Of a DNA stretch of 64,000 nucleotides, positions 1 to 64,000 are shown one piece after another (within the stretch, counting starts at the first letter, position 1; the number at the start of each line of letters is the position of its first letter). The position numbers and the translations under genes are program-made. The DNA lies in the NCBI RefSeq assembly GCF_005047595.1, contig NZ_SUPL01000002.1, positions 186,001-250,000 on the forward strand, given 5' to 3'. This DNA comes from Pontimicrobium aquaticum. GTDB taxonomy: Bacteria > Bacteroidota > Bacteroidia > Flavobacteriales > Flavobacteriaceae. The notes below the pieces were generated by a model that was given only the letters and a program-made list of their open reading frames with translations, was not told the DNA's origin and did no database searches.

Positions 1-738
1 CTAAATCAACTTTCTGATTTGGTATCACAAGATAAAAACTTAAATCATCAAATATCATCATTTAAAGATCTTGTAAAAAAACAATTAACATTATTAGAAT
101 CTAATCCTATAAAGGTTGAGGTTTTACACCCTGAAACGAATAAGCAGGTTGATATTGTATTAGGAAAATACGACCTACAACTTATCACTGCTTTAGAGTT
201 AGGAAGAAAGGGTTATAGAGCGTTACCAGTTCACTACCTTCAAATGGATCAAGGTAATTATACTTGGTTAGCAAAAAAGGCTATAAATATTCGAGTAAAT
301 CAACAGGAGAATTTAATGGCTGTGTTAACAGATTGTGCTTCTGGAGCCACTAAAGAAAGAAGGGATTTGGTAAACACACAAAAGTTTGAAACCATCTTGG
401 AAGATGCACTCAATAATGTGATTTTCTCTGCATGCGATCTGATTCCAAATAAAGAATTGGCAAACAGTTTAGCTGAAGATTTTAAAAGTAATATTCCCAT
501 TCTTTTAATTTATGGTAGCCAAGATGCGAGAACACCTCCTGAAAACGCCTATGACATTGCGGCTTATTTTAACAAACCAAAAATGTTAAAAGTTGAATAC
601 GGCTCTCATGATTTATTTAAAGAAGTATTGGATAGCATAAAGCCTATAATGATAGATTATCTAGCTTCAGAGTATCCAGAAGGTTTGATAATACCAAAAG
701 AAATTAATGCAAAACTGGATTTAAAAACAGAAGAATAA
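1..738 (+). CDS. alpha/beta hydrolase, C-terminal part (cut by window edge)
   Basis: The frame is open from base 1, so this is the 3' end of a longer gene; an internal TTG at base 19 is not a likely start. The C-terminal part resembles alpha/beta hydrolases of the tripeptidyl/prolyl aminopeptidase type. The segment GSQDARTPPENA holds the likely catalytic aspartate and YGSHDLF the likely catalytic histidine; the nucleophile serine would lie before the window. The lid-like middle is rich in charged residues. It ends 7 bases before the next gene, an M61-like peptidase, which suggests a shared transcript and a role in peptide or ester hydrolysis. The exact substrate cannot be told from this half. 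Confidence 0.7.
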   Translation, partial: LNQLSDLVSQDKNLNHQISSFKDLVKKQLTLLESNPIKVEVLHPETNKQVDIVLGKYDLQLITALELGRKGYRALPVHYLQMDQGNYTWLAKKAINIRVNQQENLMAVLTDCASGATKERRDLVNTQKFETILEDALNNVIFSACDLIPNKELANSLAEDFKSNIPILLIYGSQDARTPPENAYDIAAYFNKPKMLKVEYGSHDLFKEVLDSIKPIMIDYLASEYPEGLIIPKEINAKLDLKTEE

Positions 739-745
739 GCATATT

Positions 746-2251
746 ATGAATAGAAATAGAATACACCAATTATTATTAATGTTACTTATTGTTATGGTTT
801 ACAGTTGTTCTGATAAGCCAAAAAGTGAAAAAAACGTTGATGAGATTTCATACACAATAACCATAAGAGATTCTAATCCTAAAATTGCTGATGTGGAAGT
901 AGCTTTTGTGCCAAAGGATAGTTTGCTATATATGGGTTTAGGAGCTAATCAATTAGAAAACAGATGGACCACATTTGTGCATAATTTAAAAGTAACAGAT
1001 AAAAAAGGTAAATTATTGAATGTTGATGAACTTACCGATGTACAATGGAGAATCCATTCGGCAAATGACCAAAAGGTAAAACTATCCTATAGTGTACATT
1101 TAGATCACGAGAATTATAAATGGAGTGGTGGTATTGACGGCGCTGCTTATACTACCGATTTAGGGGTGTTTTACACCACAAGAGCATTACTAATATTTAA
1201 TGGTGATGAATGGCAAAACATTAATGTTGATTTTAATCTGCCAGAAAAATGGCAAGTTACAGCTCCCTGGCACAAAAAGAATAACAATGCACATTCATTT
1301 CAGGCAGTCACATATTCAAACTTGGCAAATGCCATGATTTTTGCTGGAACGCATGAAGAGATTAATGTAAAAAGAGACGATTTTGAATTAATTTTCGCAT
1401 TAGGTGATGAAGGCGTTATAGATAAGAAGCAAGAGTTTCAAAGCTTGGCAGAAGGTGTTTTAGATTATTATATAAAACTCATGGGAGGCTTACCAAAACC
1501 ACCAAAAGACAATCCATTCAATAAGTCTATTGTAGTGATGAGCTCTAGTGAAAATACAGATGGAGAAGCTATAGGTAACCACATTAGTGTTTTGGTTGGT
1601 AAAGATGGTGGGCAACTGTCTGAAACCATTTCTAGATTTTTCTTTGCTCATGAGTTTTTTCATCTCTGGAATGGGAGATCATTTTTCCCTGAAAATAATG
1701 AAACAGAATGGTTAAAAGAAGGTTTTACCAACTACTATGCACTAAAAGCACTCCGCGCTGTTGATTATCTAAATGATGAATCAAGTCTTAATTTTTTTAG
1801 TGACTTTTTCTATAAAAAATATGCCGAAGATGAAGGTGTGGGTAAGCTGTCAATGACAAATGGTGAAGAAAAACATGATCATTGGGGATTAATTTATGCT
1901 GGAGGTATGTTTGTGGGTATGTCTCAGGATATTTTAATACGCAATAATTCCGAAAATGAAAAAAGTCTAGACGACTTAATGCGGTTTTTATACCAAAAAT
2001 ATGGTGGTACAGATGCCAATTACACCCTTGTGGAAATTCAAGAGGAGCTAGCAAAATTAAATGGTGAAAGTCAATCAGATTTTTTTGATAAATATGTAAA
2101 TGGTGTTAATAAAATTCCTTTGGAACAGTATTTAAACCAAATTGCATTACAGGCTAAAGTTAAAGAGAATATTTTAACGATAACAAAGAAAGAAAGTGCA
2201 GCCGAACAAGACCAGAACATTTTAAATGGAATTCTTGGAGTTGGTTTGTAA
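746..2251 (+). CDS. M61-like metallopeptidase lipoprotein
   Basis: 501 residues. The N-terminus is a lipoprotein signal with the lipobox cysteine at C21 (VYSC). The zinc site reads HEFFH at 302-306, and E325 in WLKEGF lies 18 residues after the second histidine, the gluzincin spacing of M1 and M61 peptidases. The order of an N-terminal beta domain followed by the HExxH domain fits the M61 (glycyl aminopeptidase) family. M61 proteins usually continue into a PDZ domain; here the protein stops soon after the catalytic domain and no PDZ sequence follows in any frame. It would act on peptides in the cell envelope. It sits 7 bases after the alpha/beta hydrolase, probably in the same operon. Confidence 0.75.
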   Translation: MNRNRIHQLLLMLLIVMVYSCSDKPKSEKNVDEISYTITIRDSNPKIADVEVAFVPKDSLLYMGLGANQLENRWTTFVHNLKVTDKKGKLLNVDELTDVQWRIHSANDQKVKLSYSVHLDHENYKWSGGIDGAAYTTDLGVFYTTRALLIFNGDEWQNINVDFNLPEKWQVTAPWHKKNNNAHSFQAVTYSNLANAMIFAGTHEEINVKRDDFELIFALGDEGVIDKKQEFQSLAEGVLDYYIKLMGGLPKPPKDNPFNKSIVVMSSSENTDGEAIGNHISVLVGKDGGQLSETISRFFFAHEFFHLWNGRSFFPENNETEWLKEGFTNYYALKALRAVDYLNDESSLNFFSDFFYKKYAEDEGVGKLSMTNGEEKHDHWGLIYAGGMFVGMSQDILIRNNSENEKSLDDLMRFLYQKYGGTDANYTLVEIQEELAKLNGESQSDFFDKYVNGVNKIPLEQYLNQIALQAKVKENILTITKKESAAEQDQNILNGILGVGL

Positions 2252-2464
2252 AACGCATTTTATTATATAACGAATCTCAAATATATTCAAATCTAGCAGT
2301 ATAAGAGGGTATTTTAAACTGTCCATTTTTTACAATTTTTTGAAACTACTAATTCGCATCTTGTGTCGCAATACATGAAGATTTTTCAATGCTAAAAGTT
2401 TAAGGTTAACTCAAAAAAGTTAATAAGAACTTTTAAGTATTTAATGTATTCCAAAAAATAATGA

Positions 2465-3613
2465 ATGACACAATCATCTAAAAGATATTTTGAGCTAGAT
2501 GCCATTCGTGGATTTGCCATTTGTGGCATTTTTATGGTGAACATAGTCTATTTTGCATACCCAACAGAAAGGTTGTCAGAAGTTTTTGCTCCTAGTTTGT
2601 ATTGGTATTCAAATATGTTGAATTTTATTAAGGATGATATTATTGGAGGAAGAACAGCCACCATTTTCGCTTTTTTGTTTGGTTTGGGAATGGGAATGCA
2701 ATGGAATAAGTGGCAAAACTTCGGTTTTTTGTTAAGACGTAATGTAGTACTTTCTTTTATTGGCTTGTTTCATATTGTATTACTTTTTCACGGTGACATT
2801 TTATTGGATTATGCCCTATTTGGTTTAATAGGAACCTTGCTTTTAAGGTTTGTGAAAAAGCAATCGTTTTTCTTGTTTTTAGGGGTCGCTATAGCACTTT
2901 ATTCTTTTGTTTTAATGATATTACAGCATTATGGTTGGGTGTCAAGGGGAACTTACACAAGTAGTCTGCAAATAGATGTGAATGAAAAAATACTATTGTT
3001 TCAAAAAGGTAATTTTTTGGAGCAGTGTTGGTTTAGGGTAAGGTACTATTTGTCTATTAGGCAAATGCCGTGGGTAAGGAATTTTTATTTCCCTCCAGTT
3101 ATGGCTTGTTATGTTTTTGGTTTGTATGTGTCAAAAACTAAATTTTTATCAAACTTTACCAATAAACATTTATACAAGAAGATTTTATCTTTTACAATAG
3201 TATATAAAATTGTAATAGCGGTTTTTGACCTTGGTTTTGTTTCCAGTACATTTAAAGAAACTTTAGGGTATAACCTACTTATGTATATAGATCAATTTAG
3301 TACGTCTTTACTTTTGTTATCGGCGATTGTTCTTGCATGTCAGTATGGTTTTGGTAAAAGTGTTTTAAAACCATTAACAGTTTTAGGTAAAACATCCCTT
3401 TCCAGTTATATCTTGCAAAGCGTAACAGCAAGTATTTTGTTTTTTTCTATTGGATTTGGACAATACAATCTTTTATCACCTGGGCAAGTACAAGTATGCA
3501 TGCTGTTGTTAATTGTACTCATATACTTTTTAAATAAAATATGCCTGAATTATATGGGACAAGGTTTATTGGAGAAAATGTGGCGTAAATTGGCAATATC
3601 TCCAAAAAAGTAG
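2465..3613 (+). CDS. YeiB/DUF418-family membrane protein
   Basis: 382 residues, strongly hydrophobic, with about ten predicted membrane helices. The N-terminal motif with LDAIRGFAICGIF, then a GGRTATIFAFLFGLGMG segment and the arginine-containing loops, is typical of the YeiB-like family whose C-terminus is DUF418. Related proteins resemble membrane acyltransferases, but no substrate is established. The ATG at 2465 places the first helix correctly; an ATG four bases earlier is in another frame. It is separated from its neighbours by 213 and 98 bases, so it may be transcribed alone. Confidence 0.7.
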   Translation: MTQSSKRYFELDAIRGFAICGIFMVNIVYFAYPTERLSEVFAPSLYWYSNMLNFIKDDIIGGRTATIFAFLFGLGMGMQWNKWQNFGFLLRRNVVLSFIGLFHIVLLFHGDILLDYALFGLIGTLLLRFVKKQSFFLFLGVAIALYSFVLMILQHYGWVSRGTYTSSLQIDVNEKILLFQKGNFLEQCWFRVRYYLSIRQMPWVRNFYFPPVMACYVFGLYVSKTKFLSNFTNKHLYKKILSFTIVYKIVIAVFDLGFVSSTFKETLGYNLLMYIDQFSTSLLLLSAIVLACQYGFGKSVLKPLTVLGKTSLSSYILQSVTASILFFSIGFGQYNLLSPGQVQVCMLLLIVLIYFLNKICLNYMGQGLLEKMWRKLAISPKK

Positions 3614-3711
3614 TTGCTGTTTTTATTTCACATTAGTTTAACAGAGGATGTCTCTTTTTTACAATTTTTTCATTTCTCTAATTAACATATTGCAGTCCAA
3701 ATTATTCAATT

Positions 3712-4158
3712 ATGATAAAGAAAAAATTGCAAGTATTATGTGTTGTTATTTGTTGCATGTCATTTACAACTTCCAAAGCACAAAATAATGAGTCTGAAAA
3801 ACAAGTAATTTCTACAGTACAAACTTATTTTAAAGGTTATAAAGCTGGCAGCCCAGAAATACTTAAAGAGGTTTTTCATCAAAACTTCCACTTAAGTTGG
3901 TCTGACCCATGGAGAAACAATGCTTTTTTTCAAGTAAATAGAGAAGGGATGTTTAAGTTTTTTAATGCTGATTGGTCTAAGTTAAAAATCAATTCTGAAA
4001 TACTAGAAGCAAAGGTGTTTAATAATTCAGCATATTGTTTAGCTAAAGTGACTTTAGAAGGTTTAGTTGTTTGGACAGATCATATTAACTTATTAAAACT
4101 GAGTGATGGCAAATGGTGGATTGTTTCAAAAACATCTGAAGGAAAAATAATTAAATAA
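3712..4158 (+). CDS. exported NTF2-like (lumazine-binding/SnoaL-like) protein
   Basis: 148 residues with a signal peptide that ends near SKAQ (about residue 24). The mature part has the helix-then-curved-sheet pattern of small NTF2-like proteins: an EKQVISTVQTYFKGY helix, a tryptophan-rich middle and a closing strand DGKWWIVSK. Families with this fold include enzymes and plain binding domains, and the sequence does not decide between them. It is followed 37 bases later by a small outer-membrane-like protein and then the M13 peptidase. Two other NTF2-like modules occur in the window: the C-terminus of the serine hydrolase near 8 kb and the lipoprotein near 15 kb. Confidence 0.65.
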   Translation: MIKKKLQVLCVVICCMSFTTSKAQNNESEKQVISTVQTYFKGYKAGSPEILKEVFHQNFHLSWSDPWRNNAFFQVNREGMFKFFNADWSKLKINSEILEAKVFNNSAYCLAKVTLEGLVVWTDHINLLKLSDGKWWIVSKTSEGKIIK

Positions 4159-4195
4159 AAGAGAAAAATTCAATCAAAAAAAATCAATCAATGTT

Positions 4196-4702
4196 ATGAG
4201 AAAAATAATTCTAATGTCTGTAATTATTCTGGCTACATCAAAGTTAGTAGCGCAAGAAAATATTGCTAAAGCTGGTGTGCTTTTTGGAAATTTTGGTGTT
4301 CAGTATGAACGTTCTATTTCAAAGCAATTCTCAATTTTAGGTCAATTTGGGTATTCAGATATACCAACTCGGGTTAATAACAATGATTCAAAATCAACAG
4401 GCTTAGGGTATTATGTAGAAGGAAGATATTACTTTTCATCCAATAAGGCTTTAATGGAAGGTTGGCATATTGGGCCTCACTATACATATTTAAATCTTGA
4501 TGATAAAAATGATGATAGTATAAAAACTAATATATCTTCTTTTGGGGTTACAACAGGATATCAATGGATTTTTAACTCTCATGTTACCTTAGGAGTCATT
4601 GTAGGTATAGGAACCTTAAGTTTAGATAGCGATGTGAAGTTAGATTTAGGAGGTATTCGTTTCTTGCCTAATTTGGGGGTTACATTGGGTTATAATTTTT
4701 AA
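4196..4702 (+). CDS. small outer-membrane beta-barrel-like protein
   Basis: 168 residues with a clear signal peptide ending near LVAQ (residue 19). The mature chain alternates polar and aromatic residues in short strands (GYYVEGRYYF, WHIGPHYTYLNL, FGVTTGYQWIF) and ends in an aromatic residue (GYNF), the usual end of an outer-membrane barrel. It is likely an eight-strand barrel with no known function. It lies 11 bases before the M13 peptidase gene and is probably co-transcribed with it. Confidence 0.55.
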   Translation: MRKIILMSVIILATSKLVAQENIAKAGVLFGNFGVQYERSISKQFSILGQFGYSDIPTRVNNNDSKSTGLGYYVEGRYYFSSNKALMEGWHIGPHYTYLNLDDKNDDSIKTNISSFGVTTGYQWIFNSHVTLGVIVGIGTLSLDSDVKLDLGGIRFLPNLGVTLGYNF

Positions 4703-4713
4703 AAACAGTAATT

Positions 4714-6702
4714 ATGAAAAAACAATTTTACTTATTTGTTTTATTAGGAGTATATGCAACCGTAGTACTTGCTCAAGATAAAGCCCAAATACAAAATGAC
4801 TTTTATACCTACGTGAATGGCGAATGGATGGATAAAACAGAAATCCCTGCAGCTTATGGTTCTTGGGGAAGTTTTCACGAAGTATATTTTGAAAACCAAG
4901 ATCGTATAAAAGGAATTTTTGAGGGACTCTCAAAAAGTAAAATGAGCTACAAAAAGGGCTCGACAAAACAGCTAGTAGCCGATTTGTACTTAAGTGCTAT
5001 GGATACTTTAACCATTGAAAACTTAGGTGTTAAACCTTTAGAAGATTATTTTAATAGTATAAATGAAATTTCTACGGTACAAGATTTTTTAGATCTAACA
5101 GGAGAATTTTATTTGCAAGGAGTATCTGCACCCATGAATGTTTACACCACTGTTGATGCAAAAAACAGTACTATATATGCCTTAAGGATTAATCAAGCAG
5201 GATTGAGTCTAGGTAATAGAGCTTATTACTTAGAGGATAATAATCAATATAAGGAGTTCCGAAAAAGGTATCTTGATTTAATTGAAGATATGTACAAATT
5301 AACTCAGCTACATCCTGGAAAAGAGAAAGAAGCTGCTGAAAAAGTTTTTGAAATGGAAACCTTATTGGCAAGAATTCATAGAACTCCTGTTCAAGGTAGG
5401 GACTCTGAAAGAAGTTACAATAAAAAGAGTTTAACAGAACTCAATCAGCTCACTTTTAATATAGATTGGGAAAGGTATTTTAAAAAAGTAGGAATTAAAA
5501 AGAAAGTTGACTACGTGCTAGTATCACAACCAGAATTTTTGGCAATGTTTGATCGCATGCTTAATGATTTTTCAATAGAAGATTGGAAAAAATATATGCA
5601 ATGGAAAGTTATTAGAAATTTTACTGGTTTATTAAATAAAGAAATTCGTGACAGAAGCTTTGAATTTTATGGAAAAACACTACAAGGTACCCAGGAGCAA
5701 TTACCAAGATGGCAAGTTGCACAAGCGGCTGTTAATGGGAGTTTAGGACAGCCCTTAGGAAAGCTCTATGTTGAAAAATATTTTCCTAAAAAAAATAAGG
5801 ATAAAATGATTGGGTTAATTAGTAACTTAAAACAAGCACTTCATCAGCGTATTGGGCAATACTCTTGGATGTCAAATCAAACTAAAGAGCAAGCAAGATA
5901 TAAGTTGAAAAAAATGGAGGTTAAAGTAGGGTATCCTGACGAATGGTTAGATTATTCAACAGTTAATATAGAAAGAAACGATTATTTTGGCAATGTTGTT
6001 AGGCTTACAGAGCATGACATTTTAAGGGAAATTAATAAGGTTGGAGAACCCATTGATCCTAATGACTGGGGCATGACTCCACCAACTGTAAATGCATATT
6101 ATTCTTCAACTAGAAACGAAATTGTTTTCCCGGCAGGTATTTTAAACCCTCCTTTCTTTGACTATAATGCAGATGACGCTACAAACTACGGTTCAGCAGG
6201 AGTCGTAATAGGTCATGAAATTTCTCATGGGTTTGACGATAATGGAAGCCTTTATGATGCTGATGGTAACTTAAAATCATGGTGGACAAAAGAGGACAGA
6301 GAAAAGTTTGAAGCAAAAGCAAAAAAAATAGAAGAACAGTATAATGAGTATAAAGTTTTAGATTCAATTTCAATAAATGGAAAGTTAACACTTGGTGAAA
6401 ATATAGGAGACTTGGGAGGCCTAGCTATTGCTTACGAAGCCATGAAGATAAATCAAGCAAAAAATGGTAGAAAAGTAATTAATGGACTTTCAGACGAGCA
6501 ACGATTTTTTATAGCTTATGCAAAAATGTGGCGAATTAAATTTAGAGATGAAACTCTAGAAAACCAAGTAAAAACGGACACACATTCACCAGGGTTTTAT
6601 AGAGCAAATGGAGCGCTTTCAAATTTTGAACCTTTCTTTAAAGCTTTTAATATTCCAGTTGGAAGTAAAATGAGAAGAAAAGAAATTGTAGAAATATGGT
6701 AG
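4714..6702 (+). CDS. M13-family (neprilysin/PepO-like) metallopeptidase
   Basis: 662 residues with a signal peptide ending in VLAQ. The zinc site is HEISH at 501-505, and the third ligand is E562 in ENIGDLGG, the M13 arrangement. The substrate-binding segment beginning NAYYSSTRNEIVFP and the N-terminal DFYTYVNGEW motif also match M13 peptidases. The family cleaves short peptides, usually on the N-terminal side of hydrophobic residues, outside the cytoplasm. The C-terminus ends in a short, W-terminated tail, typical of the family. It follows the beta-barrel gene by 11 bases; its stop codon lies 17 bases before the start chosen for the next gene, the serine hydrolase. Confidence 0.9.
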   Translation: MKKQFYLFVLLGVYATVVLAQDKAQIQNDFYTYVNGEWMDKTEIPAAYGSWGSFHEVYFENQDRIKGIFEGLSKSKMSYKKGSTKQLVADLYLSAMDTLTIENLGVKPLEDYFNSINEISTVQDFLDLTGEFYLQGVSAPMNVYTTVDAKNSTIYALRINQAGLSLGNRAYYLEDNNQYKEFRKRYLDLIEDMYKLTQLHPGKEKEAAEKVFEMETLLARIHRTPVQGRDSERSYNKKSLTELNQLTFNIDWERYFKKVGIKKKVDYVLVSQPEFLAMFDRMLNDFSIEDWKKYMQWKVIRNFTGLLNKEIRDRSFEFYGKTLQGTQEQLPRWQVAQAAVNGSLGQPLGKLYVEKYFPKKNKDKMIGLISNLKQALHQRIGQYSWMSNQTKEQARYKLKKMEVKVGYPDEWLDYSTVNIERNDYFGNVVRLTEHDILREINKVGEPIDPNDWGMTPPTVNAYYSSTRNEIVFPAGILNPPFFDYNADDATNYGSAGVVIGHEISHGFDDNGSLYDADGNLKSWWTKEDREKFEAKAKKIEEQYNEYKVLDSISINGKLTLGENIGDLGGLAIAYEAMKINQAKNGRKVINGLSDEQRFFIAYAKMWRIKFRDETLENQVKTDTHSPGFYRANGALSNFEPFFKAFNIPVGSKMRRKEIVEIW

Positions 6703-6719
6703 TTTTTAACTTTAATAAG

Positions 6720-8231
6720 ATGAAAAAATATATTACAGTAATTGCACTTTGCGCTTTAAGTTTTAATACTTATTCACAAGATGTTTATTCAAAGCTTCAG
6801 GAAAGTTTACAAGAAAAGCTAGATGATATTTCTAAACAAGAAGGTATTTCAGGAATAACGTGCTCTGTTATTTTTGATGATGAACATCAAATAAATATAG
6901 CATCAGGGTATAGTGATATAGAAAAGAATAAAAAAATGCAACCAGACACAAGAATGCTGGCTGGAAGTGTAGGTAAACTCTTTTTTAATCTTGTTATTCT
7001 AAAACAAATTGAATTGGGTAAGATTCATTTTGAGGACAAAGCATCAAAATACCTTGGGGAGACAGATTGGTTCAATTCTTTTCCAAATAGTTCAGACATA
7101 AAAATTGTTCATCTTTTAAATCACACAAGTGGTTTACCAAGACATGTTTTTCAGCCAGAATTTTTAAATGAGTTAAAGGAAAACCCATTAAAACATAGAA
7201 CACCAATAGAATGTATCAAGTATATCTCAAACAAAGAAGCTGTGCATCCAGCTGGAAGAGGGTGGAGTTATTCAGATACCAATTTTATCTTATTAGGTAT
7301 AATTGTAGAAAAGGTTACTTCAAAAACGATGTATGATTTAATAGATGAAGCTATTATAAAACCGTTGGATTTAAAGAATACAAACCCATCTGACAAACTA
7401 AAGTTGGCAAATTTGGCACAAGGATATGTAGGAAGACAAAACCCTTTTCAAGTACCTAAAAAAATCTTAGATGAAAATGGAGATTTAACATTAAACCCTT
7501 CTTTTGAATGGGCTGGTGGCGGTTATGTTACTAACACAATAGAGTTAGCAAAACTAATAAAGTATATTCATGAGAGTGATTACTTAAGTGAAGACATTAA
7601 AAATAAAATGCGTACACCTGTTCATATGCGTAGTGGACAACCTTATTACAGTGGCTATGGTCTTGGTTCTTTTATTTGGGACAAAGGAGGTGATGTTCGC
7701 TATGGACATTCTGGATTTTTTCCTGGACACGTATCTCAAGTAGAATACTCAAAAAACAATCAATATGGTATTGCTATTCAAATAAATAATGATGATCAAT
7801 ATCAACTTATGCAAAAGTATATTTATGAATTAGATCAAGTAATTGCTGAGCATTTAGATGATATTAATGTTGCTGAGATTAATAAAAACTTCAAGAAGCA
7901 AGAGGATTGCTGGAATAATGATGATATTGAATGTTATATGAAGGCATATGCTAGTAATGGAGATCAAATCCAAACAATTTCAACTGGAGGTGTAACGTTT
8001 GGTTACGATAATATTATAAGCGATTATAAGCGGTATTTCCCTAAAGGAAGAATGGGGAAGTTACATTATGATAATGTGAATATTAGAAAATTATCAGACA
8101 ACCTTTATTTTGTTACAGGTAGATTCAATTTAAAGTTTGAAAATAGAGAACAGCTTTTAAGGGGATGGTTTTCGGTAACCACAAAAAAGATAAACGGTAA
8201 ATGGTATATGATAACAGACCATTCCAGTTAA
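6720..8231 (+). CDS. beta-lactamase-fold serine hydrolase fused to an NTF2-like domain
   Basis: 503 residues from the ATG at 6720, which gives a clean signal peptide (MKKYITVIAL...TYSQ); an upstream in-frame ATG at 6696 overlaps the previous gene and spoils that signal. The catalytic motif is SVGK at 83-86, with the Y184-S-D triad in place of YxN and an HSG motif replacing KTG, as in class C beta-lactamases and related esterases and peptidases. From about residue 385 a separate NTF2-like domain follows, with alternating strands that end in NGKWYMITDHSS. It acts in the periplasm; substrate unknown. It probably shares a transcript with the M13 gene upstream and is followed by a terminator. Confidence 0.8.
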   Translation: MKKYITVIALCALSFNTYSQDVYSKLQESLQEKLDDISKQEGISGITCSVIFDDEHQINIASGYSDIEKNKKMQPDTRMLAGSVGKLFFNLVILKQIELGKIHFEDKASKYLGETDWFNSFPNSSDIKIVHLLNHTSGLPRHVFQPEFLNELKENPLKHRTPIECIKYISNKEAVHPAGRGWSYSDTNFILLGIIVEKVTSKTMYDLIDEAIIKPLDLKNTNPSDKLKLANLAQGYVGRQNPFQVPKKILDENGDLTLNPSFEWAGGGYVTNTIELAKLIKYIHESDYLSEDIKNKMRTPVHMRSGQPYYSGYGLGSFIWDKGGDVRYGHSGFFPGHVSQVEYSKNNQYGIAIQINNDDQYQLMQKYIYELDQVIAEHLDDINVAEINKNFKKQEDCWNNDDIECYMKAYASNGDQIQTISTGGVTFGYDNIISDYKRYFPKGRMGKLHYDNVNIRKLSDNLYFVTGRFNLKFENREQLLRGWFSVTTKKINGKWYMITDHSS

Positions 8232-8349
8232 TGTTTAATTTTATTGTTAAAGTGTGAAATTGAATGGATTTAGAGTGATATTAGTTGAAGTTCTTTTTGA
8301 TGGTTAGTACTTTGGTTTACTAATATGCTTAGAATTCGATTTTACTTTT

Positions 8350-8380
8350 AAAGCCTCGTTCGTAGGGATGAGGCTTTTAA
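8350..8380 (+). terminator. hairpin terminator after the serine hydrolase
   Basis: An 8-base perfect stem (AAAGCCTC at 8350-8357 with GAGGCTTT at 8370-8377), a 12-base loop and a short T-rich tail. It lies just before the start of the next serine hydrolase, so it would separate the two transcripts. Confidence 0.65.
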
Positions 8381-8394
8381 TTTAAATTTTAATT

Positions 8395-9459
8395 ATGCAA
8401 AGAAAATATTTTATAACACTTTTTATATTCTTTACTTGTAAATTAGTTTTGTTAGCTCAAACCTTCCCAGGAAATGAATGGGAATATAATCAACAAGCTG
8501 CAGCAGAAGGTTGGAATATTGAAAAGAGTATGGATCTTCATAGGTTTTTAACAGATAGTACTAAAATAACAAGTCTTTTAGTAGTACATAAAGGAAAGAT
8601 TATCTTTCAATATGGAGATGTTGAACAAACTAATTATATAGCCTCCTGTAGAAAAAGTATCTTGTCTATGCTTTATGGTAAGTACGTATTAAGTGGGCAA
8701 ATTGATTTAGGAATGTCAATCAAAGATTTAAAAATTGATGATATAAACCCATTGTTACCAATAGAAAAGGAAGCAACCATTGAAGATTTGATTTCTGCTA
8801 GATCAGGAATTTATCTTCCTGCTAGTAACGCTGGAACTTGGGTGAAATATTTAAAGAAAAGAGGAACCATTAAACCAGGAACTAGATGGCTGTATAATAA
8901 TTGGGACTTTAATACAGCGGGTTTTATTTTCGAAAATCAAACGGGTAAGAATATCTATGACGCTGTACAAGAACAATTGGTTTTGCCATTAAATATGCAG
9001 GATTGGAATAGATCAAGACATCAAAAGGTTGGAGATACAACAAAATCAAAATATTTAGCCTACCCTATGTGGTTTTCTACGAGAGATTTAGCTAGGGTGG
9101 GACTTTTAATGCTTAATAAAGGTAAATGGAGAGATAAACAAGTCATTCCTAAAATATGGGTTGATGAAATGGTAAAAACTAGGACAACAGCTAAAGAAAT
9201 GCAAGAAAGTGTTCCAGTGATGAAAGAATCTAATTATGATTATGGTTATGGTTATATGTGGTGGCTTTGGGAAAACCCAAGCGATACAAGACTTAATAAT
9301 GCTTATTCGGCACTTGGAGCTTATGGTCAAAATATTACTGTAGTACCTGAGAAAGATTTAGTAATAGTTTTCAATACTAAAGCTCAATACAATAGATCAA
9401 ATAGTAGTGAGATTACACAAGAATTACCATCAAGAATTGTAAATATTTTTAAGGATTAA
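8395..9459 (+). CDS. beta-lactamase-fold serine hydrolase
   Basis: 354 residues with a signal peptide ending in LLAQ. The catalytic motif is S84-C-R-K87, followed by a YNN motif in WLYNNWDF and a GAYGQ segment near the C-terminus in the KTG position, as in class C-type serine hydrolases that are often esterases. It does not carry the NTF2-like extension of the neighbour at 6.7-8.2 kb, and the two proteins are only distantly alike. It starts 15 bases after a terminator. The 421-base region behind it leads to the SusC gene. Confidence 0.8.
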   Translation: MQRKYFITLFIFFTCKLVLLAQTFPGNEWEYNQQAAAEGWNIEKSMDLHRFLTDSTKITSLLVVHKGKIIFQYGDVEQTNYIASCRKSILSMLYGKYVLSGQIDLGMSIKDLKIDDINPLLPIEKEATIEDLISARSGIYLPASNAGTWVKYLKKRGTIKPGTRWLYNNWDFNTAGFIFENQTGKNIYDAVQEQLVLPLNMQDWNRSRHQKVGDTTKSKYLAYPMWFSTRDLARVGLLMLNKGKWRDKQVIPKIWVDEMVKTRTTAKEMQESVPVMKESNYDYGYGYMWWLWENPSDTRLNNAYSALGAYGQNITVVPEKDLVIVFNTKAQYNRSNSSEITQELPSRIVNIFKD

Positions 9460-9880
9460 ATGCTTTATAAGCCCCATTGATTATTAAGTAACCCCAAAAA
9501 GAAATTTGTAAAGAACCCCAATACCTTCCTTAAGATTGTATTTATCAATAAATTAAGCATGGATATCAAATTATTACATACTCTTACCATACTATAAAAA
9601 TGCTTGATAAGCATCACTCTTTTCTTTATATCAAATAATAGTTGCTAAATATCAATTAATAACTCAATGTTATCAATAGAAAAAATAGTGTCATATAATG
9701 TCTTTAATTCATCCTTAAAATACCCAATTAGGAGAAGAGTACAGGTTGGTTATAGTAAGTAATTAGTATAAAAATCTAATAAACTTATTTCAAGTAATAA
9801 CTAACGGGATTGGTCATTATTGTGATTTTTCTGTTTCCCTTTTCATGGATTGGAATTTTAACTAACTAAAATTTTTATAT
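9460..9880. other. 421-base non-coding region before susC
   Basis: No open frame with coding character was seen. It contains the leader of the SusC-like gene: an AT-rich stretch with A-rich bases before the ATG at 9881. No clear TAnnTTTG box, strong hairpin or repeat was found. A promoter is expected here but not pinpointed. Confidence 0.4.
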
Positions 9881-12800
9881 ATGAAAGTAAAAAACTACTA
9901 CATGTTGCTGTTTCTGTCGATTTTCATGGTCAGTTCAGTGATAGCACAAGAAAAAACAATTTCGGGAACGGTTTCAGATGAATCTGGAATGCCTCTTCCT
10001 GGGGTTAACATTATTGTAAAAGGTACAACTAATGGAACACAAACAGATTTTGATGGTAACTATACCATTAATGCCAGTGCTGGTGATGTCCTAACTTTTA
10101 CCTATGTAGGTCTTAAAACTGTTGAGCAAACAGTAGGGTCTTCTAACACTATCAATGTAACGATGCAGGAAGATGCTGCATTATTAGATGAAGTAGTTGT
10201 AACAGCCTTAGGTATTAAAAGAGAAAAGAAATCTCTTGGTTATGCACAACAATCTGTAAAAGGGGAAGACCTTGTTAAAGGTAAAGACACGAATGTTGCC
10301 AATGCCATAGCAGGTAAAATTGCTGGTGTGCAGATTGTTGGCCAAAGTAGTACAACCTTTAACCCTTCTGTAATTCGTTTAAGAGGTGAAACAGATTTAT
10401 TATACGTTGTTAACGGTGTGCCTGTATATGCTATTAACGACATCAACCCAGAAGACATTGCAGATGTTTCTGTACTTAAAGGTGGTTCTGCGACAGCATT
10501 GTATGGACCTCCTGGTAGAAATGGTGCTGTAGTTATTACGTTAAAAACTGCCGAAGCTGGAGCTGCTACGTTTACGATTGATCAAGCTGTAACTGTAAAC
10601 CAAGTAACCAACTTACCTGATTACCAAAACGAATATGGTGGTGGTTATAGTCAAACGTTCAATACATTTACTTATGATCCAGCTCAAGACCCTGTTGAAT
10701 GGGCTTCTTTTGACGGACAGCTTTATCCAGATTTCTGGGCAGATGAAAGTTGGGGACCTAGATTAGATGGTACTTTAGTGCGTCACTGGGATAGTTGGGT
10801 TCCTGGAACCCCAGAGTTTGGTGAATTAAGACCTTGGTCTCCTTCTAAAAACGATATCAAAACGTTCTATGAAGATGCCGTTACCACCAATACAACCTTA
10901 TCTTTTGCTAAAGCAGGGGAAGATTATAACATAAGATCATCGGTTGCTTATGTGGAAGCTAACGGTATCGTACCGAATTCTTATAACAAGCAAGTTCGTT
11001 TTTCATCAAATGCTTCGTATAAAATGTCTGATAAATTTGAATTCTTTGCGAATGTAAACATTGAGGACAGAAATATGCTGAACAACCCAGATCAAGGGTA
11101 TTCCAACTTAGGATCCAATTTTAACCAATGGTGGCAAAGACAATTAGATTTTAAACGTTTAAGACGTTATGAGCGTAATGGTCAAATAGCTTCTTGGAAT
11201 ATTCGTGGTCCTAGAGATGCACGTCCTTTATACTGGGACATGCCATATTTTCATTCATATGAAAACGATAGAAATTTTGCCAAGAACGCTTACTTTGGTA
11301 AAGCAGGTGGGATCTATACGTTCAATGACAATATTAGTTTGACTGCTGAGATTAGAAAAACATTTAACCAGTACAGACAAGACGATCGTAGTACCACAAA
11401 AAGTTTATTAGATCCAGCATTTTATGACGAAGATTTCTGGCAAAACGAAAGAACAGATTATTTTGCTATGGCAAACTATAGTGATACTTTTATGAATGGA
11501 GATTTAGATGTGACCGCTAATATTGGTGCAGAAAAAATAATTATAGACTATAGACAATTGTACGCTACTACCAATGGAAACTTATCCATCCCTGAGTTTT
11601 ATAACTTGGCAGGATCTCGTGATCCACTTACTGCAGAAAACACTCAAGAATCCCAAAAAAGAGATGGAATTTTTGCTAAAGGATCTGTGGGCTACAAAAA
11701 AATGTTATATTTAGATGGGTCTTATAGAATAGATTGGAACTCTACAGCAGCAGCAAACGATAATAGAGTTGAAACTTTTGGAGCTTCTTTAAGTTTCTTA
11801 GCTCATGAATCTTTAATCCCTAAAAACGATGTGTTGACATTTGCTAAATTTAGAGCAGGGTATGCTGAAGCACCTTACTTTCCACTTAATCCGTACTTAA
11901 CCTCACAAGTTTATGATACTGATGCTTTATATCAAGGATATGGTCGTTTGGATGTTCCTGATCACCAAGCAAATCCAGATCTTAGAGGTGGTGTAAGAGA
12001 AGAATTTGAGTTTGGTGCCGAATTAAGATTCTTTAACAACAAATTAAATGTTAACTTATCTTACTTTGATAGATTAGACAAAGATTTACCTGTAGATATT
12101 GATATAGATGGTTCTACTGGTTATACCACAACAACTATTAACTCTGGACAACAGTCGGCTAATGGTTTTGAAATTGACCTAAGCGGTAACGTGATTGAGA
12201 ATGACCAATTTACATGGAACTTGGCATTGAACTTCGCTACGCTTAATAGATATGTTGACAAAATCTACGGAGACATCAATTCAAGAGAAATGAGCACCTA
12301 TACCTCAAACATGAAACTTATGGAAATTGTAGGTAAAGAATGGGGTACTTTAATAGGTAGAGGTTTTGCTACTGGTCCTAATGGTGAAATATTATATTCA
12401 GCAGCAAGTGGTGGACGTTATTTCTACAGTCGTAAAACAAACAAAGAACTGGGGAATATCTTGCCAGACTTTACAGGTGGTCTAACATCTACGATGAGTT
12501 ATAAAAACTTTGACTTAAGTTTAGGCTTTGACTTCCAAAAAGGTGGTAAGTACTATTCTAGAACAGAACGTTATATGGATCACTCAGGTTTATCAGCAAA
12601 AACGGCTGGTCTTAACGACAAAGGCAACCCAAAAAGGGATCCTGTAGCTAATGGTGGTGGTGTTCACATTGTTGGATTGCTGGAAACTGGTACAGATGCC
12701 AACGGAGATCCAATCTCAGATGGGACAGTAGTTGATACTTATGTGGAAGCACAAGACCTGTATAACTTGGGTAACCTAGGTAATATTTATGAGAACAACC

Positions 12801-13063
12801 TTCATGATGCAACTTACATCAAGTTAAGAACTGTAAGACTGAACTACAATTTTGATAAGGATTTTGTAAGCAAGTTTGGTATGTCAGCGGCGTCTTTTAG
12901 TGTTTTTGCAAATAATGTATGGTTGATTGATGCTGACATGAAATGGGTGGATCCATCAGAGATTGAAAAAAGAGGTCCTGCTGGTACAAATTATAACTGG
13001 GCTGAAGCTGGACAATTACCAATTACACGATCTATTGGAGCGAACCTTAAATTAACATTCTAA
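9881..13063 (+). CDS. SusC-like TonB-dependent outer-membrane receptor
   Basis: 1060 residues. A signal peptide ends in SVIAQ, followed by a carboxypeptidase-regulatory-like domain (about 25-97: ISGTVSDESGMPLPGVN, then a FDGNYTI strand), a TonB-box-like DEVVVTALGI, a plug domain (about 110-230 with VRLRGE-type and GPPGRNGAVVIT segments) and a large beta-barrel that ends in LKLTF. SusC proteins carry oligosaccharides, peptides or other large ligands across the outer membrane with a SusD lid. The SusD gene starts 12 bases downstream. No polysaccharide-degrading enzyme is nearby, so the ligand is unknown; adjoining peptidases make peptides a guess. Confidence 0.93.
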   Translation: MKVKNYYMLLFLSIFMVSSVIAQEKTISGTVSDESGMPLPGVNIIVKGTTNGTQTDFDGNYTINASAGDVLTFTYVGLKTVEQTVGSSNTINVTMQEDAALLDEVVVTALGIKREKKSLGYAQQSVKGEDLVKGKDTNVANAIAGKIAGVQIVGQSSTTFNPSVIRLRGETDLLYVVNGVPVYAINDINPEDIADVSVLKGGSATALYGPPGRNGAVVITLKTAEAGAATFTIDQAVTVNQVTNLPDYQNEYGGGYSQTFNTFTYDPAQDPVEWASFDGQLYPDFWADESWGPRLDGTLVRHWDSWVPGTPEFGELRPWSPSKNDIKTFYEDAVTTNTTLSFAKAGEDYNIRSSVAYVEANGIVPNSYNKQVRFSSNASYKMSDKFEFFANVNIEDRNMLNNPDQGYSNLGSNFNQWWQRQLDFKRLRRYERNGQIASWNIRGPRDARPLYWDMPYFHSYENDRNFAKNAYFGKAGGIYTFNDNISLTAEIRKTFNQYRQDDRSTTKSLLDPAFYDEDFWQNERTDYFAMANYSDTFMNGDLDVTANIGAEKIIIDYRQLYATTNGNLSIPEFYNLAGSRDPLTAENTQESQKRDGIFAKGSVGYKKMLYLDGSYRIDWNSTAAANDNRVETFGASLSFLAHESLIPKNDVLTFAKFRAGYAEAPYFPLNPYLTSQVYDTDALYQGYGRLDVPDHQANPDLRGGVREEFEFGAELRFFNNKLNVNLSYFDRLDKDLPVDIDIDGSTGYTTTTINSGQQSANGFEIDLSGNVIENDQFTWNLALNFATLNRYVDKIYGDINSREMSTYTSNMKLMEIVGKEWGTLIGRGFATGPNGEILYSAASGGRYFYSRKTNKELGNILPDFTGGLTSTMSYKNFDLSLGFDFQKGGKYYSRTERYMDHSGLSAKTAGLNDKGNPKRDPVANGGGVHIVGLLETGTDANGDPISDGTVVDTYVEAQDLYNLGNLGNIYENNLHDATYIKLRTVRLNYNFDKDFVSKFGMSAASFSVFANNVWLIDADMKWVDPSEIEKRGPAGTNYNWAEAGQLPITRSIGANLKLTF

Positions 13064-13075
13064 AAAAATTGAAAA

Positions 13076-14515
13076 ATGAATAAATTAATTAAAAATATTG
13101 CATTATTAATGTGCATTTCCATATTCATTAGTTCGTGTGAAACTATTGATTACGGTAATACAAACGAAAGTCCTAACGGACCTACATCGCCAGTAACATC
13201 ACAGTTATTTGCATCTGCATTAACTTGGATGGATAGAATCATGGTAGATGAAAAAGCAATTTTGTACATGCAACATATCACCCAAGGACAGTATCCTGGG
13301 TCATCAAGATATGAAACGCTTACGGCAAGTTATGACGCTTGGTACACAGGGCCTATGATGAACTTGAATGAGATTATCAATATCAATGAAGAGGCTCCTG
13401 CTGGAGCTTTAGCATATGGTGCTACAGAAAACCAATTAGCATCGGCTAAGCTTTTAAGAGCTTTTTATTTACAGTATATGACTGATCGTTGGGGTTATTT
13501 ACCTTGGACTGAAGCATTCCAAGGGATTGAAAATACCAGTCCAGCTTTCGATTCTCAAGAAAGTTTATATAACTTTATGTTTGCTGAAGTTGATGCGGCA
13601 TTAGCTATGATTTCTAGTGACACTGGTCCAACTGGAGACTTTATGTTTGGAGGAGATATGGACAAGTGGGCAGCTTTTGGTAATAACTTAAAAGCAACCA
13701 TGGCATTAAGAATTTCTGATGTTAATCCATCGTTAGCTAAAACAAAATTTGAGCAAGCTGCAGCTTCTGGAATGATAGTGATGGATAACGCAGATAACTT
13801 AGAGTATAACTATGGAACTGATGCTGAAAGTAATAGTCCTTGGTATGATAACTTTGAAACGCGTGAAGATTATATCTTATCAGTAACAATGGTGGAAAAC
13901 CTAAGATCAAACTTAGATCCAAGATTGTTTGAAATGGCTGAAGAAGCTAGAGATAGTGTTCACCCTTCACCAAACTTCCCAGGAGGTATTGATGCTGGAT
14001 ATGTTGGTGCTCCTAATGGAGCGGTTAATGGTAATGTTCCTGACTATTCATTTATCACAAGTGATATTATTTATGAACACGATTTCCCATCTCCAATATA
14101 TACTGCTGCTCAAATGAGATTTGCTTTATCAGAAGCTGCTCTTAAAGGCTGGACAGTTACAGGAGATGCAGCAACTCATTATGCTGCTGGAATTCAAGCT
14201 TCCATGGACTATTGGGGTGTTGACCCTGCTGACGCTACAGCTTATATTGCTGCACATCCTTACACAGGAATTGCAGATATTGCTTATGAAAAGTGGGTGG
14301 CACTTTACTTAAATGGACCTGAAGCATGGGCTGAATGGAGAAGATTAGATGCGCCTTATTTGCCACCATCTCCTTTTGCTGCTGTTCAAGAAATTCCAAA
14401 AAGAGATGCGTATGACCCTTCTGTAGAGGATAACAATGCTGTTAACTATGCTGCTGTTGTTGCCGCTCAAGGAATAGATGATATTTACACGAAACTTTGG
14501 TGGGATGTAAATTAG
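13076..14515 (+). CDS. SusD-like surface lipoprotein
   Basis: 479 residues. Lipoprotein signal with lipobox cysteine C21 (ISSC). The tetratricopeptide-like helices and the segment FLQYMTDRWGYLPWTEAFQG match the SusD/RagB group, in the SusD_2-like branch. It would sit as a lid on the SusC barrel at the cell surface and bind the ligand. Its last residues YTKLWWDVN are typical of the group. It is followed by a perfect palindromic terminator, so the unit appears to be the SusC/SusD pair alone. Confidence 0.9.
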   Translation: MNKLIKNIALLMCISIFISSCETIDYGNTNESPNGPTSPVTSQLFASALTWMDRIMVDEKAILYMQHITQGQYPGSSRYETLTASYDAWYTGPMMNLNEIININEEAPAGALAYGATENQLASAKLLRAFYLQYMTDRWGYLPWTEAFQGIENTSPAFDSQESLYNFMFAEVDAALAMISSDTGPTGDFMFGGDMDKWAAFGNNLKATMALRISDVNPSLAKTKFEQAAASGMIVMDNADNLEYNYGTDAESNSPWYDNFETREDYILSVTMVENLRSNLDPRLFEMAEEARDSVHPSPNFPGGIDAGYVGAPNGAVNGNVPDYSFITSDIIYEHDFPSPIYTAAQMRFALSEAALKGWTVTGDAATHYAAGIQASMDYWGVDPADATAYIAAHPYTGIADIAYEKWVALYLNGPEAWAEWRRLDAPYLPPSPFAAVQEIPKRDAYDPSVEDNNAVNYAAVVAAQGIDDIYTKLWWDVN

Positions 14516-14544
14516 TATAGCAAAACAACTTACTTTATTTATAT

Positions 14545-14576
14545 AAAAAGGCTCAACTTTAAAGTTGAGCCTTTTT
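14545..14576 (+). terminator. 32-base perfect palindrome, strong terminator
   Basis: Bases 14545-14576 form a perfect palindrome with 16-base arms. It begins with five As and ends with five Ts, so it can work on both strands. It ends the SusC/SusD transcript. On the other strand it lies past the recombinase remnant. Confidence 0.85.
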
Positions 14577-14727
14577 GCTAATTATATTTATGACTAAAAC
14601 ATTAAATTAATCTTATATTTAGATATAAATAGACAATTTTGATTATAAACCTACTTTTAATGAAATAAAAATTATTTTGAAATATTAGCTAGTTAATTAT
14701 TACGGTTAAATAGATTGATAAATTTTT

Positions 14728-14979
14728 CTAATTCAAGTATTTATTGGTTCGACATTCCTTATTTTTCAATGAATATTTAAAACCCTCAGGGAATACTATA
14801 TTTTGGAATGCACGCTTGTCATTATAGTTTAAAGATGCATAGAAATCACAAGGGTTATTAGCAATTTTAAAGAGTTTTTGGTGGTTCGACTTTTTAGAGA
14901 GTAAGTTTATAAGTTGTTTTGTTTTTTCTTCAATTTGTGCTTTTAGTTTATTATATTTTCCTGAAAATGTCTTGTTTAA
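14728..14979 (-). pseudogene. C-terminal remnant of a serine site-specific recombinase
   Basis: Too short for a standard gene call. On the minus strand an 83-codon open frame runs from just after a stop at 14980-14982 to TAG at 14728-14730. It lacks a start codon. The translation starts with a basic coiled-coil-like part (KYNKLKAQIEEKTKQ), then DFYASLNYNDKRAFQ, FPEGFKYSLKNKECRTN and a stop. This pattern, ending in FPEG..Y....K..CRT, resembles the extreme C-terminus of recombinase proteins with a zinc-ribbon domain from Bacteroidota mobile elements. The catalytic N-terminal part is absent, and nothing matching it is seen upstream. This is a recognition by eye, not a database match. Confidence 0.6.
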
Positions 14980-15039
14980 TTAGCACTAATGCTTAGTATA
15001 AATTAGCTTTAATGATTTTCAATGATAAATACGATGTCT

Positions 15040-15561
15040 CTAATTCTTAATTTGAGCAACAGGATCATTAAATATAAAAGTTGCTATTTTCCATTGATTA
15101 TCTTCTCGTTTTCTTGCAACAAACACATAATTACCTTCATTAACTGTGGTGGTTGTATCCTTATCAATTATCCATGAATATTTAATATCAAATCTACCCC
15201 TTACCCAAGCTACTTGATTGTTCCCTTCTATTTTATCAGGGTAATGATTAAAACTATTTACAATTCCTCCAATTCCATCCGGCCAAAAGAAGTTTCTCAG
15301 ATTCTCAATACCAACTACAGGTTTATCACCATGATGCGGAATAAATGCTACATTATCTTCAAAGACATTTAACACAGCATTTTGTTGATCATCATCAAAC
15401 CAGGCTCTGACATAATCGTTTTCCAATTGTTCAATATCCTTTAAATCATTTTCTGATAATTCTTCAATTTTAGTATTACTAGTGTTACAACTATTAGTAA
15501 TAAATAAAATGAGAATTAAGATAACTGTTAGGTGATTTTTGTTTTTAATATAATTTTTCAT
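15040..15561 (-). CDS. NTF2-like (DUF4440/SnoaL-like) lipoprotein
   Basis: 173 residues with a lipoprotein signal (lipobox cysteine C25, TNSC). The mature part, from the helix LEQLENDYVRAWFDDDQQNAVLN to a VVGIENLRNFF loop and the final strands NYVFVARKREDNQWKI, is a small NTF2-like domain of the DUF4440/SnoaL group. It lacks any obvious catalytic set that would allow a function to be named. It lies next to the recombinase remnant, and 120 bases separate it from the Kelch-repeat gene upstream on the same strand. Confidence 0.65.
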   Translation of the reverse strand: MKNYIKNKNHLTVILILILFITNSCNTSNTKIEELSENDLKDIEQLENDYVRAWFDDDQQNAVLNVFEDNVAFIPHHGDKPVVGIENLRNFFWPDGIGGIVNSFNHYPDKIEGNNQVAWVRGRFDIKYSWIIDKDTTTTVNEGNYVFVARKREDNQWKIATFIFNDPVAQIKN

Positions 15562-15681
15562 AATATATATGTTTGATTTATCATTTTAAATTAAAACAAT
15601 TAAGTTAAAATTTAGCATTTAGTTTCTGATAATCATATTCCTGTTTTTTCGATAATACTTGAATAAATTGTTTGAAAAAGA

Positions 15682-16707
15682 TTAGTGATTATTTTCAATT
15701 CTTTTTTGTGGTTTTGTGTTCTTAATTTTTTTCCATTTATAATCTTTAAACTCCCAAATATCACCATATACAAAATCCCCATCATGTCCACCGAATAAAA
15801 TTGTTCTTTTGTTTTGCTCATCATAAACCATAAAACTATGATTTCTAGATTCTGGGCTATTCTTTGTATTCAGTTTATTCCATTTCTTATTTCTAAAAAC
15901 CCATGTTTCATTAATCCTAGTTTTACCATTCCAACCACCAAACCTGAGGATTTCTTTTTTGTTTGTTTCATAAACCATAGCTGCGTTAAAAATCCCAATA
16001 GTTTTGCTTATTTTAAATTTCCTCCATTTTTTACCATTCCAAGACCAAGTTTCACCTTTAGTCTTACCATATTGTCTATCAATTGTACTACCGCCAAATA
16101 AGATAGAAACCTTATTTTTTATATCAAAAATCATTGCTGCTCCATTCCGAGCTGAAGGTCCATCATTAGTTATTAAATGCCACTCATTTTCGTAAAACTC
16201 CCAAGTATCATTCAACTTTTTATAGCTTTTATCTTGAAAGGTATAACCTCCAAACAAAACAACTCTGTTTCTTATTTCATCATAGACCATAGCAGCTTCT
16301 GCTCTAGGTTGAGGTGTTCCTTTTGTGGTTAGTTTTTTCCATTGACCATTTTTGAATTCCCAAGTATCATTAAGAAGCGTATTTGAATTAGATCCATCAC
16401 CAAATAAAACTTTATTTCCACCAAATAGTATTAACCTTTCATTTTTTGAGTCATACACTAAATTTGAAAAAGTTCTTGGCTCTGGTTTATTATTTAAATC
16501 AATTTGAATCCATTCATCCTTTTCAAAACACCATAAATCATTCATTACTTTTTCATGATTTGCACCTCCAAAAAGATATATTTTGGACTCATCTGAATTA
16601 TAAGCCATAGCTTGTGCATTACGAACTCCTATAGCGGTTTCGGTTTGACTATAACTACTAAAACTAAGTATTGTCAAAAGAATAGAAACTATTAATTTTA
16701 TTTTCAT
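15682..16707 (-). CDS. exported Kelch-repeat beta-propeller protein
   Basis: About 341 residues from the ATG at 16707, which gives a signal peptide (MKIKLIVSIL...SYSQ); an in-frame ATG at 16740 would add 11 charged residues before it. Six repeats follow, each with a hydrophobic strand and FGG (YLFGG, ILFGG, VLFGG, ILFGG, LRFGG, ILFGG), then a W.F....W pair, the Kelch/galactose-oxidase propeller pattern. Six blades can close a propeller. It probably binds a ligand at the surface or in the periplasm; the function is not shown. It sits 79 bases downstream of the EreA/ChaN-like gene. Confidence 0.8.
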   Translation of the reverse strand: MKIKLIVSILLTILSFSSYSQTETAIGVRNAQAMAYNSDESKIYLFGGANHEKVMNDLWCFEKDEWIQIDLNNKPEPRTFSNLVYDSKNERLILFGGNKVLFGDGSNSNTLLNDTWEFKNGQWKKLTTKGTPQPRAEAAMVYDEIRNRVVLFGGYTFQDKSYKKLNDTWEFYENEWHLITNDGPSARNGAAMIFDIKNKVSILFGGSTIDRQYGKTKGETWSWNGKKWRKFKISKTIGIFNAAMVYETNKKEILRFGGWNGKTRINETWVFRNKKWNKLNTKNSPESRNHSFMVYDEQNKRTILFGGHDGDFVYGDIWEFKDYKWKKIKNTKPQKRIENNH

Positions 16708-16786
16708 GTATCTGCCTAGACTGTCGTATGATTTATTCATATTACTACTTTTGTTTGCATATTTCTAACAAATACATTTTAAAGAA

Positions 16787-18073
16787 TCATTCAATTTTAA
16801 TTCCTGTTTGGAATGATGTGGCTAAAGTTCCATTTCCTATTAAAAGTATAGCATCTACACCAAATAAATGTCTTTTAAAATTTAAAATGTCTCTATTATT
16901 TAAACCAAGTTTTTTTAAATCATTTGATAGGGTTCCTTTTACATAATATTCCCTTAAAGGCAAAACATCAATAATCACAATTTTTTCTTTTGATACAGAA
17001 TTAATAAACGGAACCATATAGGGAGCCCATTTTTCTAATCTACTATACCCATTTTTATCACTATTTACATACATAGCCAAAGTGAATGAATCCATTCCAT
17101 TCGATTTAGCAAATTCGTGTAAGAAATTACCAAATGTAAGCACATTATTCTCACTCATGCCTGAATAGCTATGATATATACCAAACTTTGTCATTACTTT
17201 TGGTAATTTATTATCAAGCTTATAAGCAGTATTGTATTCTTGAATGAACCTAGATTTCATAAACTCTTCTCTCTCATAACTATGCATATAATGATTCTTA
17301 AAATGATAATTCCATTTTACTCTATTTCCAACTATAAGATTATTTATCAGAAAATTTGTATAGGAGCCTTCTGTTAGTCTATATGATTGCTTTAATTTTT
17401 CTAACGTTTTTTTATTTATATCCACATTTTCTTTACCTGACATGAAGCTTTCAAAGTTTCTTCCCCTTTTGTTTTCATATAGGTTTGCCTTATTTTTTAA
17501 TTGGATTAATATGTTTTCTGCTTCTTTTGAAGGTTTTAATTTGAGTAGCTCGTCCAAATAGTGAGACATTCCTATGGTAGGATCTGCTCCCCAAATGGCA
17601 TTTCCCTTTCCTTTGGATAAGCTACCAACATCAGCTACCAAATTCAAATCTTGATCAGAATAAAATGTAAATCCATGCAAATATTTTTTCGCTAATTCAT
17701 ATATTCTCTTTCTATCTCCTTTATATGGTTCCTGAGAAGAAAGCCTAGCTATTAAAGGGTCTTGTTCTAAAGCAACATAGTTGAACCCTTTTAGCTTGTT
17801 TAAATACTTAAAAATTGACGTTGCAATAATTGGAATTTCTTTATTTTGATGTTGTTCTCCTAAGTTAACAAATTGAACACTCTGGGTTTTTTCTTTTATA
17901 AAGTTAAACCCGTTTCCCCCAAGATCTCCATTGCTATCAAGTGTTAGTTCATAGCTATTAGCATGGATAAGACTATTTAATACACTATGGGAGGTCTGAC
18001 CAAAGGTGTATGCAATTGAGAAATAGCAACAAAAACATTGAGCAGCAATTTTTAAATAACTTAATGTATTCAT
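16787..18073 (-). CDS. EreA/ChaN-like exported protein
   Basis: About 428 residues from the ATG at 18073, which starts a signal peptide that ends in TFGQ; the ATG at 18106 adds 11 extra residues. The segment FVNLGEQHQNKE, later VALEQD, resembles the active region of the EreA/ChaN superfamily (erythromycin-esterase-like and haem-linked ChaN proteins), where a GE-H motif and a glutamate lie close together. A later motif FGIYHSY, with a histidine, fits. The match is distant. The role could be hydrolase or binding protein. It has neighbours of mixed function, none of which clarifies it. Confidence 0.45.
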   Translation of the reverse strand: MNTLSYLKIAAQCFCCYFSIAYTFGQTSHSVLNSLIHANSYELTLDSNGDLGGNGFNFIKEKTQSVQFVNLGEQHQNKEIPIIATSIFKYLNKLKGFNYVALEQDPLIARLSSQEPYKGDRKRIYELAKKYLHGFTFYSDQDLNLVADVGSLSKGKGNAIWGADPTIGMSHYLDELLKLKPSKEAENILIQLKNKANLYENKRGRNFESFMSGKENVDINKKTLEKLKQSYRLTEGSYTNFLINNLIVGNRVKWNYHFKNHYMHSYEREEFMKSRFIQEYNTAYKLDNKLPKVMTKFGIYHSYSGMSENNVLTFGNFLHEFAKSNGMDSFTLAMYVNSDKNGYSRLEKWAPYMVPFINSVSKEKIVIIDVLPLREYYVKGTLSNDLKKLGLNNRDILNFKRHLFGVDAILLIGNGTLATSFQTGIKIE

Positions 18074-18147
18074 TCTAATTTTATATCTTAATATACCTAA
18101 ATCCAATTTATCACTGTTTATAACGGTTTTGTATTTCTTCTTAAAGA

Positions 18148-19191
18148 CTATTTAACACATTCAATCATCCAAAAAGGATTTGTTTTACTTTCATCTTTAT
18201 TAACCCATTCTCCTTTCCATTTATAGCCTTTTTTTGAGATGTCATAAAATGAAAGTTTTAAAAACCCATCTTCTCCACTAGATGATTTTTGAGGACTATA
18301 TAAAACTATGTTTCCATCTTCAGTCTTTTTTCCTTTCCATGATTGAAGAGTAGGAGAAGGAGAGTCTGATGCATAATAATGAACATACCAAGATTTCTCT
18401 TTTTCATTATACTGTCTTATACTACCACCGCTTAAACCATTAGCCAATAAAAAATCATCTTGCACCCCTTTTCCATTCATAATATATTTGAATGTCCAAG
18501 TAGCATCAATAGCTTCTAGCCATTTTCCATCATTTCCCATGCGTTTTGATTTACAATTACATGTGCCAATCATTTCGCTAAAATCAGTCAATGATGGATT
18601 AGAAATATCATTATTAATTCGAGAGTAATTAATACGCCAATTTAATTTCCAGGTTTTACCACCATCAACACTTCCTTCCCAATCCCATGTAAAAGAATTG
18701 GTTTTAACATCTTTAAAGACCATGCGAGATACGATACTCAAAGAATCTTTTTCTACTTTGTTAGTAACAAAAATTAAATTACCAAATTCATCTCTATCTT
18801 GGGTAAAACTCAAATAACTGCCAGCATTATCGACCCAAGCTTGGTTCCAAATTCCGGTTTGTTGATTCAATACTGATACGCTCACCCCCTTAAAACCCTT
18901 ATTTTTTCCGCCAGTAATTTGAAAGTTCTCTTTAATGATTTTGCCGTCCAACTCTTTTTCAATCACATTAATCCCTTTACCCATTTTATTATTTGCTTCA
19001 CTCCAAGTAACCTCCCAATTACCTATCCAAAAATCGAATAAATCTTCGTTATGTTCGGTTGTTAATTCATCTTGAATACTTACATTCATAAAACTGTCAG
19101 GCTCAATCTTTAAAGAGTTTTGAAAATCAACTTTAATTAAAAATCCGAAAACTATTAAAGGCGAGAAAAAAAATGTGAAAAGTCCTTTCAT
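18148..19191 (-). CDS. exported protein with two DUF1579/lipocalin-like domains
   Basis: 347 residues. The N-terminus has a hydrophobic segment that could be a signal peptide or anchor. The mature chain opens with FDFWIGNWEVTW, the FDFW(L/I)G(N/E)W hallmark of DUF1579-like lipocalin proteins, and has a second, diverged copy from about residue 210 (MIGTCNCKSKRMG, then ATWTFKYIMNGKGV). So it looks like a tandem of two beta-barrel-like ligand-binding domains. No enzyme motif was seen. It lies 74 bases downstream of no other gene on its strand; 577 bases of mostly non-coding DNA precede it. Confidence 0.6.
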   Translation of the reverse strand: MKGLFTFFFSPLIVFGFLIKVDFQNSLKIEPDSFMNVSIQDELTTEHNEDLFDFWIGNWEVTWSEANNKMGKGINVIEKELDGKIIKENFQITGGKNKGFKGVSVSVLNQQTGIWNQAWVDNAGSYLSFTQDRDEFGNLIFVTNKVEKDSLSIVSRMVFKDVKTNSFTWDWEGSVDGGKTWKLNWRINYSRINNDISNPSLTDFSEMIGTCNCKSKRMGNDGKWLEAIDATWTFKYIMNGKGVQDDFLLANGLSGGSIRQYNEKEKSWYVHYYASDSPSPTLQSWKGKKTEDGNIVLYSPQKSSSGEDGFLKLSFYDISKKGYKWKGEWVNKDESKTNPFWMIECVK

Positions 19192-19242
19192 AATAGATAA
19201 TATTTATTTGCAAATACAAATTACTGTCATTTCCTTAATCTA

Positions 19243-19593
19243 TTTGTAAATCTTTGTAGGGTATCACATATGTTAACACATTTTTTTAAAATCTATTTAT
19301 CAAAAAATTATTTTCGATGATAATAGATTCTATATGAGGTTATTAATACTAAGCCGTTAATGTGCCAGAAAAATTCCTATATCTATCTCTGTATATCGGT
19401 TGGCTAATTATGTAAATTTATGGTTACTTAATACCTAGTGCTAGTAAAGCAAATTATTAAATAACAATATTGTTTTCAAACTAACTCAATTAGGTGAAAT
19501 AAAACTTTGTTAGAGATATTGCTATTTATCTCCACCATATCAAAAAGTTAACTCTTATAATATTCTTGTAAATGTTTGTAAGGCATTACATGT
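19243..19593. repeat. imperfect 30-base direct repeat, two copies
   Basis: The copies are at 19243-19274 and 19564-19593. Both begin with TTGTAAAT, carry TTTGTA two bases on, continue in a GG...CA-type middle and end in TGTT; they differ at about six sites and by a two-base gap. The first lies about 50-80 bases upstream of the start of the minus-strand DUF1579-like gene, where a regulator could bind; the second has no gene start near it. Confidence 0.45.
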
Positions 19594-19610
19594 TCAAATA
19601 TATCTTCCTT

Positions 19611-19638
19611 TAAGTTTTATTTTCTAAGTTTTATTTTC
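19611..19638. repeat. 14-base tandem repeat
   Basis: TAAGTTTTATTTTC occurs twice head to tail (19611-19624 and 19625-19638) without mismatch. It is AT-rich and may be slippage-derived; no function is evident. Confidence 0.7.
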
Positions 19639-19768
19639 AAAGAAATTGAAAGGTAAATCTCCAAAGAGTACTTAAAAAGTGTTGATAGCTCATATTATAA
19701 GACGAAAACCACTTTTTTAGTTTAATTACTTTGTGCATATTATATTATTAATATTAACAATCCACATC

Positions 19769-21430
19769 TTAGTCAATTTGCATTTTTTCCATAACAATGG
19801 TTTTTATAGTGTTTAATATATTATCGTTTCCATTTTTAAAATCGTTAAAATTATTTTGCACGTAAATATGAGGAGCAATCCAATTTCTTTTATCCCATGA
19901 CACACTTTGTTGCCAATATGCATCAGAAATACTTAACTGTATACCAGTGTTGGGTAATGTGACAAAATTAGTTTCACCAATAAAATTTGGTTTTGAACCG
20001 GTTGGTTCTCCAATGAACTTAGTATTTGTCCATGTTTCTAAATCAGTGCTTAAATTCATTGCAGCAGAAAAAGTTCGTCTACCAATAATGGTAAATATCC
20101 CGTTTTCTTTATCTAATGTTTTATTGGCAATTATATGCTTGATTAAAGTCTTATTATTAAAAGAATTTCCACCTGGACAATGACGTAAATCAATAATTAA
20201 ATGTTTTATGTTTTGCTTTGAAATACTATCAAAAACTTTATCATAAAATTGTTTAATACTTTGTTGTGGTGTTGACAAATTGATATTTATTTTTACATAC
20301 ATAGCATTAAAGTCGTTCAATTCTTTTGACCAAAAAAAATCATTTTCATTTTGTTGGTATAAAGGAATCTTAGTTTTGTGCGATTCTAATTTTTCTGTTA
20401 AAATTGCAGGATTAAATTCATCTGCATTTACATCAATTGTTATTTTGCTACCATCTTCTTTTTGAAAAGTAAAAAAAGAGGACTTAGGGTTGCTGGTGAT
20501 ATTTAATACATGCAATACTTCAGAGAACATAAGGTTGAAATCTAATCTTTCGAATAAACCAATCTCGTTATCAACAGAAATGACATCCTTTATTTTTTCT
20601 AAAACTTCTTTTATTGACATACTATTAATATGTGTTAACCTTAATCCTAAAGCGTCTTTATATATACTGGAAGTTTGTGTTACATACAATCCTTTTTCAA
20701 ACATATATAACTTGAAAGGATAAAAGTGTAATTTGAATTTACCCGACAAAGGAGGTCTAATAAATGTATGTCCATCACCAATTTTAGTAGTAATTTTCAT
20801 TAGACTTACTAAAATTTCTGCATCAGTCTTTTGATTAACAGATTCTAGAAGCAGATTAAAATCAGAATTCCACTCTTTACTCTTAACTGTATTAAATATA
20901 TCATAATGCTTAACTTCAAATCGATGTTTTAAGAATTTAATATCGGTTTTCCATTTTTCTTCTCTGTTAAAAGTTGAATCTTGAGAGTAAATGGATTTAT
21001 AGCTGTCGGTTTTTCTAAACTCTTTGAACGCAGAATCTGAAACTACATTAGTAATAGATAAACTTTTGGGGGTTTTTAGACCTCTATTTATCCATATAGA
21101 AGTGTTTTTAAGATCACCGGATTCAGCATAACACATTGCAATATGTTTAATGCAATTGCCATAATTATATCCTGTATCTAGGCTTAATTTATAATTCTTA
21201 ATAGCCTTATCATAATCTTTAAGTTTATAAAAACAGTGTGCTAAATTATAATAGTATTCCCCATTATAAATATTGTCTTCAATGATTGTTGAAAATGCTA
21301 CAGCTGCTTCCTGCCACTGTTCATTTTGGTAAAGCTTCATGGCATTTTCAATTTTGTTAATAGATTGAGCATTTAGAACTAAATTTGTGCCTATAGCAAG
21401 AAGAAATAAAATTTTTGTTATTCTTTTCAT
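19769..21430 (-). CDS. TPR-S41 peptidase-like exported protein
   Basis: 553 residues from the ATG at 21430 (another in-frame ATG is at 21439). Signal peptide to LNAQ, then TPR-like helices (about 20-110), then an S41/C-terminal processing peptidase-like half. The active-site serine is S455 in the segment GRRTFSAAM, and the DLRHCPGGNS loop is the usual S41 strand-turn. S41 enzymes normally cleave C-terminal peptides in the periplasm. Here the TPRs may bring a partner. The neighbouring membrane AraC regulator, same strand and 64 bases upstream, could control it, but this is context only. Confidence 0.75.
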   Translation of the reverse strand: MKRITKILFLLAIGTNLVLNAQSINKIENAMKLYQNEQWQEAAVAFSTIIEDNIYNGEYYYNLAHCFYKLKDYDKAIKNYKLSLDTGYNYGNCIKHIAMCYAESGDLKNTSIWINRGLKTPKSLSITNVVSDSAFKEFRKTDSYKSIYSQDSTFNREEKWKTDIKFLKHRFEVKHYDIFNTVKSKEWNSDFNLLLESVNQKTDAEILVSLMKITTKIGDGHTFIRPPLSGKFKLHFYPFKLYMFEKGLYVTQTSSIYKDALGLRLTHINSMSIKEVLEKIKDVISVDNEIGLFERLDFNLMFSEVLHVLNITSNPKSSFFTFQKEDGSKITIDVNADEFNPAILTEKLESHKTKIPLYQQNENDFFWSKELNDFNAMYVKININLSTPQQSIKQFYDKVFDSISKQNIKHLIIDLRHCPGGNSFNNKTLIKHIIANKTLDKENGIFTIIGRRTFSAAMNLSTDLETWTNTKFIGEPTGSKPNFIGETNFVTLPNTGIQLSISDAYWQQSVSWDKRNWIAPHIYVQNNFNDFKNGNDNILNTIKTIVMEKMQID

Positions 21431-21503
21431 GATTGTCATTTAATTTGAACAAAAATCTATTAAATTAAATGTTCAATCGCCCGAAATGATAATTGATGAC
21501 GAA

Positions 21504-22598
21504 TTACGAAGAAAAAATTTCCTTCCTAAATTGAGAAGGCGTCATACCAGTTTCTTTTTTAAATGCGTTATTGAAACTATTCTTGTTATTAAAACCAGCT
21601 TCAAAAGCAATAGCTAGAAGTGTATAATCCTTAAACTTCGGTTGCTTAAGTAGTATTTTGAACTTATTAACTCTATACTGATTAATAAGTCCTGAAAAAT
21701 TATAACTTGAGTTTTCATTGATTATTTGTGAAAGCTGATGACCAGAAACACCAATTTCAAAGGCCAATTGTTTCAGGTTTATATCTGGATTTAGAAATGG
21801 CTCGTTTTTTTTCAAATATGCAATCAGATAATTATAATACTGCGCACTCTCTTTTTTCGATAGCCCAGTAGTCTTGTAACGTTTCTTAATTACTTTGTTA
21901 ATAGTTTCAGGCAGTATATCGGATTGCTTAATACTTAAATATCCTAAAATATAAATTGCCAAAACAATAACAATTCCGATTAAAAAATCTGCTAATTGAA
22001 ATAATCTATGATCAAATAAAATAGTTAAAGCTAATAATATCCAGACAATAAGTTGAATCACTAGATAGCTTGCGATAAAAGATGTTAATAACCATGTGTT
22101 ACTATTTTTATTTTTGACCATTAACTTTATAGATAAAACTGTATAAACTAATAAATGAAACAATTTAATTAATGGTAGAATTATATTAGCATTATTTATT
22201 TCTAACTCATAATCTGAGCTAAAAACTTCCTTGGTAACCTCTTCATTTTGGAGTTTGGTAAAGAAAATAATTAGAAAGAAAAATAGTAATGTAGGAACAA
22301 AATGAATAACCTTATTGAATGTTCTTGTAAGAGTTTCAGTTTCTTCTAAACTGGATTTGATAAATAAATATAATAAAGGTCCCATTAAAAAAAATGAACC
22401 TGAAGCAAGTAAAAATAAACCATTGTATTTATCTTGGATATTCTTATATCCTAGCCAAGAGCCAATAATCATTATTGTAGCTATAAGAATCAAACCTCCT
22501 AACCATCTATACTGATTACTTCTTCTGCCTTTTTCAAAAAAATTAAAACTAAGGAGAAAACCTTGAGCTATTCCTATTATGTATAAGTAAGATATCAA
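21504..22598 (-). CDS. membrane-anchored AraC-family regulator, TTG start
   Basis: 364 residues. The first 220 residues make about seven hydrophobic helices, and the last 110 (LNPDINLKQLAFEIGV, a helix-turn-helix, then GFNNKNSFNNAFKKETGMTPSQFRK) are an AraC DNA-binding domain. Flavobacteria use this layout for signal-sensing at the membrane. No ATG fits the N-terminus: the frame opens with TTG at 22596-22598, right after a stop codon, and the next ATG would remove the first helix. A TTG start is likely, or else the first codon region was damaged. It lies just behind an 85-codon fragment of a paralogue. Confidence 0.75.
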   Translation of the reverse strand: MISYLYIIGIAQGFLLSFNFFEKGRRSNQYRWLGGLILIATIMIIGSWLGYKNIQDKYNGLFLLASGSFFLMGPLLYLFIKSSLEETETLTRTFNKVIHFVPTLLFFFLIIFFTKLQNEEVTKEVFSSDYELEINNANIILPLIKLFHLLVYTVLSIKLMVKNKNSNTWLLTSFIASYLVIQLIVWILLALTILFDHRLFQLADFLIGIVIVLAIYILGYLSIKQSDILPETINKVIKKRYKTTGLSKKESAQYYNYLIAYLKKNEPFLNPDINLKQLAFEIGVSGHQLSQIINENSSYNFSGLINQYRVNKFKILLKQPKFKDYTLLAIAFEAGFNNKNSFNNAFKKETGMTPSQFRKEIFSS

Positions 22599-22618
22599 TT
22601 AGTTAGATAACATTTTAT

Positions 22619-22876
22619 TCAATAAATATACATTAAGGATCCATAAAGAAAAATGATAGCATTTGGAAGCGCCAAAAAATTAGGATACATTTTTAAAAAA
22701 TTAATTTCTCTAAACAGGCGTCCTATCATTGTAAAGGAAATCAAAAACAAAAAAAGTGCTAAAAACGTATTAGCTGCTTGATTTCTTTTTTTTATTCGTA
22801 TAATTAGTATTGCTAAAATAAAACCTTGCAAAGCTACCATTAAAATAATAATCTCAAATATGCTCAAATATTTCAT
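22619..22876 (-). pseudogene. truncated N-terminus of a membrane AraC regulator
   Basis: 85 codons (ATG at 22876). They carry two to three hydrophobic helices and the motif IFLYGSLMYIY, which matches the segment seen in the full regulators beside it (MGPLLYLFIK at 21.5-22.6 kb and LYGPLFYIYVK at 23.3-24.4 kb). Translation then stops at TGA (22619-22621), where the others go on to the rest of the membrane domain and the DNA-binding part. The next gene starts 20 bases on with its own complete N-terminus, so a frameshift cannot join them. It looks like the relic of a duplicated gene cut by deletion. Confidence 0.6.
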
Positions 22877-23281
22877 AGCTCTTTAAACAGGTAATAATAA
22901 ATTTCTTTTGCAAAATAATAAAAAACCAAGTTTTATAATATTAATTAACAATTCTTTTATTTTATTATACACATCATATGTTAAGCCTATTCTTATATTA
23001 CTTTTTTGTAGAGTTAAGAAATAGGGCTAAAGGGTGATCCGTGTTTGATTTCAATACAATTATGGTTTGCTAATTAATTTTTAATGATGCTTGCAACTTT
23101 ATTTTTTTTCAAATTCTTTCACTATTAAACTTTAACTTTTTTATTTTGAAGGGATTTTATAGGTAAGTTACATAAAAGCTAAAGCTCTCTAATTAACGTT
23201 TAAATAACTAAAAAGCTTTTGTATTAATGTTTGCTATGTAATTACATCAAAATTTTATATTAAATAAATGTGTAATAAAAA
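22877..23281. other. 405-base divergent intergenic region
   Basis: It lies between the truncated minus-strand regulator and the plus-strand AraC gene. I see no coding frame, terminator or clean promoter box; it is very AT-rich. Promoters of both directions are expected here. Confidence 0.4.
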
Positions 23282-24376
23282 ATGACAGTATCTGAATATA
23301 TTATTTTAATATTTTCCATTATTTCATTTTCTGCAGGAGTATATTTTCTGTTTAAAATGAATTATAGCCCTAATTTATGGTTATCGCTAATTTTGTTTAC
23401 TTTTTCTTATCAAATGTTTTATAGTGTTTTGTTTTGGTCGAGATTTAGTGAGTTTTTATTAGTGCAATTAAACTATACCAGTTTATTACCCATGACCCTT
23501 TATGGTCCTTTATTTTACATTTATGTTAAGTCCTTGACTAAAAAAAAATTATTGCTGATCGATATTTTACATTTTATTCCATTAATTATTTTCCTTATAT
23601 CATTTTGGAATTATTATGCCTTGACATATCAACAAAAGATTATTGAATTTGAGGCAAACAATATAGATTCTTTTAAAATTACCATAATCCCAAAAATGCC
23701 ATGGGTTTTATGCTTTGTGATGTTGACATACATTATTGTTTCTTATAACAATATTCTCAAGGATTTAAGAAAAGATGATGATTTAGTTTTATGGCTCAAA
23801 GCTATTCACTTAGTTTTTGGAGTTTTCGTTATAGGATATTTTGTGTATTACGGTCTTGTTTATTTTGAAGTGATTACAAATGAAATGGATTATTTTATTT
23901 CATATATAATGACAGTTTTTATTTCAATGACTTTATACTTTGGTTATCAATATCAAAATATATTTAATGGGAAAGAAATCCAAAAGGTAATTCCTTTTGT
24001 AAAATATCAAAGAACTGGATTGTCTAAGTCTTTTTCAAATGATATTAAATCTAACCTTTTAGATTTAATGGATTCTAAAAAACCTTATTTAGATTACGAA
24101 TTGCGCTTAAATGATCTGGCAGATACATTAAATGTTTCTAGAAATCACATGTCTCAAGTAATTAATGAACATTTTGAAGCTTCATTCTTTGAATTTATTA
24201 ATAGTTATCGCATAAGAGAGGCTATTCGACTTCTTGAGGAAGAACCAGAGCTCAGCATCTCTTCGGTGGCGTTTGAATCTGGATTTAATAATAGAGTATC
24301 TTTTTATAATTCGTTTAAAAAAGTTAAGGGAATGACTCCTACTTCATTTAGAAAAAGGCTGAGTGAATTTAGCTAA
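23282..24376 (+). CDS. membrane-anchored AraC-family regulator
   Basis: 364 residues. About seven hydrophobic helices in the first 230 residues, followed by an AraC DNA-binding domain (LNDLADTLNVSRNHMSQVIN, then GFNNRVSFYNSFKKVKGMTPTSFRK). Same layout as the regulator at 21.5-22.6 kb, with low identity in the sensor half. The gene is divergent from the truncated copy. It has a terminator 157 bases behind its end, so it seems to be a single-gene transcript. No signal is known. Confidence 0.85.
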   Translation: MTVSEYIILIFSIISFSAGVYFLFKMNYSPNLWLSLILFTFSYQMFYSVLFWSRFSEFLLVQLNYTSLLPMTLYGPLFYIYVKSLTKKKLLLIDILHFIPLIIFLISFWNYYALTYQQKIIEFEANNIDSFKITIIPKMPWVLCFVMLTYIIVSYNNILKDLRKDDDLVLWLKAIHLVFGVFVIGYFVYYGLVYFEVITNEMDYFISYIMTVFISMTLYFGYQYQNIFNGKEIQKVIPFVKYQRTGLSKSFSNDIKSNLLDLMDSKKPYLDYELRLNDLADTLNVSRNHMSQVINEHFEASFFEFINSYRIREAIRLLEEEPELSISSVAFESGFNNRVSFYNSFKKVKGMTPTSFRKRLSEFS

Positions 24377-24754
24377 AAACACTCATCAATTTTTATACTT
24401 ACATCATAGGTAAGAATAGCTAAAATTTACAAAGAGACCTTTTAAGTATTAAAAGCTATAATGTTGAATCAAATTTCTTCAATTCAGAAATTAATAATTG
24501 GTTTGACATTTTTTCTGTACGCTCTACAAAGTAAGCTTCATAGAAATGTGAGGCTTTTTTTATGCTTTAAAATTTACACAAGTCAATTTTGTATTGCTTT
24601 CAAAATAAAGTAATTATTCTCTTAATGATTTGAAAATAGAAACTGTTTAGGATAAACTTTATAGAGTAGTATTTTAGATGAAATTTTATGAATTTAATGA
24701 CATCTGATTTTAGAATTATCACGTATATAAAAGAGTTAAACCCCAAAAAAAAGC
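24377..24754. other. 378-base non-coding region with a terminator
   Basis: Holds the terminator at 24533-24561 and an AT-rich leader for the CAP gene. No coding frame seen. Confidence 0.45.
24533..24561 (+). terminator. hairpin terminator after the AraC gene
   Basis: AAGCTTCA (24533-24540) pairs with TGAGGCTT (24549-24556) in RNA, with one G-U pair, around an 8-base loop, followed by a run of seven Ts. It ends the plus-strand regulator transcript. Confidence 0.65.
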
Positions 24755-25231
24755 ATGAAAAAAGTAATTATATTCTGTTATGTAGTTGTAAGTCTGATGG
24801 TTGTGTCTTGTTCAAAAGAAAATGATTTAGACTCTTTCGAAAATGAAGCAAATGAAATATCCTTAACCATAACTCAAGAAATACTCGAATTAGTCAATTT
24901 ACACCGAAAAAGTATTGGAAAACAAGAGTTAATTAGAAATTCAGACGCCGATAATATAGCAAAAGGTCATACACATTATATGATTAATCAAGGTAAAATA
25001 AGTCATGATAATTTCGCTAAACGATTTTTAGAACTTCAAGATCAAGTCCAAGCAATTACAGCAGGAGAAAATGTGGCATTTGGTTATGCAAATGGAAAAA
25101 CAGTTGTGGATGCTTGGTTAAACAGCCCTGGACATAAAGCCAATATTGAAGGTGATTTTGTTTATATTGGTATTGCAGCTGTTAAAGATTCTAATGGAGC
25201 TTACTATTATACTCAATTATTTTATCGTTAA
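24755..25231 (+). CDS. CAP-domain (SCP/YkwD-like) lipoprotein
   Basis: 158 residues with a lipoprotein signal (lipobox cysteine C19, VVSC). The mature part is one CAP domain: H74 in GHTHYM, E105 in GENVAFG, H127 in NSPGHKANI, the residues that line the CAP cavity. Bacterial members of the family are exported and small; their activity is not settled (metal- or sterol-binding and peptidase roles have been proposed). It lies convergent with the MoxR-type operon and 378 bases behind the AraC regulator. Confidence 0.85.
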   Translation: MKKVIIFCYVVVSLMVVSCSKENDLDSFENEANEISLTITQEILELVNLHRKSIGKQELIRNSDADNIAKGHTHYMINQGKISHDNFAKRFLELQDQVQAITAGENVAFGYANGKTVVDAWLNSPGHKANIEGDFVYIGIAAVKDSNGAYYYTQLFYR

Positions 25232-25311
25232 TTAGTCTGAAAATATTTAGAACTAAGTTGGTTCTTTCTAAAATTAAAGTTTCCTAAAATTTGAGGTTTT
25301 ATTATGTGTAG

Positions 25312-27057
25312 TCACATTTTTGGTTCCAACCATAAATAGCCAATACTTAAAACAAAAACCATAAAAAACCATAAAGGGTTTATAGTGCTATTTGCTGTAT
25401 TGCTTTTTACTGTATTTAATTTATTAGTTCTAAAATGTTTTTTGTTAGATGTAATTGTACTTACAGCTTTTAAAGTTTGCCATTGTGAATTATTAATAGC
25501 ATAATACTGAAACACCTTTGTGGTATCTTGTTGTGTTTTAAGGGTGTTCCATCCTTCGTTTTTTGGATAAGTAATTCCTGTCCATAAATCTTTTATATCA
25601 ATACTTCTTTTAATAGGAATTTGATAGCTTGTTGTTTCTATAAGAGGATTGTTATTGGTTGTTCTTAATTCAAAGCTAAAAGGTTCATTAATATAGGCTA
25701 ACTTTGATTTAGAATTCCACTCTATACTTGGCGTCTCTTTTTTACTAATGCTTTCAATTGTTTTAGCCCAAAGTTGTTTATAAACATCAATTTCTCCCTT
25801 TAGTTGTAACTCATATGTGTTTTGAAGTACACTCGTGCCGATTCTACCTATTCCAAGACGTTTGTACCCTGATACAATATTAGAATTATCATTTAAAATG
25901 GATTCAATAGCTATATCATTTTTAAATACAAAAGGATATTTAGAAATTGTATTTTTTGGACTAATTTCTAAAGAAGCATTATTCTTGCTATTGGAAATGA
26001 AATTAAATGAATACCAGCGACTTCGAGAGTTAAAAAGGCTAACTTCTGATTGAATAAACATACCCAATCCATATTCTTTTATTGAAGCTTCAAATGCATT
26101 TCTTTCATTTTTGGTCAACCCATTTATAGATAGCACATCAATAATAACAACATCAAACGGTTTTAATTGTTCTTGAGTAAATCTAACGGTAGGCTTATTA
26201 TCCATATTAAAATACTCATATTTATAACGGTCTTTTGTTAACCTGCTTCTAACTAATACATTGTGTCCAGCTTCAGCTAAATAATTTTTTAAGTATTTGG
26301 TTTCAAAAGATGGCGTAGCATTTATGATTAGAATATTTAAAAGTTGTTGCTCTTTTACTGTTAATGGTAAAGGTTCTTTTTTTATAACATTATCTACAGA
26401 ATCTTTTTCAACTAACTGATACACAAATGTTCCTTCTACCTTTAAAGTAGTTGATAATTGAAATTCTTGAGAGGTTTCATTAGTAAGTGTTATGGAATCT
26501 AAAACTCTGCCAGCAGAGTCTTCCAAAAGTAATTTATGACCTTTGGTTGGCTGGTTGTATTTACCGTTAAAGAGCATGTCATTCCTAACGGTTTTATTAG
26601 CAACGTAATTAAATTTACTTATTCCTTTTGGTGTATTGCCTCCAATATAAATAGTGTTTACAGAGTCTAGTTGCCATAAATCGTAGTGCTGTAAACCGTT
26701 ACCAAGTATAAATGCCGTTTCTGGAATTTCATTTTGCGGAATTAAAGTTTGATTTTCTTCATAATTGTAAACCTTTAATTTTTTATAAGCTTTTTTAAGA
26801 CTGTCAAGTTGTGTGTCCATAAAACCACTTGTAAGTATTACAGCTTTAAAAGATTTGCCAGAGTTTTCTATGGTTGGTTTTAAGGCAATTAAAGCTAATG
26901 ATGCTAATGCTAACAACGATATTGTTGAGTTAATGTAAAAGCGTCTTTTTTTAAGCTTTACACGTTCTTTCCAAATAAACACAAGCCAAACAATAAGTGT
27001 AACACCTATAATTTGCCAAAGCCATTCATTATTAATAAAAGAAACACTATTTATCAT
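25312..27057 (-). CDS. large membrane protein, last gene of MoxR operon
   Basis: 581 residues. Two N-terminal membrane helices (about 12-28 and 41-62), a long soluble region and one C-terminal helix (about 560-576). The soluble part contains segments such as LNILIINATPSFETKYLKNYL and KPFDVVIIDVLS that look like glutamine-amidotransferase-like folds seen in BatA-type operons. No catalytic cysteine arrangement can be confirmed. It overlaps the start of the operon's preceding gene by 11 bases, which supports translational coupling. Its partners suggest a role in the envelope, with function unknown. Confidence 0.6.
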   Translation of the reverse strand: MINSVSFINNEWLWQIIGVTLIVWLVFIWKERVKLKKRRFYINSTISLLALASLALIALKPTIENSGKSFKAVILTSGFMDTQLDSLKKAYKKLKVYNYEENQTLIPQNEIPETAFILGNGLQHYDLWQLDSVNTIYIGGNTPKGISKFNYVANKTVRNDMLFNGKYNQPTKGHKLLLEDSAGRVLDSITLTNETSQEFQLSTTLKVEGTFVYQLVEKDSVDNVIKKEPLPLTVKEQQLLNILIINATPSFETKYLKNYLAEAGHNVLVRSRLTKDRYKYEYFNMDNKPTVRFTQEQLKPFDVVIIDVLSINGLTKNERNAFEASIKEYGLGMFIQSEVSLFNSRSRWYSFNFISNSKNNASLEISPKNTISKYPFVFKNDIAIESILNDNSNIVSGYKRLGIGRIGTSVLQNTYELQLKGEIDVYKQLWAKTIESISKKETPSIEWNSKSKLAYINEPFSFELRTTNNNPLIETTSYQIPIKRSIDIKDLWTGITYPKNEGWNTLKTQQDTTKVFQYYAINNSQWQTLKAVSTITSNKKHFRTNKLNTVKSNTANSTINPLWFFMVFVLSIGYLWLEPKM

Positions 27058-29266
27058 GAATATCCAATTCCTTTAGTAATAATTGATTAATTTCATTAAC
27101 AGATGCTGCTGTTTTTGACGGATTGTCATTTGGTTTTGGAATTGCCATAAGCAACCCTCTTTGCACCTCAATATAAGTTTGTGCGTTTCTTTGTGAGCCA
27201 TCGATGATCCATCGTAACTGTTGTAAAGTGTTTAAGTACTTGCCTGGAAACTCTACAGCTAAGGTTGATAGTTCGTTTCCTGCATTCTCAAAAATAGCAG
27301 TAGTTTCATCTGTAAAAAGAGCGTCACTTGTTTTAAAAACCTCTAATGTTAAGATGGCTTGTCGCATAAACGGAAATGCTTCCTCCTGAGCTATGGTTTC
27401 ATTTTTTCTATAACTTTTTACCGCTTCTAATTTTCCTGTTAAACGTTTGTCTTCTTTTATTGGAGGTGGATCAAACCCAATACGATGCACATAGACTCTA
27501 GCCGAATTTTTTATCTCCTGAATGTACTTAAGTGCTTTATACTGAAATGGTAAAGATTTCTCTGGTTCATACAAGCGTAAATATAATTCGGCATCCCACA
27601 TTTCGTTTAAAGCTTTTTTGAGTTTTGTTCTTAAGGATTCTTCAAATAATGTGGCTTTTTCTGGGTCGTCATGATTATGCATGTATGCTTCAAGCGGATT
27701 GTCTTCATCTTTTTTAGTTGTTTTGTCTTCAACTAAATTATGCTCATTTTCGCTATCATGATCGTGTTTGTAACCTGCTAAAGGATCATTAGGATCCTGT
27801 TCTAATTCGTGTTGAGCCACTTCGGCATTTTCTTGGTTTACAATGGCAATTTCTGATTCTTCTCCCATAAATGCGCCATATTTTAATCGTAACGATTTTT
27901 GATCGAACCCTAGTTCGTTACTCGTAAAATTGAAATCTTTTTTCGAGAGTATTTTTCTGTTTTTTATAAGCTTTTCAGTATCTATTATTAGCTGTCGCTG
28001 GCTTCTAAAATAATCTGGCATTCTATCGACTCCAAGAGTACCTTCAACACTAAACTCATACGACGTTGTATCTCTAATAACAGCAAAATAGGTTTCGCTT
28101 CTGGCAATATTTGGCTTGGGTGTTTTAAAATCTTGAGTTTCTACGTAAAAATAAAGCTCATCTCCAGGCTCCATGTTCATATTATCTAAATCTATTTTTT
28201 TAGATAGCGTCGTATTTTTAGTTCCCTTTTTTAAAGAATTGTCAAAATTTAGTTTTTCCTCTCGAAACTTAACTGATTCACCTGAACCTTTGCTCACAGT
28301 GGCAATAATATAGGCGTCTGCCACACCAAAATCATCATTAATAGTTGTTTTAAACTCAACTATTTTATTGTTATCATAATTAAATGAGGTGAATTGATTT
28401 AAACCTTGAAGCTTTATGGTTGGAGCAGCGTCTTTAAACGCTTCAATTGCATAAAGATCGGATGTATACGAGTTGCCTTGTACATCTTCAAACTTAAAAT
28501 TGTAGAAACCTGAGTTTGTTAACGTAGTATCCCAAATGTATGATGCATTATTTAAACGCATAGGATAGTTATTTTCCATGCTTTGCATCATCACATTGTC
28601 AATTTGATTGTCAAATTTCAACTCCCAATTTAATTGTGAGCCTTCTAGGGCTTTAATGTTCATTTTTGAGACTCTCTGTGTAGGAATATTAGTGTATTTT
28701 GGATAACCTATGGTTACCCATTGTTCTACAATTTTTGGGGCTTCACCTAGGTTGCTTATTGAATCATTAGCCTTGAAAATAATTGGATTAACAGTTGTAT
28801 TTGGAATAGGCGATTTTTTAAAATAATCTACACGATTTAACTGATTTAAAACAAAACCTAGTCCAATAAGGGAAACAGCAATAATACTCGTACGTTTTAA
28901 ATGATGTGGTGGCTGTATTTCTTTGACTGCTTCTTTTACCTTTTTTGAAACCTTTAACTGCTGAAGCTTAGCTAAACTAGAATGCCTATCCCAAGGTTGC
29001 AACAGTAGTCCAGTACTGTATTCTAACAAATCTATTTGATTGTCTAAAAAGCTACTTGAAGATTTTATATCTGGTTTCCAAGGTTTGATAATAACCGAGG
29101 CTATTATGCCCACTAGCACAAACAAAATAAGTGATAACAGAATATTCTGACTTAGAAAGTACATACACGTTGAAATGCCTAAAGCATACAAAAACACTTC
29201 TAAGCCAAGCAGTAACTGCCATTGCTTCGTGAATTTAATTAATATGTCTTTGCCTTTGGTATTCAT
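27047..29266 (-). CDS. DUF4175-like membrane protein with a repeated His-Asp motif
   Basis: 739 residues. Two close membrane helices (about 20-60) and another at about 127-142, then a long mostly beta-rich then helical region, as in the DUF4175-type proteins that follow BatA and DUF58 genes. Around residues 494-506 and 523-535 it carries two copies of a similar short sequence (DPLAGYKHDHDSE and NPLEAYMHNHDDP), acidic and rich in histidine. It overlaps the gene before it by four bases (ATGA) and the one after by 11, so it is part of a coupled operon. Function unknown. Confidence 0.65.
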   Translation of the reverse strand: MNTKGKDILIKFTKQWQLLLGLEVFLYALGISTCMYFLSQNILLSLILFVLVGIIASVIIKPWKPDIKSSSSFLDNQIDLLEYSTGLLLQPWDRHSSLAKLQQLKVSKKVKEAVKEIQPPHHLKRTSIIAVSLIGLGFVLNQLNRVDYFKKSPIPNTTVNPIIFKANDSISNLGEAPKIVEQWVTIGYPKYTNIPTQRVSKMNIKALEGSQLNWELKFDNQIDNVMMQSMENNYPMRLNNASYIWDTTLTNSGFYNFKFEDVQGNSYTSDLYAIEAFKDAAPTIKLQGLNQFTSFNYDNNKIVEFKTTINDDFGVADAYIIATVSKGSGESVKFREEKLNFDNSLKKGTKNTTLSKKIDLDNMNMEPGDELYFYVETQDFKTPKPNIARSETYFAVIRDTTSYEFSVEGTLGVDRMPDYFRSQRQLIIDTEKLIKNRKILSKKDFNFTSNELGFDQKSLRLKYGAFMGEESEIAIVNQENAEVAQHELEQDPNDPLAGYKHDHDSENEHNLVEDKTTKKDEDNPLEAYMHNHDDPEKATLFEESLRTKLKKALNEMWDAELYLRLYEPEKSLPFQYKALKYIQEIKNSARVYVHRIGFDPPPIKEDKRLTGKLEAVKSYRKNETIAQEEAFPFMRQAILTLEVFKTSDALFTDETTAIFENAGNELSTLAVEFPGKYLNTLQQLRWIIDGSQRNAQTYIEVQRGLLMAIPKPNDNPSKTAASVNEINQLLLKELDIHDK

Positions 29267-30549
29267 TGTTTTTTATAGTTTGCTACAATTCTTTCTAATA
29301 TAAGCAAGCCAGCTAAAAGTAACCATAACCATTTTGAAATATCTAAAACACCTGCATAACTTTTTTTGGTTTCAAGGTCTTTAAAAATGGGCTGTAATTC
29401 TTCTTTGGCAATAATTCTTTTATCATGTTCTAGAACAGTTTTGGTTACATCTGAATGAAAATCTAGCATTGTAATTAATTGCTCAACTAAACGTTCATTA
29501 ATTATATTTTCTGAATCTAAAGTTTTGGTTAAATAAAACAAGTTTTTAGTTTCACTTTCCACGATTAAGGTTTGTGCAAATTTGTTGGGTTTATAAGCCA
29601 ATAATTTTCCTGAAACAAGAACTGGTTTTTGATTGCTCAACCAAACAACACAATTAAAATTACTAAACTCAATATTTGTGGCATCTTCTTCTATTGTTAC
29701 TTCTATGGGTGTATTTGTGTATTTTGAGATTGCTTTAAAAGCAGCATTAATAAACCTTGTTTCTTTATCAAAACCCTTGTCGTTAAAAATTAAGATATTA
29801 AGTGGTTTGATGGTTTTAAGGAGCAGCCATTCATTGTTAATTTTAATACTGTCTTTGGCTTTGTTGAATTCAATCTTGTTGCTGTTTATTGGTAGTGTTT
29901 CTTTTTTAAAAGAGGTATTTAACGAGTTGCTAATTGAAGTAATTAACTCAATTTTGTTATCTTTTTCTAAAGCTTTTACAACACGTTCTGATGTTTCTCC
30001 ATCTTTAAAAATAATCCATTCAACATTTGCATTAACTTCTGGACGTTTCCCTTTTAAACCTTTTAATAATCCGTTGGTGAATACAATAATGCTATCAGAA
30101 TGCAAATCATCTATTTCTTGAGTTAATTGCCAATAATTTGGTGTTGTTACACCCTCATTAGGTATGTTGCTAAGATTTAATTCTGGAAAGCCACTTTGAA
30201 GCAGTTTAATTGGGGTATTAGTGGTAATGGTATCTAATATATTAGTAATTGACTTATTATTAAGTAAGGAAGGCTCTACTAAATAAGTGAGTTTTGTGTT
30301 TTTAAAATCTTTTTTTATTTGTGGCTGCGCTATAATTAAAATAACAAGAGCGATTAATAGTAAACGAATAAATAACAACAATAATTCATTCAATTGGATG
30401 CTACTGTTTTGTTTTGAGTCAACTTCACTTAGCAATTGGATACTGCCAATTTTAATGGTTTTTCCTTCTTTTTTACTCCATAAGTGAATTGCTACAGGAA
30501 TTAAAAGTCCGAGTAAAGCCCATAAATATGTAGGATTCAAAAAAAACAT
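29263..30549 (-). CDS. BatA-like membrane protein
   Basis: 428 residues. Starts with the typical BatA N-terminal stretch (FFLNPTYLWALLGLLIPVAI), then WSKKEGKTIKIGSI and a second helix (LLLLFIRLLLIALVILII), and ends in a third helix at about 406-422. The von Willebrand-type domain of full BatA is missing, so it is a shorter version of the family. BatA/MoxR genes are linked to envelope and oxygen-stress functions in Bacteroidota, though the mechanism is not known. It begins 1 base after the DUF58 gene and overlaps the next by four. Confidence 0.75.
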   Translation of the reverse strand: MFFLNPTYLWALLGLLIPVAIHLWSKKEGKTIKIGSIQLLSEVDSKQNSSIQLNELLLLFIRLLLIALVILIIAQPQIKKDFKNTKLTYLVEPSLLNNKSITNILDTITTNTPIKLLQSGFPELNLSNIPNEGVTTPNYWQLTQEIDDLHSDSIIVFTNGLLKGLKGKRPEVNANVEWIIFKDGETSERVVKALEKDNKIELITSISNSLNTSFKKETLPINSNKIEFNKAKDSIKINNEWLLLKTIKPLNILIFNDKGFDKETRFINAAFKAISKYTNTPIEVTIEEDATNIEFSNFNCVVWLSNQKPVLVSGKLLAYKPNKFAQTLIVESETKNLFYLTKTLDSENIINERLVEQLITMLDFHSDVTKTVLEHDKRIIAKEELQPIFKDLETKKSYAGVLDISKWLWLLLAGLLILERIVANYKKQ

Positions 30550-30550
30550 A

Positions 30551-31447
30551 TCACACTAAATTATTACGCTTTTTTAAAAATAACTGCAACGCTTCTCCAA
30601 TTGGTTCGTCCAGTCTAAATAAGTGATACCCTATATTATTGACCAATAAAAAGTCTTTGGTGTTTTTAATCATTTTGTATAACGACTGTAAATATATTTT
30701 TTTAGCTTCGGCAGTGTTTACTTTTAATTTGGTTCCTGTTTCTAAATCTTCAAACGTAACATTGCCTTTATAGTCAAAGTCCAATTCATGAGCTCCCATA
30801 ATATGAAGTACAACCACTTCGTTTTTAAGAGTTTTTAATTTTTTAACAAAGCGTGTTAGCTCTTCATTATTTTCATACATGTCAGTGATAAAGAAAATTA
30901 ATTCTTTATGTGTGCGATCATGTAGTTTTCTGGATTCTGTATCGTTTTCAGGCCATTTACCATGATTTTCAATGTTTATTAATTCATGAAGCAATCGGTT
31001 AAAATGTTGTTTTTGTACTTTGGGATAAACACTATGAAGTTGTTTATCATTAAGTGCAAATAATCCAACGGCATCTCCTTGATTCTGGCTTAAATAGGCC
31101 ATTGAAGCTACAAGAACCCTTACATAATCCATTTTAGATAATCCGTCTTCTTCATGTAGCATCGAGTTGCTAGAATCTAAAATAAACTTGACTGCAATAT
31201 TAGTTTCTATTTCAGATTGCTTTATGTAATATCTTCCTGATCGTGCTAGCATTTTCCAATCGAGTAGCCTTAAATCATCTCCTGGTTGGTAGCTTCTAAA
31301 TTGGCTAAACTCCATTCCTGGACCAACACGACGACTATGATTGACGCCAGATAAATAACCATCAACAATGACACGAGCTATTAAAGCCAAACCAGATACG
31401 GTTTTTATAATTTCGGGTTTTAATAAATCGTGATAATCTTGTTTCAT
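30551..31447 (-). CDS. DUF58-family protein
   Basis: 298 residues. The DUF58 hallmark is at 44-70 (GMEFSQFRSYQPGDD then LRLLDWKMLARSG). The D91-S-S-N-S95 sequence is a DxSxS metal-site pattern of the von Willebrand A-like fold. DUF58 proteins are partners of MoxR ATPases and are thought to be their substrates or clients. The start codon overlaps the stop codon of the MoxR gene (TAATG), a sign of coupled translation. Confidence 0.85.
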   Translation of the reverse strand: MKQDYHDLLKPEIIKTVSGLALIARVIVDGYLSGVNHSRRVGPGMEFSQFRSYQPGDDLRLLDWKMLARSGRYYIKQSEIETNIAVKFILDSSNSMLHEEDGLSKMDYVRVLVASMAYLSQNQGDAVGLFALNDKQLHSVYPKVQKQHFNRLLHELINIENHGKWPENDTESRKLHDRTHKELIFFITDMYENNEELTRFVKKLKTLKNEVVVLHIMGAHELDFDYKGNVTFEDLETGTKLKVNTAEAKKIYLQSLYKMIKNTKDFLLVNNIGYHLFRLDEPIGEALQLFLKKRNNLV

Positions 31448-32451
31448 TATTTTTTTAATGTTGGAATTGTTGCTTTTAAAATTTCATTAGTAACCTTATC
31501 AGATGTGATACCTTCAGCTTCGGCTCTAAAGTTTACAATAATTCTATGTCTTAAAACTGGTATGGCAACCTGTTCTAAATCATCAAGTGTTACCGATAAG
31601 CGACCTTGTAATAATGCACGTGCTTTGGCAGTTAAAATCATGGCTTGTCCTGCTCTTGGACCAGCACCCCAATTAACCCATTCTTTTACGTAATTAATAG
31701 AAGTAGTTTCTGGTCTAGTAGCACGAACGACCTTGCTAACAAACTCTATTAAATCGTCACTTATTGGCACTTCACGAACCAAATGTTGCAGTCTTAAGAT
31801 GTCCTCACCACTTATTACTTCGCGTAATGTTTCTTTCTTTACACCTGTGGTATTTTTTAGAATATTTGTTTCTTCAGTTGCTTCTGGGTATCCAATTTTT
31901 ATATAAAACAGAAAGCGGTCTTGTTGTGCTTCAGGAAGCGGAAAGGTTCCAGATTGTTCAATTGGATTTTGTGTTGCAAGAATAAAAAACGGTCTATCTA
32001 GTTTGTATGTGTTACCAGAATAGGTCACCTCAAATTCTTGCATCGCCTCTAATAGTGCTGCTTGTGTTTTTGGCGGTGTTCTATTTATTTCATCTGCTAA
32101 AACAATGTTAGCAAAAATAGGTCCTTTATTAAATTTAAAGAATTTTTTTCCTGTGCTATGGTCTTCTTCAAGAATTTCGGTGCCTATAATGTCCGATGGC
32201 ATTAAATCTGGGGTGAATTGGATGCGTTTAAACTTTAAATCAATTGCTTGTGCAAGGGTTCTAATCATTAAGGTTTTTGCTAACCCAGGAACACCTTCTA
32301 ACAGCGCATGACCTCCAGCCAGAAATGTGATTAGTAATTGGTCAACCGTTTCTTCTTGTCCAACGATGACTTTACCAATCTCTTTTTTTAAATTTTTAAG
32401 CTTTTGAGTTAAGCCATTAACTTCTTTCTCAATACTTGCTAATTCTTTCAT
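31447..32451 (-). CDS. MoxR-family AAA+ ATPase
   Basis: 334 residues. Walker A GVPGLAKT at 53-60, Walker B at about 116-121 (IVLADE), followed by the sensor-type INRTPPKTQAALLEAMQE typical of MoxR. The C-terminal lid contains RAQ- and R-rich stretches (WVNWGAGPRAGQA). MoxR proteins act as chaperone-like ATPases that help fold or activate partner proteins, here probably the DUF58 product encoded directly behind it with a one-base overlap. The gene follows DUF4159 by 29 bases. Confidence 0.93.
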   Translation of the reverse strand: MKELASIEKEVNGLTQKLKNLKKEIGKVIVGQEETVDQLLITFLAGGHALLEGVPGLAKTLMIRTLAQAIDLKFKRIQFTPDLMPSDIIGTEILEEDHSTGKKFFKFNKGPIFANIVLADEINRTPPKTQAALLEAMQEFEVTYSGNTYKLDRPFFILATQNPIEQSGTFPLPEAQQDRFLFYIKIGYPEATEETNILKNTTGVKKETLREVISGEDILRLQHLVREVPISDDLIEFVSKVVRATRPETTSINYVKEWVNWGAGPRAGQAMILTAKARALLQGRLSVTLDDLEQVAIPVLRHRIIVNFRAEAEGITSDKVTNEILKATIPTLKK

Positions 32452-32480
32452 GTATTCTGTATTCTTTTCTTATTTAATAT

Positions 32481-33101
32481 TTATGATGTTAGCGCATACA
32501 TAACTATGTTTACTGCAAAACGTGTATTATCGTTTTTATACCATCGTTTATTCCTAAAATCGTAATCCCATTCGCAACCATAATCTTTGTTGCTGTACAA
32601 AACACCTATTCGCCCATTTATTTCTATAGCTTTTAAATATTCGTGAACTAAGTCATCTCCCCAACCATTTAACTCTTGCGAGGTTGTTGGTGGTCCATTT
32701 TCAAACTCAAAAAATATATTATAGATTTCGTGATTATTAGGGATTTTTTTTAATCCATCTGCGCCAAAAATAACCTCCATTTGACGCTCAAAAGATTTTG
32801 CAAACAAACCGTCAATGTCATGATTGCAATCATCTACAAAAACAAAACCTCCGTTATTGACATATTTTTTGAAATTCTCTCTTTCTTTTTTTGTAAACTG
32901 AACAAGCTTATGTCCAGACAAATAACAAAATGGACATTGAAAAATTTCATCACTGCTTAGTGGAATAATCTTCTCCTGCGTATCCACTTTCAATGTTGTG
33001 TATTCCACTAACGAATTCAGTACATTTGAAGGCATTCGCTGATCGACATCCCAATCGCCAGATTCATATTGTAATCGTGTAAAAAAGAAAGTATTGCTCA
33101 A
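32481..33101 (-). CDS. DUF4159 protein, TTG start
   Basis: 206 residues. Starts TFFFTRLQYESGDWDVD, with a GG-type loop (NNGGFVFVDDCNHD) and a C-terminal FAVNIVMYALTS, matching DUF4159, a family with a glutamine-amidotransferase-like fold that is common near MoxR and BatA genes. The ORF opens with TTG at 33099-33101; there is no in-frame ATG upstream before a stop, and the next ATG is past residue 20. No signal peptide is seen. A terminator lies only about 12 bases upstream of the start, so transcription may come through it from the tldD/tldE pair or from a promoter inside the terminator region. Confidence 0.75.
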   Translation of the reverse strand: MSNTFFFTRLQYESGDWDVDQRMPSNVLNSLVEYTTLKVDTQEKIIPLSSDEIFQCPFCYLSGHKLVQFTKKERENFKKYVNNGGFVFVDDCNHDIDGLFAKSFERQMEVIFGADGLKKIPNNHEIYNIFFEFENGPPTTSQELNGWGDDLVHEYLKAIEINGRIGVLYSNKDYGCEWDYDFRNKRWYKNDNTRFAVNIVMYALTS

Positions 33102-33113
33102 TAACTTATTATT

Positions 33114-33153
33114 AAAAAAAACTGGTTGAAACGATAATCCATTTCAACCAGTT
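33114..33153 (-). terminator. terminator behind tldE-like gene
   Basis: On the minus strand a 12-base perfect stem (33142-33153 with 33120-33131) and a 10-base loop are followed by a run of eight Ts (33121-33114). It lies between the TldE-like gene and DUF4159 and marks the end of the tldD/tldE transcript. Confidence 0.85.
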
Positions 33154-33171
33154 ATATATTAAAATTTTGTT

Positions 33172-34488
33172 TTATACAGCGTCAGATAAACTAGTAAAAG
33201 TAAAATCTCTCACTTTCATATAAGGAATTAAGTTTCCGTTAATACGAACTTGCTGTCCTAATTCTTCTAAATTGTTTAACATAATAATCGGACTCTCATT
33301 AAACCTGAAGTTTTTAACAGGGTGTTTAATGCGTCCATTTTCAATGTAAAACGTTCCATCGCGTGTTAAACCAGTATATAGTAAGGTTTGAGGGTCAACA
33401 CCTCTAATGTACCAAAGTCTGGTAACTAAAATGCCTTTTCGAGTACTTTTTATTAAATCTTCAAGTGATGCGTTGCCACCATCCATAATTGCATTAGGTG
33501 GAAAAGGAACTGGATCAACACCTTTTTGCTTTGCCCAATAGCGACTATAAGCTAAATTTTTAACCACTCCATTTTCAATCCACTTCATTTTTTTTAGTGG
33601 TTGCCCTTGACCATTCCATGTTGGAGTTGGTACATCTGGATGCAATGGGTCTGACCATACATTAATACGTTCGTCAACAATTTTTTCGCCTAATTTTGTG
33701 CCACCACCTTCTTTAGACATAAAACTTCGTCCTTCATCGGCTGTACGTGCATTAATAGATCCAAACATGTTTTGTAATAATCCAATAGAAGCCGCTGGCT
33801 CTAAAATAACAGTATATTTTCCAGGCTCAATTGCTTTTGCTTCTCTTGACATTATCGCTTTATCTATTGCGACATTTGAAGCCTCAACAGCATCAAACTT
33901 ACTTACATCGTTAAAGTCTCTTGTTACCCAACCAGAACCAGTGCCATCGTTGGTTCGCATTGTTACCGTAAAATTAACATTGGTAGATTTATTATAAGCA
34001 AATAAACCGTTAGAGTTTAACATCGCAGAAAATCCTGAAGAATCATTTAAAAATCCAGCTGAGGTTACATCTTTTGCAGCAGCAGGGTTAATGCTACTGG
34101 CTGCCACTTCAGCGCGATATTCAGGTGTAATGCTAGCCGTTGCTTCACTGTATGTAATAGAATCATCGTAAGCTTGTGGTCCTAAAGGAGGCATAAACTC
34201 TGGATTTTCAGGAGCCAGTTTAGCTAATTCTTCCGATCGTTCTACAACTTTCTTCAAGGATGCATCATCAAACTCGTCTATAGTTGCTACACCTGATTTT
34301 TGACCAAAATTAGATTGAACAACAAGTGTTTGGTTAGAACGGTGACCAGAGGTTGATACCGTATTTCTCGCATAACGAATATTGCCACTTTCATTTCCGT
34401 TCATATTTATTTCACAAGCATCAGCAGTAGAAAAGCTTAAGGCTTTTTCCATAATTCTGCGTGCTTCTTCTTTTGTATATATTGCCAT
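33172..34488 (-). CDS. TldE/PmbA-like protein (TldD/PmbA family)
   Basis: 438 residues of the TldD/PmbA family. It lacks the HExxxH metal motif seen in the partner gene; the corresponding stretch reads EPAASIGLLQNMFG. This is the pattern of the non-catalytic subunit TldE/PmbA, which forms a complex with TldD to make a metalloprotease that trims peptides. No signal peptide or Tat motif is seen, unlike the partner. It starts 27 bases behind the TldD-like gene, and a strong terminator follows it. Confidence 0.85.
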   Translation of the reverse strand: MAIYTKEEARRIMEKALSFSTADACEINMNGNESGNIRYARNTVSTSGHRSNQTLVVQSNFGQKSGVATIDEFDDASLKKVVERSEELAKLAPENPEFMPPLGPQAYDDSITYSEATASITPEYRAEVAASSINPAAAKDVTSAGFLNDSSGFSAMLNSNGLFAYNKSTNVNFTVTMRTNDGTGSGWVTRDFNDVSKFDAVEASNVAIDKAIMSREAKAIEPGKYTVILEPAASIGLLQNMFGSINARTADEGRSFMSKEGGGTKLGEKIVDERINVWSDPLHPDVPTPTWNGQGQPLKKMKWIENGVVKNLAYSRYWAKQKGVDPVPFPPNAIMDGGNASLEDLIKSTRKGILVTRLWYIRGVDPQTLLYTGLTRDGTFYIENGRIKHPVKNFRFNESPIIMLNNLEELGQQVRINGNLIPYMKVRDFTFTSLSDAV

Positions 34489-34515
34489 AGTATTCTCTTT
34501 TAGTAAAATAAGTTA

Positions 34516-36156
34516 TTAAATAGTTCGACCAGTGTTAATTACATTCACATCTTTAAACCTAGTAGTAGAACTACCATGAGATACAGCGCTAACCTGAGAA
34601 GGTTGGCCTTTACCATCGAAGAATGACCCAAAAATGCGGTAGTCATCTTTATCACAAATTTTAACACATGAATTCCAAAATTCTTGAGTGTTAGATTGGT
34701 AAGCCACATCGTTTAGCATGCCTTCAATTTTTCCATTTTTAATCTCGTAGAACACGGTTCCGCCAAATTGGAAATTATAACGTTGTTGATCTATTGAATA
34801 CGATCCTCTTCCAGCAATATAAATGCCTTTTTCAACATCTTTTATCATATCGTGGATGTTATACTTTTCTTTTCCTGGTTCTAACGATACGTTAGGCATA
34901 CGTTGGAATTGTACATCATTCCAGCTTTGTGCATAACAACAACCATGAGACTCGTTTTGATCAATCATATGCACTTGGTCACGAATGGCTTGATAGTTTT
35001 TTAATATACCATTACGAACTAAATCCCACTTTTTGGTTTTTACACCTTCGTCATCATAACCTACAGCACCTAAAGAGCCCACCTGAGTTTTGTCTGCAAC
35101 AAGATTTACAATATCGCTTCCATATTTAAAGTCTCCAGATTTCCATTTATCTAAAGTTGCAAAACTTGTTCCAGCATAGTTAGCCTCATAACCCAATACA
35201 CGATCTAATTCAAGAGGATGACCAACAGATTCGTGAATAGTTAAACCAAGGTGATTAGGGTCTAGAACTAAATCGTATTTACCAGCATCTACAGATTTGG
35301 CGTTGAGCATTTCTTTAGCTTGTTTTGCAGCGGCTGTTGCATCCTCTATAATATCGTAACTATTTCTATAACCAATTAAACCAGCTGGGCCTTCAATTTT
35401 TTCAGAGTCTAATCCATCCATGTATTCATAACCTAATCCCATAGGCGCACTTAAAGCTGAACGTGATTTAAATTTACCAGCTGAACGATCAATAGCAGTT
35501 ACTCCAAACGTTGGCCAAATTCTATGTACATCTTGGTCAATATATGAACCTTCGGTTGAGGCAAAATACTTTTGCTCATTAACCATAAACAATGCAGAGT
35601 TTACAAAATTTGCTCCGTTTTCCATTGCTGCAGCATTTGCACTTAAAAGCAAATCTACTTTTTCAGATACAGGAACATTTTTAAAATCTTTTTTTATTGG
35701 TGTTTTCCAAGATACTTCTCCGTGCGATTGCACAGGCGCTAATTTTACAGGATCTTTTTGGATTTTAGAATTTGCTTTTGCAATAGCTACGGCTTGCATG
35801 GTGGCTTTTTTAATGCCATCTTCAGTAACATTGTTGGTTGAGGCAAAACCCCAAGTTCCATTAGCAATAACACGTATTCCTATTCCAAATGACTCGGTAT
35901 TTTGTACGTTTTGTACTTTGTTTTCGCGTGTAAATACAAATTGGTTTAAATATCTGCCAATTCTTGCATCAGCATAAGTCGCGCCAGCAGATTTTGCTGT
36001 GTTTAAAGCCACATCAGCTAATAATTTTTTTGTGGTTACATCCAAACCAGGATTAAGCAATGCCTCGGCAGGAATGTTACTTCCCATGAGTAGAGAAGGC
36101 ACCATTAATGCACCAGTCCCTAATCCTGCATATTGAATAAAGTCTCTTCGTTTCAT
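34516..36156 (-). CDS. TldD-like metalloprotease with a twin-arginine signal
   Basis: 546 residues from the ATG at 36156, which starts MKRRDFIQYAGLGTGAL: a twin-arginine (Tat) motif RRDFI followed by a moderately hydrophobic stretch ending at a small-residue site. An ATG at 36192 adds 12 unlikely residues. The metal motif HExxxH reads HESVGH at 308-313, and a C-rich SHGCCYAQ lies near the C-terminal half. TldD is the catalytic subunit of the TldD/TldE protease. A Tat signal on the catalytic subunit implies export of a folded, metal-loaded enzyme; the downstream TldE lacks a signal, so either the pair is exported together or the signal is a remnant. Confidence 0.85.
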   Translation of the reverse strand: MKRRDFIQYAGLGTGALMVPSLLMGSNIPAEALLNPGLDVTTKKLLADVALNTAKSAGATYADARIGRYLNQFVFTRENKVQNVQNTESFGIGIRVIANGTWGFASTNNVTEDGIKKATMQAVAIAKANSKIQKDPVKLAPVQSHGEVSWKTPIKKDFKNVPVSEKVDLLLSANAAAMENGANFVNSALFMVNEQKYFASTEGSYIDQDVHRIWPTFGVTAIDRSAGKFKSRSALSAPMGLGYEYMDGLDSEKIEGPAGLIGYRNSYDIIEDATAAAKQAKEMLNAKSVDAGKYDLVLDPNHLGLTIHESVGHPLELDRVLGYEANYAGTSFATLDKWKSGDFKYGSDIVNLVADKTQVGSLGAVGYDDEGVKTKKWDLVRNGILKNYQAIRDQVHMIDQNESHGCCYAQSWNDVQFQRMPNVSLEPGKEKYNIHDMIKDVEKGIYIAGRGSYSIDQQRYNFQFGGTVFYEIKNGKIEGMLNDVAYQSNTQEFWNSCVKICDKDDYRIFGSFFDGKGQPSQVSAVSHGSSTTRFKDVNVINTGRTI

Positions 36157-36337
36157 ATATACTTTATATTTAGTTTGTATTGATAAAATCAACGTGTTTT
36201 CAAGAAAGATATTTCTGAAAATTATGGTTGAATCTAAATGTTAATATGGAGCATCCTAAGATAGGAATTTTGAAAAAGCTTTACTATATAGAATAATTTT
36301 TTAACATATTCTTAAGTGTAAAACTGAATTAATATTT

Positions 36338-36369
36338 TTTTTAATTAAAAATGTGTTTTTAATTAAAAA
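36338..36369. repeat. pair of 14-base AT palindromes
   Basis: TTTTTAATTAAAAA occurs at 36338-36351 and 36356-36369, with four bases between and 18 bases from centre to centre. Both are perfect palindromes. They sit between the divergent tldD-like gene and the copper locus and could be an operator or a DNA-bending site, though simple AT richness is an alternative. Confidence 0.45.
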
Positions 36370-36372
36370 ATA

Positions 36373-36380
36373 CAAAAGTA
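36373..36380 (-). promoter_or_regulatory. possible TAnnTTTG promoter box for tldD-like gene
   Basis: TACTTTTG on the minus strand matches the Bacteroidota -7 box TAnnTTTG. It lies about 217 bases upstream of the start at 36156, a long leader. No clear -33 partner was seen. Confidence 0.3.
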
Positions 36381-36559
36381 TGATTCTTAAAATAGATCAA
36401 ATTGTATTTTTTAGACATTAAAAATCAGAAACTGATGTGTCAATAATTACAGAAATATTTTAACTTTTTGTCAATAGTCAACATATAATTATAAAAAAAA
36501 CATACACTTTTAGGTGTGTTAACTTATTGCTAAAAAGACAAGTAATATGTTATTTTTTG

Positions 36560-36567
36560 TATCTTTG
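36560..36567 (+). promoter_or_regulatory. TAnnTTTG promoter box of the copper locus
   Basis: TATCTTTG matches the Bacteroidota -7 box TAnnTTTG and ends only 8 bases before the ATG at 36576. A transcript starting a few bases after it would have almost no leader. Confidence 0.6.
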
Positions 36568-36575
36568 TTACTGCA

Positions 36576-36989
36576 ATGAAATCTATGCTCCATAAAATAT
36601 TATCTATTGCTATGGCATTTGTAGTACTACTTTCTACAATGTCCTTTACCATAAGTAAGCATTATTGTGGCGATACACTTGTTGATACTTCTTTGTTTAG
36701 AGAAGTAAAATCTTGTGGTATGGAAATGCAAAATTCTTCAAGCAAAGATTGTTCAGTAATAAAGAAGAATTGTTGTAGCGAAGAGCAAGAACTAGTCAAA
36801 GGACAAGACGATTTAAAACTTGACTTTACTAAGTTAGATTTGCAGCAAAAAATATTTGTAAGCACTTTTGTTTTTAGTTACATCAATCTTTTTGAGAGTG
36901 TTGCAAAAGAAACCATTCAATTTAAAGATTATTCACCTCCTCTCATAGTCAAGGATATATATATACTTGACGAAGTTTATTTAATTTGA
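36576..36989 (+). CDS. HYC_CC_PP family exported protein
   Basis: 137 residues. A signal peptide ends near SFTISK. The mature part has H29-Y30-C31, the pair C66-C67 in KKNCCSEE and Y119-S-P-P122 near the C-terminus, the three marks that give the HYC_CC_PP family its name. Members sit beside CusA genes in Bacteroidota, as here. The two cysteines and the histidine are candidate metal ligands; the role (metallochaperone or sensor) is not proven. The start is set by a promoter box that leaves a very short leader. Confidence 0.85.
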   Translation: MKSMLHKILSIAMAFVVLLSTMSFTISKHYCGDTLVDTSLFREVKSCGMEMQNSSSKDCSVIKKNCCSEEQELVKGQDDLKLDFTKLDLQQKIFVSTFVFSYINLFESVAKETIQFKDYSPPLIVKDIYILDEVYLI

Positions 36990-37006
36990 TTTAAAGTTTT
37001 AGAGAA

Positions 37007-37040
37007 ATATACCATTTAGTAATATGCTAATATGGTATGT
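37007..37040 (+). other. hairpin between HYC_CC_PP and cusA
   Basis: A 9-base stem (37007-37015 with 37032-37040, one G-U pair) and a 16-base loop lie in the 109-base gap between the HYC_CC_PP gene and cusA. The tail is only weakly T-rich, so it may be an attenuator or processing site rather than a terminator. Confidence 0.35.
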
Positions 37041-37098
37041 TTTGTTATTCGCATTTATTATAGAAATAAAGTAGTCTAAACAATTAAATCAATGACGT

Positions 37099-40000
37099 AT
37101 GCTAAATAAAAGCATCAAATTTTTAATAGAAAACAAATTAGTTTCAGTACTTCTTCTAGTGCTTTGTATTGGATGGGGAATCACCAATGCACCATTTAAT
37201 TGGGATACAGGATTTTTTCCTAGAAACCCTGTGGCAGTTGATGCTATTCCTGATATTGGTGAAAATCAACAAATAGTATTTACCAAATGGGAAGGGCGTT
37301 CACCACAAGATATTGAAGATCAAATAAGTTATCCTTTAACAACCTCTTTACTCGGAATTCCAGGTGTGAAAACTATTCGCAGTTCCTCCATGTTTGGTTT
37401 TTCAAGTATCTATATCATTTTTGAAGAAGATGTAGAGTTTTATTGGAGCAGAAGTAGAATTCTGGAAAAATTAAATTCTTTGCCTGCAGGATTGCTGCCA
37501 AGTAATGTGCAACCAGCTTTAGGACCAGATGCAACAGGTTTAGGACAAATATTTTGGTACACCTTAGAAGGTCGCGACGAACAAGGAAACGTTACAGGAG
37601 GTTGGGATTTGCATGAGTTAAGAAGTGTTCAGGATTATTATGTAAAATATGGATTATCATCAGCATCAGGAGTGTCTGAAGTAGCATCAATTGGAGGGTA
37701 TGTTCAAGAATATCAAATAGACGTAAATCCTAATGTTTTAAAAGAATATGATATATCGTTACAGCAAGTAGTTAATGCCGTTAGAGATACTAATAAAGAT
37801 ATTGGTGCTAAAACTATCGAAATTAATAGAGCTGAATACTTAGTTCGAGGTTTGGGTTACGTAAAATCTATTAGCGATATAGAGAATGCTGTAGTGACTT
37901 CAGAAAACAATGTGCCAATTTTTATTAAAGATGTCTCAAAAGTATCACTTGGTCCAGCGGAGAGAAGAGGTATTCTGGATAAAGAAGGAGCCGAAGTTGT
38001 TGGTGGCGTCGTTGTAGCACGTTATGGTGCCAATCCAATGGAAGTTATTACTAAGGTGAAGAAGCAGATTGTAGAAATTAGTAAAGGCTTGCCATCTAAA
38101 GTACTAAAAGACGGCCGCACATCGCAATTGACCATCGTGCCTTTTTATGATAGGACCGAATTGATTCAAGAAACACTCAATACACTTGACGAAGCACTCA
38201 CCCTAGAAATTCTTATTACCATTCTAGTCATTATTGTGATGGTATTTAATTTAAGAGCTTCAGTGTTAATTTCTGGATTGTTACCTGTAGCTGTACTCAT
38301 GGTATTTATAGGTATGAAGTTTTTTGGAGTAGATGCTAATATTGTAGCGCTTTCAGGTATTGCCATTGCTATTGGAACGATGGTAGATGTTGGTGTAATT
38401 CTCTCCGAAAATATTATCAGGCATATTGATGATGACGAATCGAAAACTCCAGTTAATGAAGTCGTTTTTATAGCAACAAAAGAGGTTTCTGGAGCGATTC
38501 TTACAGCAGTAATGACCACGATTATAAGTTTTATTCCTGTCTTTACAATGATTGGAGCCGAAGGAAAACTATTTAGACCTTTAGCAGCAACAAAAACCAT
38601 GGCTTTAGTCGCCTCTGTAATAGTCGCGTTGTTTTTAATTCCACCTTTTGCAGCATGGTTATTTGGTTGGAAATCACCTAAGAAAAACATTGGACTTGCG
38701 TTAAATGCTGCTTTAGCTTTATTCGGAATTTTTACTGTCTTCAGTGGTTATACATTAGGAGTTATTCTCATTGCATTTGCAGTGGTTAACTTCTTAAAAT
38801 CAAACCAAACTTTATCCTATAAACAAGCTAATATTATCAATATTGTAATCTCAGCTATTGCTATTGTGATGCTTTTAAGTGTGTATTGGCGTCCTTTAGG
38901 TGTCGATTATAGTTTGGTGTCTAACATTATTTTTGTTGGTATCATCTGCTTTGGTTTGTTAGGTGTTTTTACTGTGTTTAGACAATATTATGTGCGCATT
39001 TTAACTTGGGCTTTAGCAAATAAATTACTCTTTTTAAGTATTCCTGCTTTAATTGTGTTTTTTGGAATTAATATATGGAACAATACTGGAAAAGAATTTA
39101 TGCCTTCATTAAATGAAGGATCTTTCTTGTTGATGCCAACCTCTTTGCCACATTCAGGCGTTGAAGAAAATAAACGTGTGTTACAACAGTTAGATATGGC
39201 TGTGGCTACTATTCCTGAAATCAAAACGGTTGTTGGTAAAGCTGGTCGAGTTGAAAGCGCACTCGACCCTGCGCCATTATCCATGTACGAAAATGTTATT
39301 ATCTATAAACCAGAATATAAACTGAATGATGAAGGCAAGCGTGAGACATTTAAAGTCAATGAGGATGGATTGTTCGAAACGATGTCTGGAACTTTCGTGG
39401 CTTCTGGAACCAAAATCGAAACTAATAATTTAATTGTTGATGAAGATGGTGAATACTATCGTAACTGGCGATCACATATTAAATCTGCTGACGATATATG
39501 GAAAGAGATTGTTAATGTCACTAAATTACCTGGAGTGACTTCTGCTCCAAAATTACAGCCTATAGAAACGCGCTTGGTGATGCTACAAACTGGTATGAGA
39601 GCACCAATGGGAATCAAAGTTAAAGGACAAGACTTAAGACAAATAGAAAGCTTTGGATTGCAACTTGAAAACATTTTAAAACAAGTTGAAGGTGTTAAAA
39701 AAGAAGCGGTATTTGCAGATAGAATTGTTGGAAAACCTTATTTGTTAATTGATATTGATAGAAAAAAAATTGCACGTTATGGTATTTCTATTGATGAAGT
39801 GCAATCGGTTTTAGAAGTGGCAGTTGGTGGAAAAGTATTAACTCAAACGGTCGAGGGAAGAGAGCGTTATGGAGTTCGTGTACGTTATCCAAGAGAACAA
39901 CGAGACAGTCCTGAAGACTTAGGAAATATTTATGTGCCAACGTCTAAAGGAAATCCTATTCCGTTAAAAGAGTTGGTTGATATAAAGTATGAGCAAGGAC

Positions 40001-40776
40001 CACAAGTAATAAAAAGTGAGGACACTTTTTTAGTAGGCTACGTGCTGTTTGATAAACTAGATGGACAAGCAGAAGTAACAGTAGTAGAGAATGCTCAAAA
40101 AGCAATACAAGGAGCTATAGAACGTGAAGAATTGATAGTTCCAAAAGGTATTAACTATCAATTTACAGGTGCTTACGAAAACCAATTAAGGGCAGAAAAA
40201 ACACTGTCAGTAGTAGTGCCTTTGGCATTGATTATCATCTTTTTAATACTGTATTTTCAATTTAGGTCAGTAGCTACATCGTTAATGGTATTTACAGGTA
40301 TTGCAGTGGCATTTTCAGGCGGTTTTATTATGATTTGGTTGTATGGAGAATCTTGGTTTTTAAATATTGACCTTTTTGGCTTTAATCTTAGAGAGTTATT
40401 TCAGATGAATCCAATAAACTTAAGTGTTGCTGTTTGGGTTGGGTTTATTGCCTTATTTGGCATTGCAACAGACGATGGTGTGGTCATGGCAACGTATTTA
40501 ACACAAACTTTTAATAAAAATGCACCAAAGTCAAAAGCAGACATAAGAGCCTCTGTTATTGAGGCAGGAGAAAAACGAATTAGACCATGCTTAATGACCA
40601 CAGCAACAACACTTTTAGCATTGTTACCAATACTAACCTCGACAGGACGAGGTAGCGATATTATGATCCCTATGGCTATTCCAAGTTTTGGAGGAATGCT
40701 TATTGCTTTAATTACATTGTTTGTTGTTCCAGTATTATACAGTTGGAGTAAAGAAATATCACTAAAACAAATTTAA
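37099..40776 (+). CDS. cusA: CusA-type Cu(I)/Ag(I) RND efflux pump
   Basis: 1225 residues, the inner-membrane pump of a tripartite heavy-metal efflux system, driven by proton influx. It has the usual first helix, two periplasmic loops and paired helices; TM4 carries AIGTMVDVGVILSEN. Compared with E. coli CusA, the three metal-binding methionines appear to be M679 (LLMPTSLP), M729 (PLSMYENV) and M828 (VMLQTGM): the first pair is 50 apart, as in E. coli, and the third is displaced by an insertion of about 50 residues. About 120 extra residues with additional helices lie between the first and second membrane halves. Such insertions occur in Bacteroidota members. It begins 109 bases behind the HYC_CC_PP gene and is followed by the TolC gene after one base. 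Confidence 0.93.
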   Translation: MLNKSIKFLIENKLVSVLLLVLCIGWGITNAPFNWDTGFFPRNPVAVDAIPDIGENQQIVFTKWEGRSPQDIEDQISYPLTTSLLGIPGVKTIRSSSMFGFSSIYIIFEEDVEFYWSRSRILEKLNSLPAGLLPSNVQPALGPDATGLGQIFWYTLEGRDEQGNVTGGWDLHELRSVQDYYVKYGLSSASGVSEVASIGGYVQEYQIDVNPNVLKEYDISLQQVVNAVRDTNKDIGAKTIEINRAEYLVRGLGYVKSISDIENAVVTSENNVPIFIKDVSKVSLGPAERRGILDKEGAEVVGGVVVARYGANPMEVITKVKKQIVEISKGLPSKVLKDGRTSQLTIVPFYDRTELIQETLNTLDEALTLEILITILVIIVMVFNLRASVLISGLLPVAVLMVFIGMKFFGVDANIVALSGIAIAIGTMVDVGVILSENIIRHIDDDESKTPVNEVVFIATKEVSGAILTAVMTTIISFIPVFTMIGAEGKLFRPLAATKTMALVASVIVALFLIPPFAAWLFGWKSPKKNIGLALNAALALFGIFTVFSGYTLGVILIAFAVVNFLKSNQTLSYKQANIINIVISAIAIVMLLSVYWRPLGVDYSLVSNIIFVGIICFGLLGVFTVFRQYYVRILTWALANKLLFLSIPALIVFFGINIWNNTGKEFMPSLNEGSFLLMPTSLPHSGVEENKRVLQQLDMAVATIPEIKTVVGKAGRVESALDPAPLSMYENVIIYKPEYKLNDEGKRETFKVNEDGLFETMSGTFVASGTKIETNNLIVDEDGEYYRNWRSHIKSADDIWKEIVNVTKLPGVTSAPKLQPIETRLVMLQTGMRAPMGIKVKGQDLRQIESFGLQLENILKQVEGVKKEAVFADRIVGKPYLLIDIDRKKIARYGISIDEVQSVLEVAVGGKVLTQTVEGRERYGVRVRYPREQRDSPEDLGNIYVPTSKGNPIPLKELVDIKYEQGPQVIKSEDTFLVGYVLFDKLDGQAEVTVVENAQKAIQGAIEREELIVPKGINYQFTGAYENQLRAEKTLSVVVPLALIIIFLILYFQFRSVATSLMVFTGIAVAFSGGFIMIWLYGESWFLNIDLFGFNLRELFQMNPINLSVAVWVGFIALFGIATDDGVVMATYLTQTFNKNAPKSKADIRASVIEAGEKRIRPCLMTTATTLLALLPILTSTGRGSDIMIPMAIPSFGGMLIALITLFVVPVLYSWSKEISLKQI

Positions 40777-40777
40777 A

Positions 40778-41995
40778 ATGAAAATAAAATATAGTTATAC
40801 AATCGGTTTTACATTATTAATCTTTAACATTTGTAGCGCTCAAAGACTTCAAGATTATCTAAATATAGCCAAGGCTAATAGTTCTGAAATACAAGAGAAA
40901 CATCTAGAGTATGTATTGTTTCAAGAAAAAGTAAATGAAACAGGGAATTTAGAAGATACTTATGTAAGTGTTGGTCCATTTGTGTCAACACCTGAAACTA
41001 GAGTAGGGGCCCAAATAATTAAATTTGGAATAGAACAGCGGTTACCTTGGTTTGGAACTTTTAATGCTGAAAAATCTTATGCAGAAGCTATTTCGGAAAC
41101 CAAACAGTTTGACGCTAACTTAGCTGAAAGAGAATTGTTATTTCAAGTAAAGACGTTGTATTATGAGTTGTATCAAAAATATAAAATAGAGAAGATACTT
41201 AAGGATAATAAGCAAATTTTGACCACCTATGAAAATATGGCATTGTCGGCTTTAGAAAACAATAAAGCAACGATGAGCGATGTGCTAAAAATAAAAGTTC
41301 AAAAAAATGAATTGCATAGTAACATCTTTAAAAACCTTAACGAAATAGAAGCGTTAAATAAAAATTTTAATAGGTTATTACAACAAGATATAAATACGCA
41401 AATAGTAATTGTTGATAGCTTAAGTGTTTTAGATATTATGATGGAAGAAGTAACAATTAATAGCCATCCTAGTTTGTCTAAAATTGAAATTTATAATAAG
41501 GTTTATCAAGCGGAGAACGATTTAATTGATAAGGAAAAACGTCCAACATTATCCTTTGGGTTAGATTATATTTTGGTTGAAGAGCGTCAAGATTTAAAGC
41601 TAAACGACAACGGAAAAGATATTGTGATGCCCAAAATAGCTTTGTCTATTCCAATTTTTACTAAAAAATACACGTCTAAATCAGCTCAAGTTAAAATTAA
41701 GCAAGAGTCACTTCATTCAAAAAAAGAAACCCAAAAAAAGCAACTAGAAATGGCGCTTCAAACCAGTAGTCTAGAATTAGATAATGCTATTTTAAATGTA
41801 GTCGCTGCACAAAAAAATACAGTTGAAACACAAATAGCAATAGATGTGGACTTAAAAGCTTATGAAACAGGGATTTTAGATTATGATAAAATATTAAACC
41901 TCCAGTTGCAAAAAATAAAATTTCAGCTCATGGAAATTAAAGGTGTTAAAGAGGCATTTGTCGCAAAAGCTAAAATGGAATATTTGACTAAATAA
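40778..41995 (+). CDS. TolC-family outer-membrane efflux protein
   Basis: 405 residues with a signal peptide ending in ICSAQ. The chain has two alpha-helical coiled-coil repeats with LEQ-like heptads, and ends in YDKILNLQLQKIKFQLMEIKG, typical of TolC-type channel proteins. It would be the outer-membrane exit channel of the CusA pump (CusC role). It follows cusA by one base and precedes the HMA-AraC gene by five, so all are on one transcript. Confidence 0.88.
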   Translation: MKIKYSYTIGFTLLIFNICSAQRLQDYLNIAKANSSEIQEKHLEYVLFQEKVNETGNLEDTYVSVGPFVSTPETRVGAQIIKFGIEQRLPWFGTFNAEKSYAEAISETKQFDANLAERELLFQVKTLYYELYQKYKIEKILKDNKQILTTYENMALSALENNKATMSDVLKIKVQKNELHSNIFKNLNEIEALNKNFNRLLQQDINTQIVIVDSLSVLDIMMEEVTINSHPSLSKIEIYNKVYQAENDLIDKEKRPTLSFGLDYILVEERQDLKLNDNGKDIVMPKIALSIPIFTKKYTSKSAQVKIKQESLHSKKETQKKQLEMALQTSSLELDNAILNVVAAQKNTVETQIAIDVDLKAYETGILDYDKILNLQLQKIKFQLMEIKGVKEAFVAKAKMEYLTK

Positions 41996-42000
41996 GCATT

Positions 42001-42558
42001 ATGAATAGTGTTTTATATATAAAAAATATGGTTTGTAGCCGCTGTAAAAAAACAGTTTTAGCCCTATTAGTTCAGGAGGGCTTTGAAGTGGAGTCTATTC
42101 AACTTGGTAAAATAGTTGTAAAAGAAACTCAAAACAATGATTATGTAAAACTAGAGAGACAGTTAAATGATTTAGGTTTTGAGCTTATTAAAGACTCTTC
42201 CAAAGCATTAGTTGAAAAAATTAAAATAGCCCTCATACAACAAATAGATAAAGGTGATACCGAAGGTATTCTTTCTAAACTTGCAGATGATTTAGGCAAA
42301 AACTATTCATTTTTGAGTAAAACCTTCAGTAAATCTGAAGGTATTACACTTGAAAAGTATTTTATCAACTTGAAAATAGAAAAAGCTAAAGAACACATCC
42401 AATTGAATCAGTGTAATTTTTCTGAAATAGCTTACAGCCTTAATTATAAAAATAGTAGCCATCTAGCAAAACAGTTTAAACAGGTAACAGGAATGACAAT
42501 GTCAGATTATAAAAATTTACATAATCATAATAGAAAAGGGTTAGACAAAATTGTATAA
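42001..42558 (+). CDS. HMA-like metal-binding AraC-type regulator
   Basis: 185 residues. The first 65 residues start LYIKNMVCSRCKKTV with C12-x-x-C15, the position and context of the CxxC metal site of HMA copper-chaperone domains. The C-terminal half (about 95-175) is an AraC-type DNA-binding domain (LSKLADDLGKNYSFLSKTF, then YSLNYKNSSHLAKQFKQVTGMTMSDYK). It lacks the long sensor domain or membrane helices of usual AraC proteins, and the HMA-like domain could sense Cu(I) itself. It lies inside the copper operon, between the TolC gene and the copper ATPase. It is a strong candidate for the local regulator; target sites are unknown. Confidence 0.75.
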   Translation: MNSVLYIKNMVCSRCKKTVLALLVQEGFEVESIQLGKIVVKETQNNDYVKLERQLNDLGFELIKDSSKALVEKIKIALIQQIDKGDTEGILSKLADDLGKNYSFLSKTFSKSEGITLEKYFINLKIEKAKEHIQLNQCNFSEIAYSLNYKNSSHLAKQFKQVTGMTMSDYKNLHNHNRKGLDKIV

Positions 42559-42632
42559 GTATTAATCATAATTAGGAAAACTAAAAATTGCTTTATGAAT
42601 TAGTTTTATGGGTTAATTATAAATTTAAGAAA

Positions 42633-45356
42633 ATGAAACACAAATATCAAATACAAGGAATGACTTGCAAAGGTTGTTTAAGAACTGTAAAGAATGCATT
42701 GTCGGAAGTTCAAGGTGTAGTTGATGTGGCTATTGATTTTGAAAATAAAACAGCCAAGATTGAAATGGGTCAACATATTGAAATTGAAAAATTTGAACAG
42801 GCGGTTCAAGAAAAGAAAAGTAAGTATCATATACATCCTTTCAAATCTGATGGTATAAAAACACGTAAATATCCTATCAACGGGATGACGTGTAACGGTT
42901 GTAGGTCGCACGTAGAAAAAACACTTGCTAAAGTTGATGGTGTTGTAGAGGTTACTGTTAATTTAGAAAAAGCCGAAGCAGTTATTGATATGGAAACTAT
43001 CATTCCTTTTGAGACGTTTCAAGAAACCTTAAAAAAAGATGGGGATACTTACACCATTTACAAAGCAGGTCAACGCCCAGAATCTAATCAAGATAAAAAA
43101 CAGAAACCAAAAGGAAAAGGCACAGGCACATTTTATTGTCCTATGCATTGCGAGGGTGAGAAAACTTACGACAAATCTGGTGATTGTCCTGTCTGCGGAA
43201 TGGATTTGGTTGAAGAACAAAATTTATCAGCAATTTCAAAGGAGCAATGGACCTGTCCTATGCATCCAGAAATTGTAAAAGACGAAGCAGGTTCCTGTCC
43301 AATCTGTGAAATGAATTTAGTGCCAATGCAACCTGAACTTTCAGAAGAAGAAAAGGCTTATAAAAAATTATTAAAGAAATTTTGGATAGCTACAGCATTC
43401 ACCTTACCAATTTTTTTAATTGCAATGAGTGAAATGCTAACCAATAATCCATTATACGACATAATGGAACAGAAATATTGGAACTGGATTCAGTTTGTAT
43501 TATCTATTCCAGTAGTGTTTTATGCCACTTGGATATTTTTTGAACGAGCTTACAGAAGTATCAAAACGTGGAATCTCAATATGTTCACCCTTATTGGTGT
43601 TGGTGCAGGTGTGTCGTGGTTGTTTAGTGTTTTTGGTATGTTTTTTACTGATATCTTTCCTGAACAATTTAAAACCGAATTAGGCGCTGTTCATGTATAT
43701 TTCGAGGCTGCAACGGTCATTTTAACATTAGTGTTGTTAGGGCAATTGTTAGAAGCTCGTGCGCATAGTAAAACCAATTCGGCAGTAAAGGAACTGCTAA
43801 AGTTAGCACCAAATAAAGCCATAAAAATTGTGGATAACGAAGAGGTTGAAGTCAGTATTGACGAAATAGAACTCAACGATATTCTAAAAGTAAAACCAGG
43901 CGATAAAATTCCTGTAGATGGTGTCATTACAGAAGGCGATACCAGTATTGACGAATCAATGATTACTGGTGAACCTATTCCTGTAAACAAAGCTGTAGAT
44001 GATAGAGTAAGTAGCGGAACAATTAACGGGAATCAATCCTTTTTAATGAAAGCTGAAAAGGTAGGAAGTGATACTTTATTATCACAAATCATTCATATGG
44101 TAAATGATGCCAGTAGAAGTCGTGCACCTATTCAAAATTTAGCAGACAAAGTTTCGGGTTATTTTGTTCCAGTTGTAGTAATCATTTCGGTTATCACATT
44201 TATTGTATGGTCTATTTGGGGACCAGAACCAGCTTACGTCTATGCCTTGGTCAATGCAATTGCAGTTTTAATCATTGCATGTCCTTGTGCATTAGGTTTG
44301 GCAACACCAATGTCAGTAATGGTTGGAGTGGGTAAAGGTGCTCAAAATGGTGTATTGATTAAAAATGCCGAAGCTCTTGAAAAAATGAACAAGGTTGATA
44401 CATTAATAGTTGACAAAACGGGAACCATTACCCAAGGTAAGCCAACAGTTGAAGCCGTAGGTGCTTTTAGCGATGCTTTAAGTGAAAAAGAAGTGTTACA
44501 ATACATCGTTTCACTAAACACAAATAGTGAACACCCTTTAGCAGAAGCTACCGTTAAATATGGAAAAGAGCATAATGCTGAAATACTAAAGTCCGAAGAT
44601 TTTAGTGCTGTTACCGGAAAAGGTGTTGAAGCCAAAATTGATAGCAAAAATGTAGCATTGGGTAATCCTAAAATGATGGAATATGCCAAAGCAGAAATTA
44701 CACCTACAATAAAAGAAGAAGCTAAAAGGTATCAAAAACAAGGAAAAACTGTTTCGTATTTAGCCATAGATAAAATAATAGTCGGTTATGTAGTTATTGG
44801 CGATAAAATAAAAGAAACAAGTGCCAAAGCGATTAAGGAACTTCAAGAAAAAGGTATTGATGTGATTATGCTTACAGGCGATAACCACAATACAGCACAA
44901 GCAGTCGCATCTAAGTTAAATCTGGCAGATTTTAAAGCCAGTATGTTACCACAAGACAAACTAAAAGAAGTAGAAAAACTACAAGAAAACGGAAAAGTGG
45001 TTGCTATGGCAGGTGATGGCATTAACGATGCTCCAGCATTGGCTAAAAGTGACGTAGGTATTGCTATGGGAACAGGAACAGATGTAGCCATTGAAAGTGC
45101 AATGATAACATTAGTAAAAGGCGATTTAAACGGAATTGTAAAAGCCAAAAATTTAAGTAAGGCTGTAATGAAAAACATCAAGCAAAATCTGTTTTTTGCT
45201 CTTATTTATAACACATTAGGAGTGCCAATTGCAGCGGGTGTTTTGTTTCCATTCTTTGGAATACTGCTCTCGCCAATGATAGCAGCTTTAGCTATGAGTT
45301 TTAGTTCTGTTTCAGTAATAGCAAACGCATTAAAATTAAAAAATATTAAAATATAA
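42633..45356 (+). CDS. copA: copper-exporting P-type ATPase, CopA-like
   Basis: 907 residues from the ATG at 42633; a longer frame starts with a TTG at 42588 and adds 15 unlikely residues. Two HMA domains have CxxC sites at C12/C15 (GMTCKGC) and C87/C90 (GMTCNGC). Two HMBD-type short domains follow (CPMHCEGEK...CPVCGMDL and CPMHPEI...CPICEMNL). The membrane part has the CPC motif (C550-P-C552), D594 in DKTGT and a GDGINDAPAL segment, the marks of a P1B-1 ATPase for Cu(I)/Ag(I) export from the cytosol. It lies 74 bases after the regulator gene and 4 bases before the adaptor gene. Confidence 0.95.
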   Translation: MKHKYQIQGMTCKGCLRTVKNALSEVQGVVDVAIDFENKTAKIEMGQHIEIEKFEQAVQEKKSKYHIHPFKSDGIKTRKYPINGMTCNGCRSHVEKTLAKVDGVVEVTVNLEKAEAVIDMETIIPFETFQETLKKDGDTYTIYKAGQRPESNQDKKQKPKGKGTGTFYCPMHCEGEKTYDKSGDCPVCGMDLVEEQNLSAISKEQWTCPMHPEIVKDEAGSCPICEMNLVPMQPELSEEEKAYKKLLKKFWIATAFTLPIFLIAMSEMLTNNPLYDIMEQKYWNWIQFVLSIPVVFYATWIFFERAYRSIKTWNLNMFTLIGVGAGVSWLFSVFGMFFTDIFPEQFKTELGAVHVYFEAATVILTLVLLGQLLEARAHSKTNSAVKELLKLAPNKAIKIVDNEEVEVSIDEIELNDILKVKPGDKIPVDGVITEGDTSIDESMITGEPIPVNKAVDDRVSSGTINGNQSFLMKAEKVGSDTLLSQIIHMVNDASRSRAPIQNLADKVSGYFVPVVVIISVITFIVWSIWGPEPAYVYALVNAIAVLIIACPCALGLATPMSVMVGVGKGAQNGVLIKNAEALEKMNKVDTLIVDKTGTITQGKPTVEAVGAFSDALSEKEVLQYIVSLNTNSEHPLAEATVKYGKEHNAEILKSEDFSAVTGKGVEAKIDSKNVALGNPKMMEYAKAEITPTIKEEAKRYQKQGKTVSYLAIDKIIVGYVVIGDKIKETSAKAIKELQEKGIDVIMLTGDNHNTAQAVASKLNLADFKASMLPQDKLKEVEKLQENGKVVAMAGDGINDAPALAKSDVGIAMGTGTDVAIESAMITLVKGDLNGIVKAKNLSKAVMKNIKQNLFFALIYNTLGVPIAAGVLFPFFGILLSPMIAALAMSFSSVSVIANALKLKNIKI

Positions 45357-45360
45357 TACT

Positions 45361-47079
45361 ATGAAAAAATATGTAATCTATTTAGGAATATTAGCTGTTG
45401 GTCTAATTTTGGGCTGGCTACTATTTGGCGGCTCAATAAATAAAGAGGCATCACATAATCACGATGAGGTTTCAGAAGGTAATACAATGTGGACATGCTC
45501 AATGCATCCGCAAGTCATGAAACCAGAATCTGGTGATTGCCCAATATGCGGTATGGATTTAATACCTGCTGAAGCTAATACTGATGGATTAGAAGTCAAT
45601 CAGTTTAAAATGACTGAGAACGCAATGGCATTGGCGAATATAGAAACAACAACTATTGGAGTAGGAGAGTCATCAGCTAATCAATTAACCTTGTCAGGTA
45701 AAATTCAAACCAATGATAAATCGAGCGCTATTCAAACAGCTCATTTTGGTGGGAGAATAGAGGTGTTAAATTTTAAAAGTAAAGGTGAATTTGTTAACCA
45801 TGGTGATGTTATAGCATCTATTTATTCTCCAGAATTAGTGACTGCTCAAAATGAGCTAATTGAAGCTATGGATATTAAAAATGAACAACCAGAATTGTAC
45901 AAAGCGGTAAGAAACAAGTTGAAGTTTTGGAAAATTTCTGAGCAACAAATAGAGAGGCTTGAACAAACTAAGAAAGTAATAACCAACTTTAAAATGTATG
46001 CCAATACTAAAGGGTATATTGAGGCAATTTTTGTTGAAGAAGGTAATCATGTTAAAGAAGGTACACCATTGTTCAAAGTGACGAATTTAAATACTGTTTG
46101 GGCGCAATTAGATGCATATGAACAAGATGTAAAAAGCTTAAGTCTTGGTCAGACTATTTTAATTACCGTAAATGCTTTTCCAGATAAAAACATTGAAGGG
46201 AAAATTGATTATATAAGTCCAACATTTAATGACAAAACCAGAACAATTCCAGTAAGGGCAACACTTAATAACCCAACAGAAACCTTGAAACCTGGGATGT
46301 TAATTTCTGCTACTACCAATTTAAAATCTAACGATAAAGAGGTTGTGTTAAGTATACCAAAATCGGCTGTTTTATGGACTGGGGAACGTTCTATAGTATA
46401 TGTAAAGGTGCCAAATGAATCACCAGTGTTCGAGCTAAGAGAAATAGCACTTAGCAATGCAGTTGGTGAAAACTATAAAGTGTTAAACGGATTGGAAGAA
46501 GGCGAAGAAATCGTTTCTAATGGGACATTTACAATAGATGCTGCTGCACAACTTAATGGAAAACAATCCATGATGAACCGCGTAATATTGAATGATGAAG
46601 ATTCTTCTAAAACGATAGAGAGACTCAAAGTGTCAACAACATTTCAAGAACAGCTTAAAACAGTAGTAGAAAGTTATCTTGTATTAAAAGATTATTTGGT
46701 GAGTGATGATGCTTCCAATACAGGAAAACAAGCAAAAATAGTACTCGACAACTTAGATAATGTGGATATGACACTTTTAGTAGATAATAGCGCTCATATG
46801 CAATGGATGGAACTCTTAAACAATATTAAAACTGCTGCAAATTCACTTTCAGAAGAAACCGATATTGCATCTCAACGTAAATATTTCAAACCATTATCCT
46901 CAAATATTACTAAAACCGTAGAGTTGTTTGGTATAAACCAAGCAGTATATTCACAATTCTGTCCTATGGCCGATGATGATAAAGGTGCTTATTGGTTAAG
47001 TTTAAGTAACGAGATAAGAAATCCATATTTTGGAGATGCTATGTTAAAATGCGGAAGTGTTGAAAAAATTATAAAATGA
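45361..47079 (+). CDS. cusB: CusB-type periplasmic adaptor with HMBD and DUF3347
   Basis: 572 residues. A membrane-anchoring N-terminus (ILAVGLILGWLLFGG) is followed by an HMBD-type CxMH...CPICGMDL site at about 40-65, a membrane-fusion adaptor core with the usual barrel-sandwich (GGRIEVLNF... and GYIEAIFVEEGN), and a C-terminal DUF3347-type domain (about 420-570, ending with FCPMADDDKGAYWLS). It connects the CusA pump with the outer channel and may pass metal. It starts 4 bases behind the ATPase gene. Confidence 0.92.
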   Translation: MKKYVIYLGILAVGLILGWLLFGGSINKEASHNHDEVSEGNTMWTCSMHPQVMKPESGDCPICGMDLIPAEANTDGLEVNQFKMTENAMALANIETTTIGVGESSANQLTLSGKIQTNDKSSAIQTAHFGGRIEVLNFKSKGEFVNHGDVIASIYSPELVTAQNELIEAMDIKNEQPELYKAVRNKLKFWKISEQQIERLEQTKKVITNFKMYANTKGYIEAIFVEEGNHVKEGTPLFKVTNLNTVWAQLDAYEQDVKSLSLGQTILITVNAFPDKNIEGKIDYISPTFNDKTRTIPVRATLNNPTETLKPGMLISATTNLKSNDKEVVLSIPKSAVLWTGERSIVYVKVPNESPVFELREIALSNAVGENYKVLNGLEEGEEIVSNGTFTIDAAAQLNGKQSMMNRVILNDEDSSKTIERLKVSTTFQEQLKTVVESYLVLKDYLVSDDASNTGKQAKIVLDNLDNVDMTLLVDNSAHMQWMELLNNIKTAANSLSEETDIASQRKYFKPLSSNITKTVELFGINQAVYSQFCPMADDDKGAYWLSLSNEIRNPYFGDAMLKCGSVEKIIK

Positions 47080-47215
47080 TTATTGTTTTTAAGATTTTAA
47101 CAAATCAACAATAAAAGTTTACATTTAATCTAATTTTTTGTTGGTTATAAGTAAGTATAGTATAAATTCGCAATACAAGACTATTTAGTCTTCTATTAAT
47201 TTGCCTTTTTTGCCT

Positions 47216-48946
47216 ATGAAATCACGATTACTAATCTGCATTATGAGTCTCACTTCTTTTGTTATGGTGTCACAGAATCCTATAACAATTCCAGGTACAA
47301 TTGAATCTACCAATGTGAATTTAACGCTTCAAACAGGAACGTTTCAATTTTTTCCTGGTCAAAATACTTCTACAATGGGAGCTAATGGATCTGTTTTAGG
47401 ACCAACACTTATAATGAATAACGGTGATAACATGAATATAAATATCACCAATAATTTAGGAGAAGACACCACGATACATTGGCATGGTATGCATGTATCT
47501 GCAGCAAATGATGGGGGTCCTCATACAGTAATTGGTGCTGGTCAAACTTGGAATCCTCAATTTGAGGTTATGGATAAAGCAGGAACTTATTGGTACCATC
47601 CACACCTTTTAAATCATACAGACGAACATGTTAGTAAAGGTATTTCAGGATTTATTATTGTTAAAGATACTGAAGAAACTGCTTTAAATTTACCTAGAAG
47701 CTATGGAGTTGATGATTTTCCTTTGGCTGTACAAACTAAGTCATTTGATGATTCCTATCAAATTAAAAGTGATGTGAATGACGACACCGCATTAATGGTC
47801 AATGCAACTATGAATGGTCAATTAGATGTGCCAGCACAAGTAGTGCGTTTAAGACTTTTAAATGGGTCTTCTCAACGAACCTTTAATTTTGGATTAACCG
47901 CAAATAGAACGTTTCATCTTATTGGAACAGATGGAGGTTTAGTTAACACTCCTTTGGCATTAACAAGATTACCATTATCTCCAGGAGCTAGAGCCGAAAT
48001 ATTAGTTGATTTTTCTGGTCTTCAAGGGCAAACAATTCACTTGATGAGTTATGCTTCTGAATTGACAAATGGTAACTATGGAGCTACGTACCCTGGAAAC
48101 TCACCTTCAAAACCATTAGATGGTTATAACCCGAATCCTTTAAATGGTGCCGATTTTAATGTGTTGCAGATGGATGTGGTTGCGCAAACAGCAAGTCCAA
48201 TAACAACAATTCCTTCAACGTTGGTAAATGATGTGCCTTTGGCTGAGGTGACTGCTGACGAAACAAGATCATTTAGGTTTGCTCCTTTAACTTCTGGTTC
48301 TCAACAACTAAATGGAGATTTTTCTATAAATGGGGTTACTATGGATATGAATGTGATTAATGTGACTGTACCTTTAAATAATACAGAGATTTGGACTTTA
48401 GAGAATTTTTCAGCTATTGCACATCCATTTCATATACATGATGTTCAGTTTTATATTTTAGATATTAATGGTAGTCCTCCACCTCTATATTTACAAGGAC
48501 GAAAAGATACTTTCATGGTACCATCAGGCGCAACAGCAAGAATAATTACCAAATTTAAAGATCATTTTGATGATACCATTCCTTACATGTACCATTGCCA
48601 TATGCTAAAACACGAGGATGCATTAGCAGGAATGATGGGACAATTTGTGGTAGTTGACCAAACAGCTGGTTTGGATGATTTGGAGTTGTCTAAAGATGCG
48701 GTTTTGTACCCTAATCCATCAAAAGGGTCTTACATGACGGTTAAGTTGCAAAAATCTTCAGAAAGTATTAAAGCATATTCAATTATTAATCAACTAGGCC
48801 AAATAGTAAGATACCATAAAGTTCACCAAAATGAGTTTAGTAATATGTATTCTTTTCCAATATTTGAATTGGCACAAGGACAGTATTTTATAAAAGTATT
48901 TACAGAAGATAGAATTATAACAAAAAAGTTTACAAAAAATCATTAA
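47216..48946 (+). CDS. multicopper oxidase with T9SS sorting domain
   Basis: 576 residues from the ATG at 47216 (a TTG-opened frame begins at 47201). Signal peptide to VMVSQ. The four copper motifs are present: HWHGMH (H88, H90, H93), YWYHPH (H128, H130), HPFHIHD and YHCHMLKHEDALAGM near the C-terminus. The last 80 residues hold the type A T9SS sorting domain, with LYPNPSKG. The enzyme would be secreted and oxidise Cu(I) to Cu(II) or other substrates at the cell surface. It lies 136 bases behind cusB, with the rest of the copper genes, and is closed by a strong terminator. Confidence 0.92.
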   Translation: MKSRLLICIMSLTSFVMVSQNPITIPGTIESTNVNLTLQTGTFQFFPGQNTSTMGANGSVLGPTLIMNNGDNMNINITNNLGEDTTIHWHGMHVSAANDGGPHTVIGAGQTWNPQFEVMDKAGTYWYHPHLLNHTDEHVSKGISGFIIVKDTEETALNLPRSYGVDDFPLAVQTKSFDDSYQIKSDVNDDTALMVNATMNGQLDVPAQVVRLRLLNGSSQRTFNFGLTANRTFHLIGTDGGLVNTPLALTRLPLSPGARAEILVDFSGLQGQTIHLMSYASELTNGNYGATYPGNSPSKPLDGYNPNPLNGADFNVLQMDVVAQTASPITTIPSTLVNDVPLAEVTADETRSFRFAPLTSGSQQLNGDFSINGVTMDMNVINVTVPLNNTEIWTLENFSAIAHPFHIHDVQFYILDINGSPPPLYLQGRKDTFMVPSGATARIITKFKDHFDDTIPYMYHCHMLKHEDALAGMMGQFVVVDQTAGLDDLELSKDAVLYPNPSKGSYMTVKLQKSSESIKAYSIINQLGQIVRYHKVHQNEFSNMYSFPIFELAQGQYFIKVFTEDRIITKKFTKNH

Positions 48947-49031
48947 ACAACTTTAGATTTCCTTTCGCACGCTTCTTTTTTAAGCTATTTGGAAGTGAGT
49001 GGAATTAATTAAAATTGATTATTTAGCAAGT

Positions 49032-49057
49032 AAAGCCTCATCGAAAAATGAGGCTTT
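49032..49057. terminator. convergent terminator hairpin
   Basis: A 10-base perfect stem (49032-49041 with 49048-49057) with a 6-base loop lies between the oxidase (plus) and the formate dehydrogenase genes (minus). A and T runs on either side allow it to work for both strands. Confidence 0.75.
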
Positions 49058-49062
49058 GTTTA

Positions 49063-51792
49063 TTACACAAGTTCTTTTTTGTATTTTCCTTTACTTTTCC
49101 TAATACGAACAGCAACTACTTTATATTCAGGACACATAGCTTCACTGTCATGAACATCGCCAGTAATGTTGTTAATCATTATTTCGGGGAAATGAAACGT
49201 AGTACTTAAAATACCTTGTTTTACTTCGTCGGTTATTCGAGCTTTAACATCAACCTTACCTCTTGGAGATTCTAAACAAACATATTCACCATCATTAATT
49301 AAATGTGTTTTGGCATCATTTGGATGAATCATTAAATAATCATCTTGAAGGATTTGCTCATTGGCAGTTCTACGCGTCATTGCTCCACAATTGTAATGTT
49401 CCAATTCACGATTGGTCGTTAATATATATGGATAGTCTTTAGCGTGTTCAGTTAACTCAACAGTTTCTTCCCAAGCATTGAATTCAAACTTACCTTTACC
49501 ACGTTTAAATTCAGTAGTGTGTAAAATTTTAGTGTCAGTGCCATCTGCAGCAACTGGCCATTGTAAACCATTGATGCCTAATCGTTCCCATTTGATTCCT
49601 GCAAAGAAAGGTACAATTTGAGAAATTTCTTCCAGCATACCATCAGGAGTATAATCAGGTTGATTATAGCCCATTCGGTTCATAATATCCACAATAATTT
49701 GTCCATCTGGTTTTGTTCCAGGAATAGGCTCAACTACTTGTCTAACTGCTTGCACACGACGTTCACCATTTGTAAAGGTTCCTGACTTTTCAAGGAACGA
49801 CGCTCCTGGTAAAATCACATCGGCATACTTGGCAGTTTCAGTCATAAATAATTCTTGTACAATCACTAAATCGGTTGCTTCAAGGGCTTTGATGACTTTT
49901 TGAGTATTAGGGTCTGTTTGCACCACATCTTCACCGATAATCCAAATAGATTTTAGTTTACCTTCAAGTGCAGCATCAAACATTTCCGGAATTTTATAAC
50001 CTATATGTTTTGGTACTTCAACACCATAAAACTCGTTGTATTTTTTATTGACTTCGTCATTGGTCACATCCAAGTATCCTGCTCCTTGATGAGGTTGAAC
50101 TCCCATATCTGCAGAGCCTTGTACATTGTTTTGACCACGTAATGGATTTACACCAACACCACGACGACCTATATTTCCAGTCATTAGCGCTAAATCTGCA
50201 ATTTGCATCACTGTGAATGTTCCTTGTGAATGTTCGGTAACTCCTAACCCATGGAATGACATTGCATTTGGCGCAGTAGCATAAGCCATTGCAGCAGCTC
50301 GAACTTCATCTCTGGTAACACCAGAAATTTGTTCAATATGGTCTAAGTCAATAGAAAGTAATTCCTTTTTAAAGTCTTCAAATCCTTCAGTTCTATTTTC
50401 AATAAAGGTTTCATCAACCAAACCTTCTGAAACAATGTAGTACATCATCATGTTGAGTACAGCTACATTAGTTCCTGGTCTTAAAGCTATGTGGTGTGTA
50501 GCATATCGAGCTAATTCTGTACGTCTTGGGTCTAACACAATCGATACATTATCTGACTTCATGGCAAACTGCTTCAGTTTTGCTCCAGTTACTGGATGTG
50601 CATCTGTTGGATTGGCACCAATAACCATGATGCAATTGGTGTCTTTTAAATCGTCAATTGAATTGGTTGCAGCTCCTGTGCCATAAGTACGTTGCATACC
50701 TAAGGCAGTAGGTGAGTGACACACACGAGCACAACCATCAATATTATTGGTATTAATGACAGCTCTGTAGAATTTCTGCATTAAATAATTTTCTTCGTTA
50801 GTACAACGAGAGGACGATATTCCAGCCATTGAGTCTGGGCCAAATTCTTCTTTAAATCCAGTTAATTTGTTAGCTATATAATCGTAAACTTCGTCCCAAG
50901 TCACTTTTTCAAATTCACCATTTCGTTTAATCATAGGGGAATTTAATCGTTCAGGATGGTCATAGAATTTAAAGGCATAACGACCTTTTAAACAGGTATG
51001 ACCCTGATTTACTTCGGCATCGTAAGGTGCTTGAATACTTAATATTTCACCATTACTTGTAGATACCTCTAGGTTACATCCAACACCACAATAGGTGCAA
51101 ATGGTTCTTGTTGTATCTGTTGCTTGAATAGCTTTTGATTGGAATACATCAGAAATTGCAGACGTTGGGCATGCTTGCGAACAAGCACCACAACTTACAC
51201 AATCTGAATCCATAAATGAATCGTCTAGCCCTTTAATAATTTTAGAATCAAAACCTCTACCAGACATACTTAATATAAACTCACCCTGAACTTCATCACA
51301 AGCTCTTACACAGCGATAGCAGTTGATGCATTTTGATAGATCAGACGTCATATAAGGATGACTCAAATCTTTCATTCTGTATAGGTGATTATCACCTTCA
51401 GGATAACGAACATCGCGAATTCCAACTTGTGCAGCAACTGTTTGTAATTCACAGTTTCCATTGACTTCACAGGTTAAACAATCTAATGGATGATCGGTTA
51501 AAACCAATTCTACAATATTTTTTCTGAGTGCTTTTACAGCCTCTGTGCTTGTGTAAATATATTGTCCTTCAGTAACAGGAGTATGACAAGATGCCATTGT
51601 TTTTACTGATCCATTTGCTTCTAAAGCCACTTCAACACTACATACTCTACAGGAGCCAAAAGGGTCTAAATTTGGTGCGTCGCATAGCGTAGGAACTAAG
51701 TTTTTTTCCTTGTAACGACGAATAAATGAAAGCATGGTTTCACCTTCCTTAATTTCAAATGCTTTGTTGTCTATATATGCTATTTTATTCAT
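49063..51792 (-). CDS. NAD-linked formate dehydrogenase, molybdopterin subunit
   Basis: 909 residues. The N-terminus holds a [2Fe-2S] site (C37, C48, C51, C69), an H101...C105-C108-C114 cluster, two ferredoxin-type [4Fe-4S] sites (C155-C165 and C198-C208) and the C232-C235-C239 site of the molybdopterin domain. The metal ligand is C358, with H359 next to it (RVCHSP), the formate dehydrogenase type; this is cysteine, not selenocysteine. The domain order resembles the FdsA type of NAD-dependent, soluble formate dehydrogenase. It converts formate to CO2 in the cytoplasm and passes electrons to the fused NuoE/NuoF-like subunit encoded 6 bases upstream. Confidence 0.92.
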   Translation of the reverse strand: MNKIAYIDNKAFEIKEGETMLSFIRRYKEKNLVPTLCDAPNLDPFGSCRVCSVEVALEANGSVKTMASCHTPVTEGQYIYTSTEAVKALRKNIVELVLTDHPLDCLTCEVNGNCELQTVAAQVGIRDVRYPEGDNHLYRMKDLSHPYMTSDLSKCINCYRCVRACDEVQGEFILSMSGRGFDSKIIKGLDDSFMDSDCVSCGACSQACPTSAISDVFQSKAIQATDTTRTICTYCGVGCNLEVSTSNGEILSIQAPYDAEVNQGHTCLKGRYAFKFYDHPERLNSPMIKRNGEFEKVTWDEVYDYIANKLTGFKEEFGPDSMAGISSSRCTNEENYLMQKFYRAVINTNNIDGCARVCHSPTALGMQRTYGTGAATNSIDDLKDTNCIMVIGANPTDAHPVTGAKLKQFAMKSDNVSIVLDPRRTELARYATHHIALRPGTNVAVLNMMMYYIVSEGLVDETFIENRTEGFEDFKKELLSIDLDHIEQISGVTRDEVRAAAMAYATAPNAMSFHGLGVTEHSQGTFTVMQIADLALMTGNIGRRGVGVNPLRGQNNVQGSADMGVQPHQGAGYLDVTNDEVNKKYNEFYGVEVPKHIGYKIPEMFDAALEGKLKSIWIIGEDVVQTDPNTQKVIKALEATDLVIVQELFMTETAKYADVILPGASFLEKSGTFTNGERRVQAVRQVVEPIPGTKPDGQIIVDIMNRMGYNQPDYTPDGMLEEISQIVPFFAGIKWERLGINGLQWPVAADGTDTKILHTTEFKRGKGKFEFNAWEETVELTEHAKDYPYILTTNRELEHYNCGAMTRRTANEQILQDDYLMIHPNDAKTHLINDGEYVCLESPRGKVDVKARITDEVKQGILSTTFHFPEIMINNITGDVHDSEAMCPEYKVVAVRIRKSKGKYKKELV

Positions 51793-51798
51793 AATCGT

Positions 51799-53451
51799 CT
51801 AGTTGAAATATTGTCTTAATTCATCATCAAAATACTGTAAGGCATTACGAACTGGTAACGGAATTCCACCACCATGCGCACATAATGAACCTTGCTCTAA
51901 AGTGGTTAACAAATCGGTAAATAGTTTTTTGTCTATTTTATAATCTGAGGTCAATGCTTTTTCGGCTAATTCTTGACCTCGTTTTGTTCCTAATCTGCAA
52001 GGGAAACATTTCCCGCAGCTTTCATAAGCTGCAAAATCGAAAAGATGTTCAATGAATTTCATAATTGGATAATCGGAAGGAACAGAAACAACCGATGCAT
52101 GACCTAGAAGGAATCCATTTTTTGAAAAGGATTCAAAATCAACAGTTAAATCCTCAATTTTTGAAACTGGGACTAAACCACCAAGTGGACCACCAATTTG
52201 AACAGCTTTCACATCAGATTTAAAACCACCACCAAGCTCATTAATTACATAAGATAGTGGTGTTCCCATTTCAACTTCATACATACCTGGATTGTTAAAG
52301 AAACTGTCTAAAGAGACTAATTTTGTGCCTGAAGAACGTTCTGTACCAATGGCTTTCCAAGCTTCTCCACCATTTGAAATGATATAATGTAAAGCAGCTA
52401 ATGTCTCTACATTATTAACCGTTGTTGGTTTGTTGAATAGTCCTTTTTGTGCTGGAAAAGGAGGACGAACTCTTACTTCAGGACGTTGGCCTTCAATAGA
52501 ATTTATTAGGGCCGTTTCTTCACCGCAGATGTAAGAACCCTGAGCTTGAATGATTTTAAAATCGAAACTAAAATCTGAACTGTTGATATTTTCACCAATT
52601 AAATTGTTTGTTTTTAATTCATCAATAGCGTCTTGAACTATTTTAACAGCTTCTGGATATTCAGCACGAATGTATAGTATACCATATTTTGCATGAGTTA
52701 CATATCCAGAAATCAACATTCCGAACAACACCGAATGTGGTTGGTGTTCTAATAAATATCTATCTGAATACGCTCCTGGGTCACCTTCATCAGCATTACA
52801 TATGATAAATTTTGTTTCGTTTTCTACGTTTCGGCAGAATTGTAATTTTAATCCCATTGGGAAACCTGCACCACCACGACCACGAACATTTGAAGTTTTT
52901 ATTTCCTCCAATACATCAGCAGAGTCTTTTTGAAGCGCTTCTAAAAATGGTTGATAGTAATCAGTAATATTACTAAAAGGAGCGGTTAGAATTTGTTTGC
53001 CACTGGCTTTTATATTGTAGGTGTCTTGATTTAAATTGGAGTCAGAATCAATTATGCTATTTAAATTGGAAATGGCATCACCAGAATAATTTTTCCCATC
53101 ATAATGAAACGCAGAATTTTCATGGCAACGACCTAGACAAGTCATATGTCCAATTTCTTCAGCATCAAACTTACTCTTTAACGAATTGATTACTTTTTCT
53201 TGAGTACCAGCACAAACGCAAGCAGTTCCGTTACACACATATACTTTTTTGCCTTTGTTTTCAGGTTTTAAAAAATCATAAAAACTAGCCGTTCCAAAGG
53301 TATTGGCTTTACCAATTAGAAACTCATCGGCTAATTTAGCCATGGCTTCGTTATTTGGTGTACCTTCAGGTTTTGCTAATTTTCCAAGTTTATCAAAGAG
53401 GTTGTCTTTGAGTCCTTTTCTTCCTAATAATTCACTTAAATTATCTGACAT
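51799..53451 (-). CDS. NuoE/NuoF-like fused formate dehydrogenase subunit
   Basis: 550 residues. The N-terminal part is a thioredoxin-like [2Fe-2S] domain (C73-x4-C78 and C105-x3-C109), the NuoE type. From about residue 150 follows a NuoF-like part with the RGRGGAGFP FMN/NADH-binding loop (about 191-199) and, near the C-terminus, the CGKCFPC [4Fe-4S] site. In most bacteria these are two proteins (FdsG and FdsB); here they are one. It accepts electrons from the molybdenum subunit and reduces NAD+. It sits 6 bases from each of its neighbours. Confidence 0.9.
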   Translation of the reverse strand: MSDNLSELLGRKGLKDNLFDKLGKLAKPEGTPNNEAMAKLADEFLIGKANTFGTASFYDFLKPENKGKKVYVCNGTACVCAGTQEKVINSLKSKFDAEEIGHMTCLGRCHENSAFHYDGKNYSGDAISNLNSIIDSDSNLNQDTYNIKASGKQILTAPFSNITDYYQPFLEALQKDSADVLEEIKTSNVRGRGGAGFPMGLKLQFCRNVENETKFIICNADEGDPGAYSDRYLLEHQPHSVLFGMLISGYVTHAKYGILYIRAEYPEAVKIVQDAIDELKTNNLIGENINSSDFSFDFKIIQAQGSYICGEETALINSIEGQRPEVRVRPPFPAQKGLFNKPTTVNNVETLAALHYIISNGGEAWKAIGTERSSGTKLVSLDSFFNNPGMYEVEMGTPLSYVINELGGGFKSDVKAVQIGGPLGGLVPVSKIEDLTVDFESFSKNGFLLGHASVVSVPSDYPIMKFIEHLFDFAAYESCGKCFPCRLGTKRGQELAEKALTSDYKIDKKLFTDLLTTLEQGSLCAHGGGIPLPVRNALQYFDDELRQYFN

Positions 53452-53457
53452 ATATTT

Positions 53458-54282
53458 TTAACTCGCTTTTGTATTGGTTGATTGTATTTTAGTTCGTTGT
53501 GGATTGGAATAACAAGTGGCTCTTTCATCTCTACAAAAGGCAAACAAGGTTATTCCCAGTTCTTTAGCATAATCGACTGCTAATGATGAAGGTGCAGAAA
53601 CAGCAGCCAAAAAAGGTGTTTGTGCTTTAAAACACTTAATAACAATTTCGTAGGAAATACGACCGCTAACCGTCATGATTTTAGCCTCACTTAATTCTTC
53701 TTCATTAATTAGTTTTCCTACTATTTTGTCCACAGCATTATGGCGACCAATATCTTCCATTGCACATAGTAGTTTTCCGTTTAGTGTAAATGCAGCAGCT
53801 GCATGTGTACCACCAGATTCCTTGAAGTTATGTTGAACAGTATTCATTTTATTGAATAAGTTATGAATGAGTCCAATATCAATTTTATGTTTATCATTAA
53901 TGGTTTTACCTATAAATGTTAAGTCGCTAAGTTCGGTTTTTCCACAAATACCACATGAGGAAACAGAAAGTAAACTTCTACTATTAGTATAGCCTTTGCC
54001 TAACTCTTTTTCTGGAATATTAACATTAACAATAGTCACAATACCATTGCTATTCTCTTTTTTAAGTGATATTTCAGGGGTGAAATTTACGTTATTTATA
54101 ACACCTTCTGCATGCAGTAACCCACGAACAAGCTCAATATCATTGCCAGGTGTTCGCATAGAAACTGTAAACGGCTTGTTGTTAATGTCTATTTGCAAAG
54201 CTTCTTCAACAGTTAGCGCATCCACAATTTTGTCGATGTCATTAATGTTAAATTTTTTGCCTTCGTAATTTCGAGTAGCCAT
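53458..54282 (-). CDS. fdhD: FdhD, formate dehydrogenase sulfurtransferase
   Basis: 274 residues. The conserved CGIC (C110 and C113) is the CxxC site by which FdhD transfers sulfur to the molybdenum cofactor, which is needed for an active formate dehydrogenase. The C-terminal half holds the typical CRDERATCYSNP stretch. It is the first gene of the minus-strand fdhD-FdsGB-FdsA unit, with 6-base gaps. The enzyme's genes and its maturation factor thus come as a set. Confidence 0.93.
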   Translation of the reverse strand: MATRNYEGKKFNINDIDKIVDALTVEEALQIDINNKPFTVSMRTPGNDIELVRGLLHAEGVINNVNFTPEISLKKENSNGIVTIVNVNIPEKELGKGYTNSRSLLSVSSCGICGKTELSDLTFIGKTINDKHKIDIGLIHNLFNKMNTVQHNFKESGGTHAAAAFTLNGKLLCAMEDIGRHNAVDKIVGKLINEEELSEAKIMTVSGRISYEIVIKCFKAQTPFLAAVSAPSSLAVDYAKELGITLFAFCRDERATCYSNPQRTKIQSTNTKAS

Positions 54283-54372
54283 GATATTATGGTTAAATCA
54301 ATGGTCAATTTACATAAAGTTGAGCGATTTTGCCATTTTTATTTTATAACGATGTGTTAAAATAAAAAATTA

Positions 54373-55176
54373 TTAATCCAGAAGTTGAAGTGTAACTAAA
54401 TAAGCACAATGGTCTGAGGCAATGGCGTCACAAATAGTCTCTCTTTTAAGTACTTTCCATCGATGTTTTGGATAGAATAATACATAATCAATTTTTTTAG
54501 TAGGATTTTCGGAAGAAAAGGTTGGTTGAGGATTGTTCTTATCATAGGAAACTGTCCAAAAACTCTCAAGAATATTCATCGTATTACTATTAGGTTCAGC
54601 ATTTAAGTCGCCAGCTAAAATGGTTGGGTATTTGTTACTTGAAAACACTTTGTTAATTTCTTTAGCTTGCATAATTTTATTGGTCTCTAGCTTTAAATGA
54701 TCTAAATGCGTCCCAATAAAAGAGATGGTGTCTTTTGAAGGTAACACCGTTGTAATTTCTAAAGCAGCACGAGGCTCATCACCAGGAATATAAGGTAAAG
54801 ATACATTTCGTGTACTCAAAAAAGTGTGTTTAGATAATACACCCTCACCATATTCACCACCATCATAATACATGGCTCTGCCATAAATAGGAGCCATTTT
54901 TGTTCGCCAACCTAATTCGGTTACTAAATCATACTTTTTCGCACGATTGGTTTTGTAATCTACTTCTTGAAGTGCCACAAAATCAGGATTCGCATCTATA
55001 ATGACTTTGGCAATAATATCTAAATTAAAATCACCTTTCATGGTTTTTCCGTGAAGAATATTAAAAGAAAGAACCTTTACGATTTTAGTGTTATCAATTT
55101 GATGCTGTGACCAAACAGTAGAAGAAATTAAACAGCAAGTTAGTATTCCAATAAATTTTTGCTTAATATTTTTCAT
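54373..55176 (-). CDS. exported endonuclease/exonuclease/phosphatase-family protein
   Basis: 267 residues with a signal peptide ending near VWSQ. Motifs of the family are in order: N in LSFNILHG, E in LQEVDYK, the GDLNAEPNS loop and SDHCAYL at the end. The family includes phosphodiesterases and nucleases; members with a signal peptide often act on phospholipids or nucleotides outside the cytoplasm. It overlaps the end of the DacB-type gene by 14 bases, so the two share a transcript. Confidence 0.85.
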   Translation of the reverse strand: MKNIKQKFIGILTCCLISSTVWSQHQIDNTKIVKVLSFNILHGKTMKGDFNLDIIAKVIIDANPDFVALQEVDYKTNRAKKYDLVTELGWRTKMAPIYGRAMYYDGGEYGEGVLSKHTFLSTRNVSLPYIPGDEPRAALEITTVLPSKDTISFIGTHLDHLKLETNKIMQAKEINKVFSSNKYPTILAGDLNAEPNSNTMNILESFWTVSYDKNNPQPTFSSENPTKKIDYVLFYPKHRWKVLKRETICDAIASDHCAYLVTLQLLD

Positions 55177-56431
55177 AGATCTTTGATAGATGGTCTTGTA
55201 TTTGTTTTCTAATGTTAGAATTTGACTGATTAAAGTTGTTATTCATATAACTAAAAATTAAGGGTGTTCCTTTTTTTGTAATGATATAACCACTTAAACA
55301 ATAAGTATTAGATAGGGTTCCAGATTTAGCATATACATAAGGCTTCTCTTTTCCTCCATACCAGTTTCGTAAGGTGCCATTTTCTCCTCCAACAGGAAAG
55401 TAACTTAGTAGTTTATCTAAAGGAATTTCCTGATACATTTTTGTTAATAAATGTACAGTGTCTTCGGGTGAAAATAAATTGTAAACAGATAAGCCAGACC
55501 CATCTCTCCAAACAGGTTTTTGAGGTAAGTTTTGTAAGTGATTCTCAAGAATATATTCAATACCATCTTCAGCATTGTAAGTGTCATTAACCTTTTTTGC
55601 AACTTGTAGCATTAATTGTTCAGCAATAAAATTGTCACTCACCACAAGCATTTGTTTGTAAACTGAATCTACCGCAATACTATAAAAAGGTTTAAAATCT
55701 AAATCGCTTTTCTTAGACATTACATGTACAGGTTTTTGTAAGGTATCGCTTAACAATTCAGCAACTATTTTTGTGGACGTTTTAAAAGGAATGTAATTTA
55801 AAGTAGAATCTAACCGCTCTAAATAAAATTGGTTTTCTTCAAACTCTCTATTCATATCTATTGAATCCAAAACAGTAATGTTTTTTTTAAAAAAAGAAGG
55901 ATGCGCTGCAATAGAATCTCCTTTCATAGCATAAGTAAACACATTGCCATACATTGGGAATAAGCTTCTTTCGGGCATATAATAGTATTGATAATCCTCC
56001 CATGACCATCCATTCCCAAAACGATTGTCGTCTAAAGATTCATCCAATATAACTATTGGACCATCATGCTCTTTTAAAAAAGGGATGGTTTTAGAGCCTT
56101 CAAATTCATATAAAAATGAAGGGTCTGCAGTACCTTTAATATAAAGGGTGTCATAGTTTTTGTAATACTCAAGACCAATTAGAGAATCTCCTAAAGTTTT
56201 ATAGGCCGAATAGAACGTATATAGTTTTGTATTAGAGGCAGGTGTAAAAAACTTACTTCCATTATGGTTAATGATTTGTGTTTTGGTTTCAGGATTATAC
56301 AAAACAAAACCTTTAAAGAATTCTGAATCATTTTGATGGTTCTTAAAATCTTTTTTTAGTTTGTGAGTTGTACCACAAGAACTGATTGTAATTATAAATA
56401 TGAGTAAAAAAAGTTTGAGATATACTTTCAT
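55163..56431 (-). CDS. D-alanyl-D-alanine carboxypeptidase, DacB/PBP4-type
   Basis: 422 residues with a lipoprotein signal (lipobox cysteine C19, ISSC). The catalytic motifs are S66-N-T-K69 in PASNTKL, SDN in VSDNFIAE and KSG in AKSGTLSNT, the serine-type S13 pattern. The family removes the last D-alanine or cleaves cross-links in peptidoglycan. It is shorter than E. coli PBP4 (477). Its 3' end overlaps the exonuclease-family gene by 14 bases. Confidence 0.85.
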   Translation of the reverse strand: MKVYLKLFLLIFIITISSCGTTHKLKKDFKNHQNDSEFFKGFVLYNPETKTQIINHNGSKFFTPASNTKLYTFYSAYKTLGDSLIGLEYYKNYDTLYIKGTADPSFLYEFEGSKTIPFLKEHDGPIVILDESLDDNRFGNGWSWEDYQYYYMPERSLFPMYGNVFTYAMKGDSIAAHPSFFKKNITVLDSIDMNREFEENQFYLERLDSTLNYIPFKTSTKIVAELLSDTLQKPVHVMSKKSDLDFKPFYSIAVDSVYKQMLVVSDNFIAEQLMLQVAKKVNDTYNAEDGIEYILENHLQNLPQKPVWRDGSGLSVYNLFSPEDTVHLLTKMYQEIPLDKLLSYFPVGGENGTLRNWYGGKEKPYVYAKSGTLSNTYCLSGYIITKKGTPLIFSYMNNNFNQSNSNIRKQIQDHLSKIYEKY

Positions 56432-56512
56432 TTTATATTGGTTGGTAATAGGTTAGTTTTAACTTTAATATTATCGAAGATAACAAATACATTAATAAGG
56501 TTAAATAATTTT

Positions 56513-56520
56513 TATTTTTG
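56513..56520 (+). promoter_or_regulatory. TAnnTTTG promoter box before TrmH-family gene
   Basis: TATTTTTG fits TAnnTTTG and ends 7 bases before the ATG at 56528. This placement argues for the ATG at 56528 as start and for a nearly leaderless transcript. Confidence 0.5.
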
Positions 56521-56527
56521 TCAACTT

Positions 56528-56986
56528 ATGATAGATAATTTTGAAAACGAATATTTTGGCATTGGTATCCAAAATGGTAAAACACCGGAAAATCTTGGTG
56601 TCCTTTGGAGGTCTGCTCAAAACTTAGGAGCTAGTTTTATTTTTACTATTGGTAATAGGTATGCAAAACAAGCTTGCGATACACATAATGCTGTAAAAGC
56701 AATGCCATATTTTCATTATGACACGTTTGAAGATTTTTACAACCATTTGCCAAAAGGAGCTAGGTTAGTTGGTGTAGAACTTACTGAAGAAGCGGTAAGC
56801 TTAGAAAGCTTTCATCACCCAAGGCGTTGTGTGTATTTATTAGGAGCGGAAGATCATGGTTTATCAAAGAAAGCTATTGAAAAATCACATCATTTGGTAA
56901 AGTTTAAATCGGAGTTAAGCCTAAATGTATCTGTTGCTGGAAGTATTGTGATGTACGATAGAGGCTTACATAAATCTAGAAGTTAA
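56528..56986 (+). CDS. TrmH/SpoU-family RNA methyltransferase
   Basis: 152 residues from the ATG at 56528. A longer frame begins at 56438 but crosses the promoter box and has an implausible N-terminus. Three SPOUT motifs are seen: NLGVLWRSA, LLGAEDHGLSK and LNVSVAGSIVMYD, the S-adenosylmethionine site of the knotted fold. It methylates RNA, most likely tRNA or rRNA ribose; the exact base is not clear. The amidohydrolase gene starts 13 bases later, so they may be co-transcribed. Confidence 0.85.
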   Translation: MIDNFENEYFGIGIQNGKTPENLGVLWRSAQNLGASFIFTIGNRYAKQACDTHNAVKAMPYFHYDTFEDFYNHLPKGARLVGVELTEEAVSLESFHHPRRCVYLLGAEDHGLSKKAIEKSHHLVKFKSELSLNVSVAGSIVMYDRGLHKSRS

Positions 56987-56999
56987 TAAGAATGTAATT

Positions 57000-58724
57000 A
57001 TGAAAAGAATATTAATAATCATTACTGTTTTAATTGTGTCGTGCAGTTCTAATCATAAAAAAGAAATTGCAGATGTTGTTGTCACTAATGCAAGGGTTTA
57101 TACTTTGAGTTGGGATGATCCTTCACTCGATGGAACTCCTGCACAAAATGCATCGATTAAAAATAGTGTTTGGCAACCAGACGCTGAAGCTATTGCTATA
57201 AAAAATGGATTAATTCAATTTGTTGGAACAACCAAAGATGTGCAAAACTATATTGGAGAAAATACTGAGGTTATTGATGCTAAAAATGCTTTTATAGTTC
57301 CTGGACTTATAGAGTCTCACGGTCATGTGCAAGAAATAGGAGAAAAGAATGAAGATGTAAATTTAATTGATTTATCTGCCCAAGAAATTATTGACGCCAT
57401 TTACAAACGTTCTCAGGATGTTCCCGAAGGTGAATGGATTATTGGCTCTGGTTGGGATGAAGCTATTTTTGCTAATGAATATCCAGATATGAATGAACTG
57501 AGTAAAAAAGTGCCAAATCATCCAGTAGTGTTAAACGGTTTAAGAGGGTTTGGAGCAATGGGAAATGCATTGGCTTTTGAAAAAGCTGGAATCACTAAAA
57601 AAACTAAAGCAACTGACGGTGGAGAAATTCTTAAAGATAATCAAGGCAATTTAAAGTATGTATTATTAAATCATGCTAAGAATTTATTAAATGACAAAGT
57701 TCCAGAGCGAACTTTTGAGCAAAAATCTCGTATTATGAAATATGGATTAGATGAGCTACAAAGTTTAGGATTTACTACTGCACATCACGCTGGCGTGTTA
57801 GGTGAACATATGGAGGTTTATGAAGATTTACACTCAAAAAACAAATTACCAATCAGGATTCAAGCATTTGTGGCAGCGAGAATGCACAATATTGATTTGG
57901 TAAATGAGTGGATAGCAAAAGGGCCTACAAATAATGACGCCTCATTTTTACAGGTAAAAACATTTAAGGCTTATTACGATGGGTCTTTAGGCTCGAGAGG
58001 TGCTAATTTTATTGAAGATTATTCAGATAAGCCTGGACATAAGGGAGTGAGTAGTACAGATTATGGGTTTCACTCAGATATAATCACTCAAGCAATGGAT
58101 GCTGGATTTCAGTTAGCTATTCATGCTATAGGCGATAAAGGCAATAGAGATGTTCTTGATTTTTATGAAAATTACTTTAAAGATAATCCAAAATCAAAAG
58201 AGTTGCGACATCGTATAGAGCACGCACAAATAGTACATCCAGATGACTTTAAACGATTTGGTGAATTAAACATCATAGCTTCTATGGAACCTGGGCATGC
58301 TGTCGAGGATATGCCTTGGGCAATTGATAGAGTTGGTGAAGAACGTGCAAAAGGAGGCTATGCATGGAGAACATTACGCAAAAATAATGCAACAGTTATT
58401 TTTAACGCAGACTACTCAGGAACAGATCCAAGCTTTTTTTATGGTGCGTATTGCGCTATCACAAAACAAAAAAGAGATGATGATAAACAATGGTTTCCAG
58501 AACAAGCGTTTACACCAGAGGAAACCTTAAGAGCTTACACTATTTGGGCAGCCTATGCATCTAAACAAGAACATTTAACAGGAACCATTGAAAAAGGGAA
58601 ATGGGCAGACTTAACCTTTATGGATACAGATGTTTTAAATATTGGTAATACAAATCCCAACCAACTATTAAATGGTCAGATTTTAAAAACCATTGTAAAT
58701 GGCAAAGTGGTTTATGAGAGATGA
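57000..58724 (+). CDS. amidohydrolase lipoprotein, YtcJ-like
   Basis: 574 residues with a lipoprotein signal (lipobox cysteine C15, IVSC). The metal-binding HxH is H107-G-H109 in ESHGHVQ, with later HAIGDKGNRD and RHRIEHAQ segments, as in the YtcJ-like part of the amidohydrolase superfamily. The enzyme would hydrolyse amide or ester bonds in the envelope; the substrate is unknown. It has a paralogue on the other strand, convergent, with 45 bases between them. A hairpin spans its stop codon. Confidence 0.88.
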   Translation: MKRILIIITVLIVSCSSNHKKEIADVVVTNARVYTLSWDDPSLDGTPAQNASIKNSVWQPDAEAIAIKNGLIQFVGTTKDVQNYIGENTEVIDAKNAFIVPGLIESHGHVQEIGEKNEDVNLIDLSAQEIIDAIYKRSQDVPEGEWIIGSGWDEAIFANEYPDMNELSKKVPNHPVVLNGLRGFGAMGNALAFEKAGITKKTKATDGGEILKDNQGNLKYVLLNHAKNLLNDKVPERTFEQKSRIMKYGLDELQSLGFTTAHHAGVLGEHMEVYEDLHSKNKLPIRIQAFVAARMHNIDLVNEWIAKGPTNNDASFLQVKTFKAYYDGSLGSRGANFIEDYSDKPGHKGVSSTDYGFHSDIITQAMDAGFQLAIHAIGDKGNRDVLDFYENYFKDNPKSKELRHRIEHAQIVHPDDFKRFGELNIIASMEPGHAVEDMPWAIDRVGEERAKGGYAWRTLRKNNATVIFNADYSGTDPSFFYGAYCAITKQKRDDDKQWFPEQAFTPEETLRAYTIWAAYASKQEHLTGTIEKGKWADLTFMDTDVLNIGNTNPNQLLNGQILKTIVNGKVVYER

Positions 58725-58735
58725 ACCACTTTACC
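58701..58735 (+). terminator. 12-base inverted repeat spanning the amidohydrolase stop
   Basis: GGCAAAGTGGTT (58701-58712) pairs with AACCACTTTACC (58724-58735) with one mismatch, around an 11-base loop that holds most of the last codons. No T-run follows, so it may stabilise the 3' end. The 3' arm is part of a 14-base sequence found again at 58789-58802 inside the paralogue on the other strand. Confidence 0.4.
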
Positions 58736-58769
58736 ATCTAATTAAACTTTGAGTTTATCGATTTATGAA

Positions 58770-60497
58770 TTAATCCTCCTTTTCATACACCACTTTACCA
58801 TCAAAAATGGTCATAACAACTTCGGTGTTAAGAATTTTATCTTCATCTACTGTCATTAAATCCTGATTGTAAATGGTGAAATCGGCAAGCTTACCAACAC
58901 TAATAGAACCTTTTATATCTTCTTCAAAAGCACCATAAGCGGCATCTAAAGTATAAGACCTTAATGCTTGTTCTCTGGTCATTTTTTGCTCTGGTTCGTA
59001 ACCTCCTTCAGGAGTGCCTTTTAGTGTTTTACGACTTACACTAGCATAAAAACTAGCAATAGGATTTAAAGGCTCTACAGGAACATCTGTACCATTAACA
59101 ATTGGGATACCGCTTTGTAATAAATCTTGCCACATATAAGCACCTTCTTTAATACGTTTTTCCCCTAAACGATCTATTGCCCAAGGTCTGTCAGACGACA
59201 TATGTACTGCTTGCATTGCTGGAATTACTTGTAATTCTGCAAATCTTGGGATATCATCAGGATGCAAGTGTTGCGCGTGTTCTATTCTAAATCGGTGATC
59301 TGTACCAAGCATAGATAATTCAGTTAGTGCTGCTTCATAACGATCTAATATTTCTCTATTGGCACGATCGCCTATGGCATGTGAGCATACCTGAAATCCA
59401 TTTCGAAGCCCATTTCGTGCTGTTTTATCCACCATTTCCATTGGAAGCGTTTCAAGTCCAAAATGACCTGGTCTATCTGTATAAGACTCTAATAGCCAAG
59501 CACCTCGATTTCCTAATGCGCCATCACAATTTAATTTTATGGATCGAATAGTAAATCTATGATCAGGATCAATATGTGGCCCTTTTTCATACCATTCATT
59601 AAGAAGTTCTTCATCATTACCAGTAAGCATTGCATAGATTCTAATGTTCATATTGCCTTCAGCTTTCATACGATCGTATAGGGCTATAGTACCTCTTCCA
59701 ATTCCAGCATCATGGAAACCTGTAATACCATTTTTGTAACAAGCTTCAATAGCTAAATTAAAAGCTTGGTTATTGGATTCTGGTGTGTTAGCAGGGATGT
59801 GTTTACCAATTAAACCTCCTGCACGTTCACTGAAAATCCCTGTTGGTCTACCAGCTTGATCAACAATAACTTCACCGCCTTCAATTTCATAGTTTTTAAC
59901 ACCATCTGCAGATAATGCAATTAACCCAGCAATTTCCATAGCTTTTTCATTAGCAAAGCCAGCATGACCACTAGCATGTCTTAAATACACTGGATTATCA
60001 GGAGACACTTCACTTAGTCTGTGGTGCGTTTGAAATCCTTTAACAGTGTATTCTGGCATGCTATCCCATTTACTTTGATGCCAACCTCTTCCAGTAATCC
60101 ATTCACCAGGTTTTGCGGTTTTAACACGTTCGGCTACCGCATCAATAATTTCTTGATAACTATTGGTATACATAAGATCTAGCTCAAGCTCATTATAACC
60201 TAATCCCATAAAATGTCCATGACCCTCAATCAAACCTGGAGTCATTGTTTTTCCTTCTAGATCTATAATTTCAGTTTGTTCGCTTTTGAAACCTTCCGCG
60301 TCTTCTAGGCTTCCTGCAAATAGTATTTTATTGTCTTTGACTGCTACAGCTTCAACAGTTGCTTGAGTTGAATCTACGGTGTATATAGTTCCACCATGAA
60401 TAATTATGGTAGCAGACTCTTTATTTTTGTCAGAACAAGAACTAAAAAAAATAAGAGCGATTGCGATTAAAAGAAACTGAGAAAATCGTGATGTCAT
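58770..60497 (-). CDS. amidohydrolase lipoprotein, YtcJ-like paralogue
   Basis: 575 residues with a lipoprotein signal (lipobox cysteine C21, FSSC). The HxH site is H93-G-H95 in EGHGHFMG, then HAIGDRANRE and RFRIEHAQHLHPDD, aligned with the gene at 57.0-58.7 kb. The two proteins share layout, length and the GKVVYE ending but differ in many residues, so they are paralogues of long standing. Substrate unknown; both act in the envelope. It is convergent with the first copy. Confidence 0.88.
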   Translation of the reverse strand: MTSRFSQFLLIAIALIFFSSCSDKNKESATIIIHGGTIYTVDSTQATVEAVAVKDNKILFAGSLEDAEGFKSEQTEIIDLEGKTMTPGLIEGHGHFMGLGYNELELDLMYTNSYQEIIDAVAERVKTAKPGEWITGRGWHQSKWDSMPEYTVKGFQTHHRLSEVSPDNPVYLRHASGHAGFANEKAMEIAGLIALSADGVKNYEIEGGEVIVDQAGRPTGIFSERAGGLIGKHIPANTPESNNQAFNLAIEACYKNGITGFHDAGIGRGTIALYDRMKAEGNMNIRIYAMLTGNDEELLNEWYEKGPHIDPDHRFTIRSIKLNCDGALGNRGAWLLESYTDRPGHFGLETLPMEMVDKTARNGLRNGFQVCSHAIGDRANREILDRYEAALTELSMLGTDHRFRIEHAQHLHPDDIPRFAELQVIPAMQAVHMSSDRPWAIDRLGEKRIKEGAYMWQDLLQSGIPIVNGTDVPVEPLNPIASFYASVSRKTLKGTPEGGYEPEQKMTREQALRSYTLDAAYGAFEEDIKGSISVGKLADFTIYNQDLMTVDEDKILNTEVVMTIFDGKVVYEKED

Positions 60498-60576
60498 GTT
60501 GGTTGGTTTTAGTGTTTGTAAATTACAATATTTAAAATTTTTATAATAAGCTTAAGATGCTTTTAAATGTTCTTTT

Positions 60577-60584
60577 CAAATATA
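60577..60584 (-). promoter_or_regulatory. possible TAnnTTTG promoter box of the paralogue
   Basis: TATATTTG on the minus strand, about 80 bases upstream of the start at 60497. The match to the box is exact; no -33 partner was confirmed. Confidence 0.35.
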
Positions 60585-60629
60585 GTTTAAAATTTTTGGT
60601 TATTGAAAGCAATAAACAATTCAAGGTTG

Positions 60630-60637
60630 TAACTTTG
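60630..60637 (+). promoter_or_regulatory. TAnnTTTG promoter box of era
   Basis: TAACTTTG matches TAnnTTTG; it ends 16 bases before the ATG of era. Confidence 0.55.
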
Positions 60638-60653
60638 CAATTAAATTTATAGT

Positions 60654-61535
60654 ATGCATAAAGCAGGTTTTGTAAATATTATTGGAAATCCAAATGTTGG
60701 AAAATCCACCTTAATGAACGCTTTTGTTGGTGAAAAGTTATCTATTATCACCTCAAAAGCGCAAACTACAAGGCATCGTATTTTGGGAATTGTGAATGGT
60801 GATGATTTTCAAGTGGTATTATCTGATACACCAGGAATAATTAAACCTGCATACGAGCTGCAAGAATCGATGATGGGTTTTGTAAAGTCAGCTTTTGAGG
60901 ATGCCGATGTGTTGGTTTATATGGTCGAAATAGGTGAGAAAGAGCTTAAAGATGAAGCCTTTTTTAATAAAATTACCAATTCTAAAATTCCAGTATTATT
61001 ACTATTGAATAAAATAGATAGCTCTAATCAAGAACAACTTGAGGAGCAAGCGGCTTTATGGCAGAGCAAAGTGCCAAATGCTGAGTTTTTTCCTATTTCA
61101 GCTTTAGAAGGATTTAATGTAAAAGAAGTGTTTAACAGAATTATTGAGCTGTTACCAGAATCTCCACCATTTTATCCTAAAGATCAATTAACTGATAAAC
61201 CAGAACGATTTTTTGTAAACGAAAAAATCAGGGAGAAAATACTAATGCATTACAAAAAAGAAATTCCGTATGCTGTTGAGGTTGATACCGAAGAATTTCA
61301 CGAAGAAGAAGACATTATTAGAATGCGCTCTGTAATTATGGTAGAACGCGAAACGCAAAAAGGCATTATTATTGGCCATAAAGGCTCTGCTTTAAAACGC
61401 GTTGGTGTAGAAGCTAGAAAAGATCTAGAGAAATTTTTCAATAAGAAAATACATCTTGAATTATACGTAAAGGTGAATAAAAACTGGCGTAGCAATCAAA
61501 ACCAGTTAAAGCGTTTTGGGTATAATCAGAAGTAA
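60654..61535 (+). CDS. era: GTPase Era
   Basis: 293 residues. The G1 motif GNPNVGKST is at 11-19, followed by the DTPG switch and NKID (G4). The C-terminal KH domain carries IIIGHKGSALKRVG at about 233-246. Era binds the 3' end of 16S rRNA and is needed in 30S ribosome assembly. It is a housekeeping gene, here near der with a small DUF3179 lipoprotein and membrane protein between them. Confidence 0.97.
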   Translation: MHKAGFVNIIGNPNVGKSTLMNAFVGEKLSIITSKAQTTRHRILGIVNGDDFQVVLSDTPGIIKPAYELQESMMGFVKSAFEDADVLVYMVEIGEKELKDEAFFNKITNSKIPVLLLLNKIDSSNQEQLEEQAALWQSKVPNAEFFPISALEGFNVKEVFNRIIELLPESPPFYPKDQLTDKPERFFVNEKIREKILMHYKKEIPYAVEVDTEEFHEEEDIIRMRSVIMVERETQKGIIIGHKGSALKRVGVEARKDLEKFFNKKIHLELYVKVNKNWRSNQNQLKRFGYNQK

Positions 61536-61536
61536 A

Positions 61537-61561
61537 AAACTTATTTAATGTAAGTTTGCTT
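61537..61561 (+). terminator. weak hairpin terminator after era
   Basis: AAACTTA (61537-61543) pairs with TAAGTTT (61551-61557) around a 7-base loop, then GCTTTT. It starts right behind the era stop codon. Confidence 0.5.
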
Positions 61562-61593
61562 TTATTGTAACGACTACATTCTAAAGTGTGTCT

Positions 61594-62577
61594 ATGAAAA
61601 AACTAACCCTATTCTTAATTTTTATAGTAGTTATGGCTTGCTCAAAGGACAATACTAATGTTGAGCAAATTGCTGAAGAAAATGAATGGTTAGTTAATAA
61701 GGATGATATTTCAGGGTCGTTTGCAATGTATCCTTTAGGTGATAATCCAGAATATACCACTGTTGCAAATACCAACTTACTAGATAATGAACGTGTAGGC
61801 GTGATGAGTTTTGGAGATGAGGTGAGAGTATATCCATATCCACATACCTTTGCTACCGAAATTATTAATGATACCTACCAATCTCAAAAATATGCTTTTA
61901 CCTATTGCCCATTAACTAAAAGTGCTATAGCCTATACAAGAACAAAAACACTTCGAGCCTCTGGTTATCTATACAAGAACAACATGGTACCTTGGGATGA
62001 AGAAACTGAAACCCTTTGGTCTCAAATGCTAATAAGAGGTATTAAAGGAAAACGTATTAATCAGCGATTAAATACTTTAGCTGTAGTTGAAACTAAATGG
62101 GAAACAGTGAAAAATTATTTCCCCGACGCAAAGGTATTAAAAACCATAGTGCCTTCCAATGGTCGAATAAGCACTACTTCAAAAGCTAGTAAAAATAGTT
62201 TAAGGAATACCAATTTGCCTGACGATAGAGAGTTTGTATATGGTGTTTTAGATGAAGATGATAACGTTAACATCTTTCAGTATCAGGATTTTGCCAACCA
62301 AAGCAGATACGATATTACACTTAGGCAACATAACTACATTGTTTACGGAAACGAAACTCTTAAAGTTATTAGTGCTTTTGAAGTAGATGATTTTAATACT
62401 TATCAAATATTAGACGAAAGTGAGTTTCCTTACGTGCTTCAAGACCTCAATGGTGTTAAGTACAATGTACTAGGTCTTGGAACTAATGGTAATACACTAG
62501 GAAAACCAAAATACGCATACGTTGCTGCATGGTGGGCTTTTGAAGATTTTTTTACTGATTTCACGTTTCAACAATAA
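61594..62577 (+). CDS. DUF3179-domain lipoprotein
   Basis: About 327 residues from the ATG at 61594; the frame opens with GTG at 61588. Lipoprotein signal with lipobox cysteine C16 (VMAC). The core has a TYCPLTKSAIAYTR stretch, like the TYCPLC signature of DUF3179, here with threonine in place of the second cysteine. DUF3179 has no firm function. It ends 2 bases before the convergent gene on the minus strand. Confidence 0.8.
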   Translation: MKKLTLFLIFIVVMACSKDNTNVEQIAEENEWLVNKDDISGSFAMYPLGDNPEYTTVANTNLLDNERVGVMSFGDEVRVYPYPHTFATEIINDTYQSQKYAFTYCPLTKSAIAYTRTKTLRASGYLYKNNMVPWDEETETLWSQMLIRGIKGKRINQRLNTLAVVETKWETVKNYFPDAKVLKTIVPSNGRISTTSKASKNSLRNTNLPDDREFVYGVLDEDDNVNIFQYQDFANQSRYDITLRQHNYIVYGNETLKVISAFEVDDFNTYQILDESEFPYVLQDLNGVKYNVLGLGTNGNTLGKPKYAYVAAWWAFEDFFTDFTFQQ

Positions 62578-62579
62578 AC

Positions 62580-63077
62580 TTATTTTCCGTAGAGTAAACC
62601 ATTCATAAAGTTATGTAGTAATACCATTTGGTCTCGTCCAGTAGCTTTACCCAAACGTCCTACAAAGTATAAAGCAATCCATAATACTATCATAAAAATA
62701 GCAACAAACAACTGTATAGCAAAATCGGTTTTTAACGTCCAGTTGGTGTAAGCCCATATACCAAAACCAAGAAATAAGCCTGCAACTATAAAATGAAAAA
62801 ACATAAACATTGTCCAAACAGTTGGATTTGGACCAAACAAACCAAATAACTGACATGAGTTTTTGTCAACTCCCATAATTTCTAGATGCAATTGTGGCGA
62901 CCAGAAATGCTGGTCAGCCTTCGGAATTTTTATAAATACATGGTCATCAACTCTCGATATAATAAAATTCTTTTGAGTGTTTTTTGCTTCTTCAAAAGCT
63001 TTTAATACCTCTTGATTGTTCTTACTAAGTTCAATTTTAAACCTTGGACGTAAAACTATGTCATTGTTTATAGACAT
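62580..63077 (-). CDS. small conserved membrane protein between era and der
   Basis: 165 residues, with two membrane helices in the middle (about 88-110 and 119-141) and a soluble N-terminus. The N-terminal half has no recognised domain. It lies on the minus strand between era and der, with short gaps and probably its own promoter. The function is unknown. Confidence 0.6.
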   Translation of the reverse strand: MSINNDIVLRPRFKIELSKNNQEVLKAFEEAKNTQKNFIISRVDDHVFIKIPKADQHFWSPQLHLEIMGVDKNSCQLFGLFGPNPTVWTMFMFFHFIVAGLFLGFGIWAYTNWTLKTDFAIQLFVAIFMIVLWIALYFVGRLGKATGRDQMVLLHNFMNGLLYGK

Positions 63078-63130
63078 TGCTATTTAAATTATCTGCTGAA
63101 TTTACAGTTTTTTCTTAAATAAGGAAACAC

Positions 63131-63138
63131 TACCTTTG
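63131..63138 (+). promoter_or_regulatory. TAnnTTTG promoter box of der
   Basis: TACCTTTG matches TAnnTTTG and ends 16 bases before the ATG of der. Confidence 0.6.
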
Positions 63139-63154
63139 CACAATATTTTAAAAT

Positions 63155-64000
63155 ATGGGAAATATAGTTGCAATTGTAGGACGTCCAAATGTTGGGAAGT
63201 CAACTTTCTTTAATCGTTTAATACAACGACGAGAAGCTATTGTTGATGCAGTAAGTGGCGTGACAAGAGATAGGCATTATGGTAAAAGTGACTGGAATGG
63301 AAAAGAGTTTTCATTAATAGACACAGGTGGCTATGTAAAAGGTAGTGACGATATTTTTGAAGCAGAAATCGATAAACAAGTTGAGTTAGCAATTGATGAA
63401 GCCGATGCTATCATTTTTATGGTAGATGTAGAGTCTGGTGTTACAGGAATGGACGAAGATGTTGCAACCTTGTTACGAAAAGTTGAAAAACCAGTTTTTT
63501 TAGTGGTAAATAAAGTTGATAATGCTAAACGAGCTGAAGATGCAGTAGAGTTTTATTCGTTAGGTCTTGGGGATTATTTTACTATAGCAAGTATTAATGG
63601 TAGTGGTACAGGAGATTTATTAGATGCTTTAGTAGAAGCTTTGCCAGAGCAAGAAGAAGTACAAGAAAACGAATTGCCGCGTTTTGCCGTTGTTGGTCGC
63701 CCTAATGCTGGAAAGTCATCATTCATTAATGCCTTAATTGGTGAAGATAGATACATTGTAACAGATATTGCAGGAACCACAAGAGATTCAATCGATACTA
63801 AATACAACCGATTTGGATTTGAGTTTAATCTAGTTGATACCGCTGGAATTAGAAAAAAATCTAAAGTAAAAGAAGATTTAGAATTCTACTCGGTTATGCG
63901 AAGTGTTAGAGCTATTGAACATGCAGATGTTTGTTTATTAGTTTTTGATGCCACAAGAGGTTTTGATGGTCAAGTGCAAAATATTTTTTGGTTAGCAGAG
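63155..64000 (+). CDS. der: GTPase Der (5' part; cut by window end)
   Basis: 282 codons from the ATG at 63155 to the window end, without a stop. Two GTPase domains are present: G1 GRPNVGKST at 9-17 and GRPNAGKSS at 181-189, with DTGG and DTAG switch segments. The double GTPase domain identifies Der (EngA), needed for 50S ribosome assembly. The rest of the second domain and the KH-like end lie beyond the window. Confidence 0.95.

Follow-up and report, generated by a model that had tools for sequence, protein, structure and literature searches.

The protein encoded at positions 42001 to 42558 (+) of the window, which is the whole 64,000-nucleotide stretch analysed here (G000:C12:186001-250000, from a 3.3-Mb genome), joins a diverged HMA domain of the CopZ/CopA type, as read from its family profile and predicted structure, to an AraC-type DNA-binding domain. 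We consider it quite likely that this protein is a cytosolic one-component sensor of Cu(I) and Ag(I), which activates its own copper/silver efflux operon once the HMA domain has captured Cu(I). It is not peculiar to the source genome, and belongs to a phylum-wide family. By its sequence it is classed as an AraC-family one-component regulator in which the HMA domain would act as the sensor. Of the original prediction of a copper-sensing regulator, the conserved CxxC pair and the association with copper genes have stood; we infer from the sequence its other elements, namely metal binding, taken to be of Cu(I), DNA binding (here to a candidate element described below) and copper-dependent expression, as we do activation in preference to repression and the mechanism of switching.

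The open reading frame starts with ATG and specifies 185 residues, with C12 and C15 placed within IKNMVCSRC (codons at 42034..42045, +). It is the sole regulator gene in a copper cluster carried on one strand, the forward one. The first gene of the presumed operon encodes a HYC_CC_PP family protein (36576..36989; NF047658, 132 bits), and is followed by genes for a CusA/CzcA-family RND metal efflux pump (37099..40776; TIGR00914, 783 bits) and a TolC-like outer membrane efflux protein (40778..41995; PF02321, E 2e-20). After the regulator come a CopA-like ATPase of the Cu(I) P1B-1 type, in which two HMA domains and two HMBD domains were recognised (42633..45356; TIGR01511, 582 bits; two matches each to PF00403 and PF19335), a CusB-like periplasmic adaptor (45361..47079; PF16576, with PRK09783 under its cut-off) and a multicopper oxidase with a T9SS sorting tail (47201..48946; PF07732, PF07731, PF18962). 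For the ATPase, the ATG at 42633 is a likelier start than the TTG at 42588 given in the list of open reading frames. As had been predicted, the regulator gene lies between the efflux channel and the copper ATPase, the latter being directly downstream. It starts 6 bp past the TolC-like gene, a gap so short that the two are very probably co-transcribed.

The DNA-binding half was readily recognised. Pfam placed HTH_18 at residues 94-171 (E 2e-12), and both models of the AraC double helix-turn-helix scored above their cut-offs (PF12833, 47.6 bits for a cut-off of 33.6; PF00165, 41.6 bits for 26.6); the domain occupies approximately residues 89-178 (42265..42534, +). No HMA domain was reported by Pfam for the single regulator sequence, and PF00403 reached an E of 0.01 in 15 of 98 family members, the protein of the window not being among them. 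A reading without HMA domain, taken from this single-sequence search, was overturned by the family profile: built from 98 homologues, it matched residues 3-62 with HMA domains from ATP7B, from Bacillus CopA and from CopZ (7xuk, 2e-10; 1p6t, 2e-7; 2qif, 1e-4), and residues 75-178 with AraC domains. Among the matches listed for this profile, no chain was matched over both the HMA and the AraC halves.

The AlphaFold model is confident (pLDDT 92.7) and consists of two domains. Its N-terminal elements (strand 2-8, helix 13-25, strand 29-34, strand 37-41, helix 48-57, strand 61-63) follow the beta-alpha-beta-beta-alpha-beta topology of HMA domains, with an MxCxxC metal site (M10, C12, C15) after the first strand, and a linker helix (66-84) joins this part to the AraC helices. 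Upon structure comparison, residues 1-64 (42001..42192, +) were found closest to GolB, CopZ and ATP7B HMA domains (Z 8.2-8.7, rmsd 1.7-2.0), and residues 65-176 to MarA, AraT and AraC domains (Z 12-15). Since a Z of about 8 is by itself weak for a common small fold, we base the HMA assignment on the sequence profile together with the conserved CxxC. Taken with the open reading frame, the profile, model and structure matches bear out the fusion of an HMA-like CxxC domain to an AraC domain within 185 residues.

Family matches (E below 1e-15) were found in 32 of 60 relatives, in 142 of the 296 genomes sampled for Bacteroidota and, within the window's own class, in 66 of 72; paralogs lacking the cysteines may be among those counted. 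Members are also carried by thirty plasmids, every one from a genus of Bacteroidota (Hymenobacter, Spirosoma and Mucilaginibacter, for example); on the two that were inspected, the gene is close to one for a heavy-metal P-type ATPase and to one for either a multicopper oxidase or a protein with a cupredoxin domain. Joint retention of the cysteine pair and the AraC part was one check that had been suggested, and an alignment of 98 diverse homologues bore it out. The family signature is KNMVCxRC: M10, C15 and G36 are invariant, I7, K8, N9, V11, C12 and R14 are each conserved in at least 90%, and the AraC DNA-binding domain is kept in 98 of the 98 members scanned. Some rows of this alignment were obtained with search patterns including C12, and conservation of the CxxC also holds in the homologue set found without such patterns. 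With conservation of this extent, the two cysteines do not stand together by chance.

Linkage to copper genes was scored on 145 distinct proteins from similarity searches independent of C12, the homologue set obtained with a C12-containing pattern being excluded from these statistics. Any relative of the window's P1B ATPase, HMA protein, CusA, CusB, TolC, HYC_CC_PP or multicopper oxidase was counted as a copper gene. Such a gene was present within 1.5 kb of 104 of the 126 MxCxxC members, a rate somewhat weighted towards the protein of the window, as 20 of the CxxC loci (L212-L231) were chosen for being its close relatives; the other 22 had none at that distance. When only P1B ATPases and HMA proteins at that distance were allowed, a stricter criterion, the count was 92 of 126. 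None of the 19 paralogs lacking the cysteine pair (14 with MVSxRC, 5 others) had a copper gene within 1.5 kb. In a tree made by a quick method, the CxxC proteins form one clade and the Cys-less ones two groups, which amounts to two independent evolutionary comparisons and not nineteen, so that a Fisher p-value overstates the linkage. In a phylum-wide set that included Cys-less proteins, a P1B ATPase or HMA protein was found within 4 kb in 41 of 60 cases. Linkage to copper efflux genes thus extends across species, as the prediction had it. The gene often stands directly upstream of copA or of an HMA protein: the Bizionia arctica member (L070), for instance, lies just before an HMA protein and approximately 3 kb before copA.

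The paralogs lacking the pair are of two kinds. In a conserved Cys-to-Ser clade with YMVSxRC (L153, L154, L156, L204, L263-L274), located away from copper genes, the translated neighbours in the loci inspected read as stress-related and other proteins, with a sigma factor, cupin, Dps-like and YceI-like proteins among them, and this clade may represent a stress regulator that lost metal sensing. The second group (L148-L152) has kept the length of the N-terminus without the CxxC, forms a clade of its own, and has no copper genes nearby.

The targets of the regulator had been guessed to lie at 36193-36575, upstream of the HYC_CC_PP gene. Twenty-four HYC_CC_PP promoters from related operons were aligned on the Bacteroidota -7 box, TAnnTTTG. 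In the window, this box is TATCTTTG (36560..36567, +), and a candidate operator, TAACTTATTGCTAA (TAA-N6-GCTAA; 36519..36532, +), is found 27 bp upstream of it. Flavobacteriaceae operon promoters carry TAA-N6-G(T/C)TAA positioned approximately 26 bp before the box; in many related promoters, GTTAA starts 31-33 bp before the box, with TAA 11 bp, one helical turn, further up. GTTAA at 31-34 bp was scored in 9 of 20 related promoters free of near duplicates and in 3 of 302 AT-rich controls (p 4e-10), and a leave-one-out matrix separated related from control promoters (p 2e-5), both p-values being optimistic as the element was first seen by eye in the same promoters that were later tested. Mean identity of the upstream 75 bp was 36% among related promoters and 30% among controls. 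By position, the pattern is found in the copper operon promoter of 10 out of 14 genomes, and about half of the related promoters do not have the element. A second copy occurs 21 bp on, closer to the -7 box, in three operons (L229, L207, L161). A positioned candidate element common to many related operons gives specific support to the predicted target region; its assignment to this regulator is limited by the fact that orthologous promoters stay conserved whatever binds them. Upstream of AraC-first operons across the phylum, no enrichment of the element was detected, and an open scan for dyads returned nothing convincing.

The pattern does not delimit a wider regulon: genome-wide, TAA-N6-GYTAA-N24-28-TAnnTTTG gave about 6 to 7 matches per genome, for about 4 to 5 with the reversed control. 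A very similar sequence, TAATGTAAGGTTAAA...CTAAATGTTAAAATGTTAATTTTG (L294:2488-2537, identical with G000:C17:347487-347536), was noted in most of the 14 flavobacterial genomes; in the source genome it has coaE on one side and a histidine kinase/response regulator pair on the other. It was also observed that no more than 8 bp separate the -7 box from the start codon of HYC_CC_PP (36560-36576), and 4-9 bp in relatives, which suggests a transcript with a very short leader or none.

The 11-bp internal spacing and the 21-bp direct repeat are as expected from the spacing rule of two AraC-type helix-turn-helices and of araI1-araI2, and the position of the element, approximately 26 bp before the -7 box, suggests class-II activation. 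We propose the following scheme. The HMA domain would capture Cu(I) through C12 and C15 in the manner of CopZ, and the attached AraC domain would change state as a result, perhaps through dimerisation bridged by copper. The holo-protein would then activate the operon comprising HYC_CC_PP, CusA, TolC, the regulator itself, CopA and CusB, acting from a class-II site just upstream of the -7 box, at the usual place of the -33 element. Copper-bridged dimerisation is a guess, made attractive because the model shows no evident domain of its own for dimerisation.

Three other readings of the same loci were weighed against copper-dependent activation. The protein might regulate the same operons in response to thiol redox state or to another soft metal (Ag, Au, Hg, Zn or Cd), with its CxxC forming a disulfide or binding that metal. 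CxxC pairs can indeed serve as redox switches, domains of the HMA type with a related fold bind Zn, Hg or Au, and one of the best structural matches is to GolB, which binds gold. We nevertheless find this reading unlikely, because CPC and MxxSS, signatures of the Cu(I) type, are found in most of the neighbouring ATPases, the profile matches are chiefly Cu(I) HMA domains, and the multicopper oxidase and CusA/CusB partners point to copper and silver. That the HMA part is mainly a chaperone or buffer exchanging Cu(I) with CopA, regulation by the AraC part being secondary or unrelated to copper, appears very improbable. HMA domains do exchange Cu(I) with those of CopA, and the frequent location of the gene directly before copA or an HMA protein would suit such a role, but the DNA-binding domain has been retained in every one of the members scanned, and stand-alone HMA proteins already adjoin in many loci.

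The last alternative concerns the sign of regulation: the protein would repress the operon and leave its promoter upon binding Cu(I). Repressors are known in the AraC family, CsoR and CopY repress copper operons autogenously, and the second copy of the element nearer to the -7 box, in the three operons mentioned above, could fit repression. However, the element overlaps neither the -7 box nor the start, and it ends at a distance from the box where an activator would be expected to touch polymerase and so stand in for a -33 element; we therefore hold repression to be quite unlikely, and retain activation by the copper-loaded protein as the preferred reading.

We also asked which other cytosolic copper sensors are present in the phylum. 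CsoR was not found in the source genome, and among the 72 genomes sampled from the window's class 5 have it. In the phylum, one family (f31, two genera) accounts for most genomes with CsoR, and this family is absent among the carriers of the HMA-AraC regulator; the two regulators look complementary across the phylum, a distribution confounded by phylogeny. The CueR cut-off was reached in none of the 296 Bacteroidota genomes. Relatives of the MerR type are widespread, and in parts of the phylum some of them score just under this cut-off (137.6 compared to 147.4 bits), so that a CueR-like sensor may exist there. In Bacteroidota, the HMA-AraC family probably fills the copper-sensor role held by other proteins in other bacteria. 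A bolder version would make it the main sensor of cytosolic Cu(I) in the class Bacteroidia, overlooked since Pfam misses the sensor domain, and would have it switch through HMA domains that pair via copper and so bring two AraC domains together on direct repeats; this is put forward as a rather doubtful, tentative extension.

The component domains are of known kinds; no paper in the literature searched, most subscription journals being outside its coverage, describes them combined into a copper regulator. For Bacteroidota, a review on marine bacteria lists only two-component and ECF copper systems and does not mention AraC (PMC10141476), and a gut-microbiome study describes CsoR as noticeably absent from Bacteroidales (PMC4938975). 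A 2024 survey of the flavobacterium Bizionia argentinensis reported MerR and CopY homologues lacking copper sites and, as candidates, only ArsR and two-component systems, with no convincing cytosolic Cu(I) regulator beyond the ArsR candidates; by text search, the word AraC does not occur in it (PMC11213822). Cytosolic copper sensing in Bacteroidota, a phylum abundant in guts and seas, thus appears unsettled in the literature searched, and the HMA-AraC family is a strong, directly testable candidate for the missing sensor.

Among AraC-family proteins, YbtA takes part in a copper response and has critical cysteines, C206 and C209; it differs from the present regulator in responding via the siderophore yersiniabactin (Cu(II)-Ybt), and no HMA domain is described for it (PMC8725597). 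Like MarA, SoxS and the AraC domain, minimal forms of the AraC/XylS family, the regulator has a C-terminal domain with two helix-turn-helices, judging by sequence and model, and a probable activator position; its sensor is an HMA domain in place of one of the cupin type or another ligand domain. Ada (N-Ada, 1u8b) also combines a cysteine-bearing metal domain with an AraC-type domain, and gave a partial structural match to residues 115-175. The metal domain of Ada binds zinc, repairs DNA and is not of the HMA fold, unlike that of the regulator. With CopZ, Atx1 and the HMA domains of CopA, the regulator has in common the fold and MxCxxC, but its signature is KNMVCxRC where theirs is usually GMTCxxC, and it is fused to a DNA-binding domain. 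Compared to CueR, of the MerR family, and to CsoR, it comes from an unrelated protein family, matching neither TIGR02044 (CueR) nor PF02583 (CsoR) in full Pfam and NCBIfam scans, and it would do the same job, that is, cytosolic sensing of Cu(I) and control of copA.
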